DNA of 64,000 bases from Clostridium sp. DL-VIII (lineage in GTDB: Bacteria; Bacillota; Clostridia; Clostridiales; Clostridiaceae). Of the stretch, positions 1 through 64,000 are shown in pieces. Location of the stretch: the NCBI RefSeq assembly GCF_000230835.1, contig NZ_CM001240.1, positions 2,116,501-2,180,500 of the forward strand. The letters are read 5' to 3'. Under the pieces are notes generated by a model that was not told where the DNA came from, made no database searches, and was given only the letters and a program-made list of their open reading frames with translations. The position numbers and the translations under genes are program-made. Each line of letters opens with the position of its first letter. The first letter of the stretch is position 1.

Positions 1-374
1 TTAGAGCTTTACTTAGAAGATCATATAAGGATTTTGCTCCAATGGCAGATATATTATCTTTTAATAATAATGATCTAGAAGTTAATATAAAAAAAATGAT
101 AGTAAAAAAGCAAAATGAGGCCGTGAACTTGACAGCAAATGAGTTTAAGATTTTAATAGTTTTTTTATCAAATCCAGAAAAAGTATTTTCAAGAGAAGAG
201 TTAGTTGAAAAGGCATTTGGAATAGATTATGAAGGTTTTGACCGGACAGTAGATACTTATATTAAGAATATCCGCCAAAAAATAGAAAGTAATCCTAAGG
301 AACCAGAATATATAGTAACGGTATATGGAATGGGATATAAATTTAATCCCAACTTTGCTGAGGTAAAAAAATGA
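1..374 (+). CDS. OmpR/PhoB-type response regulator, C-terminal part (cut by window edge)
   Basis: The reading frame is open from the left edge. The residues before the first ATG (RALLRRSYKDF) look like the end of a receiver domain and linker, so the ATG at 42 is internal and the gene starts outside the window. What is visible is a winged-helix DNA-binding domain with the usual pattern: 'LTANEFKILIVFLSNPEKVF', 'SREELVEKAFG', 'RTVDTYIKNIRQKIE' and 'VYGMGYKF'. The stop overlaps the start of the following histidine kinase (ATGA), so the two form a translationally coupled two-component pair. The target genes cannot be read from the sequence. Confidence 0.9.
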   Translation, partial: RALLRRSYKDFAPMADILSFNNNDLEVNIKKMIVKKQNEAVNLTANEFKILIVFLSNPEKVFSREELVEKAFGIDYEGFDRTVDTYIKNIRQKIESNPKEPEYIVTVYGMGYKFNPNFAEVKK

Positions 375-1765
375 AAATATCATTAGTTAAGAGAATAGCA
401 TTAGGCTTTATACTAGCAGTTTTAGGTTCAATTATTTTGGCGAGCATAATATCTAATTATACAGTCGGAGAAAAATTTAAAGAATATTTGGTAGACGAAC
501 ATAAAACAAAGATAGAAAATGTAGTTAAATCAATTGATGATTTATACAGTAGTCAAAAAGGAGATTCTAAAATAAATACTGAGGAAATTCAAAGATATGC
601 AGAATTGCAAGAATTATATATTGAGATTAAAGATATAAATAATAATACTATTTATTCTTCGGGAAAATCATATTTGCAGCATGATAATATGATGAATAAT
701 ATGATGGGACATATGATGAAGAATCCTTCAGGAATTAATATGGGTGAATATACTGAAAATGAATATCCATTAGAAGTTAATGATAAGGTGAATGGAAGTA
801 TAACTATTGGTTATTTTGGAGATTCTTATTTATCTTCTGCATCAGTAACATTTCTAAGTACTTTAAATCATTCATTAGTAATATCGGCTATAATAGCTTT
901 AATATTTGGAATTGTAATTAGCCTTATAATATCAAAGCAAATATCAAAACCTTTATCTACGATAACTGAAACTGCTAATGAAATTAGAAATGGTAATTTA
1001 AATGTTAGAGTAAAGAGCAGTACAAAGACTAAAGAAATAATTGAACTATCTAATTCTATAAATTATCTTGCAGAAACTTTAAATAGTCAGGAGATGCTTA
1101 GGAAAAGATTAACTTCTGATATGGCTCATGAACTAAGAACACCGCTTACTACATTGAAAACCCATGTAGAAGCTTTTATGGATGGAATATGGGAACCTAC
1201 TTATGAAAAATTCCAGGTGTTTTATGAGGAAATAGAAAGACTGACTAAAATGGTAGATAATCTTAGAGATTTAGCAAAACTTGAACAGACTAATATAGTT
1301 TTAAATAGAAGTAAAGCCAATCTTTCGGAGGAATTAGAGAAAATTTTGAATATTTATAAACCGCTTTATATTAAAGCAGAATATGAGTTAACTGGTGACA
1401 TAGAGCCAAATGTCATTGCAGTGGTTGATGTAGATAAATTTAAGCAGATTATGAATAATTTAATCACAAATTCCTATAAATATCTAAAGGCAAAAGGTAA
1501 AGTAACAGTAGCACTAAAGAATGAAAAGCAAAATATAGTAATTAAGGTTATTGATAATGGTATTGGAATACCTGAAAAGGATATACCTTACGTATTTGAA
1601 CGATTTTATAGAAGTGATTCATCTAGGAGTAAAAATACAGGTGGGTCAGGCATAGGACTTACTATTGTAAAAAGTTTTGTTCAAGCGCATGGTGGAAATG
1701 TATACTTAGAAAGTGAAACTGATAAAGGAACTATAGTTACTGTGGAACTGCCAAAAGTGAATTGA
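371..1765 (+). CDS. Two-component sensor histidine kinase with Met-rich sensor loop
   Basis: Membrane sensor kinase of 464 aa. It has a transmembrane segment at about 8-28, an extracytoplasmic region of about 140 residues, a second transmembrane segment at about 168-188, then HAMP, a HisKA domain with phospho-acceptor His253 in 'SDMAHELRTPLTTL', and an ATPase domain (N box 'NNLITNSYKY', G boxes 'DNGIGIP' and 'GGSGIGLTIV'). The extracytoplasmic part carries the cluster 'QHDNMMNNMMGHMMKN' at residues 103-118. Met/His clusters of this type bind soft metals such as Cu(I) or Ag(I) in other proteins, so metal sensing is a reasonable but unproven inference. It overlaps the partner regulator by 4 nt. 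Confidence 0.9.
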   Translation: MKISLVKRIALGFILAVLGSIILASIISNYTVGEKFKEYLVDEHKTKIENVVKSIDDLYSSQKGDSKINTEEIQRYAELQELYIEIKDINNNTIYSSGKSYLQHDNMMNNMMGHMMKNPSGINMGEYTENEYPLEVNDKVNGSITIGYFGDSYLSSASVTFLSTLNHSLVISAIIALIFGIVISLIISKQISKPLSTITETANEIRNGNLNVRVKSSTKTKEIIELSNSINYLAETLNSQEMLRKRLTSDMAHELRTPLTTLKTHVEAFMDGIWEPTYEKFQVFYEEIERLTKMVDNLRDLAKLEQTNIVLNRSKANLSEELEKILNIYKPLYIKAEYELTGDIEPNVIAVVDVDKFKQIMNNLITNSYKYLKAKGKVTVALKNEKQNIVIKVIDNGIGIPEKDIPYVFERFYRSDSSRSKNTGGSGIGLTIVKSFVQAHGGNVYLESETDKGTIVTVELPKVN

Positions 1766-1883
1766 ATTATACTCATGGAAATGTTTTAGCTGAATGGATG
1801 AGAGCTCATTAAAAACATAGAAAATATTGTTTCTAATATTGTATAAAGATGATATTCTTAATCTCATGGAAGGAAGTGGAGTT

Positions 1884-3032
1884 TTGGAGATATATGGTGT
1901 TTTCAAATCATTAGAGGATAGAGGCCGATATATATTTGATGTCATACAGAAGAATGGACCTATAACTAAAAGTGAATTAATTGACATGACTAAAATAAAA
2001 TTAACAACACTAAATAGAGATCTTCAAATATTAATTGATGAAAAAATAATTATTGAAAGTGATATTGGAAAATCAACTGGTGGAAGAAAGCCGAGTTTAT
2101 ATGATGTGAATCCTAAGGGATTCTATATTATCGGTATTGATATTTCTCGAACATATACCAGAATAGTAATAGCAAACTTAAAATTAAAGGTAGTAAAAGA
2201 GAAACTGTTAAATCAGGCGTATAAAATTGAAACTGTAGGGAATATTATACCGAATACTATAAAAAGTTTATACGCAGAATTACAGGTAGAAAAATCATCA
2301 ATTATAGGAATTGGAATAGGGATAGTGGGAGGTTTTGAGATTAAACCTTTATATGACGTTTTAAGCAGGGAATTAGAAGTACCAATATGTATAGATAATG
2401 GCGCAAATGCAGCTGTTATTGGAGAATATAATTTTGGAATTGGAAGAGGCAAAAAGAATCTCGCATATGTAAATTGTGGTGTTGGAATAAGAACAGGAAT
2501 AATATCATCAGGCGTATTAATTCGTACGATCAATAACTTAGAAGATGCCTTTGGACATATGATTGTTGAAGCAGATGGAGAATTATGTTCCTGTGGTAAT
2601 TATGGTTGTATAGAAAGTTATGTATCAATATCAAATATAACAAAAAAGTTTATTAATAAAGTAAAGGATAAGTTGCTTCTAAATGAAAGTAAAGAAGTAA
2701 ATAAAATAAATTATAAGGATATTTGTAGCCTTGCTGAAAAGAAAAATGAAGATGCAGTTGAAGTTATTAGAAATTCGGCAGTATATTTAGGAATAGGCCT
2801 TGCAAATTACATAAAATTATTTAATCCAGAACTGATAATATTAAGTGGACCTTTAATACAACATTCAGAGTTGTTTTATGATATAGCTAAGAAGACCGCT
2901 CTAGAAAAGTGTCATATTAAAAATAATAAAATTATATTTAGTAATAATGGATATTATAAAGATAAATCTATAGCAGTGGGAGCATGTGCTATGATAATAC
3001 AAAAAATAATAGAAGATAAGGAAGATGAGTGA
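1884..3032 (+). CDS. ROK-family transcriptional regulator
   Basis: An N-terminal winged helix ('GPITKSELIDMTKIKLTTLN', then 'GGRKPSLYDVNP') is fused to a ROK domain. The ROK part shows the zinc signature 'CSCGNYGCIE' preceded by 'GHMIVEADG', and the sugar-site region 'DNGANAAVIGEYNFG'. The phosphate-binding segment reads 'GIDISRTYTRIVI', without the usual DxGGTK of ROK sugar kinases, which fits a regulator better than a kinase. I prefer the TTG at 1884 because GGAAGGAAGTGGAG lies just upstream. An in-frame ATG at 1866 has that purine run inside its own coding sequence. The family usually senses a sugar or phosphosugar; the ligand is unknown, and no sugar genes are adjacent. Confidence 0.85.
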   Translation: MEIYGVFKSLEDRGRYIFDVIQKNGPITKSELIDMTKIKLTTLNRDLQILIDEKIIIESDIGKSTGGRKPSLYDVNPKGFYIIGIDISRTYTRIVIANLKLKVVKEKLLNQAYKIETVGNIIPNTIKSLYAELQVEKSSIIGIGIGIVGGFEIKPLYDVLSRELEVPICIDNGANAAVIGEYNFGIGRGKKNLAYVNCGVGIRTGIISSGVLIRTINNLEDAFGHMIVEADGELCSCGNYGCIESYVSISNITKKFINKVKDKLLLNESKEVNKINYKDICSLAEKKNEDAVEVIRNSAVYLGIGLANYIKLFNPELIILSGPLIQHSELFYDIAKKTALEKCHIKNNKIIFSNNGYYKDKSIAVGACAMIIQKIIEDKEDE

Positions 3033-3099
3033 TCATATAGATAGCATATCTTCTTTTAAGATATTATAAGAGCGAAATAGAAGGGAGTGTATATAGCCA

Positions 3100-3459
3100 A
3101 TGAATATAATAGCATTTATAGCAGTTGGAATACTTGCTGGAATATTAAGCGGAATGTTTGGAGTTGGAGGCGGAATAGTAATTGTACCTGCACTAGTATA
3201 CTTATGTGGTTTTAGTCAGCTAAAGGCTCAGGGAACATCACTTGCAATTATGTTGCCACCAGTTGGAATCGCAGCATTTATTCAGTATTACAAGCAAGGC
3301 CAGGTTGATGTAAAGGCAGGAATTTTAATATGCATTTTTTTAGTTTTTGGATCAATGTTTGGAGCTAAAATAGCTCATATTATTCCTATATCTGTATTGA
3401 AAAAATCTTTTGGTGTATTAATGATTTTGATGTCATTAAAAATGATTTTTTCAAAGTAA
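3100..3459 (+). CDS. Half-length TauE/SafE-family membrane protein
   Basis: A hydrophobic protein of 119 aa with about four membrane segments. Its N-terminus 'GILAGILSGMFGVGGGIVIV' is the TauE/SafE (DUF81) glycine-rich signature, followed by 'GTSLAIMLPP'. Most family members are about twice as long and carry this repeat twice, so this is a one-repeat form that would need to dimerise to make a full transporter. The family exports sulfite, sulfoacetate or related organic anions. Its position before a rhodanese/thioredoxin cluster fits a sulfur role, although a terminator separates them. AGAAGGGAG provides the ribosome site. I see no frameshift, so truncation seems natural. Confidence 0.75.
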   Translation: MNIIAFIAVGILAGILSGMFGVGGGIVIVPALVYLCGFSQLKAQGTSLAIMLPPVGIAAFIQYYKQGQVDVKAGILICIFLVFGSMFGAKIAHIIPISVLKKSFGVLMILMSLKMIFSK

Positions 3460-3487
3460 CAGAAATATATAAGAAACAAAGAAATAT

Positions 3488-3530
3488 CAGATGAATATAT
3501 TATATTTATATTTATCTGTTATTTTTTATT
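3488..3530 (+). terminator. Intrinsic terminator after the TauE/SafE gene
   Basis: The arms CAGATGAATATA and TATATTTATCTG form a 12-bp stem with one G-U pair and a 7-nt loop. TTATTTTTTATTT follows. This ends the upstream unit before the Crp/Fnr gene. Confidence 0.75.
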
Positions 3531-3601
3531 TAAGGATAGCTCGTTTTTATAATATATATTGAGTATAGAAGGCTATAAAGTTAATTGATCTGATAGATAT
3601 A

Positions 3602-3630
3602 AGATATATGTGACTAAGTCACATATATCT
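3602..3630. promoter_or_regulatory. 14-bp inverted repeat overlapping the Crp/Fnr gene promoter
   Basis: AGATATATGTGACT, a single central A, then its exact reverse complement. The core is TGTGA-N5-TCACA, close to Crp-type sites (TGTGA-N6-TCACA). A -10-like TATAAT lies at 3645-3650, so the palindrome covers the expected -35 zone. The site is 39 bp before the Crp/Fnr start codon and is the natural candidate for autoregulation. A terminator role is unlikely because no T-tract follows. Confidence 0.65.
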
Positions 3631-3668
3631 GTAAAAGATTAATATATAATAAAACTAAGAGGGGGATG

Positions 3669-4355
3669 ATGAATAATTTGAGCAAAGTGTTAGATGATAG
3701 TTTAAGGGATTTGGAATCTTTATATGAGGTTTATCCAATACTAAAAAAAATTGATAAAAATAATCATAACATAATAAGTAATCAGGCAGTTTTAAAAAAT
3801 GTATATTCCAATGAGTATGTGGCAGGTTCAGAAGAAAATTGTCATGGAGTTCTATTTGTAATAGAAGGAATAATAAAAATACAAAAGACTAACGAGGAAG
3901 GGGAAGAAACTAACCTTTATAATATAAAACAAGGAGAGTTTTGCCATGAAGCCTTAAGTTGTTTATCAAATTTAGAATCTTTGAATATAACAGGTAAAGC
4001 GATAGTAGATTCAAAAGTATGTTTAATTCCCTTTGAGGTAGTTAGAAAATATCTAATTCAAGATAATGAGTTTTTATTATATATGTATAAAGACTTGTAT
4101 AACAAGTTCAATACAGTAATAGGGAATAAAGAAGAGATTATTCACGAATCATTAGAAACGCGACTTATAAGGTTTCTAATAAATAGAAGAAGTAATATAA
4201 TTTATGTAACTCATAGTGAATTAGCTTTTGAAATAGATTCTGTTCGTGAAGTTGTAAGCAGAAAGCTTAAAAGTATAGAAAAATTAGGATATATAAGGTT
4301 GGAAAGAGGAAAAATAATAATACTTAAAGACTTGAGTGAGATATTGAAAAGTTGA
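3669..4355 (+). CDS. Crp/Fnr-family transcriptional regulator
   Basis: A regulator of 228-229 aa with an N-terminal cyclic-nucleotide-type beta-roll ('GVLFVIEGIIKIQ', 'KQGEFCHEALSC') and a C-terminal Crp helix-turn-helix ('THSELAFEIDSVREVVSRKL' then 'KSIEKLGYIRLERG'). Cysteines fall near residues 58, 92, 98 and 118 of the beta-roll, so thiol, persulfide or Fe-S sensing is possible. The pattern is not the classical Fnr N-terminal Cys cluster. There are adjacent ATGs at 3666 and 3669; the second sits better after AGAGGGGG. The likely operator is the palindrome at 3602-3630. The genes that follow are rhodanese, a C_GCAxxG_C_C protein and thioredoxin, which it probably controls. Confidence 0.85.
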   Translation: MNNLSKVLDDSLRDLESLYEVYPILKKIDKNNHNIISNQAVLKNVYSNEYVAGSEENCHGVLFVIEGIIKIQKTNEEGEETNLYNIKQGEFCHEALSCLSNLESLNITGKAIVDSKVCLIPFEVVRKYLIQDNEFLLYMYKDLYNKFNTVIGNKEEIIHESLETRLIRFLINRRSNIIYVTHSELAFEIDSVREVVSRKLKSIEKLGYIRLERGKIIILKDLSEILKS

Positions 4356-4413
4356 TTAAGTATTATCATAATAAAAAATAATAATTAAGATAAAACTTTA
4401 GGAGGAATTTAAG

Positions 4414-4734
4414 ATGTTTGATTTTTTGAATAGAAATGAAGGACGAGTTATTAATGTAAATGATGTGGACAATTTAATTGGAAAGATTGAATTGATTGAT
4501 ATAAGAGAAAAGTATGAGTATGAAGGTGGAAGCATACAAAGTTCGAAGAATATACCAATGGGAGAACTTTTAAACGAGCCAGAAAAATATTTAAATAAAA
4601 ACAAAGAGTATTACATAATGTGCCAATCAGGTGGGAGAAGTGCAAGAGCTTGTAATAGCCTTGGAAGCCAAGGTTTTAAGGTTATTAATGTTTCTGGTGG
4701 AATGGGTTCATATGTTGGAACAAGAAGAAGATAA
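4414..4734 (+). CDS. Single-domain rhodanese-like protein
   Basis: A protein of 106 aa forming one rhodanese domain: 'LIDIREKYEYEGGSIQSSKN' is the family's substrate-side motif, and the active-site loop is 'MCQSGGRSARA' with catalytic Cys70. 'GGMGSY' closes the domain. Rhodaneses of this size carry sulfane sulfur as a cysteine persulfide and pass it to thiols. There is no signal peptide, so it is cytoplasmic. GGAGG precedes the ATG by 8 nt. It lies 58 bp after the Crp/Fnr gene and before a cysteine-rich protein and thioredoxin, suggesting a sulfur-transfer and reduction chain. The physiological donor is unknown. Confidence 0.9.
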   Translation: MFDFLNRNEGRVINVNDVDNLIGKIELIDIREKYEYEGGSIQSSKNIPMGELLNEPEKYLNKNKEYYIMCQSGGRSARACNSLGSQGFKVINVSGGMGSYVGTRRR

Positions 4735-4809
4735 AAATTAGTTTAGTAAAGATTAAAGAATTATGAAGAAAAACATAACAAAATTTTAAGTTATATGAGG
4801 AGTAGGCAT

Positions 4810-5169
4810 ATGGAAAAAGTATTAGAATTTCATAAAGAAGGATATAACTGTGCAGAATCTATAATAAAGGCGTTTAATGAGGATAACAATTCAGATATTC
4901 CGGTTTCAATTGCAAGTCCTTTTGGAGGAGGTATGGCTGTAGGGGGGACCTGTGGAGCAATTACTGGAACACTTATTGCAGTAGGAGCATTAAAAGGAAG
5001 AAACTCAAATGAAGAAAAGAATAATTCAAGAATTGTAACAAAAGATATAATAAATAAAGTTAAAGAAAAATACGGAACCATAGAGTGTATTGAACTTAAG
5101 AAAAAGGGTATAACTTGCGATGAAATAATACAATATACTTATGAAGTTTTAAAGGAATATACTAAATAG
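4810..5169 (+). CDS. C_GCAxxG_C_C family protein
   Basis: A small protein of 119 aa with the spaced cysteines of this family: 'GYNCAES' near the start, 'GGTCGAITG' in the middle, then 'IECIELK' and 'GITCDEI'. The glycine-rich segment 'FGGGMAVGG' is also typical. The family is common in anaerobes and often sits with redox or selenium/sulfur genes; its biochemical role is not established. The upstream ATG at 4795 is in frame, but GAGGAG lies immediately before the ATG at 4810, so the later start is preferred. The gene is in line with the rhodanese and ends at a good terminator. Confidence 0.85.
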   Translation: MEKVLEFHKEGYNCAESIIKAFNEDNNSDIPVSIASPFGGGMAVGGTCGAITGTLIAVGALKGRNSNEEKNNSRIVTKDIINKVKEKYGTIECIELKKKGITCDEIIQYTYEVLKEYTK

Positions 5170-5228
5170 CATGAGTCCAGAGCGTATTTATTTTAAAATT
5201 GTATAAAAACATATTTGCAGAAATTATT

Positions 5229-5267
5229 AACAGATAGCCTAAGTAAGATTAGATTATCTGTTTTTTT
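5229..5267 (+). terminator. Intrinsic terminator after the C_GCAxxG_C_C gene
   Basis: The outer arms AACAGATA and TATCTGTT pair, with an inner CTAA/TTAG, followed by TTTTTTT. The rest of the 310-bp gap to the thioredoxin gene (5268-5479) shows no other clear element. Confidence 0.8.
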
Positions 5268-5479
5268 GTAGAAGTTAGTAGAGGATATGAATATTTTAAT
5301 TCAAGGGACTTATTAAATAAATTTGAATATAATATTATGAAGCCTCTAAAAATTAATGGGTAAATAGGAAATAGAAGATAAAAGTTAATGCTGGGTGATT
5401 AAATCGCAGGCAATGTAATAATATTTAATTATTATAATAGTATAGATGAATCTTCCAGTAAATAAAGGGAGGAATAAAT

Positions 5480-5797
5480 ATGGCAAGGGTAATAAATAGT
5501 AGAGAGTTTGTTGAAAATGTTGAAAATACTAAGGGAGTAGTTGTCGTTGACTTTTTTGCAACCTGGTGTGGACCTTGCAAAATGTTATCTCCAGTATTCG
5601 AAAGAGTTAGCAATGAAATTGGGGATAAAGCTAGGTTCTTTAAAATGAATGTTGAAGAAAGCAGCAGTATAGCTCGGAAGTATGGAGTAGCAGCAGTGCC
5701 AATGATGATTATATTTAAAGATGGACACCCAGTGGAAAATTTAGCTGGATTTATGCCTAAAGAAAATATAACAAATAAAGTAAGAGCACATTTGTAA
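5480..5797 (+). CDS. Thioredoxin
   Basis: A protein of 105 aa with a complete thioredoxin fold signature: 'VVVDFFATWCGPCKM' with redox cysteines 30 and 33, and the cis-proline loop 'GVAAVPMMIIFKDG'. Cytoplasmic, with no signal peptide. GGGAGG precedes the ATG. It is separated from the rhodanese/C_GCAxxG_C_C pair by a terminator and about 300 bp, so it probably has its own promoter, but the neighbourhood suggests it reduces persulfides or disulfides produced by that set. No thioredoxin reductase gene lies beside it. It may be one of several thioredoxins in the genome, so I do not assign a symbol. Confidence 0.93.
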   Translation: MARVINSREFVENVENTKGVVVVDFFATWCGPCKMLSPVFERVSNEIGDKARFFKMNVEESSSIARKYGVAAVPMMIIFKDGHPVENLAGFMPKENITNKVRAHL

Positions 5798-5815
5798 GAT
5801 TTAAGCTAAATTTAC

Positions 5816-5853
5816 AAAAATGTAGTCACTAAGCATGACTACATTTTTGTTTT
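5816..5853. terminator. Bidirectional terminator between thioredoxin and kinase genes
   Basis: AAAAATGTAGTCA and TGACTACATTTTT form a perfect 13-bp stem around CTAAGCA. The arm ends give T-runs in both directions. It lies between two convergent genes and can serve both. Confidence 0.85.
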
Positions 5854-5879
5854 AACTGCACTAAAATATGAACACTTAA

Positions 5880-6911
5880 TTAACATGGTAATTTTACAAT
5901 AAAAGTAGAACCTTTTCCACATTCACTTTGCACTTCTATTTTACCATCACATAAATCAATAATTTTTTTTACTAATGCTAAGCCTAAACCATTGCCTTCA
6001 GAGGAGTGGGATTTATCTCCTTGATAGAACTTGTCAAAGATATGATTTTGTACATCTTTTGACATTCCGATACCAGTATCAGAAATTACAGCAGTAATCC
6101 AATTAGAAGACTGTTTTAAAGTACATTTTATAGTTCCATTGTCAGGAGTGAATTTTATTGCGTTACTAAATATATTAGCCCATATCTGCATTATTAATTC
6201 TTCGTTTCCATAAAAAGTGATTGGATCTAAATCTACATTTAGGTCAATATTTTTGCTGGTCCATTTTGATTCAAAAAGCAATAAGGTTTGTCTGAGTTGC
6301 TCATCTAATTTAAATTTGTTTTTTTGAGCAATGATTCCCTGATTCTCAAGTCTTGATATCTGAAGAATAATAGAGACTAAATTTGATAGTCTTTTTGTAT
6401 TGCTAAGAATTTTGTTAATGTATTGATTTTTTTCTTCTTCTGTTAAAGTTTTATCCTGTAGCAGCATAGCATAACCATCTATAGAAGCAAGAGGTGTTTT
6501 AAATTCATGAGAAACATTAGCAATAAAGTCACTACGGAAAGTTTCTATATTATTTAATTCATTAACCATAATATTGAAATTACGATACATAGTTTTAAGC
6601 TCATCTGGATTATGCTTATTTTCATTTAATTTAATATTAAAATTGCCTTTTCCTACCTCCATTAATGCTTCGCTAAATTTTACAAGAGGTGATAATATTC
6701 TTTTTCCTACTATAGCTGAAATAGTTGTTCCGACAAATACACTAACCATGTATAAATTAATAATAGGTATTAATATAGAATGAGTTGAAAATGCATTTAG
6801 ATGGAAGTATATAGCTGTAATAATCGCAACAATTGCACCTGTAGCTAATATAATAAGAAAAGTTATAAGAGAAAAAACCAAACCTAATTTAAAGCTATGA
6901 TTATTATTCAT
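5880..6911 (-). CDS. Two-component sensor histidine kinase (short-loop type)
   Basis: A kinase of 343 aa. Two membrane segments at about 11-36 and 47-68 are joined by only about ten outside residues, so it probably senses in or at the membrane. HAMP spans about 70-120. The HisKA motif is 'NVSHEFKTPLASIDGY' with His135, and the ATPase has 'NIFSNAIKFTPDNG', 'DTGIGMS' and 'GNGLGLALVKKI'. The start overlaps the end of the response regulator gene by 8 nt, showing a coupled operon. The pair is divergent from the RND efflux operon, and kinases of this layout often respond to membrane-active antibiotics or peptides; that role is an inference. Confidence 0.92.
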   Translation of the reverse strand: MNNNHSFKLGLVFSLITFLIILATGAIVAIITAIYFHLNAFSTHSILIPIINLYMVSVFVGTTISAIVGKRILSPLVKFSEALMEVGKGNFNIKLNENKHNPDELKTMYRNFNIMVNELNNIETFRSDFIANVSHEFKTPLASIDGYAMLLQDKTLTEEEKNQYINKILSNTKRLSNLVSIILQISRLENQGIIAQKNKFKLDEQLRQTLLLFESKWTSKNIDLNVDLDPITFYGNEELIMQIWANIFSNAIKFTPDNGTIKCTLKQSSNWITAVISDTGIGMSKDVQNHIFDKFYQGDKSHSSEGNGLGLALVKKIIDLCDGKIEVQSECGKGSTFIVKLPC

Positions 6912-7581
6912 GTTTCTTCACCACTTTATACCCAAGTCCCCTTACAGTTGAAATTTCAAAATCTATATTATCCTTAAAACGCTCTCTTAAGCGGTTAATA
7001 TGCACATCTACTGTACGAATATCTGTTTCCGAATTAATTCCCCAAATTTCATCCATAAGCTGTTGCCTTGTAAATATGTGGTTTGGATAACAAATTAGTT
7101 TATATAATATGTAGAATTCTTTTTGGGGAAGCACTGTTACTTCTCCATGTTGGTATACGGATAGGGAATCAAATTCAAGCATAGTTTCGCCAATATATTG
7201 TTTTCTCTCATTTATAATTTGAGCCCTCCTAAGTAGTGCACCAACTCTTAATACCATTTCATTAACATCTATAGGTTTCACCATATAATCATCTATTCCA
7301 AGTGAAAAACCTCGTTGTTTATCTTGAAAGCTTTCCTTTGCTGTGATAATTAATACAGGAAGATTAAATTGAGCATCTCGAATAGATTTAACTAATTCAA
7401 AGCCATTCATATTAGGCATCATTATATCGGAAATAATTAAATCAATGTATTCTTTATCTAAAACTTCAAGAGCTTCAATACCATCTTTTGAGCAGGTTGT
7501 TTTATATCCATTTTTAAGTAATACAGTAGAAAATAATTCACATAGTTCTTTATCATCTTCTACAATTAGAATGTGAAACAT
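6904..7581 (-). CDS. OmpR/PhoB-type response regulator, likely controller of the RND efflux operon
   Basis: Receiver domain with 'ILIVEDDKEL', phospho-acceptor Asp52 in 'LIISDIMMPNMNG', and the Lys of 'DYMVKPID'. A winged-helix domain follows, with 'RTVDVHINRLRERF' and 'VRGLGYKVV'. The open frame extends further upstream, but the residues before 'MFHILIVEDD' are not receiver-like, and a G-rich ribosome site (GGGGGGGAAA) lies just before this ATG, so I start at 7581. The gene is first in the operon with its kinase. The shared upstream region holds three 11-bp-spaced TTAATATT repeats, the arrangement that OmpR-type regulators bind. Confidence 0.92.
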   Translation of the reverse strand: MFHILIVEDDKELCELFSTVLLKNGYKTTCSKDGIEALEVLDKEYIDLIISDIMMPNMNGFELVKSIRDAQFNLPVLIITAKESFQDKQRGFSLGIDDYMVKPIDVNEMVLRVGALLRRAQIINERKQYIGETMLEFDSLSVYQHGEVTVLPQKEFYILYKLICYPNHIFTRQQLMDEIWGINSETDIRTVDVHINRLRERFKDNIDFEISTVRGLGYKVVKKHE

Positions 7582-7699
7582 CTGTATTTCCCCCCCATGC
7601 AGAATAATTACACTAATTATACTATGTTTTATATGCATTTTAAAGTATTGTAAATTAAGTATGTTGAGCATCAATATTTAAGTAAATTTTTTGGGAAAA

Positions 7700-7729
7700 T
7701 TAATATTTAGTTAATATTGAGTTAATATT
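7700..7729. promoter_or_regulatory. Three TTAATATT direct repeats at exact 11-bp spacing
   Basis: TTAATATT occurs at 7700, 7711 and 7722. One-helical-turn spacing of direct repeats is the classic site layout for OmpR/PhoB-type regulators. The repeats lie about 120 bp before the response regulator gene and about 385 bp before the divergent efflux operon. Much of the surrounding 532-bp gap is simple AT-rich sequence in which chance repeats are possible. Confidence 0.5.
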
Positions 7730-7923
7730 TTAAATATATACTTTAATTTCAAATGGATATTCTAGATTTACATTTGAAGTTTTATTACAAAATTATTAAT
7801 AATAAGTTAAAATTCAATCTTAAATGTTTGAGTTTAAAAAATATTATTGTAATACGGCATATTTTATTTGTTTTATACTATGAATTAGAAATGGATTGAA
7901 AAATTTTAAGTAAAATAGAAAAG

Positions 7924-7955
7924 TTTAACTTGAGTTAATAATTCTATGCTATAAT
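7924..7955 (+). promoter_or_regulatory. Predicted promoter of the RND efflux operon
   Basis: There is an extended -10 element TGCTATAAT, with the -10 hexamer at 7950-7955. TTTAAC or TTGAGT upstream is only a weak -35 at poor spacing (20 or 14 bp). That pattern suits a promoter needing an activator. The predicted leader is about 150 nt and holds nothing else I recognise. Confidence 0.45.
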
Positions 7956-8113
7956 CAGTTATTATGATTATTTTGAGTAATATTAAATATAAATGGAAGG
8001 TGTGGAGTTATCCAGGTATTTTATAGAGTGAAAATCTAATTCTTAAAATGGAATGTTGTTTTTAGAATTAATGAGTAAGAAGTATTTGTTATTAAGAAAA
8101 TGGGAGGATAGAA

Positions 8114-9412
8114 ATGAAAAATGTAAAAAAAATAGTTATATATGCTGTAATAATTGCAGTTGTAGTAGGTGGGGTAGTGGTGGCTAGAACCAAGCTATCA
8201 GCAAGTTCAAAAGGCAAGACGACTCAAGTTACAGTAAGTAAAACTTCAGTAGAAGTTCAAACTGCTAAGACAACAGAAAAAAATGCAGGAGATACATATA
8301 AAGCTACGTTAGAAGCTTATCAGCAAGGAACAGTAACAAGTAAACTTTCAGCAAAAATTGTTTCAGTATCAGTTGACAATGGACAATATGTAAATGCAGG
8401 TGATACTATAGCAACTTTAGATGACCAGGATATACAAAATAATATAAAAACCGCGCAAGCTTCAATAGCTGTATATGAAAAACAGGAACAGGCATCAGAA
8501 CAGTCATTAAATTCAGCACAAGTAGCTCTAGAAAAATTAAAAATTAATGTGGATGATGCTCAGCGTAATTATGACAGACAAAAAACTCTTTTTGATAACA
8601 AAGCCATATCACAGACAGATCTTGAAACAGCAGAAAAAACTTTAAATTCTTATAAGGCTGATTATGATTCTGGAAATGCAAGTATTCAGACAGCCCAGGC
8701 AAACATTGAAACAGCAAAAGCCAATATACAAGCACAGCAGGTAACGCTAGAAAAGTATCAAAGTGATTTAGCTAATACAGCAATTAAGGCACCAATAAGT
8801 GGTGTAATAAGTGGAAAGAATATGAATGTTGGACAAATGGCAGCAACAGGTACAGCCCTTGCAACTGTTAATGACATATCATCTGTATATGCAACAATTC
8901 AGGTACCACAAGAAAAAATAAGTAGTGTGAAAATAGGACAAGAAGCTACAGTTACAGTTGATGGAAGTGATCAAACCTATAATGGAACCATACAGACTAT
9001 GGACGGTGCAGCAGATGCAACTTCAAGAGTTTTCAATGTCAAAGTTAAAATAGATAATAGTGATAAATCTTTATTACCAGGTATTTATGGAAAAGTAACT
9101 CTAGTTAGTGAACAAACTACTGATGTAATTACTATACCAGTAAATGCATTGGTTGGAAATGAAGGAGATTATTCAATATTTATAAATGATAATGGAATAG
9201 CTAAGAAAACAAAGGTAACTATTGGAGAAACTGATGATAATAGTGTAGAGATAACATCTGGTATAAACGACGGTGATCAAATAATCACTTCAAATACAAG
9301 CACACTGCAAGATGGAAATGAAGTAGATGCAGTGGTTAAACAAGATAGTGATACAACAGATGATACATCTGCTAAACAAGATGGCGGTGCCGAAGACACA
9401 GCTTCTAAATAG
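8114..9412 (+). CDS. RND efflux periplasmic-adaptor-like (MFP/HlyD) subunit
   Basis: A protein of 432 aa with an N-terminal membrane anchor ('IVIYAVIIAVVVGGVVVA', about residues 7-24). It then has the split lipoyl/barrel-sandwich halves ('AKIVSVSVDNGQYVNAGDTI' and 'TAIKAPISGVISGKNMNVGQ'), a long alpha-hairpin between them rich in Gln/Ala heptads, and a beta-barrel/membrane-proximal domain. The last 25 residues are Asp/Thr/Ser-rich, probably a disordered tail. It links the pump at 9425 to an exit component, for which the TolC-like protein two genes on is the candidate. GGGAGGA precedes the ATG, and it is 12 bp before the pump gene. Confidence 0.93.
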   Translation: MKNVKKIVIYAVIIAVVVGGVVVARTKLSASSKGKTTQVTVSKTSVEVQTAKTTEKNAGDTYKATLEAYQQGTVTSKLSAKIVSVSVDNGQYVNAGDTIATLDDQDIQNNIKTAQASIAVYEKQEQASEQSLNSAQVALEKLKINVDDAQRNYDRQKTLFDNKAISQTDLETAEKTLNSYKADYDSGNASIQTAQANIETAKANIQAQQVTLEKYQSDLANTAIKAPISGVISGKNMNVGQMAATGTALATVNDISSVYATIQVPQEKISSVKIGQEATVTVDGSDQTYNGTIQTMDGAADATSRVFNVKVKIDNSDKSLLPGIYGKVTLVSEQTTDVITIPVNALVGNEGDYSIFINDNGIAKKTKVTIGETDDNSVEITSGINDGDQIITSNTSTLQDGNEVDAVVKQDSDTTDDTSAKQDGGAEDTASK

Positions 9413-9424
9413 GAGGGATGACAA

Positions 9425-12400
9425 ATGAATATTGCAAATATTAGTATTAAAAGACCTGTATTTATAACAGTTATAATGATTGCCCTCACTATTTTAGGTT
9501 ATATGTCTTATGAAAAATTACCACTTAATGATATGCCAGACGCTGATTTACCTTATGTTTCAGTTGCAGTTACAGAAGGCGGAGCTACACCAGAAGAAAT
9601 TGAAAGTAAAATAACAAAAAAAGTAGAGGATGCAGTACAGCAAATTTCCGGTGTTCAGAATATAACTTCGACTGTAAATTCAGGTGTCTCACAAACCGTT
9701 ATAGAATTTGATTTAAGTAAAGATGGTGAAGTTGCAGCGCAGGAGGTTAGAGATAAAGTTTCAGGTATTCGAGGACAATTACCAACAGATGCTGATGATC
9801 CTATTATTTCTAAGTTTGATATGTCAGCACAATCAATAATATCTATAGCTGCTTATGGTTTAGACGATAATCAAGAAATGGGAGATTTTGTAGATAATAC
9901 ATTAAAGACAAAATTATATGCAGTTTCCGGTGTTGGGGCGATAAACGTATCTGGTGAGGATACAAGAGAAATTCATATAAAACTTGATAATAACAAGCTT
10001 ATGCAATATGGCCTTACATCAAGTAGTGTAGTAAATGCTATTAAAAATGATAATATAGATCAATCTACTGGAAAGGTTACTGATGGAGATAATCAAATAT
10101 CTATTACGACAACCAGTAAAATACAAAAAATAGAAGATTTTAAGAATATTTTAATATCTAATAAAAATGGTACAGAAATTAGAGTAAAAGATATTGCAAC
10201 AGTTGAAGATGGAATTGAGGAGAGAAAAAGTCAGGCTTATTATCAAGGAAATCCATCAATTGGTATTGATATAGTTAAGCAGTCTGGTGCCAATACTGTT
10301 CAGGTTGCAAAAGATGTTAAAGCAGCATTAGCTCAGATTCAAGCTTCATTACCTAATGGAATGCATGTAGATGTTGTTAGTGATAACTCAACTTCTATAC
10401 AAGATACAGTAAATGACGTTATGGACACTATTAAAGAGGGATGTATATTAGCAGTTATTATTGTATTTTTATTCTTAAATGAATGGGAAAGTACTCTTAT
10501 AAGTGCATCATCCCTTCCAATTTCAATCATAACCACCTTTATTTGTATGAAGGAGATGAACTTCTCATTAAACACTATGTCTTTAATGGCGATGTCACTA
10601 GCGGTAGGACTTTTAATTGATGATGCTATAGTTGTTATAGAAAATATTGTACGGCATCTGCATATGGGTAAGTCTCCAATACAAGCAGCTAAAGATGCTA
10701 CCTCGGAAATTGGATTTGCCGTAATAGCAACAACTTCAGCAGTTATAGCAGTTTTCTTCCCTATGGCAATGATAGAAGGAATACTTGGTAAATTCTTTAT
10801 TGAATTTGCACTTACAATTGTTTTTAGTATGGCAGTTTCATTATTTGTATCCTTTACCCTTGTACCTATGATGTCATCTAAAATGCTACAGTCAGGAAAA
10901 AAAGAAAGCAAAACATTTATTGGAAGATTTTTCAGAGCGTTTAATGATAAATTTGATGCTTTGGCGGAGAAATACTCACACCTCTTAGCTGTTCTTCTTC
11001 ATAAAAGATTGATAGTATTGCTTGCTTGTGGAGCAATGTTTGTTGGAAGCATTTTTCTTGTTTCATCATTAGGCTTTGCAATGATGCCTACAACTGACGA
11101 AGGACGGATAAGTGTTAGTGCAAACTTTGATACAGGAATTACTTTAGATAATGCCTCACAAAAAACAAAACAACTTGAGGAGATCATTAAGAAGAATCCT
11201 GAAGTACAGTATATTTATTCAACAGTTAATAATAGCAGTGCAACAGTTAATATTACATTGGTAGATAAGAAACAGCGTAAGGATAGTGCGAGAGATATAT
11301 CAGAGAAGCTTAGAAGCGATATGTCAAATTTACCTGGAATGGAAATTACAGTATCAGCTGCATCCATGGGAGGAGGCGGCGGAAGAGGTTCAAAAGATGT
11401 AACTTACGATCTTGTTGGAGATGATAGAACAAAAGTTCAAGCTTTTGCAGAAAAAATGAAAGCAGAGATGGCTAAAGATCCGCAAGCAAGCGATGTTGGT
11501 ATTAATACTAGCTCAGGTACACCAGAAGTAAAGATGACCGTAGACCATAATAAGGCAGCGGATTTAGGAGTTAATGCTTCAGATGTTGCAAATACATTAA
11601 GTACATTATTTAATGGTTCTACTGTAACTAAATATGATGGTGGAACAGATAGATATGATGTTAAAGTAATGCTTCAGGATGGTCAGCGCAAAAATCTTAA
11701 TGATCTTGATGGAATCTATGTTTCAGGGTCAAACGGTAAGCTGATCCCTATAACCCAAGTGACTAAGAAAGTTGTAGGAACAACATCTTCAACATTGCAT
11801 AGATATAATAAACAGGCACAGGTTGAACTTTCTTGTAACGTCAAAGGTTCAGCTACAGGTACTTTCCAAAACCAATATTTAGCTAAGATAAAGAGTGAAT
11901 TGCCGGCAGGAGTTTCATTATCCGTCGGAGGAACAAATGGAACAATGCAGAAAAGTATGACTAGTATGGTACAAAATTCAGTTTTATCAATTCTTTTATT
12001 GTACTTAGTTATGGCAGCACAGTTTGAGAGTTTTGTTGATCCAATAGCTATAATGTTTGCTTTACCACTTGCAATGATTGGAGCAATAATAGGATTATTT
12101 ATTGGAGGAAGTCAATTAAGTATGGTGGCTTTAATAGGTATAGTAATGCTTATGGGACTTGTTGCTAAGAATGGTATTTTGCTTGTTGATGCAGCCAAGG
12201 AAAGAATTAAAGAAGGAATGCCGAGAAATGAAGCACTAGTAGAAGCAGGACTTGTAAGATTACGACCAATAATCATGACTACTTTAGCTATGATATTTGG
12301 TATGATTCCTACAGTATTAGCTACAGGATCAGGTACTGAAATGCGTAAGCCGATGGCAGAAGCAATAATTGGTGGATTAATTACGTCAACAATATTAACA

Positions 12401-12517
12401 TTGTTTGTAGTACCAATTATGTACACATTACTTGATGGTTTAAAAAGAAGATTTAGAAAAGTATTTCGCAGAAAGTCATCAAAAGCTGAAATAGAGTCAA
12501 CAGATTTAAATTTGTAA
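9425..12517 (+). CDS. RND-family multidrug efflux pump (AcrB/SwrC-like, HAE type)
   Basis: A full-length pump of 1030 aa with the two-fold RND plan: a membrane helix at the N-terminus ('RPVFITVIMIALTILGY'), a large external loop, a six-helix bundle, and then the same again. The proton-relay acids are present in 'GLLIDDAIVVIENIV' (around residue 400). The matching Lys of the second half is in 'GLVAKNGILLVDAAKERIKE' (around residue 915). 'FVDPIAIMFALPLAMIG' is another conserved RND segment. A Gly-rich loop ('ASMGGGGGRGSK') interrupts the second external domain. It forms the proton-driven core with the adaptor at 8114. The substrate cannot be told, but toxic amphiphiles or drugs are usual. Confidence 0.95.
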   Translation: MNIANISIKRPVFITVIMIALTILGYMSYEKLPLNDMPDADLPYVSVAVTEGGATPEEIESKITKKVEDAVQQISGVQNITSTVNSGVSQTVIEFDLSKDGEVAAQEVRDKVSGIRGQLPTDADDPIISKFDMSAQSIISIAAYGLDDNQEMGDFVDNTLKTKLYAVSGVGAINVSGEDTREIHIKLDNNKLMQYGLTSSSVVNAIKNDNIDQSTGKVTDGDNQISITTTSKIQKIEDFKNILISNKNGTEIRVKDIATVEDGIEERKSQAYYQGNPSIGIDIVKQSGANTVQVAKDVKAALAQIQASLPNGMHVDVVSDNSTSIQDTVNDVMDTIKEGCILAVIIVFLFLNEWESTLISASSLPISIITTFICMKEMNFSLNTMSLMAMSLAVGLLIDDAIVVIENIVRHLHMGKSPIQAAKDATSEIGFAVIATTSAVIAVFFPMAMIEGILGKFFIEFALTIVFSMAVSLFVSFTLVPMMSSKMLQSGKKESKTFIGRFFRAFNDKFDALAEKYSHLLAVLLHKRLIVLLACGAMFVGSIFLVSSLGFAMMPTTDEGRISVSANFDTGITLDNASQKTKQLEEIIKKNPEVQYIYSTVNNSSATVNITLVDKKQRKDSARDISEKLRSDMSNLPGMEITVSAASMGGGGGRGSKDVTYDLVGDDRTKVQAFAEKMKAEMAKDPQASDVGINTSSGTPEVKMTVDHNKAADLGVNASDVANTLSTLFNGSTVTKYDGGTDRYDVKVMLQDGQRKNLNDLDGIYVSGSNGKLIPITQVTKKVVGTTSSTLHRYNKQAQVELSCNVKGSATGTFQNQYLAKIKSELPAGVSLSVGGTNGTMQKSMTSMVQNSVLSILLLYLVMAAQFESFVDPIAIMFALPLAMIGAIIGLFIGGSQLSMVALIGIVMLMGLVAKNGILLVDAAKERIKEGMPRNEALVEAGLVRLRPIIMTTLAMIFGMIPTVLATGSGTEMRKPMAEAIIGGLITSTILTLFVVPIMYTLLDGLKRRFRKVFRRKSSKAEIESTDLNL

Positions 12518-12526
12518 GCTCATAAA

Positions 12527-12623
12527 TGATAATTGATGATGTACAATTATCAATGAATGAAGGAAGAAAAGCCTACGGGCTTTTCTTAAAAATATTATTA
12601 AAGATATTCCGAAAGAATATCTT
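12527..12623. repeat. Three consecutive hairpins after the RND pump gene
   Basis: Hairpin 1 is TGATAATTG...CAATTATCA (12527-12552). Hairpin 2 is AAGAAAAGCC-TACG-GGCTTTTCTT (12564-12587), closed by a UNCG-type tetraloop. Hairpin 3 is AAGATATTC-CGAAA-GAATATCTT (12601-12623). None has a long T-tract, so this may be a leaky terminator or an mRNA-stabilising block between the pump and the TolC-like gene. The remaining 240 bp to the next gene is AT-rich with nothing recognised. Confidence 0.6.
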
Positions 12624-12861
12624 CCTTAATTGAGTATTATAAATTATTAATTGATTTTCCGAAATTGTATATTGTTTATTAATTTTCCAATTACTGATTT
12701 ATTGAAATTTAATTATTAACAAGGTAGAATATAATTACGTAAATACTAAAGAAATAGTATTTATGTGAATACAAAGTCTAATTAGAAAATACAAAGTAAA
12801 TTGAAAATATCGACTAGTCAAGTAAATTTATATTAAAAAATTAATAAAGAGGAGATTAAAC

Positions 12862-14169
12862 ATGAGAAAAAATATAAATAAAATAATCGCATTTGCAATA
12901 GGTGTAAGTGTTATGAGTGGAAGCATTATACCAGTATTTGCAGCAGATTCTACAACAAATCCATCTACTACTACAACTACGGCTTCAAATGCAGCAAGTA
13001 CAACTACTGCAAAGTCAAATGTTCTTACTTTAGATGATGCTATAAAGGCAGCAATTAGTATCAGCGATACATTAGCACTTGATGAACAAAAAATATCGTA
13101 TCAAGATAAAATTAATGGCATTAATGAAGACAAAGATGATTTTAATGATGTCAGTGATGATCAGGAAGATTATGATAATGATACTGCTGATGAAACTTTA
13201 AATAAGTTAAAGCAGCAAAGAGATTTTGATGAAGATTCTTTAACACAAAAAGTTACTGACCAGTATAATAGTCTTGTTACAAGCCAGATGCAGATAGATA
13301 TGGCAACAAAAAAATTAGCGGTCGACAATAAAAATCTTCAAGATGCAAACTTAAAGCAAAGCTTAGGAATTAAAACATCAATAGATATAAAAACAACTGA
13401 ACTTTCAATTCAAAAAGAGCAGAATGATTTAACTACAAACCAAAATAAATTAAAAGATGCTCAATATGCTTTTCAATTATTAACTGGAAAAGATGCTAGC
13501 CAATATACGTTAGAAAAAGATATTAACTTTGAACCATTTAAAATTGATGGATCTTTAGATGACTATTTAGACAATATTATTGATTCATATTTAAAGTATA
13601 GTGAAGAATTACTTCAGACTAGTAAAGATTATTATGATAAAGATTATGAAAAAGATAATAATATAACTACAGATGACTTAGATCAAGCAAAAAGTGACGC
13701 TGAAGAGGCAACTAAGCCTTCAAAGCCATCTGACTCTAATACAGATGTTAATGCATATCAAAAATATGAGGAGAAACTTGCTGCTTATAATGGTGCACAA
13801 AGCCAATATACAAATATTTTAGCGGCAAGATTAGCATACTTAAATACTAAATTAAATAATTACTCAAATGAAGTTGCAATAAGTGAAGAGAAGAAAGCTT
13901 TCAAGGAACAATTAAGATCATATTATACAAATCTTCAAACTTATGAGGATAGTATTAACTATTGCAAGAAAGAAATTGAAATAAATAATGAGCAGCTTAG
14001 CAACTATAAGCTTAAGTATGACTTAGGAATGATTACTGAATCAGATTACAATGCACAAGTTGTAAGCACTGAGCAGGCAGAAATTGATTTAAGAAACGCA
14101 ATAATTGCTTATAATCAAAATGAAGAGTATCTTCAAAAGCCTTGGATAGTATTATCAAGCTCTAAATAG
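12862..14169 (+). CDS. TolC-like outer-membrane-efflux-family protein in a Gram-positive setting
   Basis: A protein of 435 aa with a clear signal peptide ('IIAFAIGVSVMSGSIIPVFA', cleaved after about 28-30). The mature part starts with a Thr/Ser-rich spacer and then the TolC-family opening 'LTLDDAIKAAISISDTLALD'. Long alpha-helical, coiled-coil-like stretches follow, with the family repeat 'YKLKYDLGMITESDYNAQVV' near the C-terminus. An acidic insertion ('DKDDFNDVSDDQEDYDND', about 93-110) is unusual. The host should have no outer membrane, so the protein may form a conduit through the thick cell wall or act as an exported chaperone. It follows the adaptor and pump and precedes a choline-binding wall protein. 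Confidence 0.85.
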   Translation: MRKNINKIIAFAIGVSVMSGSIIPVFAADSTTNPSTTTTTASNAASTTTAKSNVLTLDDAIKAAISISDTLALDEQKISYQDKINGINEDKDDFNDVSDDQEDYDNDTADETLNKLKQQRDFDEDSLTQKVTDQYNSLVTSQMQIDMATKKLAVDNKNLQDANLKQSLGIKTSIDIKTTELSIQKEQNDLTTNQNKLKDAQYAFQLLTGKDASQYTLEKDINFEPFKIDGSLDDYLDNIIDSYLKYSEELLQTSKDYYDKDYEKDNNITTDDLDQAKSDAEEATKPSKPSDSNTDVNAYQKYEEKLAAYNGAQSQYTNILAARLAYLNTKLNNYSNEVAISEEKKAFKEQLRSYYTNLQTYEDSINYCKKEIEINNEQLSNYKLKYDLGMITESDYNAQVVSTEQAEIDLRNAIIAYNQNEEYLQKPWIVLSSSK

Positions 14170-14213
14170 TAGCTAAGGCAGATATTATTAGTATATATAT
14201 TAGGAGGAAGAGA

Positions 14214-15407
14214 ATGCATAAGAGTATTAGAAATATTATTGCGCTGACTCTTGTAATTGGAACAGTTTCATGTATAGGGACAAGCAATGATTTTATGTTT
14301 GGAAGTATTAAGGCATATGCATCGACATATAGAAGTGCCACTGATGGAGAATTGAGTTCATTAATTATAACAAGAAGTACTGGAAGTGAGATTAAATTAC
14401 TTGATAGCTACTATGGTGATGAGATAACATTATCATCAGAAAAAGATTATTATCTAGAACTCACAGGGGCTGATGGTTTTCAAATATCAGCAGATGTTAA
14501 AGGCAGCGGATATGTAGTTAAACAATTTACGTCAGATGATAAAACAGAAAAGGGAGAAGATGTTGGAGGATATATAAATATAGATTCAAATACGGAAGAT
14601 GTGTACTTAAGAACCTATAAAAGCGAAGATGATTATAAAGATGCTTATGATGATGGAGATGTAACTAATTGTGAGCATACTTATATAATTCATGTAAAGA
14701 AGGCTGGTGTAATTCCTTCAGATGAAGAGCTGGATAAAGAGTATGCAAACTTAAAGGATATTTACTTAAGTGATGGGACTATAGATTTTTCTGAAGATCA
14801 ATATTCTTATAATGTAAATGTTGATGATAAAGTTGAAGAAATTTTAGTTAGAGCAACTCCTAAAAATGATGATGATGTAGTTGAAATCAATGGTGAATCT
14901 GTGGAGGAAAATGACAATTTTGAAAAAACAATCAGCTTAAATGAAGGTAATAATACAATAACAATAGATGTTGAAGGCGATGAGGATAATGAAACCTATA
15001 CACTTAATGTATATAGAGGAAAATCATCAAATGTAACTCAAACCAATACAAATGCAACAGTAAACGGAGGCAGTGTAGGTAAATACAATTCGTGGCAGCA
15101 AGTTAATGGTAAATGGCAGTATCTAGATGGAACTGGAGATGCATTAAAAAGTCAATGGTGGTTTGATGCAAATACTGGAAAGAAGTATTATTTAGATAAG
15201 GATGGATATGCAGTAACTGGATGGCTTTATGTTGATAATAATTGGTACTATTTTGCTTCAGACGGAGAGATGAAAACTGGCTGGTTATACTTAGATGGAA
15301 GCTGGTATTACTTAAACAAAAGTGGTGTTATGAGGACTGGATGGTTCCAAGATACTAATGGTACATGGTATTATTTAGATTCAACAGGAAAACTTACTCA
15401 ATCTTAA
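14214..15407 (+). CDS. Secreted cell-wall protein with cadherin-like domain and choline-binding repeats
   Basis: A protein of 397 aa with a signal peptide (hydrophobic 'NIIALTLVIGTVSCIG', cleaved near 'KAYAS'). A central beta-sandwich at about 180-270 resembles the cadherin-like (Pfam PF12733-type) domain ('LKDIYLSDGTIDFSEDQYSY', ending 'NETYTLNVYRG'). The C-terminus has four to five Trp/Tyr-rich repeats of the choline/cell-wall-binding type, for example 'GWLYVDNNWYYFASDGEMKT' and 'GWFQDTNGTWYYLDSTGK'. It therefore attaches to the wall teichoic acid or polymer. It lies 44 bp after the TolC-like gene with a strong AGGAGG site, so it is probably co-transcribed and may anchor the TolC-like component to the wall. 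Confidence 0.88.
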   Translation: MHKSIRNIIALTLVIGTVSCIGTSNDFMFGSIKAYASTYRSATDGELSSLIITRSTGSEIKLLDSYYGDEITLSSEKDYYLELTGADGFQISADVKGSGYVVKQFTSDDKTEKGEDVGGYINIDSNTEDVYLRTYKSEDDYKDAYDDGDVTNCEHTYIIHVKKAGVIPSDEELDKEYANLKDIYLSDGTIDFSEDQYSYNVNVDDKVEEILVRATPKNDDDVVEINGESVEENDNFEKTISLNEGNNTITIDVEGDEDNETYTLNVYRGKSSNVTQTNTNATVNGGSVGKYNSWQQVNGKWQYLDGTGDALKSQWWFDANTGKKYYLDKDGYAVTGWLYVDNNWYYFASDGEMKTGWLYLDGSWYYLNKSGVMRTGWFQDTNGTWYYLDSTGKLTQS

Positions 15408-15417
15408 AATGTTAGTG

Positions 15418-15458
15418 AAGAGTATCTAAATTGGATATCCAATTTAGATACTCTTTTT
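15418..15458 (+). terminator. Strong intrinsic terminator closing the efflux operon
   Basis: AAGAGTATCTAAATTGG and its exact complement surround ATAT at the centre, a palindrome of 38 bp followed by more T residues. Confidence 0.9.
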
Positions 15459-15558
15459 CAAAGTGAGCAAAATAATTAATCAGGAAATCATTTTAATGCT
15501 AAATTATTATTTTGTGATATAATTTATAAAATATAAATTAATAGAGAGGATGATGTAA

Positions 15559-16260
15559 GTGAAGATTACATATATTGAACATAGTTGTTTTTCAGTGGAG
15601 CTGGATAATGTGATTTTGATATTTGATTATTTTAAAGGACAGATTCCGGTTTTTGATGAGAAAAAAACAATTTATGTATTTTCAAGTCATAATCATCAAG
15701 ATCATTTTAACATGTCAATTTTTCAGTTACTAAAAATATATCCTAATGTTAAGTATATATTATCAAGAGATATTAAGCGTAAATTTGGACGTACATTTTT
15801 TAATACTAATGGTGTTGATATTAACACATATGAAAAAATTGAGTTTATTGGCAGTAATGAAATTCTTGAAATGTCAGATTTAAAAATAGAAACTTTAAAG
15901 TCAACAGATGAAGGCGTTGCATTTATTGTTACCGCAGATGGAAAAAGTATTTATCATGCTGGAGATCTTCACTTATGGTATTGGAATCATAAGGATGAAG
16001 AGAGTCATAAAGATAATATAGGGCAGTATGAAAAAGAGATAGCAAAAATAAAGAATAGACATTTTGATGCTGCCTTTGTGGTTTTAGATCCTAGACTAGA
16101 GGATAAATTCCATTTGGGGCTTGATTATTTTATGAAGAACACTGATACAGATGAAGTATATCCAATGCATTTTTGGGGCGATAAATCCGTAATTGAACGA
16201 TTAAAGAATATGGAGTGTTCAGAAGCATATCGTCATAAAATAGTTTCTTTCCCTAGATGA
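15559..16260 (+). CDS. Metallo-beta-lactamase-fold hydrolase
   Basis: A protein of 233 aa with the metal-binding signature 'SSHNHQDHFN' (H44-x-H46-x-D48-H49), a later 'YHAGDLHLWYWNH' and a terminal 'YPMHFWGD', giving the ligands of a dinuclear metal site. It starts with GTG at 15559, set by AGAGAGGA nine bases upstream; there is no in-frame ATG near it. The fold suggests a cytoplasmic hydrolase of the UlaG-like lactonase branch, but the substrate is not evident and no related pathway genes are adjacent. It stands alone between the efflux terminator and a convergent aspartase gene. Confidence 0.85.
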   Translation: MKITYIEHSCFSVELDNVILIFDYFKGQIPVFDEKKTIYVFSSHNHQDHFNMSIFQLLKIYPNVKYILSRDIKRKFGRTFFNTNGVDINTYEKIEFIGSNEILEMSDLKIETLKSTDEGVAFIVTADGKSIYHAGDLHLWYWNHKDEESHKDNIGQYEKEIAKIKNRHFDAAFVVLDPRLEDKFHLGLDYFMKNTDTDEVYPMHFWGDKSVIERLKNMECSEAYRHKIVSFPR

Positions 16261-16285
16261 ACAACCTTGAATCTAGACTTATGTA

Positions 16286-16510
16286 ATTTCTGATGTAGGT
16301 ATATACAAAAAATCAATAAGTATATAAAATTATACTACATATAAAACAAGCTTATAATTAATATGTATCAGATTTCTCTGTATGAGATACGTTTAAGTTT
16401 AGTAAATATTAAATAAATTTACTGGCATAAGTTAAATTAATATTGGTTTTACATATAAATATAAAATAATAATTAGATTTATACATTGAAGTATATACCA
16501 CATCAGAAAT
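16286..16510. repeat. 225-bp element bounded by about 20-bp terminal inverted repeats (MITE-like)
   Basis: The left end ATTTCTGATGTAGGTATATA(C) and the right end GTATATACCACATCAGAAAT are reverse complements except for one inserted A. The interior (about 184 bp) is AT-rich and has no open frame. It sits in the 316-bp gap between two convergent genes, a common place for miniature elements. I see no clear target-site duplication, and there is no second copy in this window. Confidence 0.45.
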
Positions 16511-16576
16511 AACAGAGTACCTGTCCTTTCGGTTAGTTATGACATAAGTTTAAATTTAAAGTTAGATATCTATAGT

Positions 16577-17974
16577 TTATTTTCCAGATATATGAGTTCT
16601 TATTAATTCCGCAGGAGATAATATTTTGTCTATAGTTTCAACAGGTAAAATACCTTCTTCCAAAAGAATTTCTCTTATGGTTTTTCCAGTATTTAAAGCC
16701 TTTTTGGATATTAAGCTAGATTTATCATAGCCTAAATAAGGAACTAAAGCAGTCGCAGAAACCAAAGAATTCTCAAGATTTTCTAAACATCTATCCTCAT
16801 CTATTTTAAGTTCATCTATACATTTTTCTTTAAAAATTATTACACTTCTATCAAGAAGTTCAAGAGATTCTAGTAAACATTCAGCTATAAGCGGAGTAAA
16901 GGCATTTAGTTCTAATTGCCCCATAGAGCTCGCCATAGTTATAGCACTATCATTAGAAATTACTCTCATGCTGACTTGTGCTACCATTTCGGGAATAACT
17001 GGATTTACTTTCCCAGGCATAATTGTTGAACCAGCCTGCATTTTTGGTAGAATAATTTCTCCTATTCCACCACGAGGCCCAGAGCCCAGCAATCTTAAGT
17101 CGTTTGAAATTTTAAGGAGATTTACACTACAGGATTTTAGAAGCCCAGAAGTTTCTACAAATATATCGCAGTTCTGTGTAATGTCCATTGGATAATCAGA
17201 TCTTGCAATACCAAGGCCAGTAAGGTCTTGAATAATATCTGTAAGCAAAAATACATATTTATTTGTAGCATTGAGGCCCGTTCCTATTGCAGTACCTCCA
17301 AGGTTAATTTGTCTTAATCTTTCTTCTACTTTATATATTCTCCATCTGTCTCTCTCTATTGCTTTAGAATATGCTCCAAAACTTTGACCTGCTGTCATTG
17401 GCAGTGCATCCATTAATTGAGTTCTCCCAAGTTTTATTATATCTGAAAATTCATTTTCCTTTATTTGAAGAGCTTCCTGCAAATTTGATAAAGAATTGCT
17501 TAACTTTCTTATTAATCTAATTGCGGCAATTCTGAGAGCGGAAGGATAAACATCATTAGTTGATTGGGACATATTAACGTGGTTTAAAGGATGTACTAAA
17601 TTATAATCTCCTTTAGTTCCATCTAATAGCTCTATAGCTCTGTTAGCAATAACTTCATTCACATTCATATTGGTAGAAGTACCAGCTCCACCTTGAAAGG
17701 CACTGATTTTAAACTCATCATCAAATTTTCCTTCTATGATTTCTTCGCTGGCATTTATTATTGCATCAGCTTTTTCAGGAGAAAGTAGTTTTAATTTTTT
17801 ATGTGTCATGGCAGCAGCTTTTTTTATAAGAGCTATTTCTTTTATTAACTTTAAATTTACAGTTTTACTATTTAAATCGAAGTTTTCTAAAGCTCTTGCT
17901 GTATTTATTCCGCTGTAGGCAGAATCTTCTATTTCTTTTTCACCTAATAAGTCTTGTTCTATTCTATAATTCAA
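16577..17974 (-). CDS. aspA: Aspartate ammonia-lyase (aspartase)
   Basis: A protein of 465 aa of the class II fumarase/aspartase superfamily, which deaminates L-aspartate to fumarate and ammonia. It begins 'NYRIEQDLLGEKEIEDSAY', as aspartases do. The signature loop 'GSTIMPGKVNPVIPEMVAQ' has the 'PVIPE' form typical of aspartase rather than the 'PTQCE' of fumarase. 'HPLNHVNMSQSTNDVYPSAL' and 'KLGRTQLMDALPMT' are further active-site blocks. I place the start at the TTG at 17974, because AAAGGGGTG lies just before it; the upstream ATG at 18007 would put that site inside the gene. The leader contains a large imperfect palindrome (17996-18063). Confidence 0.85.
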   Translation of the reverse strand: MNYRIEQDLLGEKEIEDSAYSGINTARALENFDLNSKTVNLKLIKEIALIKKAAAMTHKKLKLLSPEKADAIINASEEIIEGKFDDEFKISAFQGGAGTSTNMNVNEVIANRAIELLDGTKGDYNLVHPLNHVNMSQSTNDVYPSALRIAAIRLIRKLSNSLSNLQEALQIKENEFSDIIKLGRTQLMDALPMTAGQSFGAYSKAIERDRWRIYKVEERLRQINLGGTAIGTGLNATNKYVFLLTDIIQDLTGLGIARSDYPMDITQNCDIFVETSGLLKSCSVNLLKISNDLRLLGSGPRGGIGEIILPKMQAGSTIMPGKVNPVIPEMVAQVSMRVISNDSAITMASSMGQLELNAFTPLIAECLLESLELLDRSVIIFKEKCIDELKIDEDRCLENLENSLVSATALVPYLGYDKSSLISKKALNTGKTIREILLEEGILPVETIDKILSPAELIRTHISGK

Positions 17975-17995
17975 AATTAACACCCCTTTAATCAG

Positions 17996-18063
17996 TTTAC
18001 ATTTCACAATTTAAAGTTAAGGAAAAAAAGTCCTCGACTTTCCTTAAAATTGTTAAGTGTAAA
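17996..18063. repeat. Large imperfect palindrome in the aspA leader
   Basis: The outer arms TTTACATTTCACAATTT and AAATTGTTAAGTGTAAA pair with three mismatches; the inner arms TTAAGGAAA/TTTCCTTAA and AAGTC/GACTT pair around CTC. Read on the minus strand, the centre gives a short stem followed by TTTTTTT, so it could act as an attenuator or second terminator ahead of aspA. It may also be a dispersed hairpin repeat. Confidence 0.55.
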
Positions 18064-18131
18064 TTATGCATTGCAATATATAAGTTCTAATTTAAATAAC
18101 ACATTTTACTAAAATATTAGTTTTAAAAATT

Positions 18132-18164
18132 TTTAAAAAATTTCGTCATTCATTGACGAAATTT
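18132..18164 (-). terminator. Intrinsic terminator of the DUF2164 gene
   Basis: AAATTTCGTCA and TGACGAAATTT form an 11-bp stem around a 5-nt loop directly after the stop codon on the minus strand. A run of T follows in that direction. Confidence 0.85.
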
Positions 18165-18401
18165 CTAATACTTCTGGATTGATAGCAGATCATCTATACT
18201 TCTATTCATATATTTATAAGAATCGTAAACCCCTTGATTGTAAAATTCCAATGATAATTTATCTATAAAAAAATCTAATATATTACCTGATGCTAAATCA
18301 CCTAATTCTTCTCCGCTTTCATTGTAAAAATATTCTTTTATTGAAGAAATCATATCGGCTCGTTGTTCCTTAGTTAAAGTAATTTTATCCTTGTTTTTCA
18401 T
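18165..18401 (-). CDS. DUF2164-family small protein
   Basis: A protein of 78 aa: 'LTKEQRADMISSIKEYFYNE' followed by 'GEELGDLASGNILDFFIDKL' and 'FYNQGVYDS'. This order and spacing match the DUF2164 family, whose function is unknown. It is soluble, with no signal or membrane segment. GGAGG lies before the ATG on the minus strand. It is a monocistronic unit with its own terminator, divergent from hydF. Confidence 0.8.
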   Translation of the reverse strand: MKNKDKITLTKEQRADMISSIKEYFYNESGEELGDLASGNILDFFIDKLSLEFYNQGVYDSYKYMNRSIDDLLSIQKY

Positions 18402-18729
18402 TCAAAACCTCCATATTAAATTTTAATAAAATTCATTTGTATTTATTATAACTCATATACTAGAATTATGTAGAGCCTAATTTAATTAGGTATATGAAAG
18501 AAAATAACGAGTCCAAAATGTCATGATTATTTTTCATCAGACGAAGAAAATGAAAAATTAGATGAAGAATTACCTTTGCAATATGTATTAATATTTTATA
18601 TTATAATAGAAGAAACCAAATAAAAATATTAAAGTGATACCCATATTTTTTGGGTACAATGTACTTGTAAAATGCCATGACATGGGGCTTATAATACCTT
18701 GTAAATTCGATATTTAGAGGAGTAATAAT
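18402..18729. other. Intergenic region between DUF2164 and hydF
   Basis: Elements seen here: a 15-bp palindrome CCTAATTTAATTAGG (18476-18490); a short hairpin TACCCA/TGGGTA (18638-18656); and a possible hydF promoter, TTGTAA at 18665 and TATAAT at 18690 with 19-bp spacing, which is longer than ideal. An ATG at 18494 opens a ten-codon frame. In the next frame a further stretch (HDYFSSDEENEKLDEELPL) runs to a stop at 18623, which could be a frameshifted small gene or chance. Confidence 0.4.
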
Positions 18730-19968
18730 ATGAGTTTAAATACAACACCTTCTGGAGAAAGAGTACATATTGCTTTGTTTGGAATGACAAATGCAGGTAA
18801 ATCAAGTATCATAAATGCACTTACAAATCAGGAAATTTCTATTGTTTCTGATGTAAGGGGGACAACTACTGATCCAGTTTATAAAGCTATAGAAATTCTT
18901 CCTATAGGACCTTGCATGATAATTGATACAGCAGGTCTTGATGATGAAAGTGAATTAGGAGAATCAAGAAAAAAGAAAACTCTTGAAGTTTTAGCTAAGA
19001 CAGATGTAGCTCTAGTAGTGGTAGATAGTACTAGAGGAATAATAGATAAGGACGAAGCTATAATAAGCCAGCTAAAAGAAAAGAAAATACCAGTAATATG
19101 TATTTTTAATAAGGCAGACCAAAAGAGCAGAACAAAAGAAGAAATAGATGAGATACAGAAAGAAATCGGCATACCTATTATTTCTACATCTGCATTAAGT
19201 AAAGACGGAATAGATGAACTTAAGCAAAAAATCATAGATATAATACCAGATGATGAGGATAAGTTTAAGCTAGTTGGAGATCTTATAAGTCCTGGAGATA
19301 TAGTAGTTCTTGTTACACCTATTGATAAGGCAGCACCTAAAGGAAGACTTATTCTTCCACAACAGCAAACTATAAGGGATGTAATAGAAAGTGATGCAAT
19401 AGCTGTTGTAACTAAAGAACATGAATTAAGAGAAACACTTGAAAATTTAAAGAAAAAGCCTAAGCTTGTTATAACTGATTCACAAGTATTTTTAAAGGCA
19501 TCAGCAGATACACCTAAGGATATAAAGCTTACATCATTTTCAATATTGCAGGCAAGATATAAAGGTAACCTCATTGAGCTTGTAAAAGGTGCAAAAGCAA
19601 TAGAATCCTTAGAAGATGGGGATAGTGTATTAATTTCAGAAGGCTGCACTCATCATAAACAATGTGATGATATTGGAACAGTAAAAATTCCAAGATGGGT
19701 ACGTCAAATGACTGGTAAGCAAATAAATTTTGAATACTCTTCAGGATCTTCTTTTACTGACGATATAAAAAAATATAAGTTAATCATTCATTGTGGTGGA
19801 TGTATGTTAAATAGAGCAGCAATGCTTTCAAGGATTGATAACGCAGTTAAACATGAAATACCTATTGTAAATTATGGGGTACTTATTGGATATGTACAAG
19901 GAATTTTAGAAAGAGCACTTGAACCATTCCCATTAGCAAAAGAAATATATGACGGTGATTTTATTTAA
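18730..19968 (+). CDS. hydF: [FeFe]-hydrogenase H-cluster maturation GTPase HydF
   Basis: A protein of 412 aa with an N-terminal TrmE/Era-type GTPase: P-loop 'GMTNAGKSS' (18-26), 'DTAGLDDESELG' switch II and 'NKAD' specificity motif. The C-terminal cluster domain has 'CTHHK' (Cys306, His308) and 'HCGGCM' (Cys355, Cys358), the CxHx(n)HCxxC signature that holds the [4Fe-4S] cluster on which the di-iron precursor is assembled. HydF delivers that 2Fe unit to hydrogenase HydA. hydE and hydG, its partners, are not in this window, so they are encoded elsewhere. A [FeFe] hydrogenase and fermentative H2 production are implied. GAGGAG precedes the start. Confidence 0.97.
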   Translation: MSLNTTPSGERVHIALFGMTNAGKSSIINALTNQEISIVSDVRGTTTDPVYKAIEILPIGPCMIIDTAGLDDESELGESRKKKTLEVLAKTDVALVVVDSTRGIIDKDEAIISQLKEKKIPVICIFNKADQKSRTKEEIDEIQKEIGIPIISTSALSKDGIDELKQKIIDIIPDDEDKFKLVGDLISPGDIVVLVTPIDKAAPKGRLILPQQQTIRDVIESDAIAVVTKEHELRETLENLKKKPKLVITDSQVFLKASADTPKDIKLTSFSILQARYKGNLIELVKGAKAIESLEDGDSVLISEGCTHHKQCDDIGTVKIPRWVRQMTGKQINFEYSSGSSFTDDIKKYKLIIHCGGCMLNRAAMLSRIDNAVKHEIPIVNYGVLIGYVQGILERALEPFPLAKEIYDGDFI

Positions 19969-20070
19969 AATTAATCATGCTATTTGTTATAAAAGATGAT
20001 ATAATTAGTAAGTTCGATTGTAAAATAGATTTTTAAATATTTTCATAAATTTAAAGGTGAAATTTTCGTT

Positions 20071-20165
20071 GAGAATGTGCCTTATTTGACTGTTTGATTT
20101 TTGCTCATAGATGCGATGCACAACACGTATTTGTGAGCATTTTAAGTGCTTAGATTAATAAGCGG
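20071..20165. other. Structured, relatively GC-rich block upstream of polC
   Basis: Within the 373-bp gap before polC this stretch is visibly richer in G+C than its surroundings. It has nested complementary segments: CTTATT (20081)/AATAAG (20157) and TGCTCA (20102)/TGAGCA (20134). An alternative CACAA (20119)/TTGTG (20131) pairing would compete with the second. No open frame and no known RNA class is recognised. It could be a structured RNA, a dispersed repeat or a protein-binding region. Confidence 0.35.
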
Positions 20166-20341
20166 ATTATAAAAATATAGATTTGTAGGGACTATTTTGA
20201 AGATATATTTAAAGATGTATTATTTTAAAGAATAAAAGATATTTTTTTACAAAAGATAAATTCGTTGAGATTTAAAAAATAGTATAGGTGTTATATAAGA
20301 CAAATATAATAAGTATACTAAAAATTTTTTAAAGAAGGATA

Positions 20342-23300
20342 ATGAGTGGTATGAAAAAAGTAAATGAAGCTTTTAGTGATTACGAATCTGGTGGGAAGAT
20401 AAATACTGCCGTTATAGAAAATGTAGTTTTGAGAAAGAAAACTAAAATTTTAGAGATGGAAATCAGTTCAGATGATTATATTGATATAGAAGAAATTGAG
20501 AGCTTTAATAATTTTATAAAAGAAAAGTTTGAATTAAATGATTCTAGAATTACTATAAAATATAGTGATGGAGTCAGCATAAGGCCAATAGAAGAAGAAC
20601 TCAAAAATATTGTGTTTTCTATGTCTAAAAAATATCCTGCTTTAAAGGCAGCAGCAAATAATAGTGAATATGAAATAGCAGGAAATACAATAAACTTTAA
20701 TTTCAAAATTCCAGTATCAGGATTCTTAAAAGCAATGGAGTATGATAAAAAAATTAATAAGACTATAAAAAGTTTGTATGGCATGCAATATAATATAAAC
20801 TTTATTGATAAAGTAAGCAGTGAAGAGATAGCAAAAATGCAAGAAGACAAACGTGCAAATGAAATTAAGGTGCTAAAAGAAATTAAAACTACTCAAGGTA
20901 CAAATGCTCCAGCTGCTGAAGCAGCTCCTAAAGTGCCTGAAAATAAGACAGAAATAAAGGTTGAGGGAGATAGTAAGAAGAATCCATTCTTGATTATGGG
21001 GAGAAATGCTAATATTAAGGAGCCTATAATAAAAATTAATGATATTACGCCAAATGAGGGAAGGATAGCCCTAGAGGGTGAAATATCTAACATTGAGGCA
21101 AAGGAATTAAGAAGCGGAAAGATGTTAATTTCATTTGATTTATATGATGGGTCAAACTCAATGACTTGTAAGATATTCTGTAAACCAGGTGAATATGATG
21201 AAGTATTTTCTAGAATAAAAAAGGCAAAGGGGCTTAGACTTGCAGGAAATGCAGGGTATAGTAATTTCTCTCATGAAGTTGAACTTATTGCTAATACTGT
21301 AATTGAAACAGATGGAATTAAGAAGGCTAAAAGAATGGATAATGCAGAGGTGAAGAGGGTGGAACTTCACATGCATACGCAGATGAGCCAGATGGATGCT
21401 ATGACTAGTGCTACTGATTTAATTAAGAGAGCCATGAGCTGGGGAATGAAATCTATTGCTATAACTGATCATGGAGTTGTGCAGTCCTTTCCAGAAGCAC
21501 ATAAGCTCCTTGGAAGAGATAATCCAGATATGAAGATAATATATGGAGTAGAAGCTTATCTAGCTCCTGATAAAAAACCATCTGTGACAAATATAAAAGG
21601 ACAGAGTATAGATACAACCTATTGTGTTCTGGACTTAGAAACTACAGGTTTTTCGCCAAAGACAGAGAAAATTACTGAAATAGGAATAATGAAAATTAAG
21701 GATGGAAAAGTAATAGATAAATTCAGCACTTTTGTAAATCCTGAAAAATCAATTCCAATGAGAGTTGTAGAAATTACTAACATAACTGATGAAATGGTAA
21801 GAGATGCAGAAACTATAGGTGAGGTATTTCCTAAAATGCTTGAATTTATTGAAGGATGTGTCTTAGTTGCCCATAATGCTGAATTTGATATTAACTTTTT
21901 AAAACATAATGCTAGAGTATTAGGTCACGATTTTGATTTTACCTATTTAGATACCTTGTCTTTAGCCCAAGATATTTTTCCAGAGTTTAAATCTTATAAA
22001 CTAGGTAGAATTGCAAAAAATCTTGGTATAAAGGTGGAAGTTGCTCATAGAGCCTTAGATGATGTTGATACCACTGTCAAGGTATTTAACATAATGCTTG
22101 AAAAGCTAAAGGAAAGAGGAGCAGAAACACTTGAAGATATAGAAGAATATGCTTCTGATGAAGAATCTAAGAAGGCAGCTTATAAAAAGGTTAAAACTTA
22201 CCATGCAATAATATTAGCAAAGGATTATGTTGGTTTAAAGAATTTATATAAACTGGTATCATATTCTCATTTAGATTATTTCTATAAAAAGCCACGTATA
22301 TTAAAGAGCATGTTTAAAAAGTATTCTGAAGGTTTAATAATTGGAAGTGCCTGCAGTGAAGGTGAGTTATATCAGTCAATATTATTAGGAAAATCTGAAG
22401 AGGAAATAGAGAATATTGCAAAGTTCTATGATTATTTAGAAATTCAGCCCCTAGGGAATAATGATTATTTAGTAAGACAGGAGCAGGTACCAAACAAAGA
22501 ATATCTAAAAGAGATTAATAAAAAGATTATAAGACTTGCAGAAAAATTAAATAAACCTGTAGTAGGAACAGGAGACGTTCATTTTATGGATCCTGAAGAT
22601 GAAATATATAGACGTATACTAGAAGCAGGTCAAGGCTTTAAGGATGCTGATGATCAAGCTCCATTATATTTACGAACTACTGAGGAGATGCTTAAAGAAT
22701 TTGATTACTTGGGAGCAGAAAAGGCATATGAAGTTGTAGTCACAAACACTAATAAGGTAGCAGATATGTGTGAGCAGATAAGTCCGATATCTCCAGAAAA
22801 ATGTCCGCCGCACATAGAAGGGTGTGAACAGACTATTAAAGATATAGCCTATGAAAAGGCTCATGAATTATATGGAGATCCTCTTCCAGAGATAGTTCAA
22901 GCAAGGCTAGATAAAGAACTTGATTCTATTATAAAAAATGGATTTTCCGTAATGTATATAATAGCTCAGAAACTGGTGTGGAAATCAAATGAAGATGGAT
23001 ACTTAGTTGGTTCCAGAGGGTCAGTTGGTTCATCTTTTGTAGCTAATATGACAGGTATAACAGAGGTAAATGCACTTCCGCCACATTATAGATGCCCTAA
23101 GTGTAAGCATTCTGATTTTAATGATTATGGTGTTTTAAATGGTTTTGACTTACCTGATAAAGTATGCCCTGTATGTGGAGAAAATCTACATAAGGATGGT
23201 ATAGATATACCATTTGAAACTTTCTTAGGCTTTAATGGAGATAAAGAGCCAGATATAGATTTAAACTTCTCAGGAGAATATCAGGCAAAAGCTCACAGAT

Positions 23301-24694
23301 ACACAGAAGTTATTTTCGGTAAAGGCACAACCTTTAAGGCTGGTACAATAGGTACTATAGCAGAAAAAACGGCTTTTGGTTATGTGAAAAAATATTATGA
23401 GGAAAAGAACCTTCCTATAAATAAAGCTGAAACAATGAGAATTTCAGTAGGCTGTACTGGTATAAAGAGAACTACAGGTCAGCATCCAGGAGGAATTATA
23501 GTTGTACCAAAGGGACGTGAAATATTTGAATTTTGCCCTGTGCAGCATCCAGCTGATGATCCTAATTCAGATATTATAACAACGCATTTTGATTATCACT
23601 CCATTGACCAGAATCTTTTAAAGCTTGATATATTGGGGCATGATGATCCGACAGTTATAAGGATGCTTCAAGATATAACTGGAGTTAATCCACATGAAAT
23701 ACCTATGGATGATAAGGAAACTATGTCGTTATTCTTCTCTACAGAGGCTCTTTCAGTGACTCCACAGCAGATAAATTCAGAGGTAGGAACCTTTGGAATT
23801 CCTGAGTTTGGTACTAAGTTTGTTAGAGGAATGCTTGTAGATACAAAACCAAGAACTTTTGCAGACTTACTATGTATATCAGGACTTTCACATGGTACTG
23901 ATGTTTGGCTTGGAAATGCTAAGGATTTAATTGATAGTGGCGTGATTACCAGCATAAGTGATGCGGTGTGTACAAGAGATGATATTATGGTTTATCTTAT
24001 TAAAAAAGGATTACCGCCAAACACGGCCTTTAAGATAATGGAGACAGTACGTAAAGGAAAAGCATTAAAGGAACCTAAATGGGGCGAATATGAAGCGCTA
24101 ATGAGGGAAAATGAGGTGCCTGAATGGTATATAGATTCTTGTAAGAAGATAAAATACATGTTCCCTAAAGCCCATGCAGCAGCTTATGTAATGATGGCCT
24201 TTAGAATAGCCTGGTTTAAGGTGCATATACCACAGGCGTATTATGCAACATACTTTAGTATTAGAGCAAAAGCTTTCGATGCAGAGTTCATGATATTTGG
24301 AAAAGAAAAGGTTAAGGCAAAAATGCAGGAAATTCAGGCTCTTGGTAATGATGCAGCTCCTAAGGATAAGGATATGTATGATGACTTAGAGATAGTTCTA
24401 GAAATGTATGAAAGAGGCTTTAAATTCCTTCCAATTGATTTATATAAGTCTCATGCTACAAAATTTCAAGTTGAGGAAGATGGTATAAGACCTCCAATTA
24501 ACAGTATAGCTGGTATGGGAAATGTGGCAGCTGAAGGTATAGCAAATGCTGCTATAGAAAAGGAATTTAACTCTATAGAAGATGTAAGAAAGCGTTCTAA
24601 GATTGGAAATGCCGCAATAGAACTTCTTAAGAAGTTTGACTGCTTAAAAGGTCTGCCAGAAAGTGACCAAATGTGTTTTTTTGATGCGGTATAA
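20342..24694 (+). CDS. polC: DNA polymerase III alpha subunit, Gram-positive PolC type
   Basis: The replicative polymerase, 1450 aa, the usual PolC length. Order of domains: N-terminal region and OB fold (about 220-320); PHP domain split by the exonuclease ('ELHMHTQMSQMDAM' near 340); DEDD 3'-5' proofreading exonuclease ('CVLDLETTGFSPKTEKITEI' near 427, 'HNAEFDINFLKHNA'); the PolC zinc motif ('CPKCKHSD' and 'CPVCGE' near 917-945); and the catalytic palm 'EPDIDLNFSGEYQ' near 970. Two ATGs (20342 and 20351) follow AAAGAAGGA, neither ideally spaced; I keep the first. The gene is monocistronic here. The upstream gap contains the structured block described at 20071. Confidence 0.98.
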   Translation: MSGMKKVNEAFSDYESGGKINTAVIENVVLRKKTKILEMEISSDDYIDIEEIESFNNFIKEKFELNDSRITIKYSDGVSIRPIEEELKNIVFSMSKKYPALKAAANNSEYEIAGNTINFNFKIPVSGFLKAMEYDKKINKTIKSLYGMQYNINFIDKVSSEEIAKMQEDKRANEIKVLKEIKTTQGTNAPAAEAAPKVPENKTEIKVEGDSKKNPFLIMGRNANIKEPIIKINDITPNEGRIALEGEISNIEAKELRSGKMLISFDLYDGSNSMTCKIFCKPGEYDEVFSRIKKAKGLRLAGNAGYSNFSHEVELIANTVIETDGIKKAKRMDNAEVKRVELHMHTQMSQMDAMTSATDLIKRAMSWGMKSIAITDHGVVQSFPEAHKLLGRDNPDMKIIYGVEAYLAPDKKPSVTNIKGQSIDTTYCVLDLETTGFSPKTEKITEIGIMKIKDGKVIDKFSTFVNPEKSIPMRVVEITNITDEMVRDAETIGEVFPKMLEFIEGCVLVAHNAEFDINFLKHNARVLGHDFDFTYLDTLSLAQDIFPEFKSYKLGRIAKNLGIKVEVAHRALDDVDTTVKVFNIMLEKLKERGAETLEDIEEYASDEESKKAAYKKVKTYHAIILAKDYVGLKNLYKLVSYSHLDYFYKKPRILKSMFKKYSEGLIIGSACSEGELYQSILLGKSEEEIENIAKFYDYLEIQPLGNNDYLVRQEQVPNKEYLKEINKKIIRLAEKLNKPVVGTGDVHFMDPEDEIYRRILEAGQGFKDADDQAPLYLRTTEEMLKEFDYLGAEKAYEVVVTNTNKVADMCEQISPISPEKCPPHIEGCEQTIKDIAYEKAHELYGDPLPEIVQARLDKELDSIIKNGFSVMYIIAQKLVWKSNEDGYLVGSRGSVGSSFVANMTGITEVNALPPHYRCPKCKHSDFNDYGVLNGFDLPDKVCPVCGENLHKDGIDIPFETFLGFNGDKEPDIDLNFSGEYQAKAHRYTEVIFGKGTTFKAGTIGTIAEKTAFGYVKKYYEEKNLPINKAETMRISVGCTGIKRTTGQHPGGIIVVPKGREIFEFCPVQHPADDPNSDIITTHFDYHSIDQNLLKLDILGHDDPTVIRMLQDITGVNPHEIPMDDKETMSLFFSTEALSVTPQQINSEVGTFGIPEFGTKFVRGMLVDTKPRTFADLLCISGLSHGTDVWLGNAKDLIDSGVITSISDAVCTRDDIMVYLIKKGLPPNTAFKIMETVRKGKALKEPKWGEYEALMRENEVPEWYIDSCKKIKYMFPKAHAAAYVMMAFRIAWFKVHIPQAYYATYFSIRAKAFDAEFMIFGKEKVKAKMQEIQALGNDAAPKDKDMYDDLEIVLEMYERGFKFLPIDLYKSHATKFQVEEDGIRPPINSIAGMGNVAAEGIANAAIEKEFNSIEDVRKRSKIGNAAIELLKKFDCLKGLPESDQMCFFDAV

Positions 24695-24762
24695 TTGCTA
24701 ATAGGAAATTGTGATTTCTGCTTCGTCAAGATTTTTAAAATTATATAGGGCATAATATAAAA

Positions 24763-24805
24763 CAAAGCTTATATCGCTATTGGTTAATTAGAGATATAAG
24801 CTTTG
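24763..24805 (+). terminator. Hairpin terminator after polC
   Basis: CAAAGCTTATATC and GATATAAGCTTTG form a 13-bp perfect stem, extended by CTA/TAG. The T-tract is weak. Confidence 0.6.
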
Positions 24806-24861
24806 CTATTTAATAATTCTTATATAGAGGGATACGCTTCGTATAAATTTAACAAATAGTG

Positions 24862-24980
24862 CAAGACTAAAGTCATTAATCAAGAATTTAGTATTGCAAT
24901 CAAGAAGTTACCTTTTCATTTTACAAATAGTTTTACTCAAAGTACTTGACTTTGAGTAAACTCTAAGTGTTAGACTGAAT
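24862..24980 (+). promoter_or_regulatory. MerR-type promoter region, copy A (upstream of first aldo/keto reductase)
   Basis: This 119-bp segment is closely similar, with no net gap, to 26529-26647 before the second reductase. It ends in TTGACT (24946-24951), a 19-bp spacer and TAGACT (24971-24976). The spacer contains the dyad ACTTTGAGTAAACTCTAAGT (24949-24968). A 19-bp spacer with a centred dyad is the hallmark of MerR-family activation. Copy A also has a 12-bp inverted repeat TTTACTCAAAGT/ACTTTGAGTAAA (24932-24960) across the -35. The remainder of the 531-bp gap shows only the polC terminator. Confidence 0.75.
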
Positions 24981-25225
24981 CTTAAGGAAGTAAAGTACAA
25001 CAATTAAAGAAGAAGTTAAGCATTTAAAATTGCATTCTTATTTATTTTCATGTGCCTTATAAAACTTCTTATGAGTAAAAATTTACAGAATTAGCATAAG
25101 TAAATAAGTGAATGAAGAATAATTATTTTTAGAGTATAGAAAATAATATAAAAGAAATATCGAAGATATTTGTCTGCATTCATGAAATTATTTAAAAAAT
25201 GCAAAAATCAAGGAGGAACACAAAG

Positions 25226-26338
25226 ATGGAAAAGAAGAAATTGGGATTTGGCTTCATGCGTTTACCATTAAAAGATCAAGAAAATCAAGAAAGCATTGAT
25301 TTTGAAACACTAAATAAAATGGTAGATACCTTTTTAGAAAGAGGCTTTACTTATTTTGATACAGCTTATATGTATCATGCATTTAAAAGTGAGATAGCTT
25401 TAAGAGAAGCTTTAGTAAAACGTCATAAAAGAGACAGCTTCACCGTAGCATCAAAGCTTCCAACTATGTTTTTGAAAAAAGAAGGAGATCAAGAAAGAAT
25501 TTTTGACGAGCAGTTAGAAAAGTGCGGAGTTGATTATTTTGATTATTATCTTCTTCATAACTTAGGTTTGGCAAATTATAAAACAGCTCAAAAATTTGAT
25601 AGTTTTGCATTTGTTCAAAAGAAGAAAGAAGAAGGAAAAGTGAAAAATATGGGCTTCTCCTTTCATGATAACGCAAATTTACTAGATGAAATATTAACTG
25701 CACATCCAGAAGTAGATTTTGTTCAATTACAAATCAACTATATCGATTGGGATAATGAAAGTATACAATCTAGAAAATGTTATGAAGTCGCAAGAAAGCA
25801 TAATAAACAAGTTGTTGTTATGGAACCAATTAAAGGAGGAACTCTTGCAAAGGTGCCAGAGGAAGCAGAAAAGTTATTCAAGGAATATCATAAAGACATG
25901 TCTGTACCATCATGGGCAATAAGATTTGTAGCAAGTCATGAAGGAATAATGATGGTACTAAGTGGAATGTCAAATATGGAGCAACTTCTTGATAATACGG
26001 ATTACATGAAAGACTTCGTGCCTTTAAATGATGAAGAAAAAGAGATTATAAAAAAGGCTACAGATATTATTAATAGTAGCATTGCAGTTCCATGTACTGC
26101 ATGTCAGTATTGTGTAGATGGATGTCCAAAGAATATTCCAATACCAAAATACTTCTCTCTATATAATAATAAAAAACAATTTGGTCCTGGAATTTCGCAA
26201 GTTTACTATAATAATTTAACTCTAGAGCATGGAAAAGCTTCTGATTGTATAGGATGTAAGCAATGTGAAAGACATTGCCCACAACATATTGAGATTACAA
26301 AATCTTTAAAGGATGTAGCTGAGGGATTTGAAGCATAA
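25226..26338 (+). CDS. Aldo/keto reductase with C-terminal 4Fe-4S (ferredoxin-like) domain
   Basis: A protein of 370 aa with a TIM-barrel AKR: '[10 protein letters not shown]' at the start, the catalytic Asp/Tyr block '[16 protein letters not shown]', Lys in 'VASKLPTM' and His in 'DYYLLHNLG'. The C-terminus carries two cysteine groups, '[17 protein letters not shown]' and '[17 protein letters not shown]', which should hold Fe-S clusters, so electrons may come from ferredoxin as well as NAD(P)H. AGGAGG sets the ATG at 25226. It is paralogous to the gene at 26778, and both have the same promoter, implying a joint duplication. Carbonyl or aldehyde detoxification is plausible; the substrate is unknown. 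Confidence 0.9.
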
Positions 26339-26385
26339 TATTTTATGCATTTTACAGATGTATAAGTATTAAAAATTAATAAAAT

Positions 26386-26442
26386 AATGGGATTATGTTT
26401 CTGATAAAACTAAAAAGAGAAAAACTTAAACATAATCCCATT
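26386..26442 (+). terminator. Long-stem hairpin after the first aldo/keto reductase
   Basis: AATGGGATTATGTTT and its exact complement form a 15-bp stem around a 27-nt loop. Only TTT follows, so termination strength is uncertain. Confidence 0.5.
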
Positions 26443-26528
26443 TGACAATGATTATTGTAAGTTTTCTTTGGGCAATTTAATATGCAATAGTAATAAAAAA
26501 TGCTAATAAAATTTAAGTTTAACTAACT

Positions 26529-26647
26529 CAAGACTAAAGTAATTAAGCAAGACTTTACTATTGCAATCAAGAAGTTACATTTTCATTTTACACCGCAAGA
26601 TTTAAAAAATACTTGACTTTGAGTTGACTTTAAGTGATAGAATGAAT
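26529..26647 (+). promoter_or_regulatory. MerR-type promoter region, copy B (upstream of second aldo/keto reductase)
   Basis: The second copy of the 119-bp block. TTGACT (26613-26618), a 19-bp spacer and TAGAAT (26638-26643) form the promoter, with the dyad ACTTTGAGTTGACTTTAAGT (26616-26635) in the spacer. The upstream parts shared with copy A include CAAGACTAAAGT and TTGCAATCAAGAAGTTAC. The 5' leader to the ATG is about 125 nt. Confidence 0.75.
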
Positions 26648-26777
26648 TTGAAAATATAACATAATAAAAATAATAAATGAGATTTAGTGAAAGAGCTGGA
26701 ATAACCAAAATGATTTTACCACTCATTAACAATGTCTTGTTTGTTTAATTATATTAATTTATTTTGGAGGGGTTTGT

Positions 26778-27944
26778 ATGTTATACAGAACATTGGGTAA
26801 AACAAATGAAAAGGTTTCAGCTCTAGGCTTTGGATGTATGAGATTACCTATTATTGATGGTGATACTACCAAAATTGATGAAGAGAAAGCCATAAAAATG
26901 ATTCGTCATGCTATTGATGAAGGAGTTAACTATGTAGATACTGCATATCCTTATCATGGTACAGGTATGGGTAATGGAGGACAAAGTGAACCATTTGTAG
27001 GAAGAGCGCTAAAGGATGGATATAGAGAAAAAGTTAACCTTGCAACAAAGCTTCCTAGTTGGTTAATTAAGACTAGAGAAGATATGGACAAATATCTGAA
27101 TGAACAATTAGAACGTCTCCAAACAGATAAAATAGATTTTTATTTAGTGCATGCATTAAATGCAGGTGTTTGGGAAAATTTAAAAAATTTAGGAATAGAT
27201 GAATTTTTAGATTCAGCAATTAAAGATGGAAGAATAAGATATGCAGGCTTTTCTTTCCATGATAAATTAGATGTATTTAAAGATATAGTAGATTATTATG
27301 ATTGGTCATTCTGCCAAATTCAATATAATTATCTCGATGAAGAATTTCAAGCTGGAACAGAGGGATTACAATATGCTGCAGATAGAGGGTTAGGAGTTGT
27401 TATCATGGAGCCTCTTAGAGGTGGTAAGATAGTAAGAAATCTACCAGAAGTAGTTGTGAATACTTTTGAAAAAGCAGAAATTAAGAGATCTCCAGCAGAA
27501 TGGGCATTAAGATGGGTATGGAACCACCCAGAAGTATCTGTAGTTTTAAGTGGTATGAATGTTATGGATAACGTAACAGAAAATTTAAGAGTTGCAGGTG
27601 AAGCATTGCCTAATTCATTAACTGAAAAAGAGTTAGAAATAATGGATAATGTTAAGAATGCATTTAAGGAAAGAATAAAGGTTAATTGTACAGCTTGTGA
27701 ATACTGCATGCCTTGTCCTGCTGGTGTAAATATCCCTAAGAATTTTTCATGTTATAATGAATATAATATATTTGTAACTCCAGCTACAGAAAAAGAATTA
27801 AAAGCTAGATATAGCGGATTTGGTGGATTAGCTGAGGGAGAAAGAGCTGATAAGTGTGTAGAGTGTGGTAAATGTGAAAGTCATTGTCCACAAGCAATTA
27901 AGATTCGTCAAGAACTTAAAAATGTTAAAGCATTATTTGCATAA
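26778..27944 (+). CDS. Aldo/keto reductase with C-terminal 4Fe-4S domain (paralogue)
   Basis: A protein of 388 aa. The AKR barrel begins 'LGKTNEKVSALGFGCMRLPI', with catalytic block 'VNYVDTAYPYHG', Lys in 'LATKLPSW' and 'DFYLVHALN'. The C-terminal Fe-S motifs are 'CTACEYCMPCPAGVNIP' and 'CVECGKCESHCPQAIKI'. It is longer than the first paralogue because of a loop after the catalytic Tyr and a longer segment between the two Fe-S motifs. GGAGGGG precedes the ATG. Its promoter copy has a better -10 (TAGAAT) than copy A. The pair probably responds to the same electrophile or aldehyde signal. No merR gene is adjacent to either, so the regulator is elsewhere. Confidence 0.9.
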   Translation: MLYRTLGKTNEKVSALGFGCMRLPIIDGDTTKIDEEKAIKMIRHAIDEGVNYVDTAYPYHGTGMGNGGQSEPFVGRALKDGYREKVNLATKLPSWLIKTREDMDKYLNEQLERLQTDKIDFYLVHALNAGVWENLKNLGIDEFLDSAIKDGRIRYAGFSFHDKLDVFKDIVDYYDWSFCQIQYNYLDEEFQAGTEGLQYAADRGLGVVIMEPLRGGKIVRNLPEVVVNTFEKAEIKRSPAEWALRWVWNHPEVSVVLSGMNVMDNVTENLRVAGEALPNSLTEKELEIMDNVKNAFKERIKVNCTACEYCMPCPAGVNIPKNFSCYNEYNIFVTPATEKELKARYSGFGGLAEGERADKCVECGKCESHCPQAIKIRQELKNVKALFA

Positions 27945-27980
27945 ACAGTATATAAAAGATATTTAAAAACACCAATTAAT

Positions 27981-28073
27981 AAAATCATATATATTTTAGG
28001 GGTATAGGCTTAAGAAATATAGTTAAAGAATTTTAAGCAGTGGATCAAAACCCTAAGAATATATATGATTTTT
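27981..28073 (+). terminator. Elaborate hairpin/terminator after the second aldo/keto reductase
   Basis: AAAATCATATATATT (27981) pairs exactly with AATATATATGATTTT (28058), and TTAGGG (27996) with CCCTAA (28051), leaving one bulged G. Inside the 49-nt cap a second stem GCTTAA/TTAAGC forms. TTTTT ends it. The size and inner stem are more than a simple terminator needs. Confidence 0.6.
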
Positions 28074-28214
28074 AGTATAGTAATATTTAATTAGAGAATA
28101 TTTCATTTGCATAGAGAAATAGAATAAATTTTTGATAATGTAAATGTTCATAATATAATTTAATAGGATAGAAATGAATCAAATAAGCTTAAACAACGAT
28201 AAGGAGTGATAAAC

Positions 28215-29576
28215 ATGAAGATTTTATATTACGATTGTTTTTGTGGCATAAGTGGTGATATGAATTTAGCGGCATTAATAGATTTAGGTGTACCTAAGGA
28301 ATATTTAGTTAAGGAACTTTCAAAACTTAATTTAAATTCTGAATATGAAATAAGAGTAGAAAAAGCTGCAAAACTTGGAATAACAGGAACTAGAGTGGAT
28401 GTTATATTAGAAGATGAACTTAAAGATGAAGCACATGTTTCAGAGCAAGCTTTACATGAACATTCGCATGAGCATTATCATCACAATGAAGATGACCACC
28501 ATCATGATGATAGCAATCATGCTCACGAACATGATTATACTCATGAACATGATCATAGTCATGGACATACGCATAATCATGAGGAGCATGCTCATAATCA
28601 CGAGCATCACCATAGAAACTTAAAGGACATAGAAGGTATAATAAATTCAAGTGATTTAAGTAATAGAGTTAAGGAACTTAGTTTAAAAATGTTTATGAAG
28701 GTTGCAGAAGCAGAAGCTAAAGTTCATGGAAAAGCTTTATATGAAGTGCATTTTCATGAAGTAGGAGCTATTGACTCAATTGTAGATATGGTGGGTGCAG
28801 CTATTTGTTTAGATTATTTAAATGTTGATAAAATTATTGCATCTCCAGTTCAAGTTGGAGGTGGTTTCGTTAAATGTGCTCATGGTCTTATGCCAGTGCC
28901 AGCCCCTGCAACAACAGAAATATTGAAGAATATTCCTATAAATACTGGAATAGTGCAATTTGAAACAACTACTCCTACTGGGGCAGCAATACTTTCAGCA
29001 AATGTCGAGGAATTTACTTCAAAAGTTGATTTCTCAATTACAAAGATTGCATATGGAATAGGACATAGAGATTTAGAAATTCCAAATGTTTTAAGAATAT
29101 ATCTAGGAGATGCGGAAAGTCTTGAGAAAGTAGAAAAGCAATATATCTTGGAAACTAACATAGATGATATGAATCCAGAGATTTATGGATACATAGAAGA
29201 AAAGCTTTTTGAGGCGGGAGCCTTAGATGTATTTAAAACATCTATATCTATGAAAAAGGGAAGACCGGGAGTAAAATTAAGCGTATTAGTTGATGAACAG
29301 AGTGAAAAAGCTGTGTTAGACATTATATTTGAGGAAACAACTTCAATAGGTATAAGAAAATATGAGGTTGAAAAGATAATGCTAGACCGAGAATTTTCAA
29401 AAGTAAAAACTGAGTATGGAGATATTACAATTAAAAAGTCTTATTATAAAGGAAAATTGGTGAAGTATAAACCGGAATATGAGGAATGCAAGACTATAGC
29501 TAAAGAAAAAAATGTATCTATTGATAAGGTATATAAAGCAGTATATCAAGTGAGAATTGATTCAAATGAAGTTTGA
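28215..29576 (+). CDS. larC: LarC, nickel chelatase for the nickel-pincer nucleotide cofactor
   Basis: A protein of 453 aa from the ATG at 28215, which follows AAGGAG; an in-frame ATG nine bases earlier overlaps that site. It starts 'MKILYYDCFCGISGDM', the LarC signature, and both the LarC1 and LarC2 parts are in one uninterrupted frame. LarC inserts Ni into the dithiolated pyridinium mononucleotide using CTP. Residues of about 80-133 are a very His-rich stretch of HxH and HDH repeats, longer than a simple linker and likely a nickel store. It is the first gene of larC-larE-larB. The cofactor serves lactate racemase-like (LarA) enzymes. Confidence 0.95.
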   Translation: MKILYYDCFCGISGDMNLAALIDLGVPKEYLVKELSKLNLNSEYEIRVEKAAKLGITGTRVDVILEDELKDEAHVSEQALHEHSHEHYHHNEDDHHHDDSNHAHEHDYTHEHDHSHGHTHNHEEHAHNHEHHHRNLKDIEGIINSSDLSNRVKELSLKMFMKVAEAEAKVHGKALYEVHFHEVGAIDSIVDMVGAAICLDYLNVDKIIASPVQVGGGFVKCAHGLMPVPAPATTEILKNIPINTGIVQFETTTPTGAAILSANVEEFTSKVDFSITKIAYGIGHRDLEIPNVLRIYLGDAESLEKVEKQYILETNIDDMNPEIYGYIEEKLFEAGALDVFKTSISMKKGRPGVKLSVLVDEQSEKAVLDIIFEETTSIGIRKYEVEKIMLDREFSKVKTEYGDITIKKSYYKGKLVKYKPEYEECKTIAKEKNVSIDKVYKAVYQVRIDSNEV

Positions 29577-29600
29577 TTCTCATCTGAATCTTAGTGGAAC

Positions 29601-29697
29601 TTATACCCTTAAGGGGCATAATGTCCAGGAGCGTGCAGCCGTTACCAGCAACTTAAAGAAGCTTAAGGGTTACGGATGCTAGCTATCGGATAAACAA
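29601..29697 (+). ncRNA. Candidate structured RNA (cis-regulatory) between larC and larE
   Basis: A GC-richer block in the 159-bp gap. A long stem with symmetrical internal loops forms: TCC/GGA, GC/GC, GCA/TGC, CCGT/ACGG and ACC/GGT (5' arm 29624-29646, 3' arm 29668-29690), capped by CTTAA-AGAAGC-TTAAG. A separate segment ACCCTTAAG (29605-29613) is exactly complementary to CTTAAGGGT (29662-29670), which would break the cap and the top of the stem. Such exclusive pairings are typical of riboswitches or pseudoknots. I do not recognise the FMN, TPP, cobalamin, SAM, c-di-GMP or other common consensus. Confidence 0.55.
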
Positions 29698-29735
29698 GAT
29701 TTAAATTAAATTTGTGGGCGAGAGGTGTAAAATAA

Positions 29736-30551
29736 ATGATAAACAATGAAAAGTACATCGAATTAAAAAAGTATTTACAAGGTCTAGGAAAAGTGGTTTT
29801 AGCATTTTCAGGAGGAGTAGATAGTACTTTCTTACTTAAAGCAGCTAAAGAAGCACTTGGAGATAAAGTAAAAGCTGTAACAATTCTTTCTCCGTATATT
29901 CCAAAGTGGGAAATAGCAGAAGCAGAGGAATTAGTGAAGGAACTTGGAGTACAGCATGAGATTATAAAGGCTCCAATTATTGATTCGATCAGGTTTAATC
30001 CAGAAGATAGATGCTATCTTTGTAAGACAGCAGTATTTAATATGATATTAGATGTAGCTAAAAAGCAAGGTTATGACTGTGTAATTGATGGAACAAATTT
30101 TGATGATATAAGTGATTATAGACCAGGACTTAAAGCTTTAAAGGAATTAGACGTGAAAAGTCCTCTTTTAGAATGTAAATTAACAAAGGCAGAAATAAGA
30201 GCTTTTTCAAAAGAACTAGGACTTAATACTTGGGATAAGCCACCATATGCATGTCTTTTAACAAGGATACCTTATGGAAATGAATTAAGAGAAGAAGATT
30301 TTGAGAAAATTGAAAATGCAGAAAAATATATGATGAGCATAGGTTTTAGAGCTATTAGAGTCAGATGTCACGGGGATTTAGCAAGAATTGAAGTGGCTAG
30401 ATCTGATAGAAGTAAATTATTTGATGAAGAGCTTTTAGATAATATTGCAAAGAATATAAAAGAGTGCGGATTTAAATATGTCTCGTTAGATCTTCAAGGC
30501 TATAGAGTAGGAAGCTTTAACGAAACTATAAATAAAATTTCTAATAATTAA
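29736..30551 (+). CDS. larE: LarE, sulfur transferase of nickel-pincer cofactor synthesis
   Basis: A protein of 271 aa of the PP-loop ATPase family, with 'AFSGGVDSTFLLKAA' (residues 23-37) as AMP-forming motif. LarE adenylates the pyridinium carboxylate and adds sulfur to make the thiocarboxylates. Three cysteines stand out: C93 and C96 in 'DRCYLCK' and C173 in 'PPYACLLTRIPYG'. In Lactiplantibacillus plantarum only the last is present and is sacrificed. In three-Cys LarE (Thermotoga maritima type) they bind a [4Fe-4S] cluster that carries the sulfur, so a catalytic rather than suicidal enzyme is expected. A structured leader precedes it and larB follows. Confidence 0.95.
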   Translation: MINNEKYIELKKYLQGLGKVVLAFSGGVDSTFLLKAAKEALGDKVKAVTILSPYIPKWEIAEAEELVKELGVQHEIIKAPIIDSIRFNPEDRCYLCKTAVFNMILDVAKKQGYDCVIDGTNFDDISDYRPGLKALKELDVKSPLLECKLTKAEIRAFSKELGLNTWDKPPYACLLTRIPYGNELREEDFEKIENAEKYMMSIGFRAIRVRCHGDLARIEVARSDRSKLFDEELLDNIAKNIKECGFKYVSLDLQGYRVGSFNETINKISNN

Positions 30552-30623
30552 AGATAGTATGTTGATTAAAGGCAGTAATAAACTATTAAAATGTAATAGA
30601 AAATTAAGGAGGAAAAAGTCTTA

Positions 30624-31370
30624 ATGGATAAAGAAGAAATCAGAGATCTATTAGAAGGTGTTAAAAATAATAAAGTTAAGATAGACAAAGCTCTTGAGCA
30701 GTTAGAAGATTTACCTTTTAAAGATTTGGGATTTGCTAAAATAGATAATCATAGAGAAATAAGAGTTGGCTATCCAGAAGTTATATATTGTGCAGGAAAA
30801 ACTGTGGAACAAGTTAAAGAAATTGTTAAATTCATGCTTACAAAAAATAATAACATATTAGGTACAAGGGCTACTGAGGAAATGTTTTATGCAGTAAAGG
30901 AAATATGTGAGGATGCAGAATATAATAAGCTTGGACGAACAATAACAATAAATAAAAAAAAACAGCCTCTTACAGAAAGTTATATAGCTATAGTTGCAGC
31001 TGGAACTTCTGATTTACCAGTAGTAGAAGAAGCATATGAAACTGCTAAAATCTTTGGAAATAAAGCAATTAAAATAACAGATGTAGGTGTTGCAGGTATA
31101 CACAGGCTCTTTTCAAGATTAGATGTTATCAGAGGGGCAAAAGTTGTTATAGTAATTGCCGGGATGGAAGGAGCTTTGGCAAGTGTTGTAGGTGGTCTTG
31201 TGGACAAACCTATAATAGCAGTTCCAACAAGTGTTGGTTATGGAGCAAATCTTGGTGGAATTTCAGCATTATTATCAATGCTAAATAGCTGTGCTAGTGG
31301 AGTAAGCGTAGTAAATATAGATAATGGATTTGGTGCAGCCTATAATGCTAGTATAATTAATAAATTATAG
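30624..31370 (+). CDS. larB: LarB, pyridinium-3,5-biscarboxylate mononucleotide synthase
   Basis: A protein of 248 aa. LarB carboxylates nicotinic acid adenine dinucleotide with CO2 and releases AMP, the first step of the cofactor. The C-terminal half is PurE-like: 'AAGTSDLPVVEEAYETA', 'GMEGALASVVGGLVDKPIIA' and 'PTSVGYGANLGGISALLSML'. The N-terminal part with 'FAKIDNHREIRVGYPEVIYC' is the family-specific cap. AGGAGG precedes the ATG at good spacing. It is 72 bp after larE and the operon ends at a strong terminator. No larA, larD or nickel transporter gene lies nearby. Confidence 0.95.
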   Translation: MDKEEIRDLLEGVKNNKVKIDKALEQLEDLPFKDLGFAKIDNHREIRVGYPEVIYCAGKTVEQVKEIVKFMLTKNNNILGTRATEEMFYAVKEICEDAEYNKLGRTITINKKKQPLTESYIAIVAAGTSDLPVVEEAYETAKIFGNKAIKITDVGVAGIHRLFSRLDVIRGAKVVIVIAGMEGALASVVGGLVDKPIIAVPTSVGYGANLGGISALLSMLNSCASGVSVVNIDNGFGAAYNASIINKL

Positions 31371-31418
31371 ATCAAAGTTTTTATAGAAAAAATAATTGCA
31401 ACATATATATAAATCAAT

Positions 31419-31465
31419 AGACTGTAATAAGAATGAAAATAAAATCTTATTACAGTCTTTATTTT
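31419..31465. terminator. Terminator between larB and the convergent ATPase gene
   Basis: AGACTGTAATAAGA and its exact complement form a 14-bp stem around 12 nt, followed by TTATTTTA. It lies between convergent genes and may serve both strands. Confidence 0.85.
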
Positions 31466-31481
31466 ATGTATATTGAATTTT

Positions 31482-33596
31482 TTAGCGACTTATATAATAA
31501 ATCCTTTGATTAAGAAGTAATACTAATAGTGAATTTAAAGTATTTAGGGATTTTGCTGCAAATATATCTAAACCACCTGCAAAAGCAATAAAACCAAGAG
31601 TAATATTATATATCTTTGAGAAAAGTATAGTACGATTAATAGCTATATAGGATGCTTTGGATAGAAATATTAAATCAGCAAGTTTGGTCAAATTATCATC
31701 ATATATTAGGCAGTCTGAGTGAAGTTTTATCATATCGTAGGAGCTGTTTGCAAAACTTACGCTAACATCTGCAGCTTTCATAGCCAATGCATCATTAATT
31801 CCATCACCAATCATCATAACAGTATTTTCAGTACTTTCATTTTTAACTATATTAGCTTTTTCACAGTAATTCATATCGGCATATATTTGTGATATTCCAA
31901 GTTCAAGACCTACTTTTTGTGCTTTTGAATAGGAGTCTCCAGTTAGTATAGCGATATTATCTATTCCATCATATCGTAGTCTGTTAATTAGCTCCCTAGA
32001 ATCCTTCTTTATAATATCATCAATAATCAACATGCCTGTAAGAGTTTTGTTTACAGTTATAAAAATAGGGGGAAGCGATTTTTCTTGATATTCCATGTAA
32101 TTTTTTATACCTTGTGATATATCTATTTGATTATCCACCATTAGTTTCATATTACCAATTAGTATTTCTTTATTATCATAATTTGCTTTTATTCCTTCAG
32201 ATGGTAGAAGTACAGAATTATTAAGCTTACTAATTTCAAAATTACTGCAAGCATCTTGTAATGTTATAGAGATTGGATGAAAATGCTCATATTCACAGGC
32301 AGTGCATATCTTAAGAAGTTCTTCTTTAGAATATTTATTATCAAATGATATTATTGATATAATATTCATTTTTCCATAGGTTAAAGTTCCTGTTTTATCG
32401 AAGATAACTTTATCTATATTCAATATGTTCTGGAATACATTTGGATTTCTTAAGTAAATATCATTCTTGTTTAGCAATGAGATGTAGTTCTTAATTCCAG
32501 AATTTAAAGCTACTGATGTGGCTTTAGGGCTTAATACTAAAAATACAGAGAATGCATTTAAAATATTATTGGTGAATATATAACTCAAACCAGCAGCCCA
32601 TATTGCAAAATTAGTAACTTTGCTTTGAAATTTTTTACTTCTATTGTTAAGATAAAATTTTTCCGGTGAAATATCTTGTTTTTCTGTGAAGTTTGGTAAT
32701 TTAAGGATTCTAATTGTTAGTTCACCAGAAATTATTGCAGTTCCCTCATGAATTTTAGCTCCTTTACTTATACGTGAAATTATAGGCTGACCTGAGTGAT
32801 ATAAAGTATTTATGACTGCATTTCCATCTTCAATAATACCTTCGACAGGTATCACTTCACCAGTATTACCATAAATAAAATCTCCAATTTTCAAGGTATC
32901 TATTGAAACTAAAATTTTATCTCCATTAAGCGATTTAATCCAAGCCATTTTATAATTAATATTATATGAATCTATCAGTGCTTTTCTACTTTCAACTTCG
33001 GCAGAAAATTTAATGTAGTCATTTAAGGCTTTCAGCATAAGAACTAAAATACCTTTAGAGCTTTCTCTCATAATAGTAAAAGATAAAGCAGTAAGCTCTA
33101 GTAAAATATCTTCATTTGCTGGCAGCGGTTTTGCAAATTTTTTATATAGCTTTTTAATTAATGGATATCCACTAACAATGGTCACTAAAGAAGCAACCTT
33201 GAGTACAGTTAAATTTCTGCTTATTGGAAACTTACCATAAGTAGAGTTTTTTATTTTAAGAAAAATATAAAATAAGCTCCAAAATAAAAATTTTCTTTTG
33301 GATCTTTTTTTATTGTCTATTGCATGAAAATATTCTTGGAAATTATTTAATTTGGTATTATCTGTAATAATGCTCGTAGAGAGAGCATTTTCTACATCTT
33401 CTTTAAGTATATGTAAGTTTGTTTTTTTAATATCATACATAATTAGAATTGAGCCAGTACGTTTGGTGATTTTAGTAGATTTTACCCCATATAGGCTCAA
33501 TATGTATTTTTCTATGTGTTCTGAAAGCTCTGTATTATAATATATATTTAACGACTTAAATCGTACTCTTCCTGGTAAAGCACTTAAGCATTCCAA
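31482..33596 (-). CDS. P1B-like P-type ATPase with atypical motifs
   Basis: A protein of 704 aa. The N-terminal HMA-like domain (1-70) has 'PGRVRF' and 'TGSILIMYD' but no CxxC. Later come the phosphorylation site 'VIFDKTGTLT' (Asp400), the P1B His-Pro motif 'HFHPIS' (His440), 'LTGD' (552) and 'GDGINDALAM' (597), so phosphorylation and nucleotide binding look intact. Two key sites are odd. The membrane CPC motif reads 'LSPKATS' (356-358), and the actuator TGE reads 'SGQ' (268-270), lacking the glutamate that drives dephosphorylation. Transport may therefore be slow, altered or dependent on a partner. It ends an operon-like minus-strand row of five genes. Confidence 0.85.
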   Translation of the reverse strand: MECLSALPGRVRFKSLNIYYNTELSEHIEKYILSLYGVKSTKITKRTGSILIMYDIKKTNLHILKEDVENALSTSIITDNTKLNNFQEYFHAIDNKKRSKRKFLFWSLFYIFLKIKNSTYGKFPISRNLTVLKVASLVTIVSGYPLIKKLYKKFAKPLPANEDILLELTALSFTIMRESSKGILVLMLKALNDYIKFSAEVESRKALIDSYNINYKMAWIKSLNGDKILVSIDTLKIGDFIYGNTGEVIPVEGIIEDGNAVINTLYHSGQPIISRISKGAKIHEGTAIISGELTIRILKLPNFTEKQDISPEKFYLNNRSKKFQSKVTNFAIWAAGLSYIFTNNILNAFSVFLVLSPKATSVALNSGIKNYISLLNKNDIYLRNPNVFQNILNIDKVIFDKTGTLTYGKMNIISIISFDNKYSKEELLKICTACEYEHFHPISITLQDACSNFEISKLNNSVLLPSEGIKANYDNKEILIGNMKLMVDNQIDISQGIKNYMEYQEKSLPPIFITVNKTLTGMLIIDDIIKKDSRELINRLRYDGIDNIAILTGDSYSKAQKVGLELGISQIYADMNYCEKANIVKNESTENTVMMIGDGINDALAMKAADVSVSFANSSYDMIKLHSDCLIYDDNLTKLADLIFLSKASYIAINRTILFSKIYNITLGFIAFAGGLDIFAAKSLNTLNSLLVLLLNQRIYYISR

Positions 33597-33633
33597 AATA
33601 AATCACCTCATCAATATTAGAATTAAATGAATA

Positions 33634-33852
33634 TCATTTTTTTAATTCATTTAATCTGCTTTCAAGCAGAACTGCTTGTTCCTTTAGTTCTTTAAAACTA
33701 TTAATTATATCATCATCTTTTATAGTATTTCTAGAAAAGCTATTATTATTTGAAGAATAATTCAATGTATTTTTTTTTATTGAACTATATAAGGAATTAC
33801 CTAAAAAGCCTAAAGTAAATCCCAAAAGCAATTTCTTATTATTTAATATCAT
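33634..33852 (-). CDS. Small single-pass membrane protein next to the P1B-like ATPase
   Basis: A protein of 72 aa. Residues 7-24 ('KLLLGFTLGFLGNSLYSS') form one membrane segment with small residues, then a Ser/Asn-rich linker and a C-terminal helix with heptad character ('ELKEQAVLLESRLNELKK'). I do not recognise a named family. The plan resembles other small one-helix partners of P-type ATPases, such as mycobacterial PacL, but without their C-terminal metal motif. GGAGG precedes the ATG. It lies 37 bp upstream of the ATPase gene, so it is probably a subunit or assembly partner. Confidence 0.65.
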   Translation of the reverse strand: MILNNKKLLLGFTLGFLGNSLYSSIKKNTLNYSSNNNSFSRNTIKDDDIINSFKELKEQAVLLESRLNELKK

Positions 33853-33928
33853 TTAAATACCTCCAGTTATTACATAATGCTTTTTCTAATTATGTCCGTT
33901 GAAATACAATTTATACAATAGAGTGTTA

Positions 33929-34177
33929 TTAAAATTTTTTAAACATTGCATATTTTACTATGGCTTTGCCTACATGTTCAGTATTAGTATTTTCTGTTTC
34001 CTTAAAAAAGTAATTACTTATTCTCGAAGATGTAGTCATAAAAGCATTTAGTATTTCCTTTTCAAGTGACGGATCTTCCTTTATTGCTTTTAAGCTGAGT
34101 GTTATAATTTCGTTGACTCTTTTTTCTATAGATGATAAATCCATTTCAATTGTTTCTAAAGTTTTTTTGCTTTCCAT
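33929..34177 (-). CDS. Small soluble helical protein in the ATPase cluster
   Basis: A protein of 82 aa with no recognised family. Predicted to be almost wholly helical: an amphipathic N-terminal half ('IEMDLSSIEKRVNEIITLSL'), then 'NAFMTTSSRISNYFFKETEN', then a basic, hydrophobic end ('KAIVKYAMFKKF') that could touch the membrane. No cysteines, so it is unlikely to bind soft metals. AAGGAG precedes the ATG. It is 13 bp from the pseudo-ATPase gene, so the genes are co-transcribed. Confidence 0.6.
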   Translation of the reverse strand: MESKKTLETIEMDLSSIEKRVNEIITLSLKAIKEDPSLEKEILNAFMTTSSRISNYFFKETENTNTEHVGKAIVKYAMFKKF

Positions 34178-34190
34178 AAATAGTAACTCC

Positions 34191-35327
34191 TTAATATTGT
34201 TTTTTAGTGTGCATTAATGTTTTATGTCTAATATAAAATAAATTTCCAAATGTATTTAGAAAATATAAGAGAATAGTTCCACTTAAATTTATATGTTTGA
34301 TTAAAGCAAAAAAGATGCCCAATATATTTATGCTTATAGCAACAGCTTGAGATCTTACTAAGTATTCTTGGCTGATTCTACAGTCTTGAATTATCCATGG
34401 AATCTTAGATAATTCGTGGCAAGTTATGTTAATATCTTTATTGGAAGATTTGAGGCCATGAAGTATACCTAATATAAGGCTTCTATCTATATCATTAATG
34501 TTTGGGAAAACGTTTTCTTGAGTAATTATTAAATTATTGTGCTTAGCATCTTCTTTAATATTATAAAGTCCAAGTGTTTTATTTGCATATAATATTAATT
34601 TCTTATTTTGATCATCTTCAAGAATAGCTATATTATTAATTCCAATATATCTCAGGTTTTTTATTAAACTTCTAGCTTCTATGTTAATTGGATCAGTTAC
34701 TTTTTTTGCATATATAAAACCGTCTATTTCAGGATGGTCCATTAATTTTGGATTTTTTAAGTAACAATCATTAAATACTATTTGGGGATGTATTAAAATA
34801 TAATTGATGTTTCTAATACGCTCTATAGAATTAGCTTCTTTAATATGAATATCATTTAAAGCAGCATTTTCTAATATGTACTTAAGTGAAACATATGAAT
34901 TAATATATAATATTGCAGGAATCCCAAAAATAAGAGAACAAAGAGTATAAATAGGTTCAGCCGTAAAAAGTAAAAAAGAAGCTGCAGATATTGATATGGC
35001 TAAAAGCCTGTGAGATAGAGATTTTGTACCTGAAAATAATTCCTTGGAAAAAATATTTAATTTATTTTCAGTATAAGTTATACTATTTAAATTATTTATT
35101 TTAATATGTGATGAAGATATGACATTGCATATCAAATCTTCATCAATACAATATGAATCATAAGTTAACAATATATTTCCGGTTTTTATATTAATATGAA
35201 TTGAATCTATACTAGGAATTGATTTTAGAAGATTTTTTATATTTATAACTGCACTTAAATTTCCTTTAAGCCCCTCTATATATAAACGTATTCTTCCTGG
35301 AATTGACGATAACTTTTTTATATTCAT
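34191..35327 (-). CDS. Catalytically dead P-type ATPase relative (pseudo-ATPase)
   Basis: A protein of 378 aa that aligns along its length with parts of the ATPase at 31482. It has the HMA-like start ('IPGRIRLYIEG', 'TGNILLTYD'), two central membrane segments (about 107-148) and two at the end. 'NDIHIKEANSIERIRNINYI' matches 'NDIYLRNPNVFQNILNIDKV'. The phosphorylated Asp of DKTGT is replaced by His180 in 'ILIHPQIVF'. 'RSLIKNLRYIGINNIAILED' matches 'RELINRLRYDGIDNIAILTG', with TGD lost. GDGxND is absent. The nucleotide-binding insert is missing and the actuator and first membrane helices are deleted. The frame is clean, so this is a conserved non-enzymatic protein rather than a decayed gene, possibly a partner of the active ATPase. 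Confidence 0.75.
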   Translation of the reverse strand: MNIKKLSSIPGRIRLYIEGLKGNLSAVINIKNLLKSIPSIDSIHINIKTGNILLTYDSYCIDEDLICNVISSSHIKINNLNSITYTENKLNIFSKELFSGTKSLSHRLLAISISAASFLLFTAEPIYTLCSLIFGIPAILYINSYVSLKYILENAALNDIHIKEANSIERIRNINYILIHPQIVFNDCYLKNPKLMDHPEIDGFIYAKKVTDPINIEARSLIKNLRYIGINNIAILEDDQNKKLILYANKTLGLYNIKEDAKHNNLIITQENVFPNINDIDRSLILGILHGLKSSNKDINITCHELSKIPWIIQDCRISQEYLVRSQAVAISINILGIFFALIKHINLSGTILLYFLNTFGNLFYIRHKTLMHTKKQY

Positions 35328-35335
35328 ATTTGGTT

Positions 35336-35770
35336 TTAACCTTCAGCATTAGGCATCATGGTTGATCTTCTTTTTTTATTTTCATATTGAGCTTCTGCAA
35401 CTATATCCTCTAAGCCCTCACGTGCATGAGCAACCTTTTCTGAAGCGTAATCAGTCATGGAGAAAACTGCGCGCATAGTACCAACAGTAGCTTTTCTCAT
35501 TGGAGAGGCAACCATGTTCATAAAAGAAAAATTATTTTTTCTGGTATTACTGAACATTTTAGTTGTTTCTTTTTCTTCAATCACAGAATCGATTTTTTCC
35601 ATAAGTTCCTTTAGGTTATTGTTTATAACTGTAAAATTATTTTCCATTTGCTTAATATTATTTTCTTTTTGAGCATTTTCCTTTTCTATGCTATCCAATT
35701 TTTGAAGCAATGAGTCGTATTTTCCTTTAAGTCCATTGATCTCTTGGTTTAATTCTTCTATTTCTTCCAT
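35336..35770 (-). CDS. Coiled-coil protein of the ATPase cluster
   Basis: A protein of 144 aa. Residues 1-70 form a strong coiled coil ('EEIEELNQEINGLKGKYDSL' and onward). The second half has a moderately hydrophobic helix ('SFMNMVASPMRKATVGTMRA') followed by a charged tail. No family recognised. The ATG at 35770 follows GGAGG at good spacing. It is first in the minus-strand row and 8 bp from the pseudo-ATPase gene. A scaffold or membrane-associated assembly role is possible; the amphipathic segment could sit on the membrane. Confidence 0.65.
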   Translation of the reverse strand: MEEIEELNQEINGLKGKYDSLLQKLDSIEKENAQKENNIKQMENNFTVINNNLKELMEKIDSVIEEKETTKMFSNTRKNNFSFMNMVASPMRKATVGTMRAVFSMTDYASEKVAHAREGLEDIVAEAQYENKKRRSTMMPNAEG

Positions 35771-35816
35771 ATAAATTACCTCCAAAGTATTTATTTTTAT
35801 AAAATTTTAATATTTA

Positions 35817-35870
35817 TTGTACCCATATATAAAGAAAATATAATAGGGATTTAAAAAAATTTATATATGG
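35817..35870 (+). promoter_or_regulatory. Promoter of the DUF445 gene within an 11-bp inverted repeat
   Basis: TTGTAC (35817-35822) and TATAAT (35839-35844) are 16 bp apart and point to the DUF445 gene. CCATATATAAA (35823-35833) and its exact complement TTTATATATGG (35860-35870) flank the -10 and likely start site. The region lies between divergent operons, so a protein bound here could control both. The arms are AT-rich, so chance is not excluded. Confidence 0.5.
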
Positions 35871-35920
35871 TATAAATTTTGCAATATTTTTACATACTGA
35901 CAATAAGAGGAGGGTATAAC

Positions 35921-37174
35921 ATGAAAATAAAAACTAATCAAAAGGCTTCAATATCATTAGTTATTATGTTTGCAGGTTTTCTCCTTACGCTATTTTCATC
36001 AGATAATATAATTATAATGATGATACTTAGAAGTGGATTTGAAGCAGGCCTAGTAGGTGGGATTGCAGATTGGTTTGCAGTAACAGCACTTTTTCGCTAT
36101 CCTTTTGGTATCCAAATTCCTCATACTGCATTACTGCCAAAGAATCGTCAAAAAATAACTACAGCCTTGGTTTCAATTGTAGAGAACAATTTATTGAATA
36201 AGGCCAGCATTATTAATAAGGTTCAGGAGTTGAATGTTGTAAGAAGGGTTTTAAATATATGTAAAAATAATATGTATTCTAAAGAAGTAAAATCAAAGAT
36301 TAACTACATTATAAAAAGCACCATAGATTATATTTCTATAGATAAACTTTCATTATACTTACTCGATTTAATAGGAGGTTATCTAAATAAGTTAGACTCT
36401 AGAAAACTTCTGGAGACAGGAGTTAAAATATTTTTACAGAATAATTATGAAGAAAAAATTCTAGATGCTTTGATTAAGAAATGCACGGAATTAGTACAGA
36501 AAGAGGAAATAAAAAAGGAAGCAGGGGATATAGTATTTAGTACTGTAAAAAAATTAGGATCAAGTAAGATAAAACAATACATGCTAAATACAGTAATAGA
36601 TATTGTAGGAAAGGATAAAATAGGCAGCATAGTTCAAAATTTAATTATTTCTGCGCTTAATGACTTAAAGAAGTCAGATAGTTTAAACAGAAAAATGATT
36701 CTTGAACTAATGGAGAACAATATAAAGAGTATTAGCAGCGATGAAATAATTATACAAAAGATAGATGAGTTTAAAAGCAGCGTGCCTGATAATGTTAAGT
36801 TAAATGATTTTATAGTAGAAAGCTTAAATGGATTAAAAAGTAGAATTTTAATATATATTAATGATGATAATTATATAGAAAAAATAATGCTGCCATCAAT
36901 AGATAAGGTAATAGAAAAAGCTTTATCAAATGTTGAATTAATAGATAAATTAGAGGAGTATATACAGGGGCAGGCATCAGAATATATTAATAATAATCAC
37001 GAGAAAATAGGAAAGCTTGTAAAAGAAAACATTGAAAAGATAGACACTAAGACATTAATAGAATTAATAGAATATAAGGTTGGAGATGACTTGCAGTGGA
37101 TAAGAGTAAATGGAGCAATTTGCGGATTTTTTATTGGTTTGATATTAGGAATAATCAGAGTAGTATTTAGGTAA
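35921..37174 (+). CDS. DUF445-family membrane protein
   Basis: A protein of 417 aa from the ATG at 35921, which follows GAGGAGGG. Two N-terminal membrane segments (about 8-45) lead into 'GGIADWFAVTALFRYPFGIQ' and 'IPHTALLPKNRQKI', the family signature. A long helical middle follows, and 'WIRVNGAICGFFIGLILGII' is the C-terminal membrane segment. DUF445 proteins are widespread membrane proteins without an agreed function. It is divergent from the ATPase row with a possible shared operator, so it may belong to the same system. Confidence 0.88.
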   Translation: MKIKTNQKASISLVIMFAGFLLTLFSSDNIIIMMILRSGFEAGLVGGIADWFAVTALFRYPFGIQIPHTALLPKNRQKITTALVSIVENNLLNKASIINKVQELNVVRRVLNICKNNMYSKEVKSKINYIIKSTIDYISIDKLSLYLLDLIGGYLNKLDSRKLLETGVKIFLQNNYEEKILDALIKKCTELVQKEEIKKEAGDIVFSTVKKLGSSKIKQYMLNTVIDIVGKDKIGSIVQNLIISALNDLKKSDSLNRKMILELMENNIKSISSDEIIIQKIDEFKSSVPDNVKLNDFIVESLNGLKSRILIYINDDNYIEKIMLPSIDKVIEKALSNVELIDKLEEYIQGQASEYINNNHEKIGKLVKENIEKIDTKTLIELIEYKVGDDLQWIRVNGAICGFFIGLILGIIRVVFR

Positions 37175-37223
37175 CAAGTTTAAGTATGCCTTTACCATAT
37201 AGTTCTATAAAGATTTTTTTAAG

Positions 37224-37844
37224 CTAGTATTCTGAATTAATTAAAAAGAATATTAATTGAAGAAGACCATTTCGTAGATCACATTTTAGATTTAGTAAAA
37301 AACCTTTTAATTGTTCAAGTATAATATCACTATGTTTTTGTTTTTGATTTTTTAAACTTATGCTGCCAAGAATTTTTTTGGGAAAATTCGAACCATTAAA
37401 AGCATAGTTAATTATTTTGCCCTGGCAGCATACCTCAAACATCTTTGATGAAGATTTATCTAAAACCCACTCACAAAAGCTCAATACTTTTTCTGTTCTT
37501 CTAAATTCGTTAATATTATTTTCAACGCAATGAATATGTTGTTCCTTTTCATTATTCTTATTAAAATATATAGCACATTTAGAAAAACTACAATTTATTA
37601 TTTTACTTATTTTATATATCACAGTTTCAATAAAAGCTTTTATCTCATGCTCAGAAAGATTAAGACATTTAATAACATCATTAAAGTTTTTTACATAACC
37701 CCTTATATATGACTCATAAATCAAATAAATAGATTTTAGACGTATTTCAAAAAATGTATCAAGTTCTTGCTCTAATACTTCTATACATTTTTCTTCGATT
37801 AAATGCATATGCATACCCATAACATATTCTTCTTTAGCTACCAT
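37224..37844 (-). CDS. Unrecognised protein with Met/His-rich start
   Basis: A protein of 206 aa with no family I recognise. The ATG at 37844 is preceded by GAGGCAGGTG. The N-terminus reads 'YVMGMHMHLIEEKC', a possible metal-binding patch. The rest is mainly helical ('LSEHEIKAFIETVIYKISKI'), has eight further cysteines spread through it, and ends in a hydrophobic segment ('NGLLQLIFFLINSEY'). It could be a regulator or a metal-responsive protein. It lies between the DUF445 gene (convergent) and the large ATPase (divergent). No terminator of its own was seen. Confidence 0.55.
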   Translation of the reverse strand: MVAKEEYVMGMHMHLIEEKCIEVLEQELDTFFEIRLKSIYLIYESYIRGYVKNFNDVIKCLNLSEHEIKAFIETVIYKISKIINCSFSKCAIYFNKNNEKEQHIHCVENNINEFRRTEKVLSFCEWVLDKSSSKMFEVCCQGKIINYAFNGSNFPKKILGSISLKNQKQKHSDIILEQLKGFLLNLKCDLRNGLLQLIFFLINSEY

Positions 37845-38077
37845 AGCCAACACCTGCCTCTATTTAATTTTGATTACAAATAAGATAATAAACGACCAAT
37901 GTAAAATTTATTTAAATTTAAAGTTAATTTAATATTAAATGTTCATGTAAATATTGGCATTTATAAGAATACAAAGATTTTCATGAATAAATATTTTTTT
38001 GCTGGAAAAAATTTATTTATCTTTCAACAAATGAGGAACATACAATTAACGTAAAATAAAAATAGTAGGAGGAAAAG

Positions 38078-41053
38078 ATGTCTTTAGCTTATAAAATAAC
38101 TAACAATGAAATACTATATAAAAGAGTAAGGGTGTATATACAATATATTTATAGAGATGCAGAAAAAGCTTTAGATATAGAAAGATTAGCTAATAATATA
38201 ATTGGAGTTAAGTATTGTAAGGCAAATGCATTTACAGGAAGTTTATTAATTGTTTACGACGATAAACTAATAAATGAGCAATTTGTAAAAAAACAAATAT
38301 ATAGATTAATTTCCACAAGAATAAAAAACAGTGAACCCATAGATATAGAAGCAGCATCTTTAAAACATAGAAAAGCTATAAATTTTGAAAATGTAGAAAA
38401 AAACCTAAAAACACATGAAGCAAAAGGAACTCTTAACAAAGTTTCAAGATCACCAAGCAGTAAAGATTATCACGCAATCAAAGTATCTGATATTGAAAAA
38501 GAGCTTGGCACTAATTTTGCAAATGGTCTTTTAAAAGCCCAGGTAGATAGTAAAATAAGAGAAATAGGATTAAATGTTATATCAGAAGCGAAAAAAAAAT
38601 CACTAATTAGGAGAGTTTTTGAAAACATTAATGAATTTTCTACTAAATTACTAGTTGGTGTAGGAACATTATCATTTATATTAGGTCAGATTGCAGATGC
38701 AGTAGCTATCTTGGGACTTACAGCTATTGAGACTATACTAAGCACATTACAGCAGCATAAAGCGGAAAAATCTTTATATTCTCTTAAAGAAATGATGGTG
38801 CGCAATGCAACAGTAATACGTAATGGAAAAAGGTATATTATAGATGCAAAGTATGTTGTTCCGGGAGACGTAATTATTATTGAAGCAGGAGAAAAAGTAC
38901 CGGCAGATGCTAGAATAATAGAATGTTATGACCTGAAGGCTTCAGAAGCAGTTCTTACAGGTGAGAGTGCAGCAGTTTGTAAAAGCAGTGATATATGTAA
39001 TAAGGATGAAGAATTAGCTAATAGATATAATATGATTTACATGGGGACTAATATACTATCTGGTCGAGGCACAGCTGTTGTCGTTGCTACAGGATTAAAT
39101 ACTGAAATGGGAAAAATTGCATTTATGCTTCAGAATATAAAAAATGAATCTGCTCCTATTGAGAAGAAAATAAAGAAATTTACTAACAAAATTACTAAAT
39201 TAGCGTTTGTAATTTGTATGGGGGTAAGCGCTTTAGGAGCGTTTAGAGGATTATCGTTAGTACAAGTATTTATCTTTGGAGTAAGTTTTGCTATAGGAGC
39301 AATACCTGAAAGTTTGCCAGCAGTAGTAACAGCGGCTATGTCTGTTTCGGTTCAAAAGATGGCCTCAAAGAATGCGATTGTAAGGAAATTACAGGCGGTT
39401 GAGAGCCTGGGAGCTGCAGATATAATATGTTGTGATAAAACAGGAACTCTTACTGTGAATGAAATGACTGTTAAAGAAATTCATGTTGATAATAATATAT
39501 ATGAGGTTATAGGTTCGGGATATAAGCCTAAAGGAGATATAATACTTAAGTCTGGAGAAATAAATAAAAAAGAATCTTTAGATAAAATAATAACTGCGGG
39601 TGTACTCTGCAACAACTCTAACATATCTAACTGTGATGGAAAGTGGCAGGTTCATGGTGACCCAACAGAAGGCGCTTTATTAATAGCTGCATCTAAAAAT
39701 AATATGGCAGTAGATGAGATAATTAATAAATATAAAAGAGTAGAAGAAATTCCATTTGATAGTTCAACTAGATACATGACAGTTTTAGTTGAAGACAAAG
39801 AAGAAAGAGAAGCTTATTGTAAAGGTTCAGTAAGTAAAGTATTAGATAAATGTACAAGAATTTATGAGAATGGTAGTGAAAGATTGATTACCAGCAATGA
39901 TAAGGAAAATTTACAGCAGATTGCAGATGAAATGGGATCAAAAGCACTGAGAGTCTTAGCTTTTGCTTATAAGAAAATATTAAAAGACAGTAAAAATATA
40001 GATAATAATTTTGTATTTTTAGGATTAGTCGGTATGGAAGATCCGCCAAGGGAAGAAGTAAAAGAATGTATAAGAAAGTGCGAAGGAGCAGGTATAAAGG
40101 TAGTAATGATAACAGGAGATAATAAAAATACAGCCGCAGCTATAGGGAGAAAAATAGGACTTTTAACAGATGGGATAGTAATGTCAGGAACTGAATTAAA
40201 TGATATGAGTGATGATGAATTAGCTTCTATAATTAATAAAATACAAGTTTTTGCAAGAACGTCACCTGAGCAGAAGTATAAAATAGTAAAAGCTTTTAAG
40301 AAAGCAGGAAAAGTAGTCGCGATGACAGGTGATGGTGTGAATGACGCACCAGCTATTAAAGAAGCAGATATAGGAATAGCTATGGGAAAAAACGGAAGTG
40401 ATGTTGCTAGAGATACAGCAGATATAATTCTTACTGACGATAATTTTTCAACGATAGTAGCAGCTATTGAAGAGGGCAGAACAGTAAATATGAATATAAG
40501 AAATTCAATGAGATATTTGTTTACAGGATGTTTAGGGGAAATAATAGCTATATTATCTGCATCAGTGCTTGGTGGTATTCCAATGCTTCTATCCTTACAA
40601 ATATTATGGATAGATGTTGTATCTGAATCTATATTGGGAGCAGCATTGACTTTTGAAAAGCCAGCTAAGGATATAATGGAAAATCCTCCAATATCAAACG
40701 ATTATGAAATTATTGATAAGAAACTTAAGAAAAATATATTAAAGACAGGAGCTATAGTTGGTTTAGCAACATTTGGAGTATTTAAAGGGGCGTTATTGTT
40801 TGGAGCCAGTTTGCAAAAGGCGAGGACATTAGCTTTTACTAATTTGGTTATTTCACAGATGTTTACTGTGTACGATTGCAGAAATGATAAAAGTAGGAAA
40901 AATAAATATATGAATATTTCAACTATTGCATGTTTAATAATGCTTGGAGGAATATTATATATTCCTAATATGAGTTCATTTTTTTCCACAGTATCATTAA
41001 ATATGAAAGATATACTACTTATTTCAGGAACTACGACATTATCAAAGATTTAA
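38078..41053 (+). CDS. P2-like cation-translocating P-type ATPase with N-terminal HMA-like extension
   Basis: A protein of 991 aa. Core motifs are complete: 'LTGESAAV' (actuator), 'CCDKTGTLTVNEM' (phosphorylation), 'MITGD' and 'MTGDGVNDAPAIKEADIGIA'. The core resembles Ca2+-type P2 ATPases ('IPESLPAVVTAAMSVSVQKM' at M4). At M6 the usual N..TD ligand group is altered to 'LWIDVVSESILGA', and at M5 'TGCLGE' replaces SSNVGE, so ion choice may differ. Residues 1-80 form an extra domain with 'KRVRVYIQYIYRD' and 'FTGSLLIVYD', matching the divergent HMA domains of the two other ATPase-like proteins in this cluster. Such a domain is not normal for P2 ATPases. Confidence 0.88.
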   Translation: MSLAYKITNNEILYKRVRVYIQYIYRDAEKALDIERLANNIIGVKYCKANAFTGSLLIVYDDKLINEQFVKKQIYRLISTRIKNSEPIDIEAASLKHRKAINFENVEKNLKTHEAKGTLNKVSRSPSSKDYHAIKVSDIEKELGTNFANGLLKAQVDSKIREIGLNVISEAKKKSLIRRVFENINEFSTKLLVGVGTLSFILGQIADAVAILGLTAIETILSTLQQHKAEKSLYSLKEMMVRNATVIRNGKRYIIDAKYVVPGDVIIIEAGEKVPADARIIECYDLKASEAVLTGESAAVCKSSDICNKDEELANRYNMIYMGTNILSGRGTAVVVATGLNTEMGKIAFMLQNIKNESAPIEKKIKKFTNKITKLAFVICMGVSALGAFRGLSLVQVFIFGVSFAIGAIPESLPAVVTAAMSVSVQKMASKNAIVRKLQAVESLGAADIICCDKTGTLTVNEMTVKEIHVDNNIYEVIGSGYKPKGDIILKSGEINKKESLDKIITAGVLCNNSNISNCDGKWQVHGDPTEGALLIAASKNNMAVDEIINKYKRVEEIPFDSSTRYMTVLVEDKEEREAYCKGSVSKVLDKCTRIYENGSERLITSNDKENLQQIADEMGSKALRVLAFAYKKILKDSKNIDNNFVFLGLVGMEDPPREEVKECIRKCEGAGIKVVMITGDNKNTAAAIGRKIGLLTDGIVMSGTELNDMSDDELASIINKIQVFARTSPEQKYKIVKAFKKAGKVVAMTGDGVNDAPAIKEADIGIAMGKNGSDVARDTADIILTDDNFSTIVAAIEEGRTVNMNIRNSMRYLFTGCLGEIIAILSASVLGGIPMLLSLQILWIDVVSESILGAALTFEKPAKDIMENPPISNDYEIIDKKLKKNILKTGAIVGLATFGVFKGALLFGASLQKARTLAFTNLVISQMFTVYDCRNDKSRKNKYMNISTIACLIMLGGILYIPNMSSFFSTVSLNMKDILLISGTTTLSKI

Positions 41054-41069
41054 AGGATAGGGCACAATC

Positions 41070-41128
41070 AATATATAGGTTTTAAATGATTTAACAGCAA
41101 AATTTATTTAAAATCTATATATTTTTTA
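41070..41128 (+). terminator. Terminator of the P2-like ATPase gene
   Basis: AATATATAGGTTTTAAAT and ATTTAAAATCTATATATT form an 18-bp stem with one G-U pair, ending in TTTTTT. Confidence 0.85.
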
Positions 41129-41307
41129 TTTATACGAACATTTAAGTAATGTAAATATTCACTTAAGATTGAATTAAATCTTAGTTAAAGCATAGATTTT
41201 AAGTTATAAAATAGTATATATTTTGATTAAATAGTACAAAAAAATAACTAATATCTGAAGCTACTTATTTTAGAGCTTTACATGTCGCTAAAGGAGAGGA
41301 TATGACT

Positions 41308-43416
41308 ATGATAAAAAAAATGAATTTTGGAACTAAAATAAACATAATTATAGTGGCAGTAATATTTATGTGTTACATAGGGGTATTCTCAAGTATACTA
41401 ATACAAATAAAATCAAAAAGCATAAATGATAGTGAAACGTTAGCAAAAGAAATAACGTCATCATATGCAACGCAGATTACATCTAATTTTGAAGGATTAG
41501 AAGTTATAGGAGAAGATCTAAGAAATTCTTTAATCAAGCAAATAGATCTTAACTTACAAAACAGAGATTTAGTTATTGAAATGCAGAAGGGAATATTAAA
41601 TGAACATCCTGAAGTATTTGGAGTGACTGTTGCCTTTGAAGCAAATGCATTTGATGGAAAAGATGAAGAGTATAAAGGCAGAAAAGAATTTGCAGAGAAT
41701 GGAATGTTTATACCATATGCAAGCAGGGATGGTAATCAAGTAGTAGTTTTACCAGCTTATGATGATCAAACAGATATGACTTGGTATAATAAGCCAAAAG
41801 AATTAAAAGGAACTTATATTACAGAACCGACAGTCTACAATGTAAATGGACAAGACGTCTCAATGGTATCTTTAGCAATGCCGATACTAGATGATACAGG
41901 GAAATTTTTAGGTGTAATATCACTAGATTATAAACTTGATACATTAGAGGAATTAGTGTTAGAGAAAAAGCCACTTGGTGGAACTGTTGAATTAATATCG
42001 AACAAGGGGATTTACATAGCTAGTGGGGAAGATCCAAGCTTGAAAATGCAGGATGCTAAAGAAAGTGGTGATGATTTAGGTAAAATTATAAGTGAAACTT
42101 CACAAGGAAAAGAGTCTTATACTTATGGAAAGTCAGTAAAAGATAATAAAGAGGTTCTAATGGTATCATATCCTGTCAATTTAGAAAATACCAAAACAAA
42201 TTGGATTTTATGCAGTGAGATTCCTAATGAAAAGATACTAGAAAGTTACAATAAGATATTTAATGTTATCTTAGCAGCGGCATTAATATCACTGATAATT
42301 GTGATATTAGTAATAGGTTTTGTAATAAGGAAAATGACAAAAGGCATAAAATATGCAGAGAAGCAGATGAGACTATTAGCTAGTGGAGATCTTACAATAG
42401 AAATTGATAATAAGTATCTTGAGAGAGAAGATGAAATAGGTAAGATGTTCAAATCGGTTAGTGAAATGCAAAAATCTTATAAAAATATAATAACTGAAAT
42501 AAATGATGAATGTAATATAGTTTTGAGTTCAGTTAATGTGACTAAAGAAAAGATTGATGATTTAAATATAATGATTTCTGATGTATCTGCTACTACAGAA
42601 CAATTATCTGCAAGTATGGAAGAAACAGCAGCTTCAACTGAAGAAGTAAATGCATCATCAACAAACATGGAAACTGTAATAAAGACTATGGAAGCAAATA
42701 TAATGACTGGTGAAATGGCAGCAAAAGAAATCAAAGAAAGAGCAATAAATTTAAAATCAGATGCAATTAAATCTAAAGAAGTATCAAATGGTGTAGCATT
42801 GAAAATGCAAGATGGTTTAAAAACAGCAGTTGGTAAAGCTAAAGCTGTAGATAAAATAAATGAATTAACAGGTAAAATACTAGAAATAACAGAAGAAACT
42901 AATCTGCTAGCACTTAATGCAGCAATAGAATCAGCAAGAGCGGGAGAAGCTGGCAGAGGATTTGCTGTTGTAGCAGAGGAAATAAGAAAGCTTGCAGAAA
43001 CTTCAAAAGAGACAGCAATAGAAATTCAAAAAATAAACAAAGAAGTAGTTGGGGCTGTAGATGATCTGAAGGAAACATCAAATGAGGTAATTAACTTTAT
43101 TGGAAATCAAGTAATTGAAGATTATGATAAATTGGTTGATGCAGGAGAGCAATATAGAAATGATGCTGTAGTATTTAATGAGTTGGTTAATAGTATTGGG
43201 GAGATATCCAAGGAACTAATTAGTGGGACAGGAAATATTATTACAGCGATAAATGAAGTTTCACAGGCAACAAATGAAGGTGCAGCAGGAACAACTACAA
43301 TTGCAGCAAAGTCAAATGATGTAGTCTATTTAACAGAAGGGGTTATAGAACAAACAGCTAAAACAAAGGAATGTACAGATAAGCTTTTAGAAGTTATATC
43401 AATATTTAAAATATAA
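41308..43416 (+). CDS. Methyl-accepting chemotaxis protein with dCache sensor
   Basis: A chemoreceptor of about 702 aa. A membrane segment at about 12-32 is followed by a roughly 270-residue extracellular domain of the dCache type ('[20 protein letters not shown]', '[20 protein letters not shown]'). A second membrane segment, HAMP and a long signalling coiled coil follow, with the conserved tip '[20 protein letters not shown]' and '[13 protein letters not shown]'. The dCache pocket usually binds amino acids or small organic ligands. AAGGAGAGGA lies too close to the ATG at 41302, so the ATG at 41308 is preferred. Monocistronic; no chemotaxis genes nearby. Confidence 0.95.
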
Positions 43417-43702
43417 GAATGTAAATCACTGTAACATATAATTTACTTACCTCAAATTATATGAATCATATAGATATATATTATTAAGATATGAATGAAT
43501 ATTACTTCAGAACAAATTAGCATTGAAATGTATTATAAATGTTAATTTTGATACATGGAATGTTAATTTATATAGAAAGAAATATATTTATAAAATAAAA
43601 TCCATATAAATTTATTAAGCTTAGATTCAAAGAATGCAGCATTTAAAATTTAGTCTTATATAATGTTTAGATATGCACTAAACTAAAGGAGCCTTGGACG
43701 CT

Positions 43703-45103
43703 ATGAATAATCTTAATTGGAAGATGATTTATACTATATTTGTTTTTGTAACTCTAGCAGCTTTTGATAATGTTATTATAGGATTATTTCCAACATTATT
43801 CTCCTCAATTGCAAGTGATTTAAATATAGGCTTATTTGAACTTGGAATTGTTTCGGCTATTAATATTTTAATAACTTCAATATCATCAGTTTATTGGGGA
43901 TATCTTGCGGGCAGACTTAATAGGAGAAAGCTTATTATTATAGGAACTATTATTTGGTCATCATCGGTGCTTTTAACTTCCTATAGCAGTACTTATCTTG
44001 AATTATTGATTTTTCAAGTTTTAACTGGAATAGGATTGGGATGCATATCATCAATTGGATTTAGTACTTTGAGCGATTATATTCCGTATAAATTTCGTGG
44101 AATGATTTTAAGCTTTTGGGGAATGTCTCAAGGTTTTGGAGGAATTTTAGGAGCGCTGATAGCATCATTAATTGGTACATCTTCAGGTTGGAGAAAGCCC
44201 TTTGAAATAGTAAGCATAGTAGGCTTTTTATTAATTAGCTTATATCTTTTTATAAGAGAACCAAGGCTCGGAGAATCAGAACCTGAATTAGAAAAGTTAG
44301 TTAAACAAGGGGAAAATTATATTTATAAGATAGAAATTAGTCAGCTTAAAGAAATAATTTTAAAGAATAGCAATATATTTTTACTTTTACAAGGATTTTT
44401 CTTAAATATTTCTACGGGAAGCTTAATATGGCTTCCTACATTGTATATTTCGAAAGTTCAACAGCAAGGGTACAGTAATACGACAGCTATTATTGTTGCT
44501 GGGTATCTTTATGCCTTATTTCAATTAGGTGGACTAACAACAGGATTTTTTGGTTATCTCGGGGATAAGTTTCAAAGGAAAACTTACAAGGGAAGAGCGA
44601 TACTAACTTCATTTTTTGTATGTATAGCAATGCCGCTTTATTCTGCAATGTTTGCAATTCCAATGAAAAACTTAGAAATATACGATGAGAGTACATTAGC
44701 AATTTTATTAAGTTTACTGAAACAGATAGTTATGAATCCTTGGATGACTTTAATTTTCGTATTATCATTTCTTGCTTCAGCAGCCCAGTCTGCAAACACA
44801 CCCAACTGGCTTGCATTAATAACAGATGTGAATCTTCCAGAGCACAGGGGAACAGCTTTTAGTATAGCTAATGTTGCAAGCAGCTTAGGTAGAACTTTAG
44901 GCAATGTTGGGATTGGTTATTTACTTACAGTTGTATCAAAATACGCAGGAGAACCAAGCAATTATGTAATCACTCTTATTATATTTCAAATCTTTTTTAT
45001 TCCAGCAGCAATATTCTATGTAAAAATGGCTGAAAGTAATGTTCAGGATATTGGAAAAGTTAAATTAATTCTTCGTAAGCGGGCAGATTTGATTGTGCCT
45101 TAG
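43703..45103 (+). CDS. Major facilitator superfamily transporter
   Basis: A protein of 466 aa with about twelve membrane segments. The loop 2-3 signature is 'GYLAGRLNRRKLIIIGT', and 'GIGLGCISSIGFSTLSDYIP' with 'RGMILSFWGMSQGFGGILGA' fits the sugar/organic-anion-like branch. The ATG at 43703 is chosen over the in-frame TTG at 43694, because AAAGGAG sits 11 nt before the ATG but only 2 nt before the TTG. It is 51 bp ahead of a glycosyltransferase gene in the same direction, so the two may form an operon. Substrate unknown. The 286-bp gap upstream shows nothing clear. Confidence 0.88.
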   Translation: MNNLNWKMIYTIFVFVTLAAFDNVIIGLFPTLFSSIASDLNIGLFELGIVSAINILITSISSVYWGYLAGRLNRRKLIIIGTIIWSSSVLLTSYSSTYLELLIFQVLTGIGLGCISSIGFSTLSDYIPYKFRGMILSFWGMSQGFGGILGALIASLIGTSSGWRKPFEIVSIVGFLLISLYLFIREPRLGESEPELEKLVKQGENYIYKIEISQLKEIILKNSNIFLLLQGFFLNISTGSLIWLPTLYISKVQQQGYSNTTAIIVAGYLYALFQLGGLTTGFFGYLGDKFQRKTYKGRAILTSFFVCIAMPLYSAMFAIPMKNLEIYDESTLAILLSLLKQIVMNPWMTLIFVLSFLASAAQSANTPNWLALITDVNLPEHRGTAFSIANVASSLGRTLGNVGIGYLLTVVSKYAGEPSNYVITLIIFQIFFIPAAIFYVKMAESNVQDIGKVKLILRKRADLIVP

Positions 45104-45154
45104 TAATTACAACTTATCATATTTAATAATCTGAATAATGAGAGGATTGATATT

Positions 45155-46252
45155 ATGATTAAAAATGTACTCATCATTTCATCTGATTTTACAGGTCATG
45201 GACATAAGAGTATAACAGAGTCTCTATGTGAAAACTTTAGAGAAAACAAGGAGATTAATGTTAATGTTGTAGATGGATTCTCACTTGGTGGAAGCACATT
45301 GCTTAAAATAGGCAAATCCTATGGACCTATAACCAGAACTTCTAAAAATTTATGGGAACTTATATGGGAATTGTCAATGATTAAAGCATCATTAGTTAAT
45401 GAAGCTGTTGAATTATTAATAGAACATAATTTTATGGAGCTATTAAAGAAAATAAAACCAGATTTAATTTTATCTGTTCACCCAAATTTTAATGGATCCA
45501 TTATTAATATATTAGAAAAAAATAATATTGAGATTCCATTCATTACTCTAATTGCCGATCTTGTAAGTATATATCCACTATGGGCAGATAAAAGAGCAGA
45601 TTATATTATAAGTCCAACTTATGAAGCAAAAGAAAAGTGCATAGAATACGGTATTTCTGAGGGAAAAGTAAAAACTTTAGGGTTCCCAGTACGTTCTAGA
45701 TTTCATAAAGTTATAAGATCTAATATGGAATATAATATGTATAATCCTTTAAAATGCCTAATAATGAGTGGGGGAGAAGGTGTAGGCAACATGAGAAAGA
45801 TAGCTGAAATTCTCCTTAATAACTTCAATTGTATTGTAAAAATTGCTGTAGGCCGAAACAAAAAATTGAAGAATAGATTAGAACAAACCTTAGGAGAAAA
45901 GTATAAGGGGAGGGTTGAAATTTATGGATTTACGGAAAATGTACAAGATCTAATGATATCTTCAGATATTGCATTTACTAGAGGCAGTCCTAATGTCATG
46001 ATGGAAGCTATTGCATGTAACGTACCTCTAGTAATAACAGGCGCACTTCCAGGTCAAGAAGAAGGAAATCCAGAATTTGTGCAAAAATATAATCTTGGAG
46101 TGGTATGTACAGGCAACAAAAGCATAAAGTATATTATAAGTGACTTACTTGCAAATAATGGACAAAGACTGAGTGAAATTAAAATATCTCAAAAAAGTTA
46201 TTCTAATCCTAATGTTTCAAAAGATATTGTAGATTTTATTTTAAATATGTGA
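45155..46252 (+). CDS. GT28/MGDG-synthase-like glycosyltransferase (glycolipid synthesis)
   Basis: A protein of 365 aa. It begins 'NVLIISSDFTGHGHKSITES', the N-terminal acceptor-side motif of the monogalactosyl/diglucosyl-diacylglycerol synthase family. The nucleotide-sugar side shows 'MSGGEGVGNMRKIAEILL', 'VQDLMISSDIAFTRGSPNVM' and 'MEAIACNVPLVITGALPGQE'. Such enzymes add glucose or galactose to diacylglycerol at the inner face of the membrane. It follows an MFS transporter, which might move a related lipid or sugar. Terminator follows at 46318. Confidence 0.85.
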   Translation: MIKNVLIISSDFTGHGHKSITESLCENFRENKEINVNVVDGFSLGGSTLLKIGKSYGPITRTSKNLWELIWELSMIKASLVNEAVELLIEHNFMELLKKIKPDLILSVHPNFNGSIINILEKNNIEIPFITLIADLVSIYPLWADKRADYIISPTYEAKEKCIEYGISEGKVKTLGFPVRSRFHKVIRSNMEYNMYNPLKCLIMSGGEGVGNMRKIAEILLNNFNCIVKIAVGRNKKLKNRLEQTLGEKYKGRVEIYGFTENVQDLMISSDIAFTRGSPNVMMEAIACNVPLVITGALPGQEEGNPEFVQKYNLGVVCTGNKSIKYIISDLLANNGQRLSEIKISQKSYSNPNVSKDIVDFILNM

Positions 46253-46317
46253 TGAGCAGCTTAGTATTGATAAAATGTAAATTTAAAAAATAGAACTATA
46301 AAAACAAATCATAAAAG

Positions 46318-46357
46318 ACTGTATATGGATTGAGTGAATCTATATACAGTATTTTTA
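46318..46357 (+). terminator. Intrinsic terminator after the glycosyltransferase gene
   Basis: ACTGTATATGGATT and AATCTATATACAGT form a 14-bp stem with one G-U pair, followed by ATTTTT. Confidence 0.85.
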
Positions 46358-46512
46358 TAAAATTAAAGATAATCATCAATTTATAATTTTAAAAATAGAA
46401 TTATAATAATTCATGGATAAAATTTACTTAAATTACAATTAGTTGATTTGAAATCAATAATAATGTATTATTAGATATAATAAATTTTGTAATTTTGACT
46501 GGAGAGATATAT

Positions 46513-48300
46513 ATGAAAAGATATGATGTTCTAAATAATTATAGTATTAAGTCAAAATTATTATTAATATATTTGTTTTGTGTGTTAATTCCTATGATAG
46601 TTACCAATTCAGTATTCTATTTAACGATTAAACAAAATGAAGTAAAAGAACAGAAGACCAATATGGAATATGCCATAGATAGAGTTAAATATAATTTAGA
46701 GGCAGTGTTAGAAAATTGCGTACTAGTATCAAATCATTTACACAAGGATGTAGGATTAAATCAGTTTATTACTCAAAAATATGATAACCTTCTTCAATAT
46801 TATGAAGAATATAATTTTTTGCTGCAAAATAATGTAATCAATTACTACTATAATTCACAGCATGTATATCAAGTTACAATATACACAGATAATGATACTA
46901 TAAGCAATAGCAATAATTTTAGAAAATTGACTCCGGAAATTCGAGAGAGTGACTGGTATAAACAATTTTGTAATAACAATAAAAATATGACTATTTCAGT
47001 TTATTATGATAATGATAAAAAGATTATTCAAAATAGTAGTATGCCTAGAACTATTAGTATTATTAGAAAGTTAGACAACTTTAGTTCTAAAAATGAAAAT
47101 ATTTTAAAAATAGATGTAGATTATAATGTAATATACAATGATATTTTGAATGAGAAAATGGATGGCAATTTATATGTTTGCAATAAAGACTTTATTTTGT
47201 TTTCTAATAAAGTATCAAATGATGGATGGAAGGAATTTGATACGGTAGATTGTATTGAAAATAAGGCAGTCAAATTAAATGATTCTTTTAGCTTTAAAGC
47301 AGCAAATGAGGAGTGGAATATTATTATTACAGAAGATGAAATAAATCTTTTATCTAGAATTGCTGAACGGAAAGAAATATTGTTAGGATTAATAATATTT
47401 AATTTGTTACTACCAACTATTATTATTTTTTTAGTATCGTATTCTATTAGGCATAGAGTAACATTACTTAGTAAATATTTAGGTAAGGTAGAAAATGAGG
47501 AATTTTTCACAATACAATGTAGTTATGGCAATGATGAAATTGGAAATTTAATTCGTAGCTATAATTTAATGGTTTTAAGAATTAAGGAACTAATAGAAGT
47601 TGTATTTAAGAGAGATGCAGAAAAGCAAAAGCTTGAACTAGCTAAAAAGCAGGCGGAGCTAAAAGCTTTGCAAAGTCAAGTCAATCCTCATTTTATGTTT
47701 AATACCCTCGAGAGTATTCGCATGAGAAGCTTGATAAAGGGTGAAATAGAGACTGCAGATGTAATTGAAAATTTATCTACATTACTGCGAACTACAATAA
47801 ATTGGGGGGAGGATTTTATTACAATTGAAGATGAAATGCTATTTGTAGAAAATTATCTTCAAATTCAAAAGTATCGTTTTGGTGATAAATTATCTTATAG
47901 CTTTTATATTATGGAAGAATGTAAAAGAATAAAAATACCGAAGTTATCTATTTTAGGGTTTGTTGAAAATGCGTGTGTTCATGGAATTGAAGAAGTATCA
48001 TATAAAGCAGGGATTAATGTTAACATAATCAAAGATGAGAGCAGTTTATTTATAGAAATATTAGACTCAGGATGTGGAATGAGTGCAGAGGAACTAAATT
48101 TGATTATGAATAAATTAAAAGATGCAGAAATGGACATGCTCAATAGAAGTAAGAGTATTGGTATTTTAAATACTTATATGCGTTTGAAGATGTATTGCAA
48201 TAATAATATGAAATTTAAAATTGATAGCAAGTTAAAGAAAGGAACGGAAGTAAAATTACAGATTTACCTCGATGAACTAATGAAAAAACAATGTAATTAA
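46513..48300 (+). CDS. YesM-type sensor histidine kinase (xylan locus)
   Basis: A protein of 595 aa. A membrane segment at about 15-35, a sensor domain of about 260 residues outside the cell, a second membrane segment near 293-312, HAMP, then the LytS/YesM kinase family domain ('LQSQVNPHFMFNTLESIRM' with His393) and a short ATPase domain ('LGFVENACVHGIEE', 'DSGCGMS'). The ATG at 46513 follows GGAGAG. It stands 36 bp before its response regulator. Kinases of this type sit with oligosaccharide ABC importers and sense sugars directly or via the binding protein, so xylo-oligosaccharides are the likely signal. Confidence 0.93.
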   Translation: MKRYDVLNNYSIKSKLLLIYLFCVLIPMIVTNSVFYLTIKQNEVKEQKTNMEYAIDRVKYNLEAVLENCVLVSNHLHKDVGLNQFITQKYDNLLQYYEEYNFLLQNNVINYYYNSQHVYQVTIYTDNDTISNSNNFRKLTPEIRESDWYKQFCNNNKNMTISVYYDNDKKIIQNSSMPRTISIIRKLDNFSSKNENILKIDVDYNVIYNDILNEKMDGNLYVCNKDFILFSNKVSNDGWKEFDTVDCIENKAVKLNDSFSFKAANEEWNIIITEDEINLLSRIAERKEILLGLIIFNLLLPTIIIFLVSYSIRHRVTLLSKYLGKVENEEFFTIQCSYGNDEIGNLIRSYNLMVLRIKELIEVVFKRDAEKQKLELAKKQAELKALQSQVNPHFMFNTLESIRMRSLIKGEIETADVIENLSTLLRTTINWGEDFITIEDEMLFVENYLQIQKYRFGDKLSYSFYIMEECKRIKIPKLSILGFVENACVHGIEEVSYKAGINVNIIKDESSLFIEILDSGCGMSAEELNLIMNKLKDAEMDMLNRSKSIGILNTYMRLKMYCNNNMKFKIDSKLKKGTEVKLQIYLDELMKKQCN

Positions 48301-48336
48301 TGAGAAAATAATATTATTAAGGTGGGAAAAAGGAAT

Positions 48337-49929
48337 ATGATTAAAATCTTAATAGTGGATGATGAACCGTTTATTCGCCAAGGTCTTAAGATTCTAATTA
48401 ATTGGGAAAAGTATGGTTATGAAATTATTGGTGAAGCCGCAAATGGTATTGAAGCAATAAAGGAATTAGAGAAAAAAGAGATAGATTTGATAATTGTAGA
48501 TATAAAAATGCCTGAAATGAATGGTATTGAATTAATTGAACATGTACGAAATAATATATCAAATACAATTAAATTCATAGTATTAAGCGGCTACTATGAA
48601 TTTGAATATGCTAAAAAAGCAATAAAATACAATGTAACTGATTATGTTTTAAAGCCCATTAGAAAAGATGAATTAATCAAAGTTTTAAATAGCTTCAAAG
48701 ACGAATATATTAAGCAGGAAAATCAAAAAATCATACAAAAAACAAAAGATAAGGTTTTGTATGATAAATATTTAAGCGAGATCATAAATGGAAAATGTGA
48801 TAATGCTACTTTAGAATATGTTAATGAATATCAGAATTTTTCAAAAGACTTACGATATGTAATCATAGAAATTAATTATTATGATGACGCTTATAGCAAT
48901 ATTACTGATGATGAAAAACGAAATGGAAAAGAAGTATTTTATAAGAAGATGATAAGATGGCTTGGAGAAAATTGTTATAATGTAATTTTTGATGGAAGCA
49001 AGTATAAAAATTATTATGATATTGGATTTATATATGATAAAAAATTAGCAGAAGAGTACGGTTTAAATGAAAATGAATACATTGCAAAATTGCAAAAGGA
49101 TATGAGGAAAAATCAAAAATATGATTTTTATATTTACATTGGGGAGAAAGTAAGCAGTATTAGAGAATTGTCAATGTCATATAAAACTGCAATTATAGCT
49201 AAATTATTTTCAGATTTTTCAAATGGAAATATTATTTCATATTATGATCAAATTATGGAAAAAAAGGAACTTAGCTATGATGTAGAAAAGCAATATATGG
49301 ATGATTTAATCCATGAAATAGATGAAAATAATAAAGAAGAAATTATAAAATGTGTTGATAAAATTTATGATAGCTTTAGGGAGTGCAAGATAGATTTGGA
49401 GATTATAAACATAAATATAAATTATTTGTTGTGTAATCTGGTTAATATTGCAAGAAGGTTAGATCTCGAAGATAATCAGGAAGAGGTTATGAAATATATT
49501 AGTTCAATTTCCTTCGAGCAAATAATAAGCAGAGGGAGTGCAAAACATTTAAAAGATTTTTCGTTAGAGTTTTCAAAGTATTTAAGCCAATTGAGGCAAA
49601 ATTCAGTTCAAGGAATTTTAAGTCAAGTTGATAAGGAAATATCAGAGCACTATATGGAAAAATTAAGTTTAAAGTATTTAAGTGAAAAGTATTTTATTAA
49701 TAGCGCATATTTGGGACAAATTTTTAAAAAGAAATATAAGGTGTGTTTTAAAGATTATTTAAATACATATAGGGTTGAAAAAGCAGCAGAATTATTAAAA
49801 AGCAGCAATGATAGAGTTTATAGTATTGCTGAAAAAGTTGGTTATAGCAATCCGGATTATTTCATTAATAAATTTGTTCAAATTAAAGAAAAAACACCAA
49901 TACAATATAGAAAACAATTTTTAACTTAA
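48337..49929 (+). CDS. YesN-type response regulator with AraC DNA-binding domain
   Basis: A protein of 530 aa. The receiver domain has 'ILIVDDEPFIRQGLKILINW', Asp55 in 'LIIVDIKMPEMNG', and 'DYVLKPIRKDEL'. A long middle region is followed by an AraC-type double helix-turn-helix ('LSEKYFINSAYLGQIFKKKY', 'SIAEKVGYSNPDYFINKFVQ', 'TPIQYRKQF'). The ATG at 48337 is chosen; an in-frame GTG at 48322 is not preceded by a ribosome site. It is the probable activator of the GH43, transporter and xylosidase genes that follow. Confidence 0.95.
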   Translation: MIKILIVDDEPFIRQGLKILINWEKYGYEIIGEAANGIEAIKELEKKEIDLIIVDIKMPEMNGIELIEHVRNNISNTIKFIVLSGYYEFEYAKKAIKYNVTDYVLKPIRKDELIKVLNSFKDEYIKQENQKIIQKTKDKVLYDKYLSEIINGKCDNATLEYVNEYQNFSKDLRYVIIEINYYDDAYSNITDDEKRNGKEVFYKKMIRWLGENCYNVIFDGSKYKNYYDIGFIYDKKLAEEYGLNENEYIAKLQKDMRKNQKYDFYIYIGEKVSSIRELSMSYKTAIIAKLFSDFSNGNIISYYDQIMEKKELSYDVEKQYMDDLIHEIDENNKEEIIKCVDKIYDSFRECKIDLEIINININYLLCNLVNIARRLDLEDNQEEVMKYISSISFEQIISRGSAKHLKDFSLEFSKYLSQLRQNSVQGILSQVDKEISEHYMEKLSLKYLSEKYFINSAYLGQIFKKKYKVCFKDYLNTYRVEKAAELLKSSNDRVYSIAEKVGYSNPDYFINKFVQIKEKTPIQYRKQFLT

Positions 49930-49979
49930 TTGAGCTATTGTTATATATAAGAATTATTTAAAGATAGGGAGACAAGTTT

Positions 49980-51515
49980 ATGAGTGAAAATCCGATTATT
50001 TGGGCTGATTATCCAGATCTTGATCCAATAAGAATAGATGATACTTACTATATGGTTAGTACCACAATGCATTTTATGCCAGGCTGTGTTATATTGCGTT
50101 CATATAATCTTATTAATTGGGAAGTAGCTACTTACGTATATGACATTTTAGAGGATACACGAGAGCAAAAGCTAGAAGATGATAAGCAAATTTATGGAAA
50201 GGGGATGTGGGCAGCATCACTGCGATATAATAAAGGAAAATTCTATGTGTGTTTTGTAGCAAATGACACTCATAAGACTTACCTATATACAGCTATGGAT
50301 ATTACAGGTCCGTGGGAAAAGAATAATATTGAAGGATTTTATCATGACTGCTCACTGCTTTTTGATGATGATAGAGTTTATATAATTTATGGCAATAATG
50401 AAATTCATATTACGGAATTGAAAGATGACCTTTCAGGTCCTAAGTTAGATGGATTAGATAGAATAATTGTAAGAGAAACGCAAGAGTATTATCTTGGTTA
50501 CGAAGGTGCCCATTTCTATAAAATTAATGGTAAATATTATGCTTTTTTTATTCACATGCTAAAGTCTAAAAATGGGCATAGAACTCAAGCATGTTTTGTA
50601 TCTGACTCTATAGAGGGAAAATTTGTTGGTGGAGAAGTATTTGATGATGATATGGGATTTCATAACTCTGGTATAGCACAAGGAGGAATAGTGGATACTC
50701 CAGATGGAAAGTGGTATGCTATGCTGTTTCAAGATCGTGGTGCCGTTGGACGTGTACCTGTTATTGTTCCAATGCACTTTGAAAATGATTTCCCAGTATT
50801 TAATGAAAAGGCACCTCAATACATTGAGATTCTAGATAATAAACCAGGATATGAATACAAATTACTGGTTGGAGATGATGACTTTATTTATAAGCCTGAT
50901 AAGAAGGGGAAGATTAAGTTAAAAGAGTTTTGGCAATGGAATCATATACCAAATAATAAATTATGGTCAGTTATGGAAAAACCTGGAGTGTATTGTATTC
51001 ATTCAGGAAAAGTTTCTCCAAACATAAATTATGCAGTAAATACTCTAACACAACGTGCCATGGGACCAAAGAGTGAGGCAATAGTGACTTTAGATGGCAA
51101 GGAACTTAAGAATGGTGATTATGCAGGCTTATGTTTTCTAATTAGTTCGTATGGATTAATTGCACTTACAAAAGAAGATGAACAATTTTACTTAGTAATG
51201 TTAGCAAAATGTACTGATGATAAATCAATCTTTGGAAATTTAATAGATAAAGAGCCTGGAGTGGAGTATGGAAGAATTCCTGTAAAACATGCTAAAGTAA
51301 CACTAAAAGCATATGGTAATTTCGAAAATAAAATAGATGAATGTGAGTTTTACTATCAGGATGGAGAAGCATGGATAAAGCTTGGCATCACACATAATCT
51401 TGTATGGAAGATGGATCAGTTTGCTGGATGCCGTTTTGGTTTATTTCTGTTCTCTACAAAGGAAATTGGTGGAAGTGCTGAATTTTCGAAGTTTAAGTAT
51501 AACATTTTGAAATGA
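49980..51515 (+). CDS. GH43 beta-xylosidase/arabinofuranosidase-type enzyme
   Basis: A protein of 511 aa. The five-bladed GH43 domain opens with 'WADYPDLDPIRIDDTYYMVS' (base Asp15), has the pKa-setting Asp123 in 'YHDCSLLFDDD', and the acid Glu175 in 'YEGAHFYKINGKYYAFF'. A beta-sandwich C-terminal domain (about 310-511, 'NKPGYEYKLLVGDDD' onward) is typical of xylosidase-type GH43. There is no signal peptide, so it acts on imported oligosaccharides. GGGAGA precedes the start. It follows directly after the YesN-type gene and begins the enzyme part of the locus. Confidence 0.9.
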   Translation: MSENPIIWADYPDLDPIRIDDTYYMVSTTMHFMPGCVILRSYNLINWEVATYVYDILEDTREQKLEDDKQIYGKGMWAASLRYNKGKFYVCFVANDTHKTYLYTAMDITGPWEKNNIEGFYHDCSLLFDDDRVYIIYGNNEIHITELKDDLSGPKLDGLDRIIVRETQEYYLGYEGAHFYKINGKYYAFFIHMLKSKNGHRTQACFVSDSIEGKFVGGEVFDDDMGFHNSGIAQGGIVDTPDGKWYAMLFQDRGAVGRVPVIVPMHFENDFPVFNEKAPQYIEILDNKPGYEYKLLVGDDDFIYKPDKKGKIKLKEFWQWNHIPNNKLWSVMEKPGVYCIHSGKVSPNINYAVNTLTQRAMGPKSEAIVTLDGKELKNGDYAGLCFLISSYGLIALTKEDEQFYLVMLAKCTDDKSIFGNLIDKEPGVEYGRIPVKHAKVTLKAYGNFENKIDECEFYYQDGEAWIKLGITHNLVWKMDQFAGCRFGLFLFSTKEIGGSAEFSKFKYNILK

Positions 51516-51553
51516 AAAATTAATTTATCAATTAAGAAAGGAAGAAATATTTT

Positions 51554-53368
51554 ATGATATATAAAGAGAAAGAAGATTTAAAATATGTACTTTGTTATAC
51601 AAGAAAACCACAGGAAAATTTGATTTATTCTGAAAAATTAGCATATAGTATGCATCTTGCTTACAGTGAAGATGGAGTGGGATTTCAGGAGTTAAATCAT
51701 AATTCGGGAATTTTATTTGCTAAAGCAACAGAAAATGATAATGGATCTCTCAATGCAAAAAGCTTGAAAAATCCGTATATTTTCTATTTGGCAGACGGCA
51801 CTTTTGGAATTCTTGCTGTACGTACAGGGGCAGAGGGTGAAAATGATGAGGAGAGTAAAGGACGAGTGCTTCTATTTACTTCAGCAGATCTTTTGCAGTA
51901 TAAGGAAATTGGATTGATTGATTTAAAAGGAGACACTTATATAAGTGATATAAAATGCCAGTATGATGAGGATAAAAAAGTTTATATAATTTGTTGGAGT
52001 GACGAAAGTGGGAATTATTATAAGAATTTTACTGCTGATATATTGAATATAAACAGTGCTTCGATACCTGAAAAGACAGAAGCCTTTGTTATAGAAAATG
52101 TTAATACAGAAATAGAGGGAGTAGTACCAAGGAATGTTATAAGTGTATCGATGGAAGTGGCACATCACCTTATTTGTAAACTTATAGTGCCTACTAATGT
52201 GGAAATAAAAGTACCTGAAAGTGTGAATATTACATCAGAAAAAGAACTAAAAGTTGTGAAGGCTACTGCTATTTATAGTGATGGAACAACAGCCATGAAG
52301 AATGTAGATTGGAATTTATCAGAAATAGATTGGAATAAGTCAGGAAAGTATAGAATAACTGGTAAAGTACATCAAGATCATTATGAATTCCCTATTGCTA
52401 CTGACCGTGCGGACCCATGTATAGGAAAATGGAAGGGAAAGTATTATTTTATTGCAACAAATGATGCTGATGGAAATCACAGCTTATATATGAGAGAAGC
52501 AGATAACATACCAGATTTATTAAAGGCTGAAGAAAAATTGATAATTGATTCTAATATGTATGAGGATATTAAAGGTCTTTTATGGGCACCAGAATTTCAC
52601 ATAGTTGAAGGAGATTTATATATCTTACATGGGGCAACCTCAGGAGAGTTTTTTTATGAAGAATCACATGTTATGAAGCTAAAAAAGGATGGAAATCCAA
52701 TGGATGCAAAAGATTGGTCTAGGCCACACCGTGTAGTAAAGAAAGATGGAAATTATTTATGTGAAGAAGGGAAAACCATTTCTCTTGATATGACAAATTT
52801 CGAAATAGACGGAGAGTATTATGTAGTTTGGTCACAACGTGAATTTTTACCAGAGGATATTGGGGCATGGCTTTATATTGCTAAAGTTGATCCAAAGGAG
52901 CCATGGAAGCTAATAAGTGATCCAGTAGTTATTTCTAAGCCAGATTATGGCTGGGCAAATAACAATGTTTTTGTTGATGAAGGACCATTTACTTTGATAA
53001 GAGATGGAAAGGTATTTTTAACTTTTGCTAGTGCAATGATAGATGCTACTTATGTTGTAGGAATTCTATGTGCAGATAAAAATGCAGACTTGTTAGATCC
53101 TGCTAGTTGGACAAAGGGAAATTATCCTCTACTTACTTCTAGAAGTGCACTAGGAGAATACGGTCCCGGTCATAATTCTTATGTTATAGATGAAGATGGA
53201 AATGTATGGAATGCTTATCATGCGAGACCAGGAGTTAATGGACCTAGATCTTCTGGACTTCGTCGTGTTCATTTTGATATTGATAATTATCCAGTGCTTG
53301 ATTTAACAGAAGAAAAGGATTTAAATCCAGAGTTAAGAAATGTGATTATGGATATTATTGTGAGGTGA
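51554..53368 (+). CDS. GH43-type glycosidase with extra N-terminal region
   Basis: A protein of 604 aa. The catalytic five-bladed domain is C-terminal, from about residue 280: 'ATDRADPCIGKWKGKYYFIA' (base Asp287), 'GLLWAPEFHIVEGDLYILHG' (acid Glu347) and 'GPGHNSYVIDEDGNVWNAYH'. Before it lie about 200 residues that themselves look like propeller strands ('KNPYIFYLADGTFGILAVRT') and a short Ig-like domain at about 212-275 ('ATAIYSDGTTAMKNVDWNLS'). No signal peptide. The layout suggests an arabinofuranosidase or xylosidase for decorated oligomers; exact specificity is open. A relic of a GH39 gene starts two bases after its stop. Confidence 0.85.
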   Translation: MIYKEKEDLKYVLCYTRKPQENLIYSEKLAYSMHLAYSEDGVGFQELNHNSGILFAKATENDNGSLNAKSLKNPYIFYLADGTFGILAVRTGAEGENDEESKGRVLLFTSADLLQYKEIGLIDLKGDTYISDIKCQYDEDKKVYIICWSDESGNYYKNFTADILNINSASIPEKTEAFVIENVNTEIEGVVPRNVISVSMEVAHHLICKLIVPTNVEIKVPESVNITSEKELKVVKATAIYSDGTTAMKNVDWNLSEIDWNKSGKYRITGKVHQDHYEFPIATDRADPCIGKWKGKYYFIATNDADGNHSLYMREADNIPDLLKAEEKLIIDSNMYEDIKGLLWAPEFHIVEGDLYILHGATSGEFFYEESHVMKLKKDGNPMDAKDWSRPHRVVKKDGNYLCEEGKTISLDMTNFEIDGEYYVVWSQREFLPEDIGAWLYIAKVDPKEPWKLISDPVVISKPDYGWANNNVFVDEGPFTLIRDGKVFLTFASAMIDATYVVGILCADKNADLLDPASWTKGNYPLLTSRSALGEYGPGHNSYVIDEDGNVWNAYHARPGVNGPRSSGLRRVHFDIDNYPVLDLTEEKDLNPELRNVIMDIIVR

Positions 53369-53370
53369 TA

Positions 53371-53585
53371 TGTAACGCCCTGTATCCTATGAAAAGTGGG
53401 CAGAACTAATTACAGCTACATTAAATCATTTAATAGATAGATATGATAGAGAAGAAATAGTCATATGGCCGATTGAAGTATGGAATGAGCCTAATATTGC
53501 ATCTTGGGCTGGAACCATGGAAGAATACTTCAGGCTTTATGACTATTTCAGCATTTATTGTTGGTTGGAATATATGTACAAATGC
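53371..53585 (+). pseudogene. Relic of a GH39 beta-xylosidase gene (internal fragment)
   Basis: Translation gives 'YEKWAELITATLNHLIDRYD', 'REEIVIWPIEVWNEPNIASW' and 'AGTMEEYFRLYDY', matching residues 128-179 of the intact GH39 enzyme at 60119, including the acid/base Glu of WNEPN. An extra T then shifts the frame. Right after, ATTGTTGGTTGGAAT resembles the stretch for 'IIGWN' near residue 380 of the intact gene, so about 200 codons are deleted between. No ribosome site or N-terminal part is present. It directly follows the GH43 stop codon. Confidence 0.8.
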
Positions 53586-53646
53586 ATAATTTTTAATGTT
53601 TTTTATATAATTTGTTAGGTTGTTGGATGTATGCACAAATGATAAA

Positions 53647-53681
53647 CTTTATCTTGTAAACAAAACGTTTACAAGATAAAG
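53647..53681. promoter_or_regulatory. 15-bp inverted repeat before the solute-binding protein gene
   Basis: CTTTATCTTGTAAAC, AAAAC, then the exact complement of the first arm. The inner part (TGTAAAC...GTTTACA) resembles LacI-family or CcpA-like operators, though with a 5-bp gap. No T-tract follows, so it is not a plain terminator. It lies 53 bp before the binding-protein ATG and could control the transporter operon. The rest of the 53586-53733 gap holds a possible TATAAT at 53606 without a convincing -35. Confidence 0.6.
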
Positions 53682-53733
53682 CTCATAATTATTAAAATAT
53701 AAATATCTAAATAATATGATAGGGGGAAATTTA

Positions 53734-55401
53734 ATGAAAAAAACAAAACTCATTACTAGTATGCTTTTAACAGGATTTGTATCATTAAGCCTTCTTGCAG
53801 GTTGTGGTAATCAAACAAAGGATACAAGCACTAGTAATGGAAAAATTAAGGAATTTACAGCGTTCTTTGCTGTTGCAGGAAAGGAAATTCCTGATAATGA
53901 CAGAGTGAAAAATGTAATAGCTGAAAAAATAGGAGCTAAAGTAAATGAACAATGGCTTACAGGACAAACAGCTAAAGAAAGAATCGGGGTAATGATTGCA
54001 GGAGGTGAATATCCAGATTTTATTGAGGGAGGAGAAGGAACTCAAGCGCTAGTAGATGCAGGTGCACTTGTTCCATTGGAAGATAAGATAGACAAATATC
54101 CTAATATTAAAAACTATTTAACACCTGATGAATGGGAAAAATTAAGAAAGCCTGATGGGCATATTTATTATATACAGCAGTTTGGAAAGACTAGAGGAAA
54201 AGATACACAAGTACAACACAATGATGAGGCTTTCTGGATTCAAAAAGCAGTTCTAGAATGGGCTAATTATCCACAAATAAAAACTGTTGATCAATATTTT
54301 GATTTGATTGAGAAATATAAAGCGGCAAATCCAACAATAAATGGACAACCAACCATAGGTTTTGATATTCTATGTGATGATTGGAGATATTTCTGCTTGG
54401 AAAATCCACCTCAATTCGTAGCTGGATACCCTAATGATGGAAAAGCAATTATAGATAAAGAAACACTTACAGCTAAAAACTATAATACAATTCCAGAAGC
54501 ACAAAAATATTTTAAAAAACTAAATGAAGAATATAATAAGGGAATTATAGATCCTGAAACATTTACATTATCTTATGACCAATATAAATCAAAGCTTTCG
54601 ACAGGAAGAGTGCTTGGAATGGTTGATCAGCATTGGGAATTTGAAGATGCAGAAAAAGCATTAAAGCAACAGCATATGGATGAGAAAACTTGGGTGCCAT
54701 TAGGTTTGACCCTTGATCCTAATGTAAAACCACAATATAGAGCTCAACCAGCCTTTAATACTGGAAGTGGACTTGGAATCACAACTAGCTGTAAAGATGT
54801 AGATGGAGCATTAAAAGTTATAAATGATTTATTAGACAATGATGTATTAGCATTAAGATGGTGGGGAGAAAAGGATAAAGATTATAAAGTAGATGATAAA
54901 GGTGTATTTTATATGACAGATGAGCAGAGAGAAAATTATAGAAATCAAGATTGGATGCAGGCTAATCAATGCAGATACTCTTATTTCCCTCAATATGCTA
55001 CAGGTTATTTAGATGATGGCATTAATTGTATATGGCCAGAACAACAACAAGGTGAATTTGAAGCCACTTTATCAGATGATGATAAGAAGGTTTTAAATGG
55101 ATATGGTTATAAGAAATGGACTGATTTTTTAAATGTTCCAGCAGAAAAGAATGAACCTTGGTATCCAATTTATTCAGCAACTGGTGGTTGGTCTGCGGAT
55201 GATCCACAAAATATGGCAATGATAAAAATGGATGATATTAAAAAGAAATGGCTTCCAAAGGTTGTTATGTGCAGCACAAGTGATTTTGACTCAACATGGA
55301 ATGAGTATCAAACAACATTAACAACTCAAGCAGATATAAAGGCATATGAAGATGCTCTTACTAAAGAGGTAAAGAGAAGAGTAGAAAAATTCAAGAACTA
55401 A
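53734..55401 (+). CDS. Oligosaccharide ABC transporter solute-binding lipoprotein
   Basis: A lipoprotein of 555 aa. The signal peptide ends in the lipobox 'LLAGC' (Cys24), followed by a Thr/Ser linker. The mature part is of the large LplA/YtcQ-type binding proteins (about 500-560 aa) that partner LplB/LplC-like permeases. AGGGGG precedes the ATG at 53734. The surrounding GH8, GH43 and GH39 enzymes suggest that it binds xylo-oligosaccharides or arabinoxylan oligomers outside the membrane. A hairpin downstream separates it from the permease genes. Confidence 0.93.
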   Translation: MKKTKLITSMLLTGFVSLSLLAGCGNQTKDTSTSNGKIKEFTAFFAVAGKEIPDNDRVKNVIAEKIGAKVNEQWLTGQTAKERIGVMIAGGEYPDFIEGGEGTQALVDAGALVPLEDKIDKYPNIKNYLTPDEWEKLRKPDGHIYYIQQFGKTRGKDTQVQHNDEAFWIQKAVLEWANYPQIKTVDQYFDLIEKYKAANPTINGQPTIGFDILCDDWRYFCLENPPQFVAGYPNDGKAIIDKETLTAKNYNTIPEAQKYFKKLNEEYNKGIIDPETFTLSYDQYKSKLSTGRVLGMVDQHWEFEDAEKALKQQHMDEKTWVPLGLTLDPNVKPQYRAQPAFNTGSGLGITTSCKDVDGALKVINDLLDNDVLALRWWGEKDKDYKVDDKGVFYMTDEQRENYRNQDWMQANQCRYSYFPQYATGYLDDGINCIWPEQQQGEFEATLSDDDKKVLNGYGYKKWTDFLNVPAEKNEPWYPIYSATGGWSADDPQNMAMIKMDDIKKKWLPKVVMCSTSDFDSTWNEYQTTLTTQADIKAYEDALTKEVKRRVEKFKN

Positions 55402-55414
55402 ATAATATATAACA

Positions 55415-55442
55415 AATAGGGTATCTTTTTAGATACCCTATT
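55415..55442 (+). terminator. Hairpin between binding-protein and permease genes
   Basis: AATAGGGTATCT and AGATACCCTATT form a 12-bp perfect stem around TTTT. No T-tract follows, so it probably stabilises the binding-protein mRNA or terminates only partly, giving more binding protein than permease. Confidence 0.65.
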
Positions 55443-55482
55443 ATTAAAAAATATAAGAAAAATAAGAAAAGGGAGAATTATT

Positions 55483-56442
55483 ATGGAATTAGGAGTAAAA
55501 GATCCGAAATTACATGTAGAAATAAAAACAAAAAAGAATATATTCGAACAAATGAAGAAACAGAAAACTCTAATTATTATGTCTATTCCATTTGTAATAT
55601 GGGTTGCAGTATTTTGTTATGCACCTCTTATTGGGTGGGTAATGGCATTTCAAAAGTATAAACCAGCAAAAGGCATCTTTGATCAGACTTGGTGCGGTTT
55701 TGACCAATTTAAAATTTTATTCAAAGATCCAAGTTTTTTAAATGTTTTAAGAAATACATTATGTATGGCCATAATTAATTTAGCCTTGAGTTTTATTTGT
55801 TCAATTGGCTTTGCATTATTGCTAAATGAAGTGAGAAGAGTTTTGGCTAAGAAATTTGTACAAACAGTATCTTATCTTCCACACTTTCTTTCATGGATAA
55901 TCGTAACAGGTCTTGTACAAATGATTCTTTCACCAGATCCAGGCATTATAAACCAAATATTAATGGGATTACATGTAATAAGTCAACCTATTAATTTCTT
56001 TGCAAATCCCAAATACTTTTGGGGAATTGTTGGATTAACTAATGTTTGGAAAGAAGTTGGCTGGGGAAGTATTATTTATCTTTCAGCGATCACAGCTATT
56101 AATCCGGATTTATATGAAGCAGCGGAGATAGATGGAGCAGGAAGATTTAAAAAGATGTTACATGTTACATTGCCAGGTATTAAGCCAACAATAATTATAT
56201 TACTTATTATGAATCTTGGAAATGTTGTAAATGCAGGTTTTGAAATTCAATATATACTTGGAAATGGTCTTATTCTAGATGTATCTCAAACAATAGATAT
56301 TTTTGTTTTGAAATACGGTATTAGTTTAAGTAATTACTCCTTGGCTACAGCAGCAGGTATATTTAAAAGTGTAATAAGTATAATCTTAATATTTATAGCA
56401 AATCGTTTTGCAAAATCAGTTGGAGAAGAAAGGCTATTCTAA
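55483..56442 (+). CDS. ABC transporter permease (LplB/YtcP-like type)
   Basis: A protein of 319 aa with six membrane segments, starting 'TLIIMSIPFVIWVAVFCYAP'. The ATPase-docking EAA loop is 'YEAAEIDGAGRFKKMLHVTL'. GGGAGA precedes the ATG. It forms a heterodimer with the next permease (15 bp downstream) to import oligosaccharides bound by the lipoprotein. The cluster encodes no ATPase, so a shared MsmK/MsmX-type ATPase from elsewhere in the genome is needed. Confidence 0.93.
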   Translation: MELGVKDPKLHVEIKTKKNIFEQMKKQKTLIIMSIPFVIWVAVFCYAPLIGWVMAFQKYKPAKGIFDQTWCGFDQFKILFKDPSFLNVLRNTLCMAIINLALSFICSIGFALLLNEVRRVLAKKFVQTVSYLPHFLSWIIVTGLVQMILSPDPGIINQILMGLHVISQPINFFANPKYFWGIVGLTNVWKEVGWGSIIYLSAITAINPDLYEAAEIDGAGRFKKMLHVTLPGIKPTIIILLIMNLGNVVNAGFEIQYILGNGLILDVSQTIDIFVLKYGISLSNYSLATAAGIFKSVISIILIFIANRFAKSVGEERLF

Positions 56443-56457
56443 AGGAGGAGAATTTAA

Positions 56458-57354
56458 ATGGTAGGGACTAAAAAAAGAAGCAGACATGATAAGATATGGG
56501 ACACTATTATAGGAATATTTATGGCAATATTTGTGGTTGTAACTCTATATCCAATATTAAATACATTAGCTATTTCATTCAATGATGGTGTTGATTCAGT
56601 AAGAGGTGGTATTTATATATGGCCAAGAGTATTTTCGCTTCAAAACTATAAAACAGTATTTCACAACCCTAACTTAACACAAGCAGCATTTATATCGGTT
56701 TCAAGAACTGTAATTGCTACAGTAGTACAAGTGTTTTTAACAGCAATGCTCGCATATGTTTTAAGTAGAAAAAAATTTATATTTAAAAAGCAGCTTTCAA
56801 TAGTATATGTGTTAACAATGTATGTTAATGGTGGAATGATTCCAACCTATGTATTAATGAAAGATTTACACTTAACAAATAATTTTTTGGTATACATTTT
56901 ACCAGGCTTAGTTGCTGCATTTAATATGATTGTTTTAAGAACTTATATGAATGGCTTGCCAGATAGCTTAGTTGAATCTGCAAAAATTGACGGTGCAGGA
57001 GAGTTTAGAATTTTTATTCAAATTATCTTACCATTATGTAAACCTGCACTTGCAACAATTGCATTGTTTATTGCAGTTGGACAATGGAACTCTTGGTTTG
57101 ATTCTATGCTTTATTGTGCACAGAGTCCATCTTTAACAACCCTTCAATATGAACTTATGAAGGTTTTATCGGCTGCAACACAACAAGGGGGGGCTGGTAC
57201 TGCTGATATAGCAAAAAATTCTGGAAGTATTGTAACATCACAATCTATTCGTGCGGCTATTACAATTGTAACAGCATTACCAATCGTTTTCATTTATCCA
57301 TTCTTACAAAAATACTTCATTTCAGGTCTTACTATTGGTGGGGTAAAAGAATAA
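56458..57354 (+). CDS. ABC transporter permease (LplC/YesQ-like type)
   Basis: A protein of 298 aa with six membrane segments ('IIGIFMAIFVVVTLYPILNT' first). The EAA-type loop is 'VESAKIDGAGEFRIFIQIIL', and the C-terminus 'FLQKYFISGLTIGGVKE' is characteristic of the sugar-permease family (the usual ending is GLTxGAVK). AAAGGAGG lies before the ATG. The two permeases are 15 bp apart and surely co-translated. Partner of the permease at 55483. Confidence 0.93.
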   Translation: MVGTKKRSRHDKIWDTIIGIFMAIFVVVTLYPILNTLAISFNDGVDSVRGGIYIWPRVFSLQNYKTVFHNPNLTQAAFISVSRTVIATVVQVFLTAMLAYVLSRKKFIFKKQLSIVYVLTMYVNGGMIPTYVLMKDLHLTNNFLVYILPGLVAAFNMIVLRTYMNGLPDSLVESAKIDGAGEFRIFIQIILPLCKPALATIALFIAVGQWNSWFDSMLYCAQSPSLTTLQYELMKVLSAATQQGGAGTADIAKNSGSIVTSQSIRAAITIVTALPIVFIYPFLQKYFISGLTIGGVKE

Positions 57355-57406
57355 AAATTAACAAAAATTTAAGATGTTTAATTATATTATATGAGGAGTA
57401 ATTGTA

Positions 57407-58531
57407 ATGAGTGCTTATAAAACAAATTCGTATAGTAATGTATTTAAGGAATGCGGATATGCTCCATGTGATATTGAAAATAGATTAGAGAATATCTACA
57501 ATACTATATTTTATGGAGATGATGATGAAAGACTATACCATCCCTTTGGGGAGGATATGGCATATTTCGTGGATACAGGAAACAATGATGCAAGAACAGA
57601 AGGAATGTCTTATGCCATGATGATGTGTGTTCAAAGGAATATGAAGGAAGAGTTTGATAGACTATGGAAATGGACGAAAACCTATATGTATATGGATAAA
57701 GGCTTAAATAAAGGTTATTTTGCATGGTCCGTAAGTCCTAATGGAGAAAAAAATTCATATGGACCAGCCTCTGATGGTGAAGAATATTTTGCTATGGCAT
57801 TATTTTTTGCTTCGCATAGATGGGGCGACGGAGACGGGATTTTTAATTATTCAAAGGAAGCAAAAGATATTCTCCATGAATGCATACACAAAGGAGAAAA
57901 CCAAGATGGAGAACCAATGTGGGATAAGGAAAATAAATTAATAAAATTTGTACCAGGAGTTAATTTTACAGATCCATCATATCATTTGCCTCATTTTTAT
58001 GAATTGTTTTCTATTTGGAGCAATGAAGAAGATGGTCAATTTTGGAAGAAAGCAGCAAAAGCTAGCAGAAAATTTCTAAAGAAGGCTTGCCATCCTATTA
58101 CAGGCTTAGCTGCTGAATATTCATATTATGATGGAAAGCCATATAATAAAAATAAGCATGAAAGATATTATAGTGATGCATATAGGGTAGCAGCAAACTT
58201 AGGATTAGATTATGAATGGTTTGAAGCTTATGATTGGGAATGTGAATGTGCTGATAAAATTCAAACCTTTTTCTGTGAGACAGTTAAAGAGAAGAATGAT
58301 TTGGTGTATGAAATTGATGGAACTATCATTGAAGAAAAAGCGCTACATCCAGTAGCTATTATTGCAACTAATGCAATGGCCTCATTAGCCAGTAAGGGGA
58401 AGTACAGGAAAGAATGCGTTGATTTACTTTGGAATACACCTCTAAGAACTGGGAATAGAAGATATTATGATAATTGTCTATATTTATTTGCTTTTTTAGC
58501 GTTAAGCGGAAATTATAGAATTTGGATGTAG
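57407..58531 (+). CDS. GH8 reducing-end xylose-releasing exo-oligoxylanase (Rex)
   Basis: A protein of 374 aa of glycoside hydrolase family 8, an (alpha/alpha)6 barrel. Catalytic acid Glu65 is in 'NDARTEGMSYAMMMC' and the base Asp258 in 'HERYYSDAYRVAANLG'. 'GPASDGEEYFAMALFFASHR' is a substrate-binding block. It lacks a signal peptide and matches in length the cytoplasmic Rex enzymes that remove one xylose from the reducing end of oligomers of three or more, rather than secreted GH8 endoglucanases. Follows the permeases by 52 bp; GH43 begins 12 bp after it. Confidence 0.9.
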   Translation: MSAYKTNSYSNVFKECGYAPCDIENRLENIYNTIFYGDDDERLYHPFGEDMAYFVDTGNNDARTEGMSYAMMMCVQRNMKEEFDRLWKWTKTYMYMDKGLNKGYFAWSVSPNGEKNSYGPASDGEEYFAMALFFASHRWGDGDGIFNYSKEAKDILHECIHKGENQDGEPMWDKENKLIKFVPGVNFTDPSYHLPHFYELFSIWSNEEDGQFWKKAAKASRKFLKKACHPITGLAAEYSYYDGKPYNKNKHERYYSDAYRVAANLGLDYEWFEAYDWECECADKIQTFFCETVKEKNDLVYEIDGTIIEEKALHPVAIIATNAMASLASKGKYRKECVDLLWNTPLRTGNRRYYDNCLYLFAFLALSGNYRIWM

Positions 58532-58543
58532 GAGGAGACAGGT

Positions 58544-60094
58544 ATGAGTAAAATAAGAAATCCAATTTTATCAGGATTTTATTCAGATCCATCAATATGT
58601 GCAGTAGGAGAAGACTTTTATTTAGTTACATCTACATTTGCGTACTTCCCAGGAGTTCCAATATTCCATAGCAGGGATTTAGCTAACTGGGAACAGATAG
58701 GAAATATACTTAATAGAAAATCGCAGCTGGATTTAACAGGTATAGAGCATTCACAAGGAGTATATGCACCAACATTACGTTATTATGATGGAATATATTA
58801 TTTAATAACAACCAATGTTCCTCATGGTGGTAATTTTATTGTTAAAGCAGAGAAATCAGAAGGACCATGGTCTGATCCCTATGTGTTAGAAGGAGCAGAA
58901 GGTATTGATCCAAGCTTATTTTTTGATGATGATGGAAGAGCATATTATGTTGGCACAAGACCAAATCAAAAAGGTGTACGTTACAATGGAGATTGGGAAA
59001 TTTGGATTCAAGAATTGGATTTAAACAATCTATGTCTTGTAGGAGATAGCCATAAAATTTGGAAAGGTGCCATGAGAAATGTAATTTGGCCAGAAGGTCC
59101 TCATTTATATAAAAAGGATAATTATTATTATTTAATGATAGCAGAGGGAGGAACTGCATCAGAACATTGTATTACTATTGCCAGAAGTACTTCAATTTAC
59201 GGAGAATACGAGGGAAATCCACGTAATCCAATTCTTACGCATAGACATTTAGGAATGAAATATCCAATAAAAAATGTTGGTCATGGAGATTTAGTAAAAA
59301 CGCAAGATGATAAGTGGTTTATGGTAATGCTCGCAAGTAGAACATGTAATGGGTATTGCAATACTGGGAGAGAGACATTTTTGGCAAAGGTAATATGGGA
59401 AGAAGATTGGCCAGTAGTTAATCCTGGTTCAGGCGTTTTACAATTAGAACAGGAACATGAACTCGAAGAATATGAAATAGAGCCCAAAGAATGTTGTTAT
59501 CATTTTTATGAAAAAACATTAGAAAATAATTGGATGTTTTTAAGAAATCCAAGTGAAAATTTATATTCTCTTACAGAGAGGGAAGGTTGTTTACGTTTAT
59601 ATTTAAATGAGCAGTCATTAAAAGATTTGGATAATCCAGCTTACATTGGAATTAGGCAAAAAGATTATTATTATGTTGTATCTACTATGATGGAATTTAA
59701 GCCTATGGCTGAAAGGGAAAGCGCAGGAGTAGCTATAGTACAAAATAATAAATATCATATTAGGTATGAATATATAAAGAAACATGGGAATGATGTATTA
59801 CAAATCGTAGAGTGTAGTAATGGAGAAGATATTGTAATTCATGAAATTCAAATAAGTTCAAATAGATTGTATTTAAAATTAGTAAGTAAAGGACAAAATT
59901 TATCTTTTTATTATGGAATCGATGGAGCTGACCATAAGTTATTATATAAAAATTTGAATACCACAAATTTAAGTACGGAAGTGGCTGATGGATTTGTTGG
60001 ATGTACTATTGGGATGTATGGAAGCGGCAATGGAGAAAAAACTAATAATTATGCGGATTTCTTTTGGTTTGAGTACAATCCTATAACAAAGTAA
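58544..60094 (+). CDS. GH43 beta-xylosidase
   Basis: A protein of 516 aa of the XynB-like GH43 branch: 'IRNPILSGFYSDPSICAVGE' (base Asp15), 'GIDPSLFFDDDGRAYYVGTR' (Asp122) and 'VIWPEGPHLYKKDNYYYLMI' (acid Glu184). The C-terminal beta-sandwich (about 320-516) closes the active site, as in xylosidases of this group. It trims xylose from non-reducing ends. No signal peptide, so intracellular. AGGAGGAG precedes the start. Compared with the GH43 at 49980, the sequences differ clearly, so these are not recent duplicates. Confidence 0.93.
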   Translation: MSKIRNPILSGFYSDPSICAVGEDFYLVTSTFAYFPGVPIFHSRDLANWEQIGNILNRKSQLDLTGIEHSQGVYAPTLRYYDGIYYLITTNVPHGGNFIVKAEKSEGPWSDPYVLEGAEGIDPSLFFDDDGRAYYVGTRPNQKGVRYNGDWEIWIQELDLNNLCLVGDSHKIWKGAMRNVIWPEGPHLYKKDNYYYLMIAEGGTASEHCITIARSTSIYGEYEGNPRNPILTHRHLGMKYPIKNVGHGDLVKTQDDKWFMVMLASRTCNGYCNTGRETFLAKVIWEEDWPVVNPGSGVLQLEQEHELEEYEIEPKECCYHFYEKTLENNWMFLRNPSENLYSLTEREGCLRLYLNEQSLKDLDNPAYIGIRQKDYYYVVSTMMEFKPMAERESAGVAIVQNNKYHIRYEYIKKHGNDVLQIVECSNGEDIVIHEIQISSNRLYLKLVSKGQNLSFYYGIDGADHKLLYKNLNTTNLSTEVADGFVGCTIGMYGSGNGEKTNNYADFFWFEYNPITK

Positions 60095-60118
60095 AGGCTA
60101 AATTGAGGAGGATTTAAT

Positions 60119-61627
60119 ATGTTAGAAGAAGTTAAGATACCAGCTTCAGGCAGGCCCTTTAAAAACAACGTAACATATTGTGTTGGCACTGGCAGAATGG
60201 GGCTCGCTCTTCAAAAGGAATATATTGACCATTTAAAAATAGTTAAGCAGTCCATAAATTTTAAGTATATCCGTGGTCATGGATTATTTTGCGATGATGT
60301 TGGAATATATCGTGAATGTGAAATGGATGGGAAGACATATCCGTTTTATAATTTTACCTATTTAGATAGAATAATAGATACTTATCTTGAAAATGGCATC
60401 AGGCCATTTTTAGAGCTTGGATTTATGCCAGAAAAGCTCAAAACTGGAGATAAGACTGTGTTTTATTGGAAAGGAAATGTGACTCCACCAATATCCCACG
60501 AAAGATGGGCAGAACTCATTACGACTACATTAAATCATCTAATAGAGAGATATGGCAGGGAAGAAGTAATTACATGGCCAGTTGAAGTATGGAATGAACC
60601 TAATGTCTCGTTTTGGGCAGGTACCATGGAAGAATATTTCATCCTTTATGATTATTCAGCAGAGGCCGTTAAAAAGGTTGATTCACGAATACAGGTTGGT
60701 GGACCAGCAATCTGTGGTGTCGAAACAGAAAAATGGCTTAGATCATTTTTTGAGCACTGCATTGAAAAGAATTCACCGCTAGACTTTATTACCCGTCATT
60801 GTTATACTGCCAATCAGCCAACTAAGCGAGGGCATTATATATATCATACTGTGAATAAACCATCACAAATGATTGATGAACTAAAAGAGACTAGAAGAAT
60901 TATGGGGGATTATCCACGTATTTCTAATATGCCTCTTCATATAACGGAATTCAATAGCTCATATGTTCCAATTTGCCCAGTTCATGATACGGATTTTCAT
61001 GCAGCATATATTGCTCGTATTCTAAGTGAAATAGGAGAGTATGCAGATTCTTATTCCTATTGGACATTCAGTGATGTATTCGAGGAGATGGATGTTCCTA
61101 AATCAGTGTTCCATGGAGGATTTGGGTTGATTTCAATGAATTCCATAAAGAAACCAACCTTTTATGCTTTTGAATTTTTCTCTAAGGCTGGGAAAGAGCT
61201 GCTTTACCGTGATGATAATTTGATTGTTACTAAAAATGAAGACAGATATGTAATTATTGGATGGAACTTCAATGACTTTCAGGATAGTAAAGAATCATCT
61301 GATGAGGCCTATGTTCTAAAATTACCTGCAACAGGGAAGCAGGCAGTTTTAGTTAAAAAGGAAGTGGGAGGAGTTCATGCAAATCCAATGCAGACTTGGA
61401 GCAATCTTGGAAAGCCTCGTAGTCTAAACAGAGAACAATTAAAGATAGTGCAGGCTTCAGCAGAACCGCTTCAAATGGATTATAAATTACTTGAAAAAGA
61501 TGGTGTTTACAAAATAGAATTGAAAATTTCAATTAATCATCTGTGCATGCTGGAAATTATTCCTGTAAAGGATCAAACTGGTACTTATATTGGATATAAG
61601 AAGGAAGAATTTTATGGAATGGAATAA
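60119..61627 (+). CDS. GH39 beta-xylosidase
   Basis: A protein of 502 aa with a (beta/alpha)8 barrel and a small C-terminal beta domain. The acid/base Glu160 is in 'WPVEVWNEPNVSFWAGTMEE' and the nucleophile Glu277 in 'MPLHITEFNSSYV'. 'IRGHGLFCDDVGIYRE' is a typical GH39 substrate loop. Intracellular, retaining mechanism. GAGGAGG precedes the ATG. Two relics of a second gene of this kind lie at 53371 and 63382, so the locus once had two GH39 copies. Confidence 0.95.
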   Translation: MLEEVKIPASGRPFKNNVTYCVGTGRMGLALQKEYIDHLKIVKQSINFKYIRGHGLFCDDVGIYRECEMDGKTYPFYNFTYLDRIIDTYLENGIRPFLELGFMPEKLKTGDKTVFYWKGNVTPPISHERWAELITTTLNHLIERYGREEVITWPVEVWNEPNVSFWAGTMEEYFILYDYSAEAVKKVDSRIQVGGPAICGVETEKWLRSFFEHCIEKNSPLDFITRHCYTANQPTKRGHYIYHTVNKPSQMIDELKETRRIMGDYPRISNMPLHITEFNSSYVPICPVHDTDFHAAYIARILSEIGEYADSYSYWTFSDVFEEMDVPKSVFHGGFGLISMNSIKKPTFYAFEFFSKAGKELLYRDDNLIVTKNEDRYVIIGWNFNDFQDSKESSDEAYVLKLPATGKQAVLVKKEVGGVHANPMQTWSNLGKPRSLNREQLKIVQASAEPLQMDYKLLEKDGVYKIELKISINHLCMLEIIPVKDQTGTYIGYKKEEFYGME

Positions 61628-61675
61628 GAATTTTTTATATTAAGTAAAAATAAAGGAAAGGATACAGAATAAAAC

Positions 61676-62758
61676 ATGAAGAATATTGATGTGACAACTG
61701 TACCTAATGAATATAAAAAAGCAGTTAAAAAGGAGCTTCAAGGAACTATAACCGAGGTTTCATATGGTGTGAGAAATTATATTAATTTTTCACGCCAATT
61801 AGTGACGGATCAAAATATAAGTTCAGAGGAAGTTGGAAGAGAAACTGTTAAGGGAGAGATGATAACAAAGAAATGTAATGTTTACTTGCCAGCAGGTTAT
61901 GACCCAGATGATAAAGATACGAAATATAATGTATTGTATCTACTCCATGGAGTAGGTGGAAATCGTTATGAATGGTTAAACAGCAACGGTAAGGTTGATG
62001 GAAATTTTATTATATGTAACATATTTGATAATCTTATTGCAAATGGTGATATATATAAAATGATTGTGGTATTTCCTGAGGGTAGAAGTACATGTGATTG
62101 GACAGACTGCTCATTTAATTCAGAAGGAATCAATATGCTTGGCTTCTATTATTTTGATTATGAGCTAAGATATGATTTGATACCTTTCATTGAAGCTAAT
62201 TATAATGTGTATGCAAATATAAAAAATACGTCGCTAAAAGGAATCGCATATAATCGAATGCATAGGGCCATCGCTGGTCTTTCAATGGGTGGAATGCAGG
62301 CACTAAATTTGATTGTTGGTGGCTATAGGTGTGATTCAACGGTATATACAGGAACAAAGAGTGATTGGGATAATAAACTTGATAAGACTGTTTTAGCGCA
62401 AGGTATGAAAGATTTGTTTGCTTATATAGGTGCTTTTTCAAATGCGCCTACATCAAGTGATGGTAAAGTATTGGGTACTAATATAGCATCAAGTGAATAC
62501 AGGTTACATTTACTTTACCTTACCTGTGGAGACGATGATAAAATAGCAGGTAAATATGGATATGAGAAAGCGGTTCAAAGTCTTGCAGATATTGCCAGGG
62601 ATAATATTGATAATTATTATGAGATAATTATCAAAGGAGGTATCCATGATTTTAACGTATGGAATAACGGTGCATATAATTTTATTCATTTGTCTTTTGG
62701 AAAAAGGAAAAGAAATTTAAATTCATATATTGTTAGAAAAATAATTAATTTATATTAA
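61676..62758 (+). CDS. CE1-type esterase (acetyl-xylan/feruloyl-like)
   Basis: A protein of 360 aa with an alpha/beta-hydrolase fold. 'NVLYLLHGVGGNRYEWL' gives the oxyanion region, and the nucleophile Ser203 is in 'IAGLSMGGMQALNLIVGG'. The terminal His is in 'GGIHDFNVWNNGAYNF'. This order is that of CE1 esterases, which remove acetyl or feruloyl groups from xylan. There is no signal peptide, so it would act on imported oligomers. AAAGGAAAGG precedes the ATG; the gene closes the xylan operon. Exact ester specificity is not decided by these motifs. Confidence 0.88.
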   Translation: MKNIDVTTVPNEYKKAVKKELQGTITEVSYGVRNYINFSRQLVTDQNISSEEVGRETVKGEMITKKCNVYLPAGYDPDDKDTKYNVLYLLHGVGGNRYEWLNSNGKVDGNFIICNIFDNLIANGDIYKMIVVFPEGRSTCDWTDCSFNSEGINMLGFYYFDYELRYDLIPFIEANYNVYANIKNTSLKGIAYNRMHRAIAGLSMGGMQALNLIVGGYRCDSTVYTGTKSDWDNKLDKTVLAQGMKDLFAYIGAFSNAPTSSDGKVLGTNIASSEYRLHLLYLTCGDDDKIAGKYGYEKAVQSLADIARDNIDNYYEIIIKGGIHDFNVWNNGAYNFIHLSFGKRKRNLNSYIVRKIINLY

Positions 62759-62903
62759 ATAATTATGTATATAGTTTGAATAAATTAGCGAAATTTATGA
62801 TACATCATGCAATAACATTAATAATTATGCTCAATTAAAATTAATTACAGATATATTTCTGTTGACTCAGCCTAGCAGGATTAATAATAAGGAGGATAAG
62901 AAT

Positions 62904-63377
62904 GTGAAGAAAAAAGAATTGTTAGAAAAAATAGCTCCATGTTCTTTAATGTGCCATACCTGTAGTGCTTATGAACATGGGATGATTTCTAGAGTAGCAA
63001 AACAATTATCAAAATATATGGAAGGTATCTATGAATTTTATGAAAAGCATTCTTCAAATGAGCTTGAAAGATTTAAAATCTTTCAAGAAGAGTTGGTAAA
63101 GTACAGTGCTGGTAAGTGCTCAGGATGTCGCAACAGAGAACATCATGGATGTAGTATAAAGGAATGCTTTATTCTTGATTGCACAAAAGAACATGATATT
63201 GATTATTGCGGTGAATGTGCTGAATTTCCCTGTGATAAAACACAGAAAATTTTTGAAGAAGAAGTATATCTGCAGTGGCTCCAAGGTAATCTAGAAATTA
63301 AAAATTTAGGAATAGAAGGTTTTTGGGAAAAGAATTGTGAAAAGCCACATTATAAGGTATATAAAAATAATAGGTAA
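62904..63377 (+). CDS. DUF3795-family cysteine-rich protein
   Basis: A protein of 157 aa from the GTG at 62904, placed by AAGGAGG directly upstream; the ATG two bases before is out of frame. Cysteine pairs occur in 'IAPCSLMCHTCSAY', 'GKCSGCRNREHHGCSIKECF', 'DCTKEHDIDYCGECAEFPC'. The pattern, ending in 'CGECAEFPC', is that of DUF3795, a family of unknown function suspected to bind zinc or Fe-S. It does not resemble the surrounding carbohydrate genes and probably is not part of their operon. Confidence 0.82.
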   Translation: MKKKELLEKIAPCSLMCHTCSAYEHGMISRVAKQLSKYMEGIYEFYEKHSSNELERFKIFQEELVKYSAGKCSGCRNREHHGCSIKECFILDCTKEHDIDYCGECAEFPCDKTQKIFEEEVYLQWLQGNLEIKNLGIEGFWEKNCEKPHYKVYKNNR

Positions 63378-63381
63378 AGCT

Positions 63382-63479
63382 ACAATTATAATCTATTCAT
63401 GATAAAAATTATTCCCATAAATGATGAAACTGATACTTATATTGGATATAAGAAGGAAGAATTTTATGGGATAGAGTAA
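63382..63479 (+). pseudogene. Relic of a GH39 gene (C-terminal end)
   Basis: From the ATG at 63399, the last 26 codons read 'IIPINDETDTYIGYKKEEFY' then GIE and stop, closely matching the end of the intact GH39 gene ('IIPVKDQTGTYIGYKKEEFY', GME, stop). The bases before 63399 also loosely match. No ribosome site, N-terminus or active site is present. Together with the internal relic at 53371 it marks a second, lost GH39 gene. Confidence 0.75.
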
Positions 63480-63510
63480 TATTTTTTGAAATCAGATGTT
63501 ATAGAAATAT

Positions 63511-63561
63511 CAATAAGATACCTGCAAGATATAAAATTTGTATCTTGCAGGTATCTTATTG
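63511..63561. terminator. 21-bp perfect hairpin after the GH39 relic
   Basis: CAATAAGATACCTGCAAGATA and its exact complement surround a 9-nt loop. No clear T-tract follows on either strand. It lies between the relic and a convergent minus-strand frame, so it is probably the old GH39 terminator or a processing hairpin. Confidence 0.55.
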
Positions 63562-63605
63562 TTATATAGATATAGTTATTATAAAGACAAAATTTTTATC
63601 TAAGT

Positions 63606-63941
63606 TTACATAATGCTTGAGGATACTTTTTGAACTAGATATTCTGAAAGCTCTTCCCACTCAGCATCACTAAATTTATGATATTGATCTTTAAGGACTT
63701 GAACTTTTTTGCAATTATAATAATCATTTATAGCAGTACGTATAGTTAAGTTATTATTCATTAAATATAATGGATTTAGCATATCTTTAAAAAATGCCTC
63801 ATCTTGCATAATTAATATAGCAGGATTTAAATCATTAAATACTCCAAAGTTAATTCCCTTTTGGTAAAAAACAATTAACTCTTGCTTATATTTTTGAGAG
63901 GCAATTTTAATCTTTTTAATACAATATATGTCTACATTAGA
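63606..63941 (-). pseudogene. Probable remnant of a TetR-like regulator (C-terminal half)
   Basis: The minus-strand frame is open from 63941 to the stop at 63606 (about 111 codons), but its first ATG is at 63809. Protein-like residues lie upstream of that ATG ('YKQELIVFYQKGINFGVFND'), resembling a TetR C-terminal ligand domain. No helix-turn-helix is seen before the stop near 63942, and the frame beyond does not continue one. I therefore favour a truncated or frameshifted remnant. A real short gene from 63809 is possible, but I see no ribosome site. Confidence 0.35.
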
Positions 63942-64000
63942 TTAATATATTGCCAGCATAATTCATTAAGTAAGTGTAGTATACTAATTGGTAAGAAAAT

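Follow-up and report, generated by a model that had tools for sequence, protein, structure and literature searches.

The window analysed here is a stretch of 64,000 nucleotides from Clostridium sp. DL-VIII, whose genome comprises 6.48 Mb on one contig; the window's proteins are 97% identical to proteins of Clostridium sp. BL-8. Positions 31482-35770 hold five minus-strand genes in the order cc, pseudo-ATPase, hel82, tm1 and 704-aa ATPase, each separated from the next by 8 to 76 nt. Past this run lie a DUF445 gene, the gene for a 209-aa protein (p209) and a 991-aa P2-type ATPase that starts with an HMA_2 domain. The genome has only three HMA_2 matches, and all are proteins of this locus. The features are:

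35336..35770, minus strand: cc, a 144-aa coiled-coil protein whose C-terminal part is weakly PacL-like (DUF1490/DUF6110/DUF5132)
34191..35327, minus strand: pseudo-P-type ATPase, 378 aa, with HMA_2 (about 2-72), two helix pairs and a P-domain core (about 156-321)
34788..34790, minus strand: His180 codon, the phosphorylated-Asp position of the pseudo-ATPase
33929..34177, minus strand: hel82, an 82-aa helical protein
33634..33852, minus strand: tm1, a 72-aa protein with a single short hydrophobic N-terminal segment, which lies below the cut-off of a simple hydropathy scan
31482..33596, minus strand: P1B6-derived ATPase of the xGQ clade, 704 aa, with HMA_2, A, P and N domains
32787..32795, minus strand: Ser268-Gly269-Gln270, replacing the A-domain TGE motif of the 704-aa ATPase
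32385..32399, minus strand: intact DKTGT phosphorylation motif (Asp400) of the 704-aa ATPase
35879-37174, divergent: DUF445 gene
37224..37853, minus strand: p209, a 209-aa protein with a fold of no recognised kind; its true start is possibly the fourth codon
38078..41053, plus strand: P2-type cation ATPase, 991 aa, with N-terminal HMA_2 and intact catalytic motifs

Three plus-strand genes (28206-31370) run convergent to the cluster. We take them to be similar to larC, larE and larB of nickel-pincer cofactor synthesis, and a reading by eye of the ORF lists for related loci showed no such genes. A perfect 14-bp inverted repeat with a 12-nt loop (31419-31458) lies between the ATPase gene and these convergent genes and is possibly a two-way terminator. 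Of 18 loci, 5 have the DUF445 gene next to the cluster, and these all belong to the window's genus. In the 10 loci compared, the P2-type ATPase keeps TGES or TGEA plus DKTGT; its M6 motif in these loci is WIDVVSES and relatives, presumably a departure from the usual Ca-ATPase pattern.

An earlier note on this DNA, made from the letters alone, had proposed that the 378-aa protein is related to P-type ATPases and catalytically dead, and both points stand. The P-domain and its flanking helix pairs are present in the sequence and in the structural model: the protein retains HMA_2, two helix pairs (M3-M4 and M5-M6) and, in collapsed form, the P-domain, while the A-domain and N-domain are missing. 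DKTGT, TGD and GDGxND are gone in all ten loci aligned. As the note had stated, the phosphorylated Asp is replaced by His180, and this His is conserved at the Asp site in 24 of 26 close relatives. Among the profiles, the xGQ ATPase scores best (3.3e-13), followed by the CPC-type (8.3e-12) and SC-type (6.4e-10) sets; the preference for the xGQ ATPase over the other P1B sets is modest. From sequence and model together, the 378-aa protein is recognisable as a degenerate paralogue of its operon's own P-type ATPase. A second kind of dead P-type ATPase, judged by its motifs, is protein P0165, a full-length 738-aa HMA_2 ATPase relative in which ARTGV, TAADS and GDDVSD replace DKTGT, TGE and GDGxND.

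The pairing of an active with an inactive ATPase, as the earlier note had it, is upheld for the inactive member; the partner is not plainly active, with Gln in place of the TGE Glu and the P1B/P1B6 metal motifs gone. The 704-aa ATPase has DKTGT, TGD and GDGxND and lacks the A-domain glutamate. The xGQ clade comprises 93 sequences among the 120 matches listed of 1923. Among these listed matches, the TGE Glu is changed to Gln in 88 of 91 scorable xGQ-clade rows (the remainder being one R, one H and one E) and is retained in 26 of 27 other relatives, and DKTGT occurs in 92 of the 93 clade rows, the odd row being a fragment. The metal-site motifs of the membrane helices differ in the same listed matches. 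SC in TM4, which we take to be a P1B6 label, occurs in 19 of 27 other relatives; neither SC nor CPC is found in any of the 93 clade rows, and the first Cys of CPx is kept in 11 of them. HN in TM6, a P1B6 feature according to PMC9374683, is found in 0 of 90 scorable clade rows vs 22 of 27 other relatives. In KdpB, the E161Q change prevents the aspartyl phosphate from being hydrolysed and leaves no ATPase activity (PMC7535926). Because of the Gln at TGE and this effect of a Glu-to-Gln change in KdpB, it would be unsafe to call the 704-aa ATPase active, although it should be phosphorylatable. The 18 xGQ rows group as a single clade on the ATPase tree (support 100/100). The outgroup ATPases in similar operons keep TGE, together with CPC and HN in G173 and with CPG in G376, which suggests that the xGQ state arose within a PacL-like operon.

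The cluster recurs in other genomes, as the earlier note had expected. The xGQ-clade profile found matches in 15 of the 194 order-level genomes and in 7 of the 391 class-level genomes; the two samples overlap, and one match in each is of TGE type (G173 and G376, respectively). At xGQ loci with enough sequence, cc is present in 18 of 18, hel82 in 16 of 18 and tm1 in 13 of 18, and a P2-type ATPase is found at at least 12 of 18, with two more at cut edges. Neither of the two contrary outcomes set out beforehand occurred, since a P-type ATPase profile match was obtained and the genes co-occur elsewhere. The ATPase and the pseudo-ATPase are found together in other genomes, yet the pairing is not obligate: in the 17 scorable loci the pseudo-ATPase is intact in 11, decayed in one and absent from five. 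The intact copies, which span four genera, are those of the window, G042, G027, G074, G112, G115, G124, G127, G132, G153 and G508. The G104 copy lacks its start and its C-terminal part and carries a frameshift and an internal stop; the gene of the sister G027 is intact. Checks of the whole genomes of G044, G134, G144, G176 and G217 found no pseudo-ATPase; in G176 its place is occupied by a 381-aa transposon-type ORF (TnpB-like by eye). In G076 it is fragmented along with everything else.

The earlier note had taken the five genes of 31482-35770 as the partner set. This grouping has to be revised, as the closest co-occurring companion of the pseudo-ATPase is p209, which lies outside that run and is newly noticed here. 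Scored by locus, p209 accompanies the intact pseudo-ATPase in 11 of 11 genomes (broken by stops in G027) and is present in 0 of 6 without an intact copy (Fisher 8e-5 on 17 loci, or 6e-4 without the broken G027 copy, uncorrected for relatedness). Searches of whole genomes found the p209 family in 12 of 21 tested, namely the 11 with an intact pseudo-ATPase and the fragmented G076, and did not find it in the five pseudo-less genomes or in G104, G310, G173 and G376. Among the 194 genomes of the order it occurs in the same 8 that have an intact pseudo-ATPase and in G076. On the ATPase tree, the joint state of the two genes requires five changes; well supported branches force at least three of these, and as few as five are reached in 18 of 500 shuffles. 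Both genes are present on the deep branches G508 and G074, so the pair probably dates back to the ancestor, with several joint losses since.

Is the pseudo-ATPase a functionless duplicate in slow decay? Its decay in G104, its absence from five other loci, catalytic residues that vary freely and a dN/dS about twice that of the ATPase would fit such a history. That history is nevertheless highly improbable, given a dN/dS of 0.26-0.40, intact copies in 11 loci of four genera, a single open frame in each locus despite deep divergence (22-57% identity) and joint retention and loss with p209. Selection on the frame, claimed earlier from its intactness, is thus borne out. Judged from sequence, the pseudo-P-type ATPase is real and selected, and it belongs to a conserved cluster that resembles the P1B6/PacL systems and whose ATPase clade is unusual.

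The tighter co-occurrence with p209 than with the ATPase, together with the conserved His at the Asp site, raises the question of whether the pseudo-ATPase functions independently of the ATPases, for example as a sensor or ligand-binding membrane protein with p209. We consider this unlikely. The pseudo-ATPase is always located in the ATPase operon, its 8 intact copies among the 194 order genomes all fall within the 14 genomes that carry the xGQ ATPase, and the HMA_2 domain and both helix pairs are common to the two proteins.

The earlier note had also linked the cluster to ferrosomes (Fez). An anaerobic clostridium that encodes small membrane proteins together with an HMA_2-bearing, P1B6-derived ATPase would suit a ferrosome reading, in which the cluster makes iron organelles of that type and the 704-aa protein takes the part of FezB. 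We found no support for this reading and consider it improbable; a distant relation to Fez may still exist. TGE and the P1B6 signatures of TM4 and TM6 are lost from the 704-aa ATPase, in a comparison that takes FezB by description only. No Fur-box-like site beyond chance was found in the 16 upstream regions: across these 16 loci the best match has 5 of 19 mismatches, which 3-100% of shuffles reach. Moreover, G101 and G053 have a separate HMA_2/SC-type ATPase cluster, and in G132 and G153 an HMA_2/P1B6-type cluster of like layout is present in addition to the one described here. This second cluster, with HMA_2 proteins of 214 aa (listed for G132 only) and 130 aa and a 736-aa ATPase, resembles the SC-type clusters of G101 and G053. 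In the window's genome, seven of the ten other P-type ATPases were inspected, and these have CPC or P2-type TM4 motifs. A sister cluster on L033 (5669-10083) and L036 (1290-5657) contains two HMA_2 proteins and an SC-type ATPase, along with a 286-aa HMA_2 protein and a small one-helix protein, and is a candidate for Fez comparison.

The coiled-coil protein directs attention to another kind of system. PacL1 and its relatives belong to the DUF1490 and DUF6110 families; their genes accompany those of P1B6-type pumps, and the proteins gather such pumps into membrane foci (PMC9374683 and PMC13043812). A DUF6110 gene is the usual companion of a P1B6 pump gene (PMC9374683). The C-terminal segments of cc match DUF1490, DUF6110 or DUF5132 in 9 of 10 loci at E values of 0.0055-0.13, all below the Pfam cut-off, and in some segments unrelated families reach similar scores. 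The G376 homologue matches DUF1490 at 3.8e-4, still below the cut-off. A metal-binding motif like that of the PacL1 C-terminus was not seen in cc (0 Cys, 1 His) or tm1 (none).

The reading that we favour, at about an even chance of being right, is that the 378-aa protein works alongside p209 as a non-catalytic regulatory subunit of a membrane ATPase assembly resembling the PacL/P1B6 platforms. The HMA_2 domains together with cc, hel82 and tm1 would hold this assembly together, as PacL proteins gather CtpC-type pumps, and would bring together the xGQ ATPase, the P2-type ATPase and, as an optional regulatory module, the pseudo-ATPase with p209. The xGQ ATPase would take phosphate on Asp400 and lose it slowly, so that the phosphoenzyme may persist or be subject to regulation. 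The 378-aa protein, with p209, would bind and set the state of the xGQ ATPase or of the neighbouring P2-type ATPase. Against a subunit role stands the dispensability of the pseudo-ATPase in 6 of 17 loci. A bolder proposal, which we regard as possible though doubtful, is that the xGQ clade is a phosphorylation switch whose dephosphorylation Glu is permanently lost, that the inactive half-ATPase and p209 supply reset or coupling, and that this signalling pair in the membrane steers the adjoining P2-type pump.

Pseudoenzymes are well known among kinases. The earlier remark that pseudo-P-type ATPases are hardly described as partners is in keeping with our literature search, which found no inactive P-type ATPase kept in that role; in the accessible part of a 2023 superfamily review, neither "pseudo-ATPase" nor "inactive" appears in the partner sense. 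A natural Gln at TGE in a conserved clade would provide ready-made stable phosphoenzymes and raises the question of roles of P-type ATPases besides pumping. A dead pump copy that travels with p209 hints at an undescribed control of ion pumps, and their joint retention and loss makes the partner question directly testable.

In comparison with known systems, the cluster shares with Fez clusters a P1B6-type ATPase ancestry and small membrane partners; it differs in the loss of the P1B6 signatures from the 704-aa ATPase. No Fur box stood out beyond chance in the 16 upstream regions, and no cytochrome-like protein corresponding to FezC was noticed in passing. With the CtpC-PacL1 platforms of PacL/DUF6110 systems the cluster has in common an operon that joins small proteins to a P1B-derived ATPase bearing HMA_2. 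The outgroup ATPases G173 (CPC and HN) and G376 (TGE, CPG) sit in the same operon type, and cc draws weak, below-cut-off DUF1490/DUF6110 matches. Unlike PacL/P1B6 systems, the cluster has xGQ for TGE, changed TM4 and TM6 motifs, a dead ATPase paralogue and p209; a P2-type ATPase often adjoins, and the metal-binding tail was not seen in cc or tm1. KdpFABC also places a P-type ATPase inside a hetero-oligomer, as presumed for the cluster. In Kdp, however, KdpA and KdpC are not ATPase relatives, TGES is kept and regulation is by serine phosphorylation. The natural xGQ state resembles the engineered KdpB E161Q (PMC7535926).
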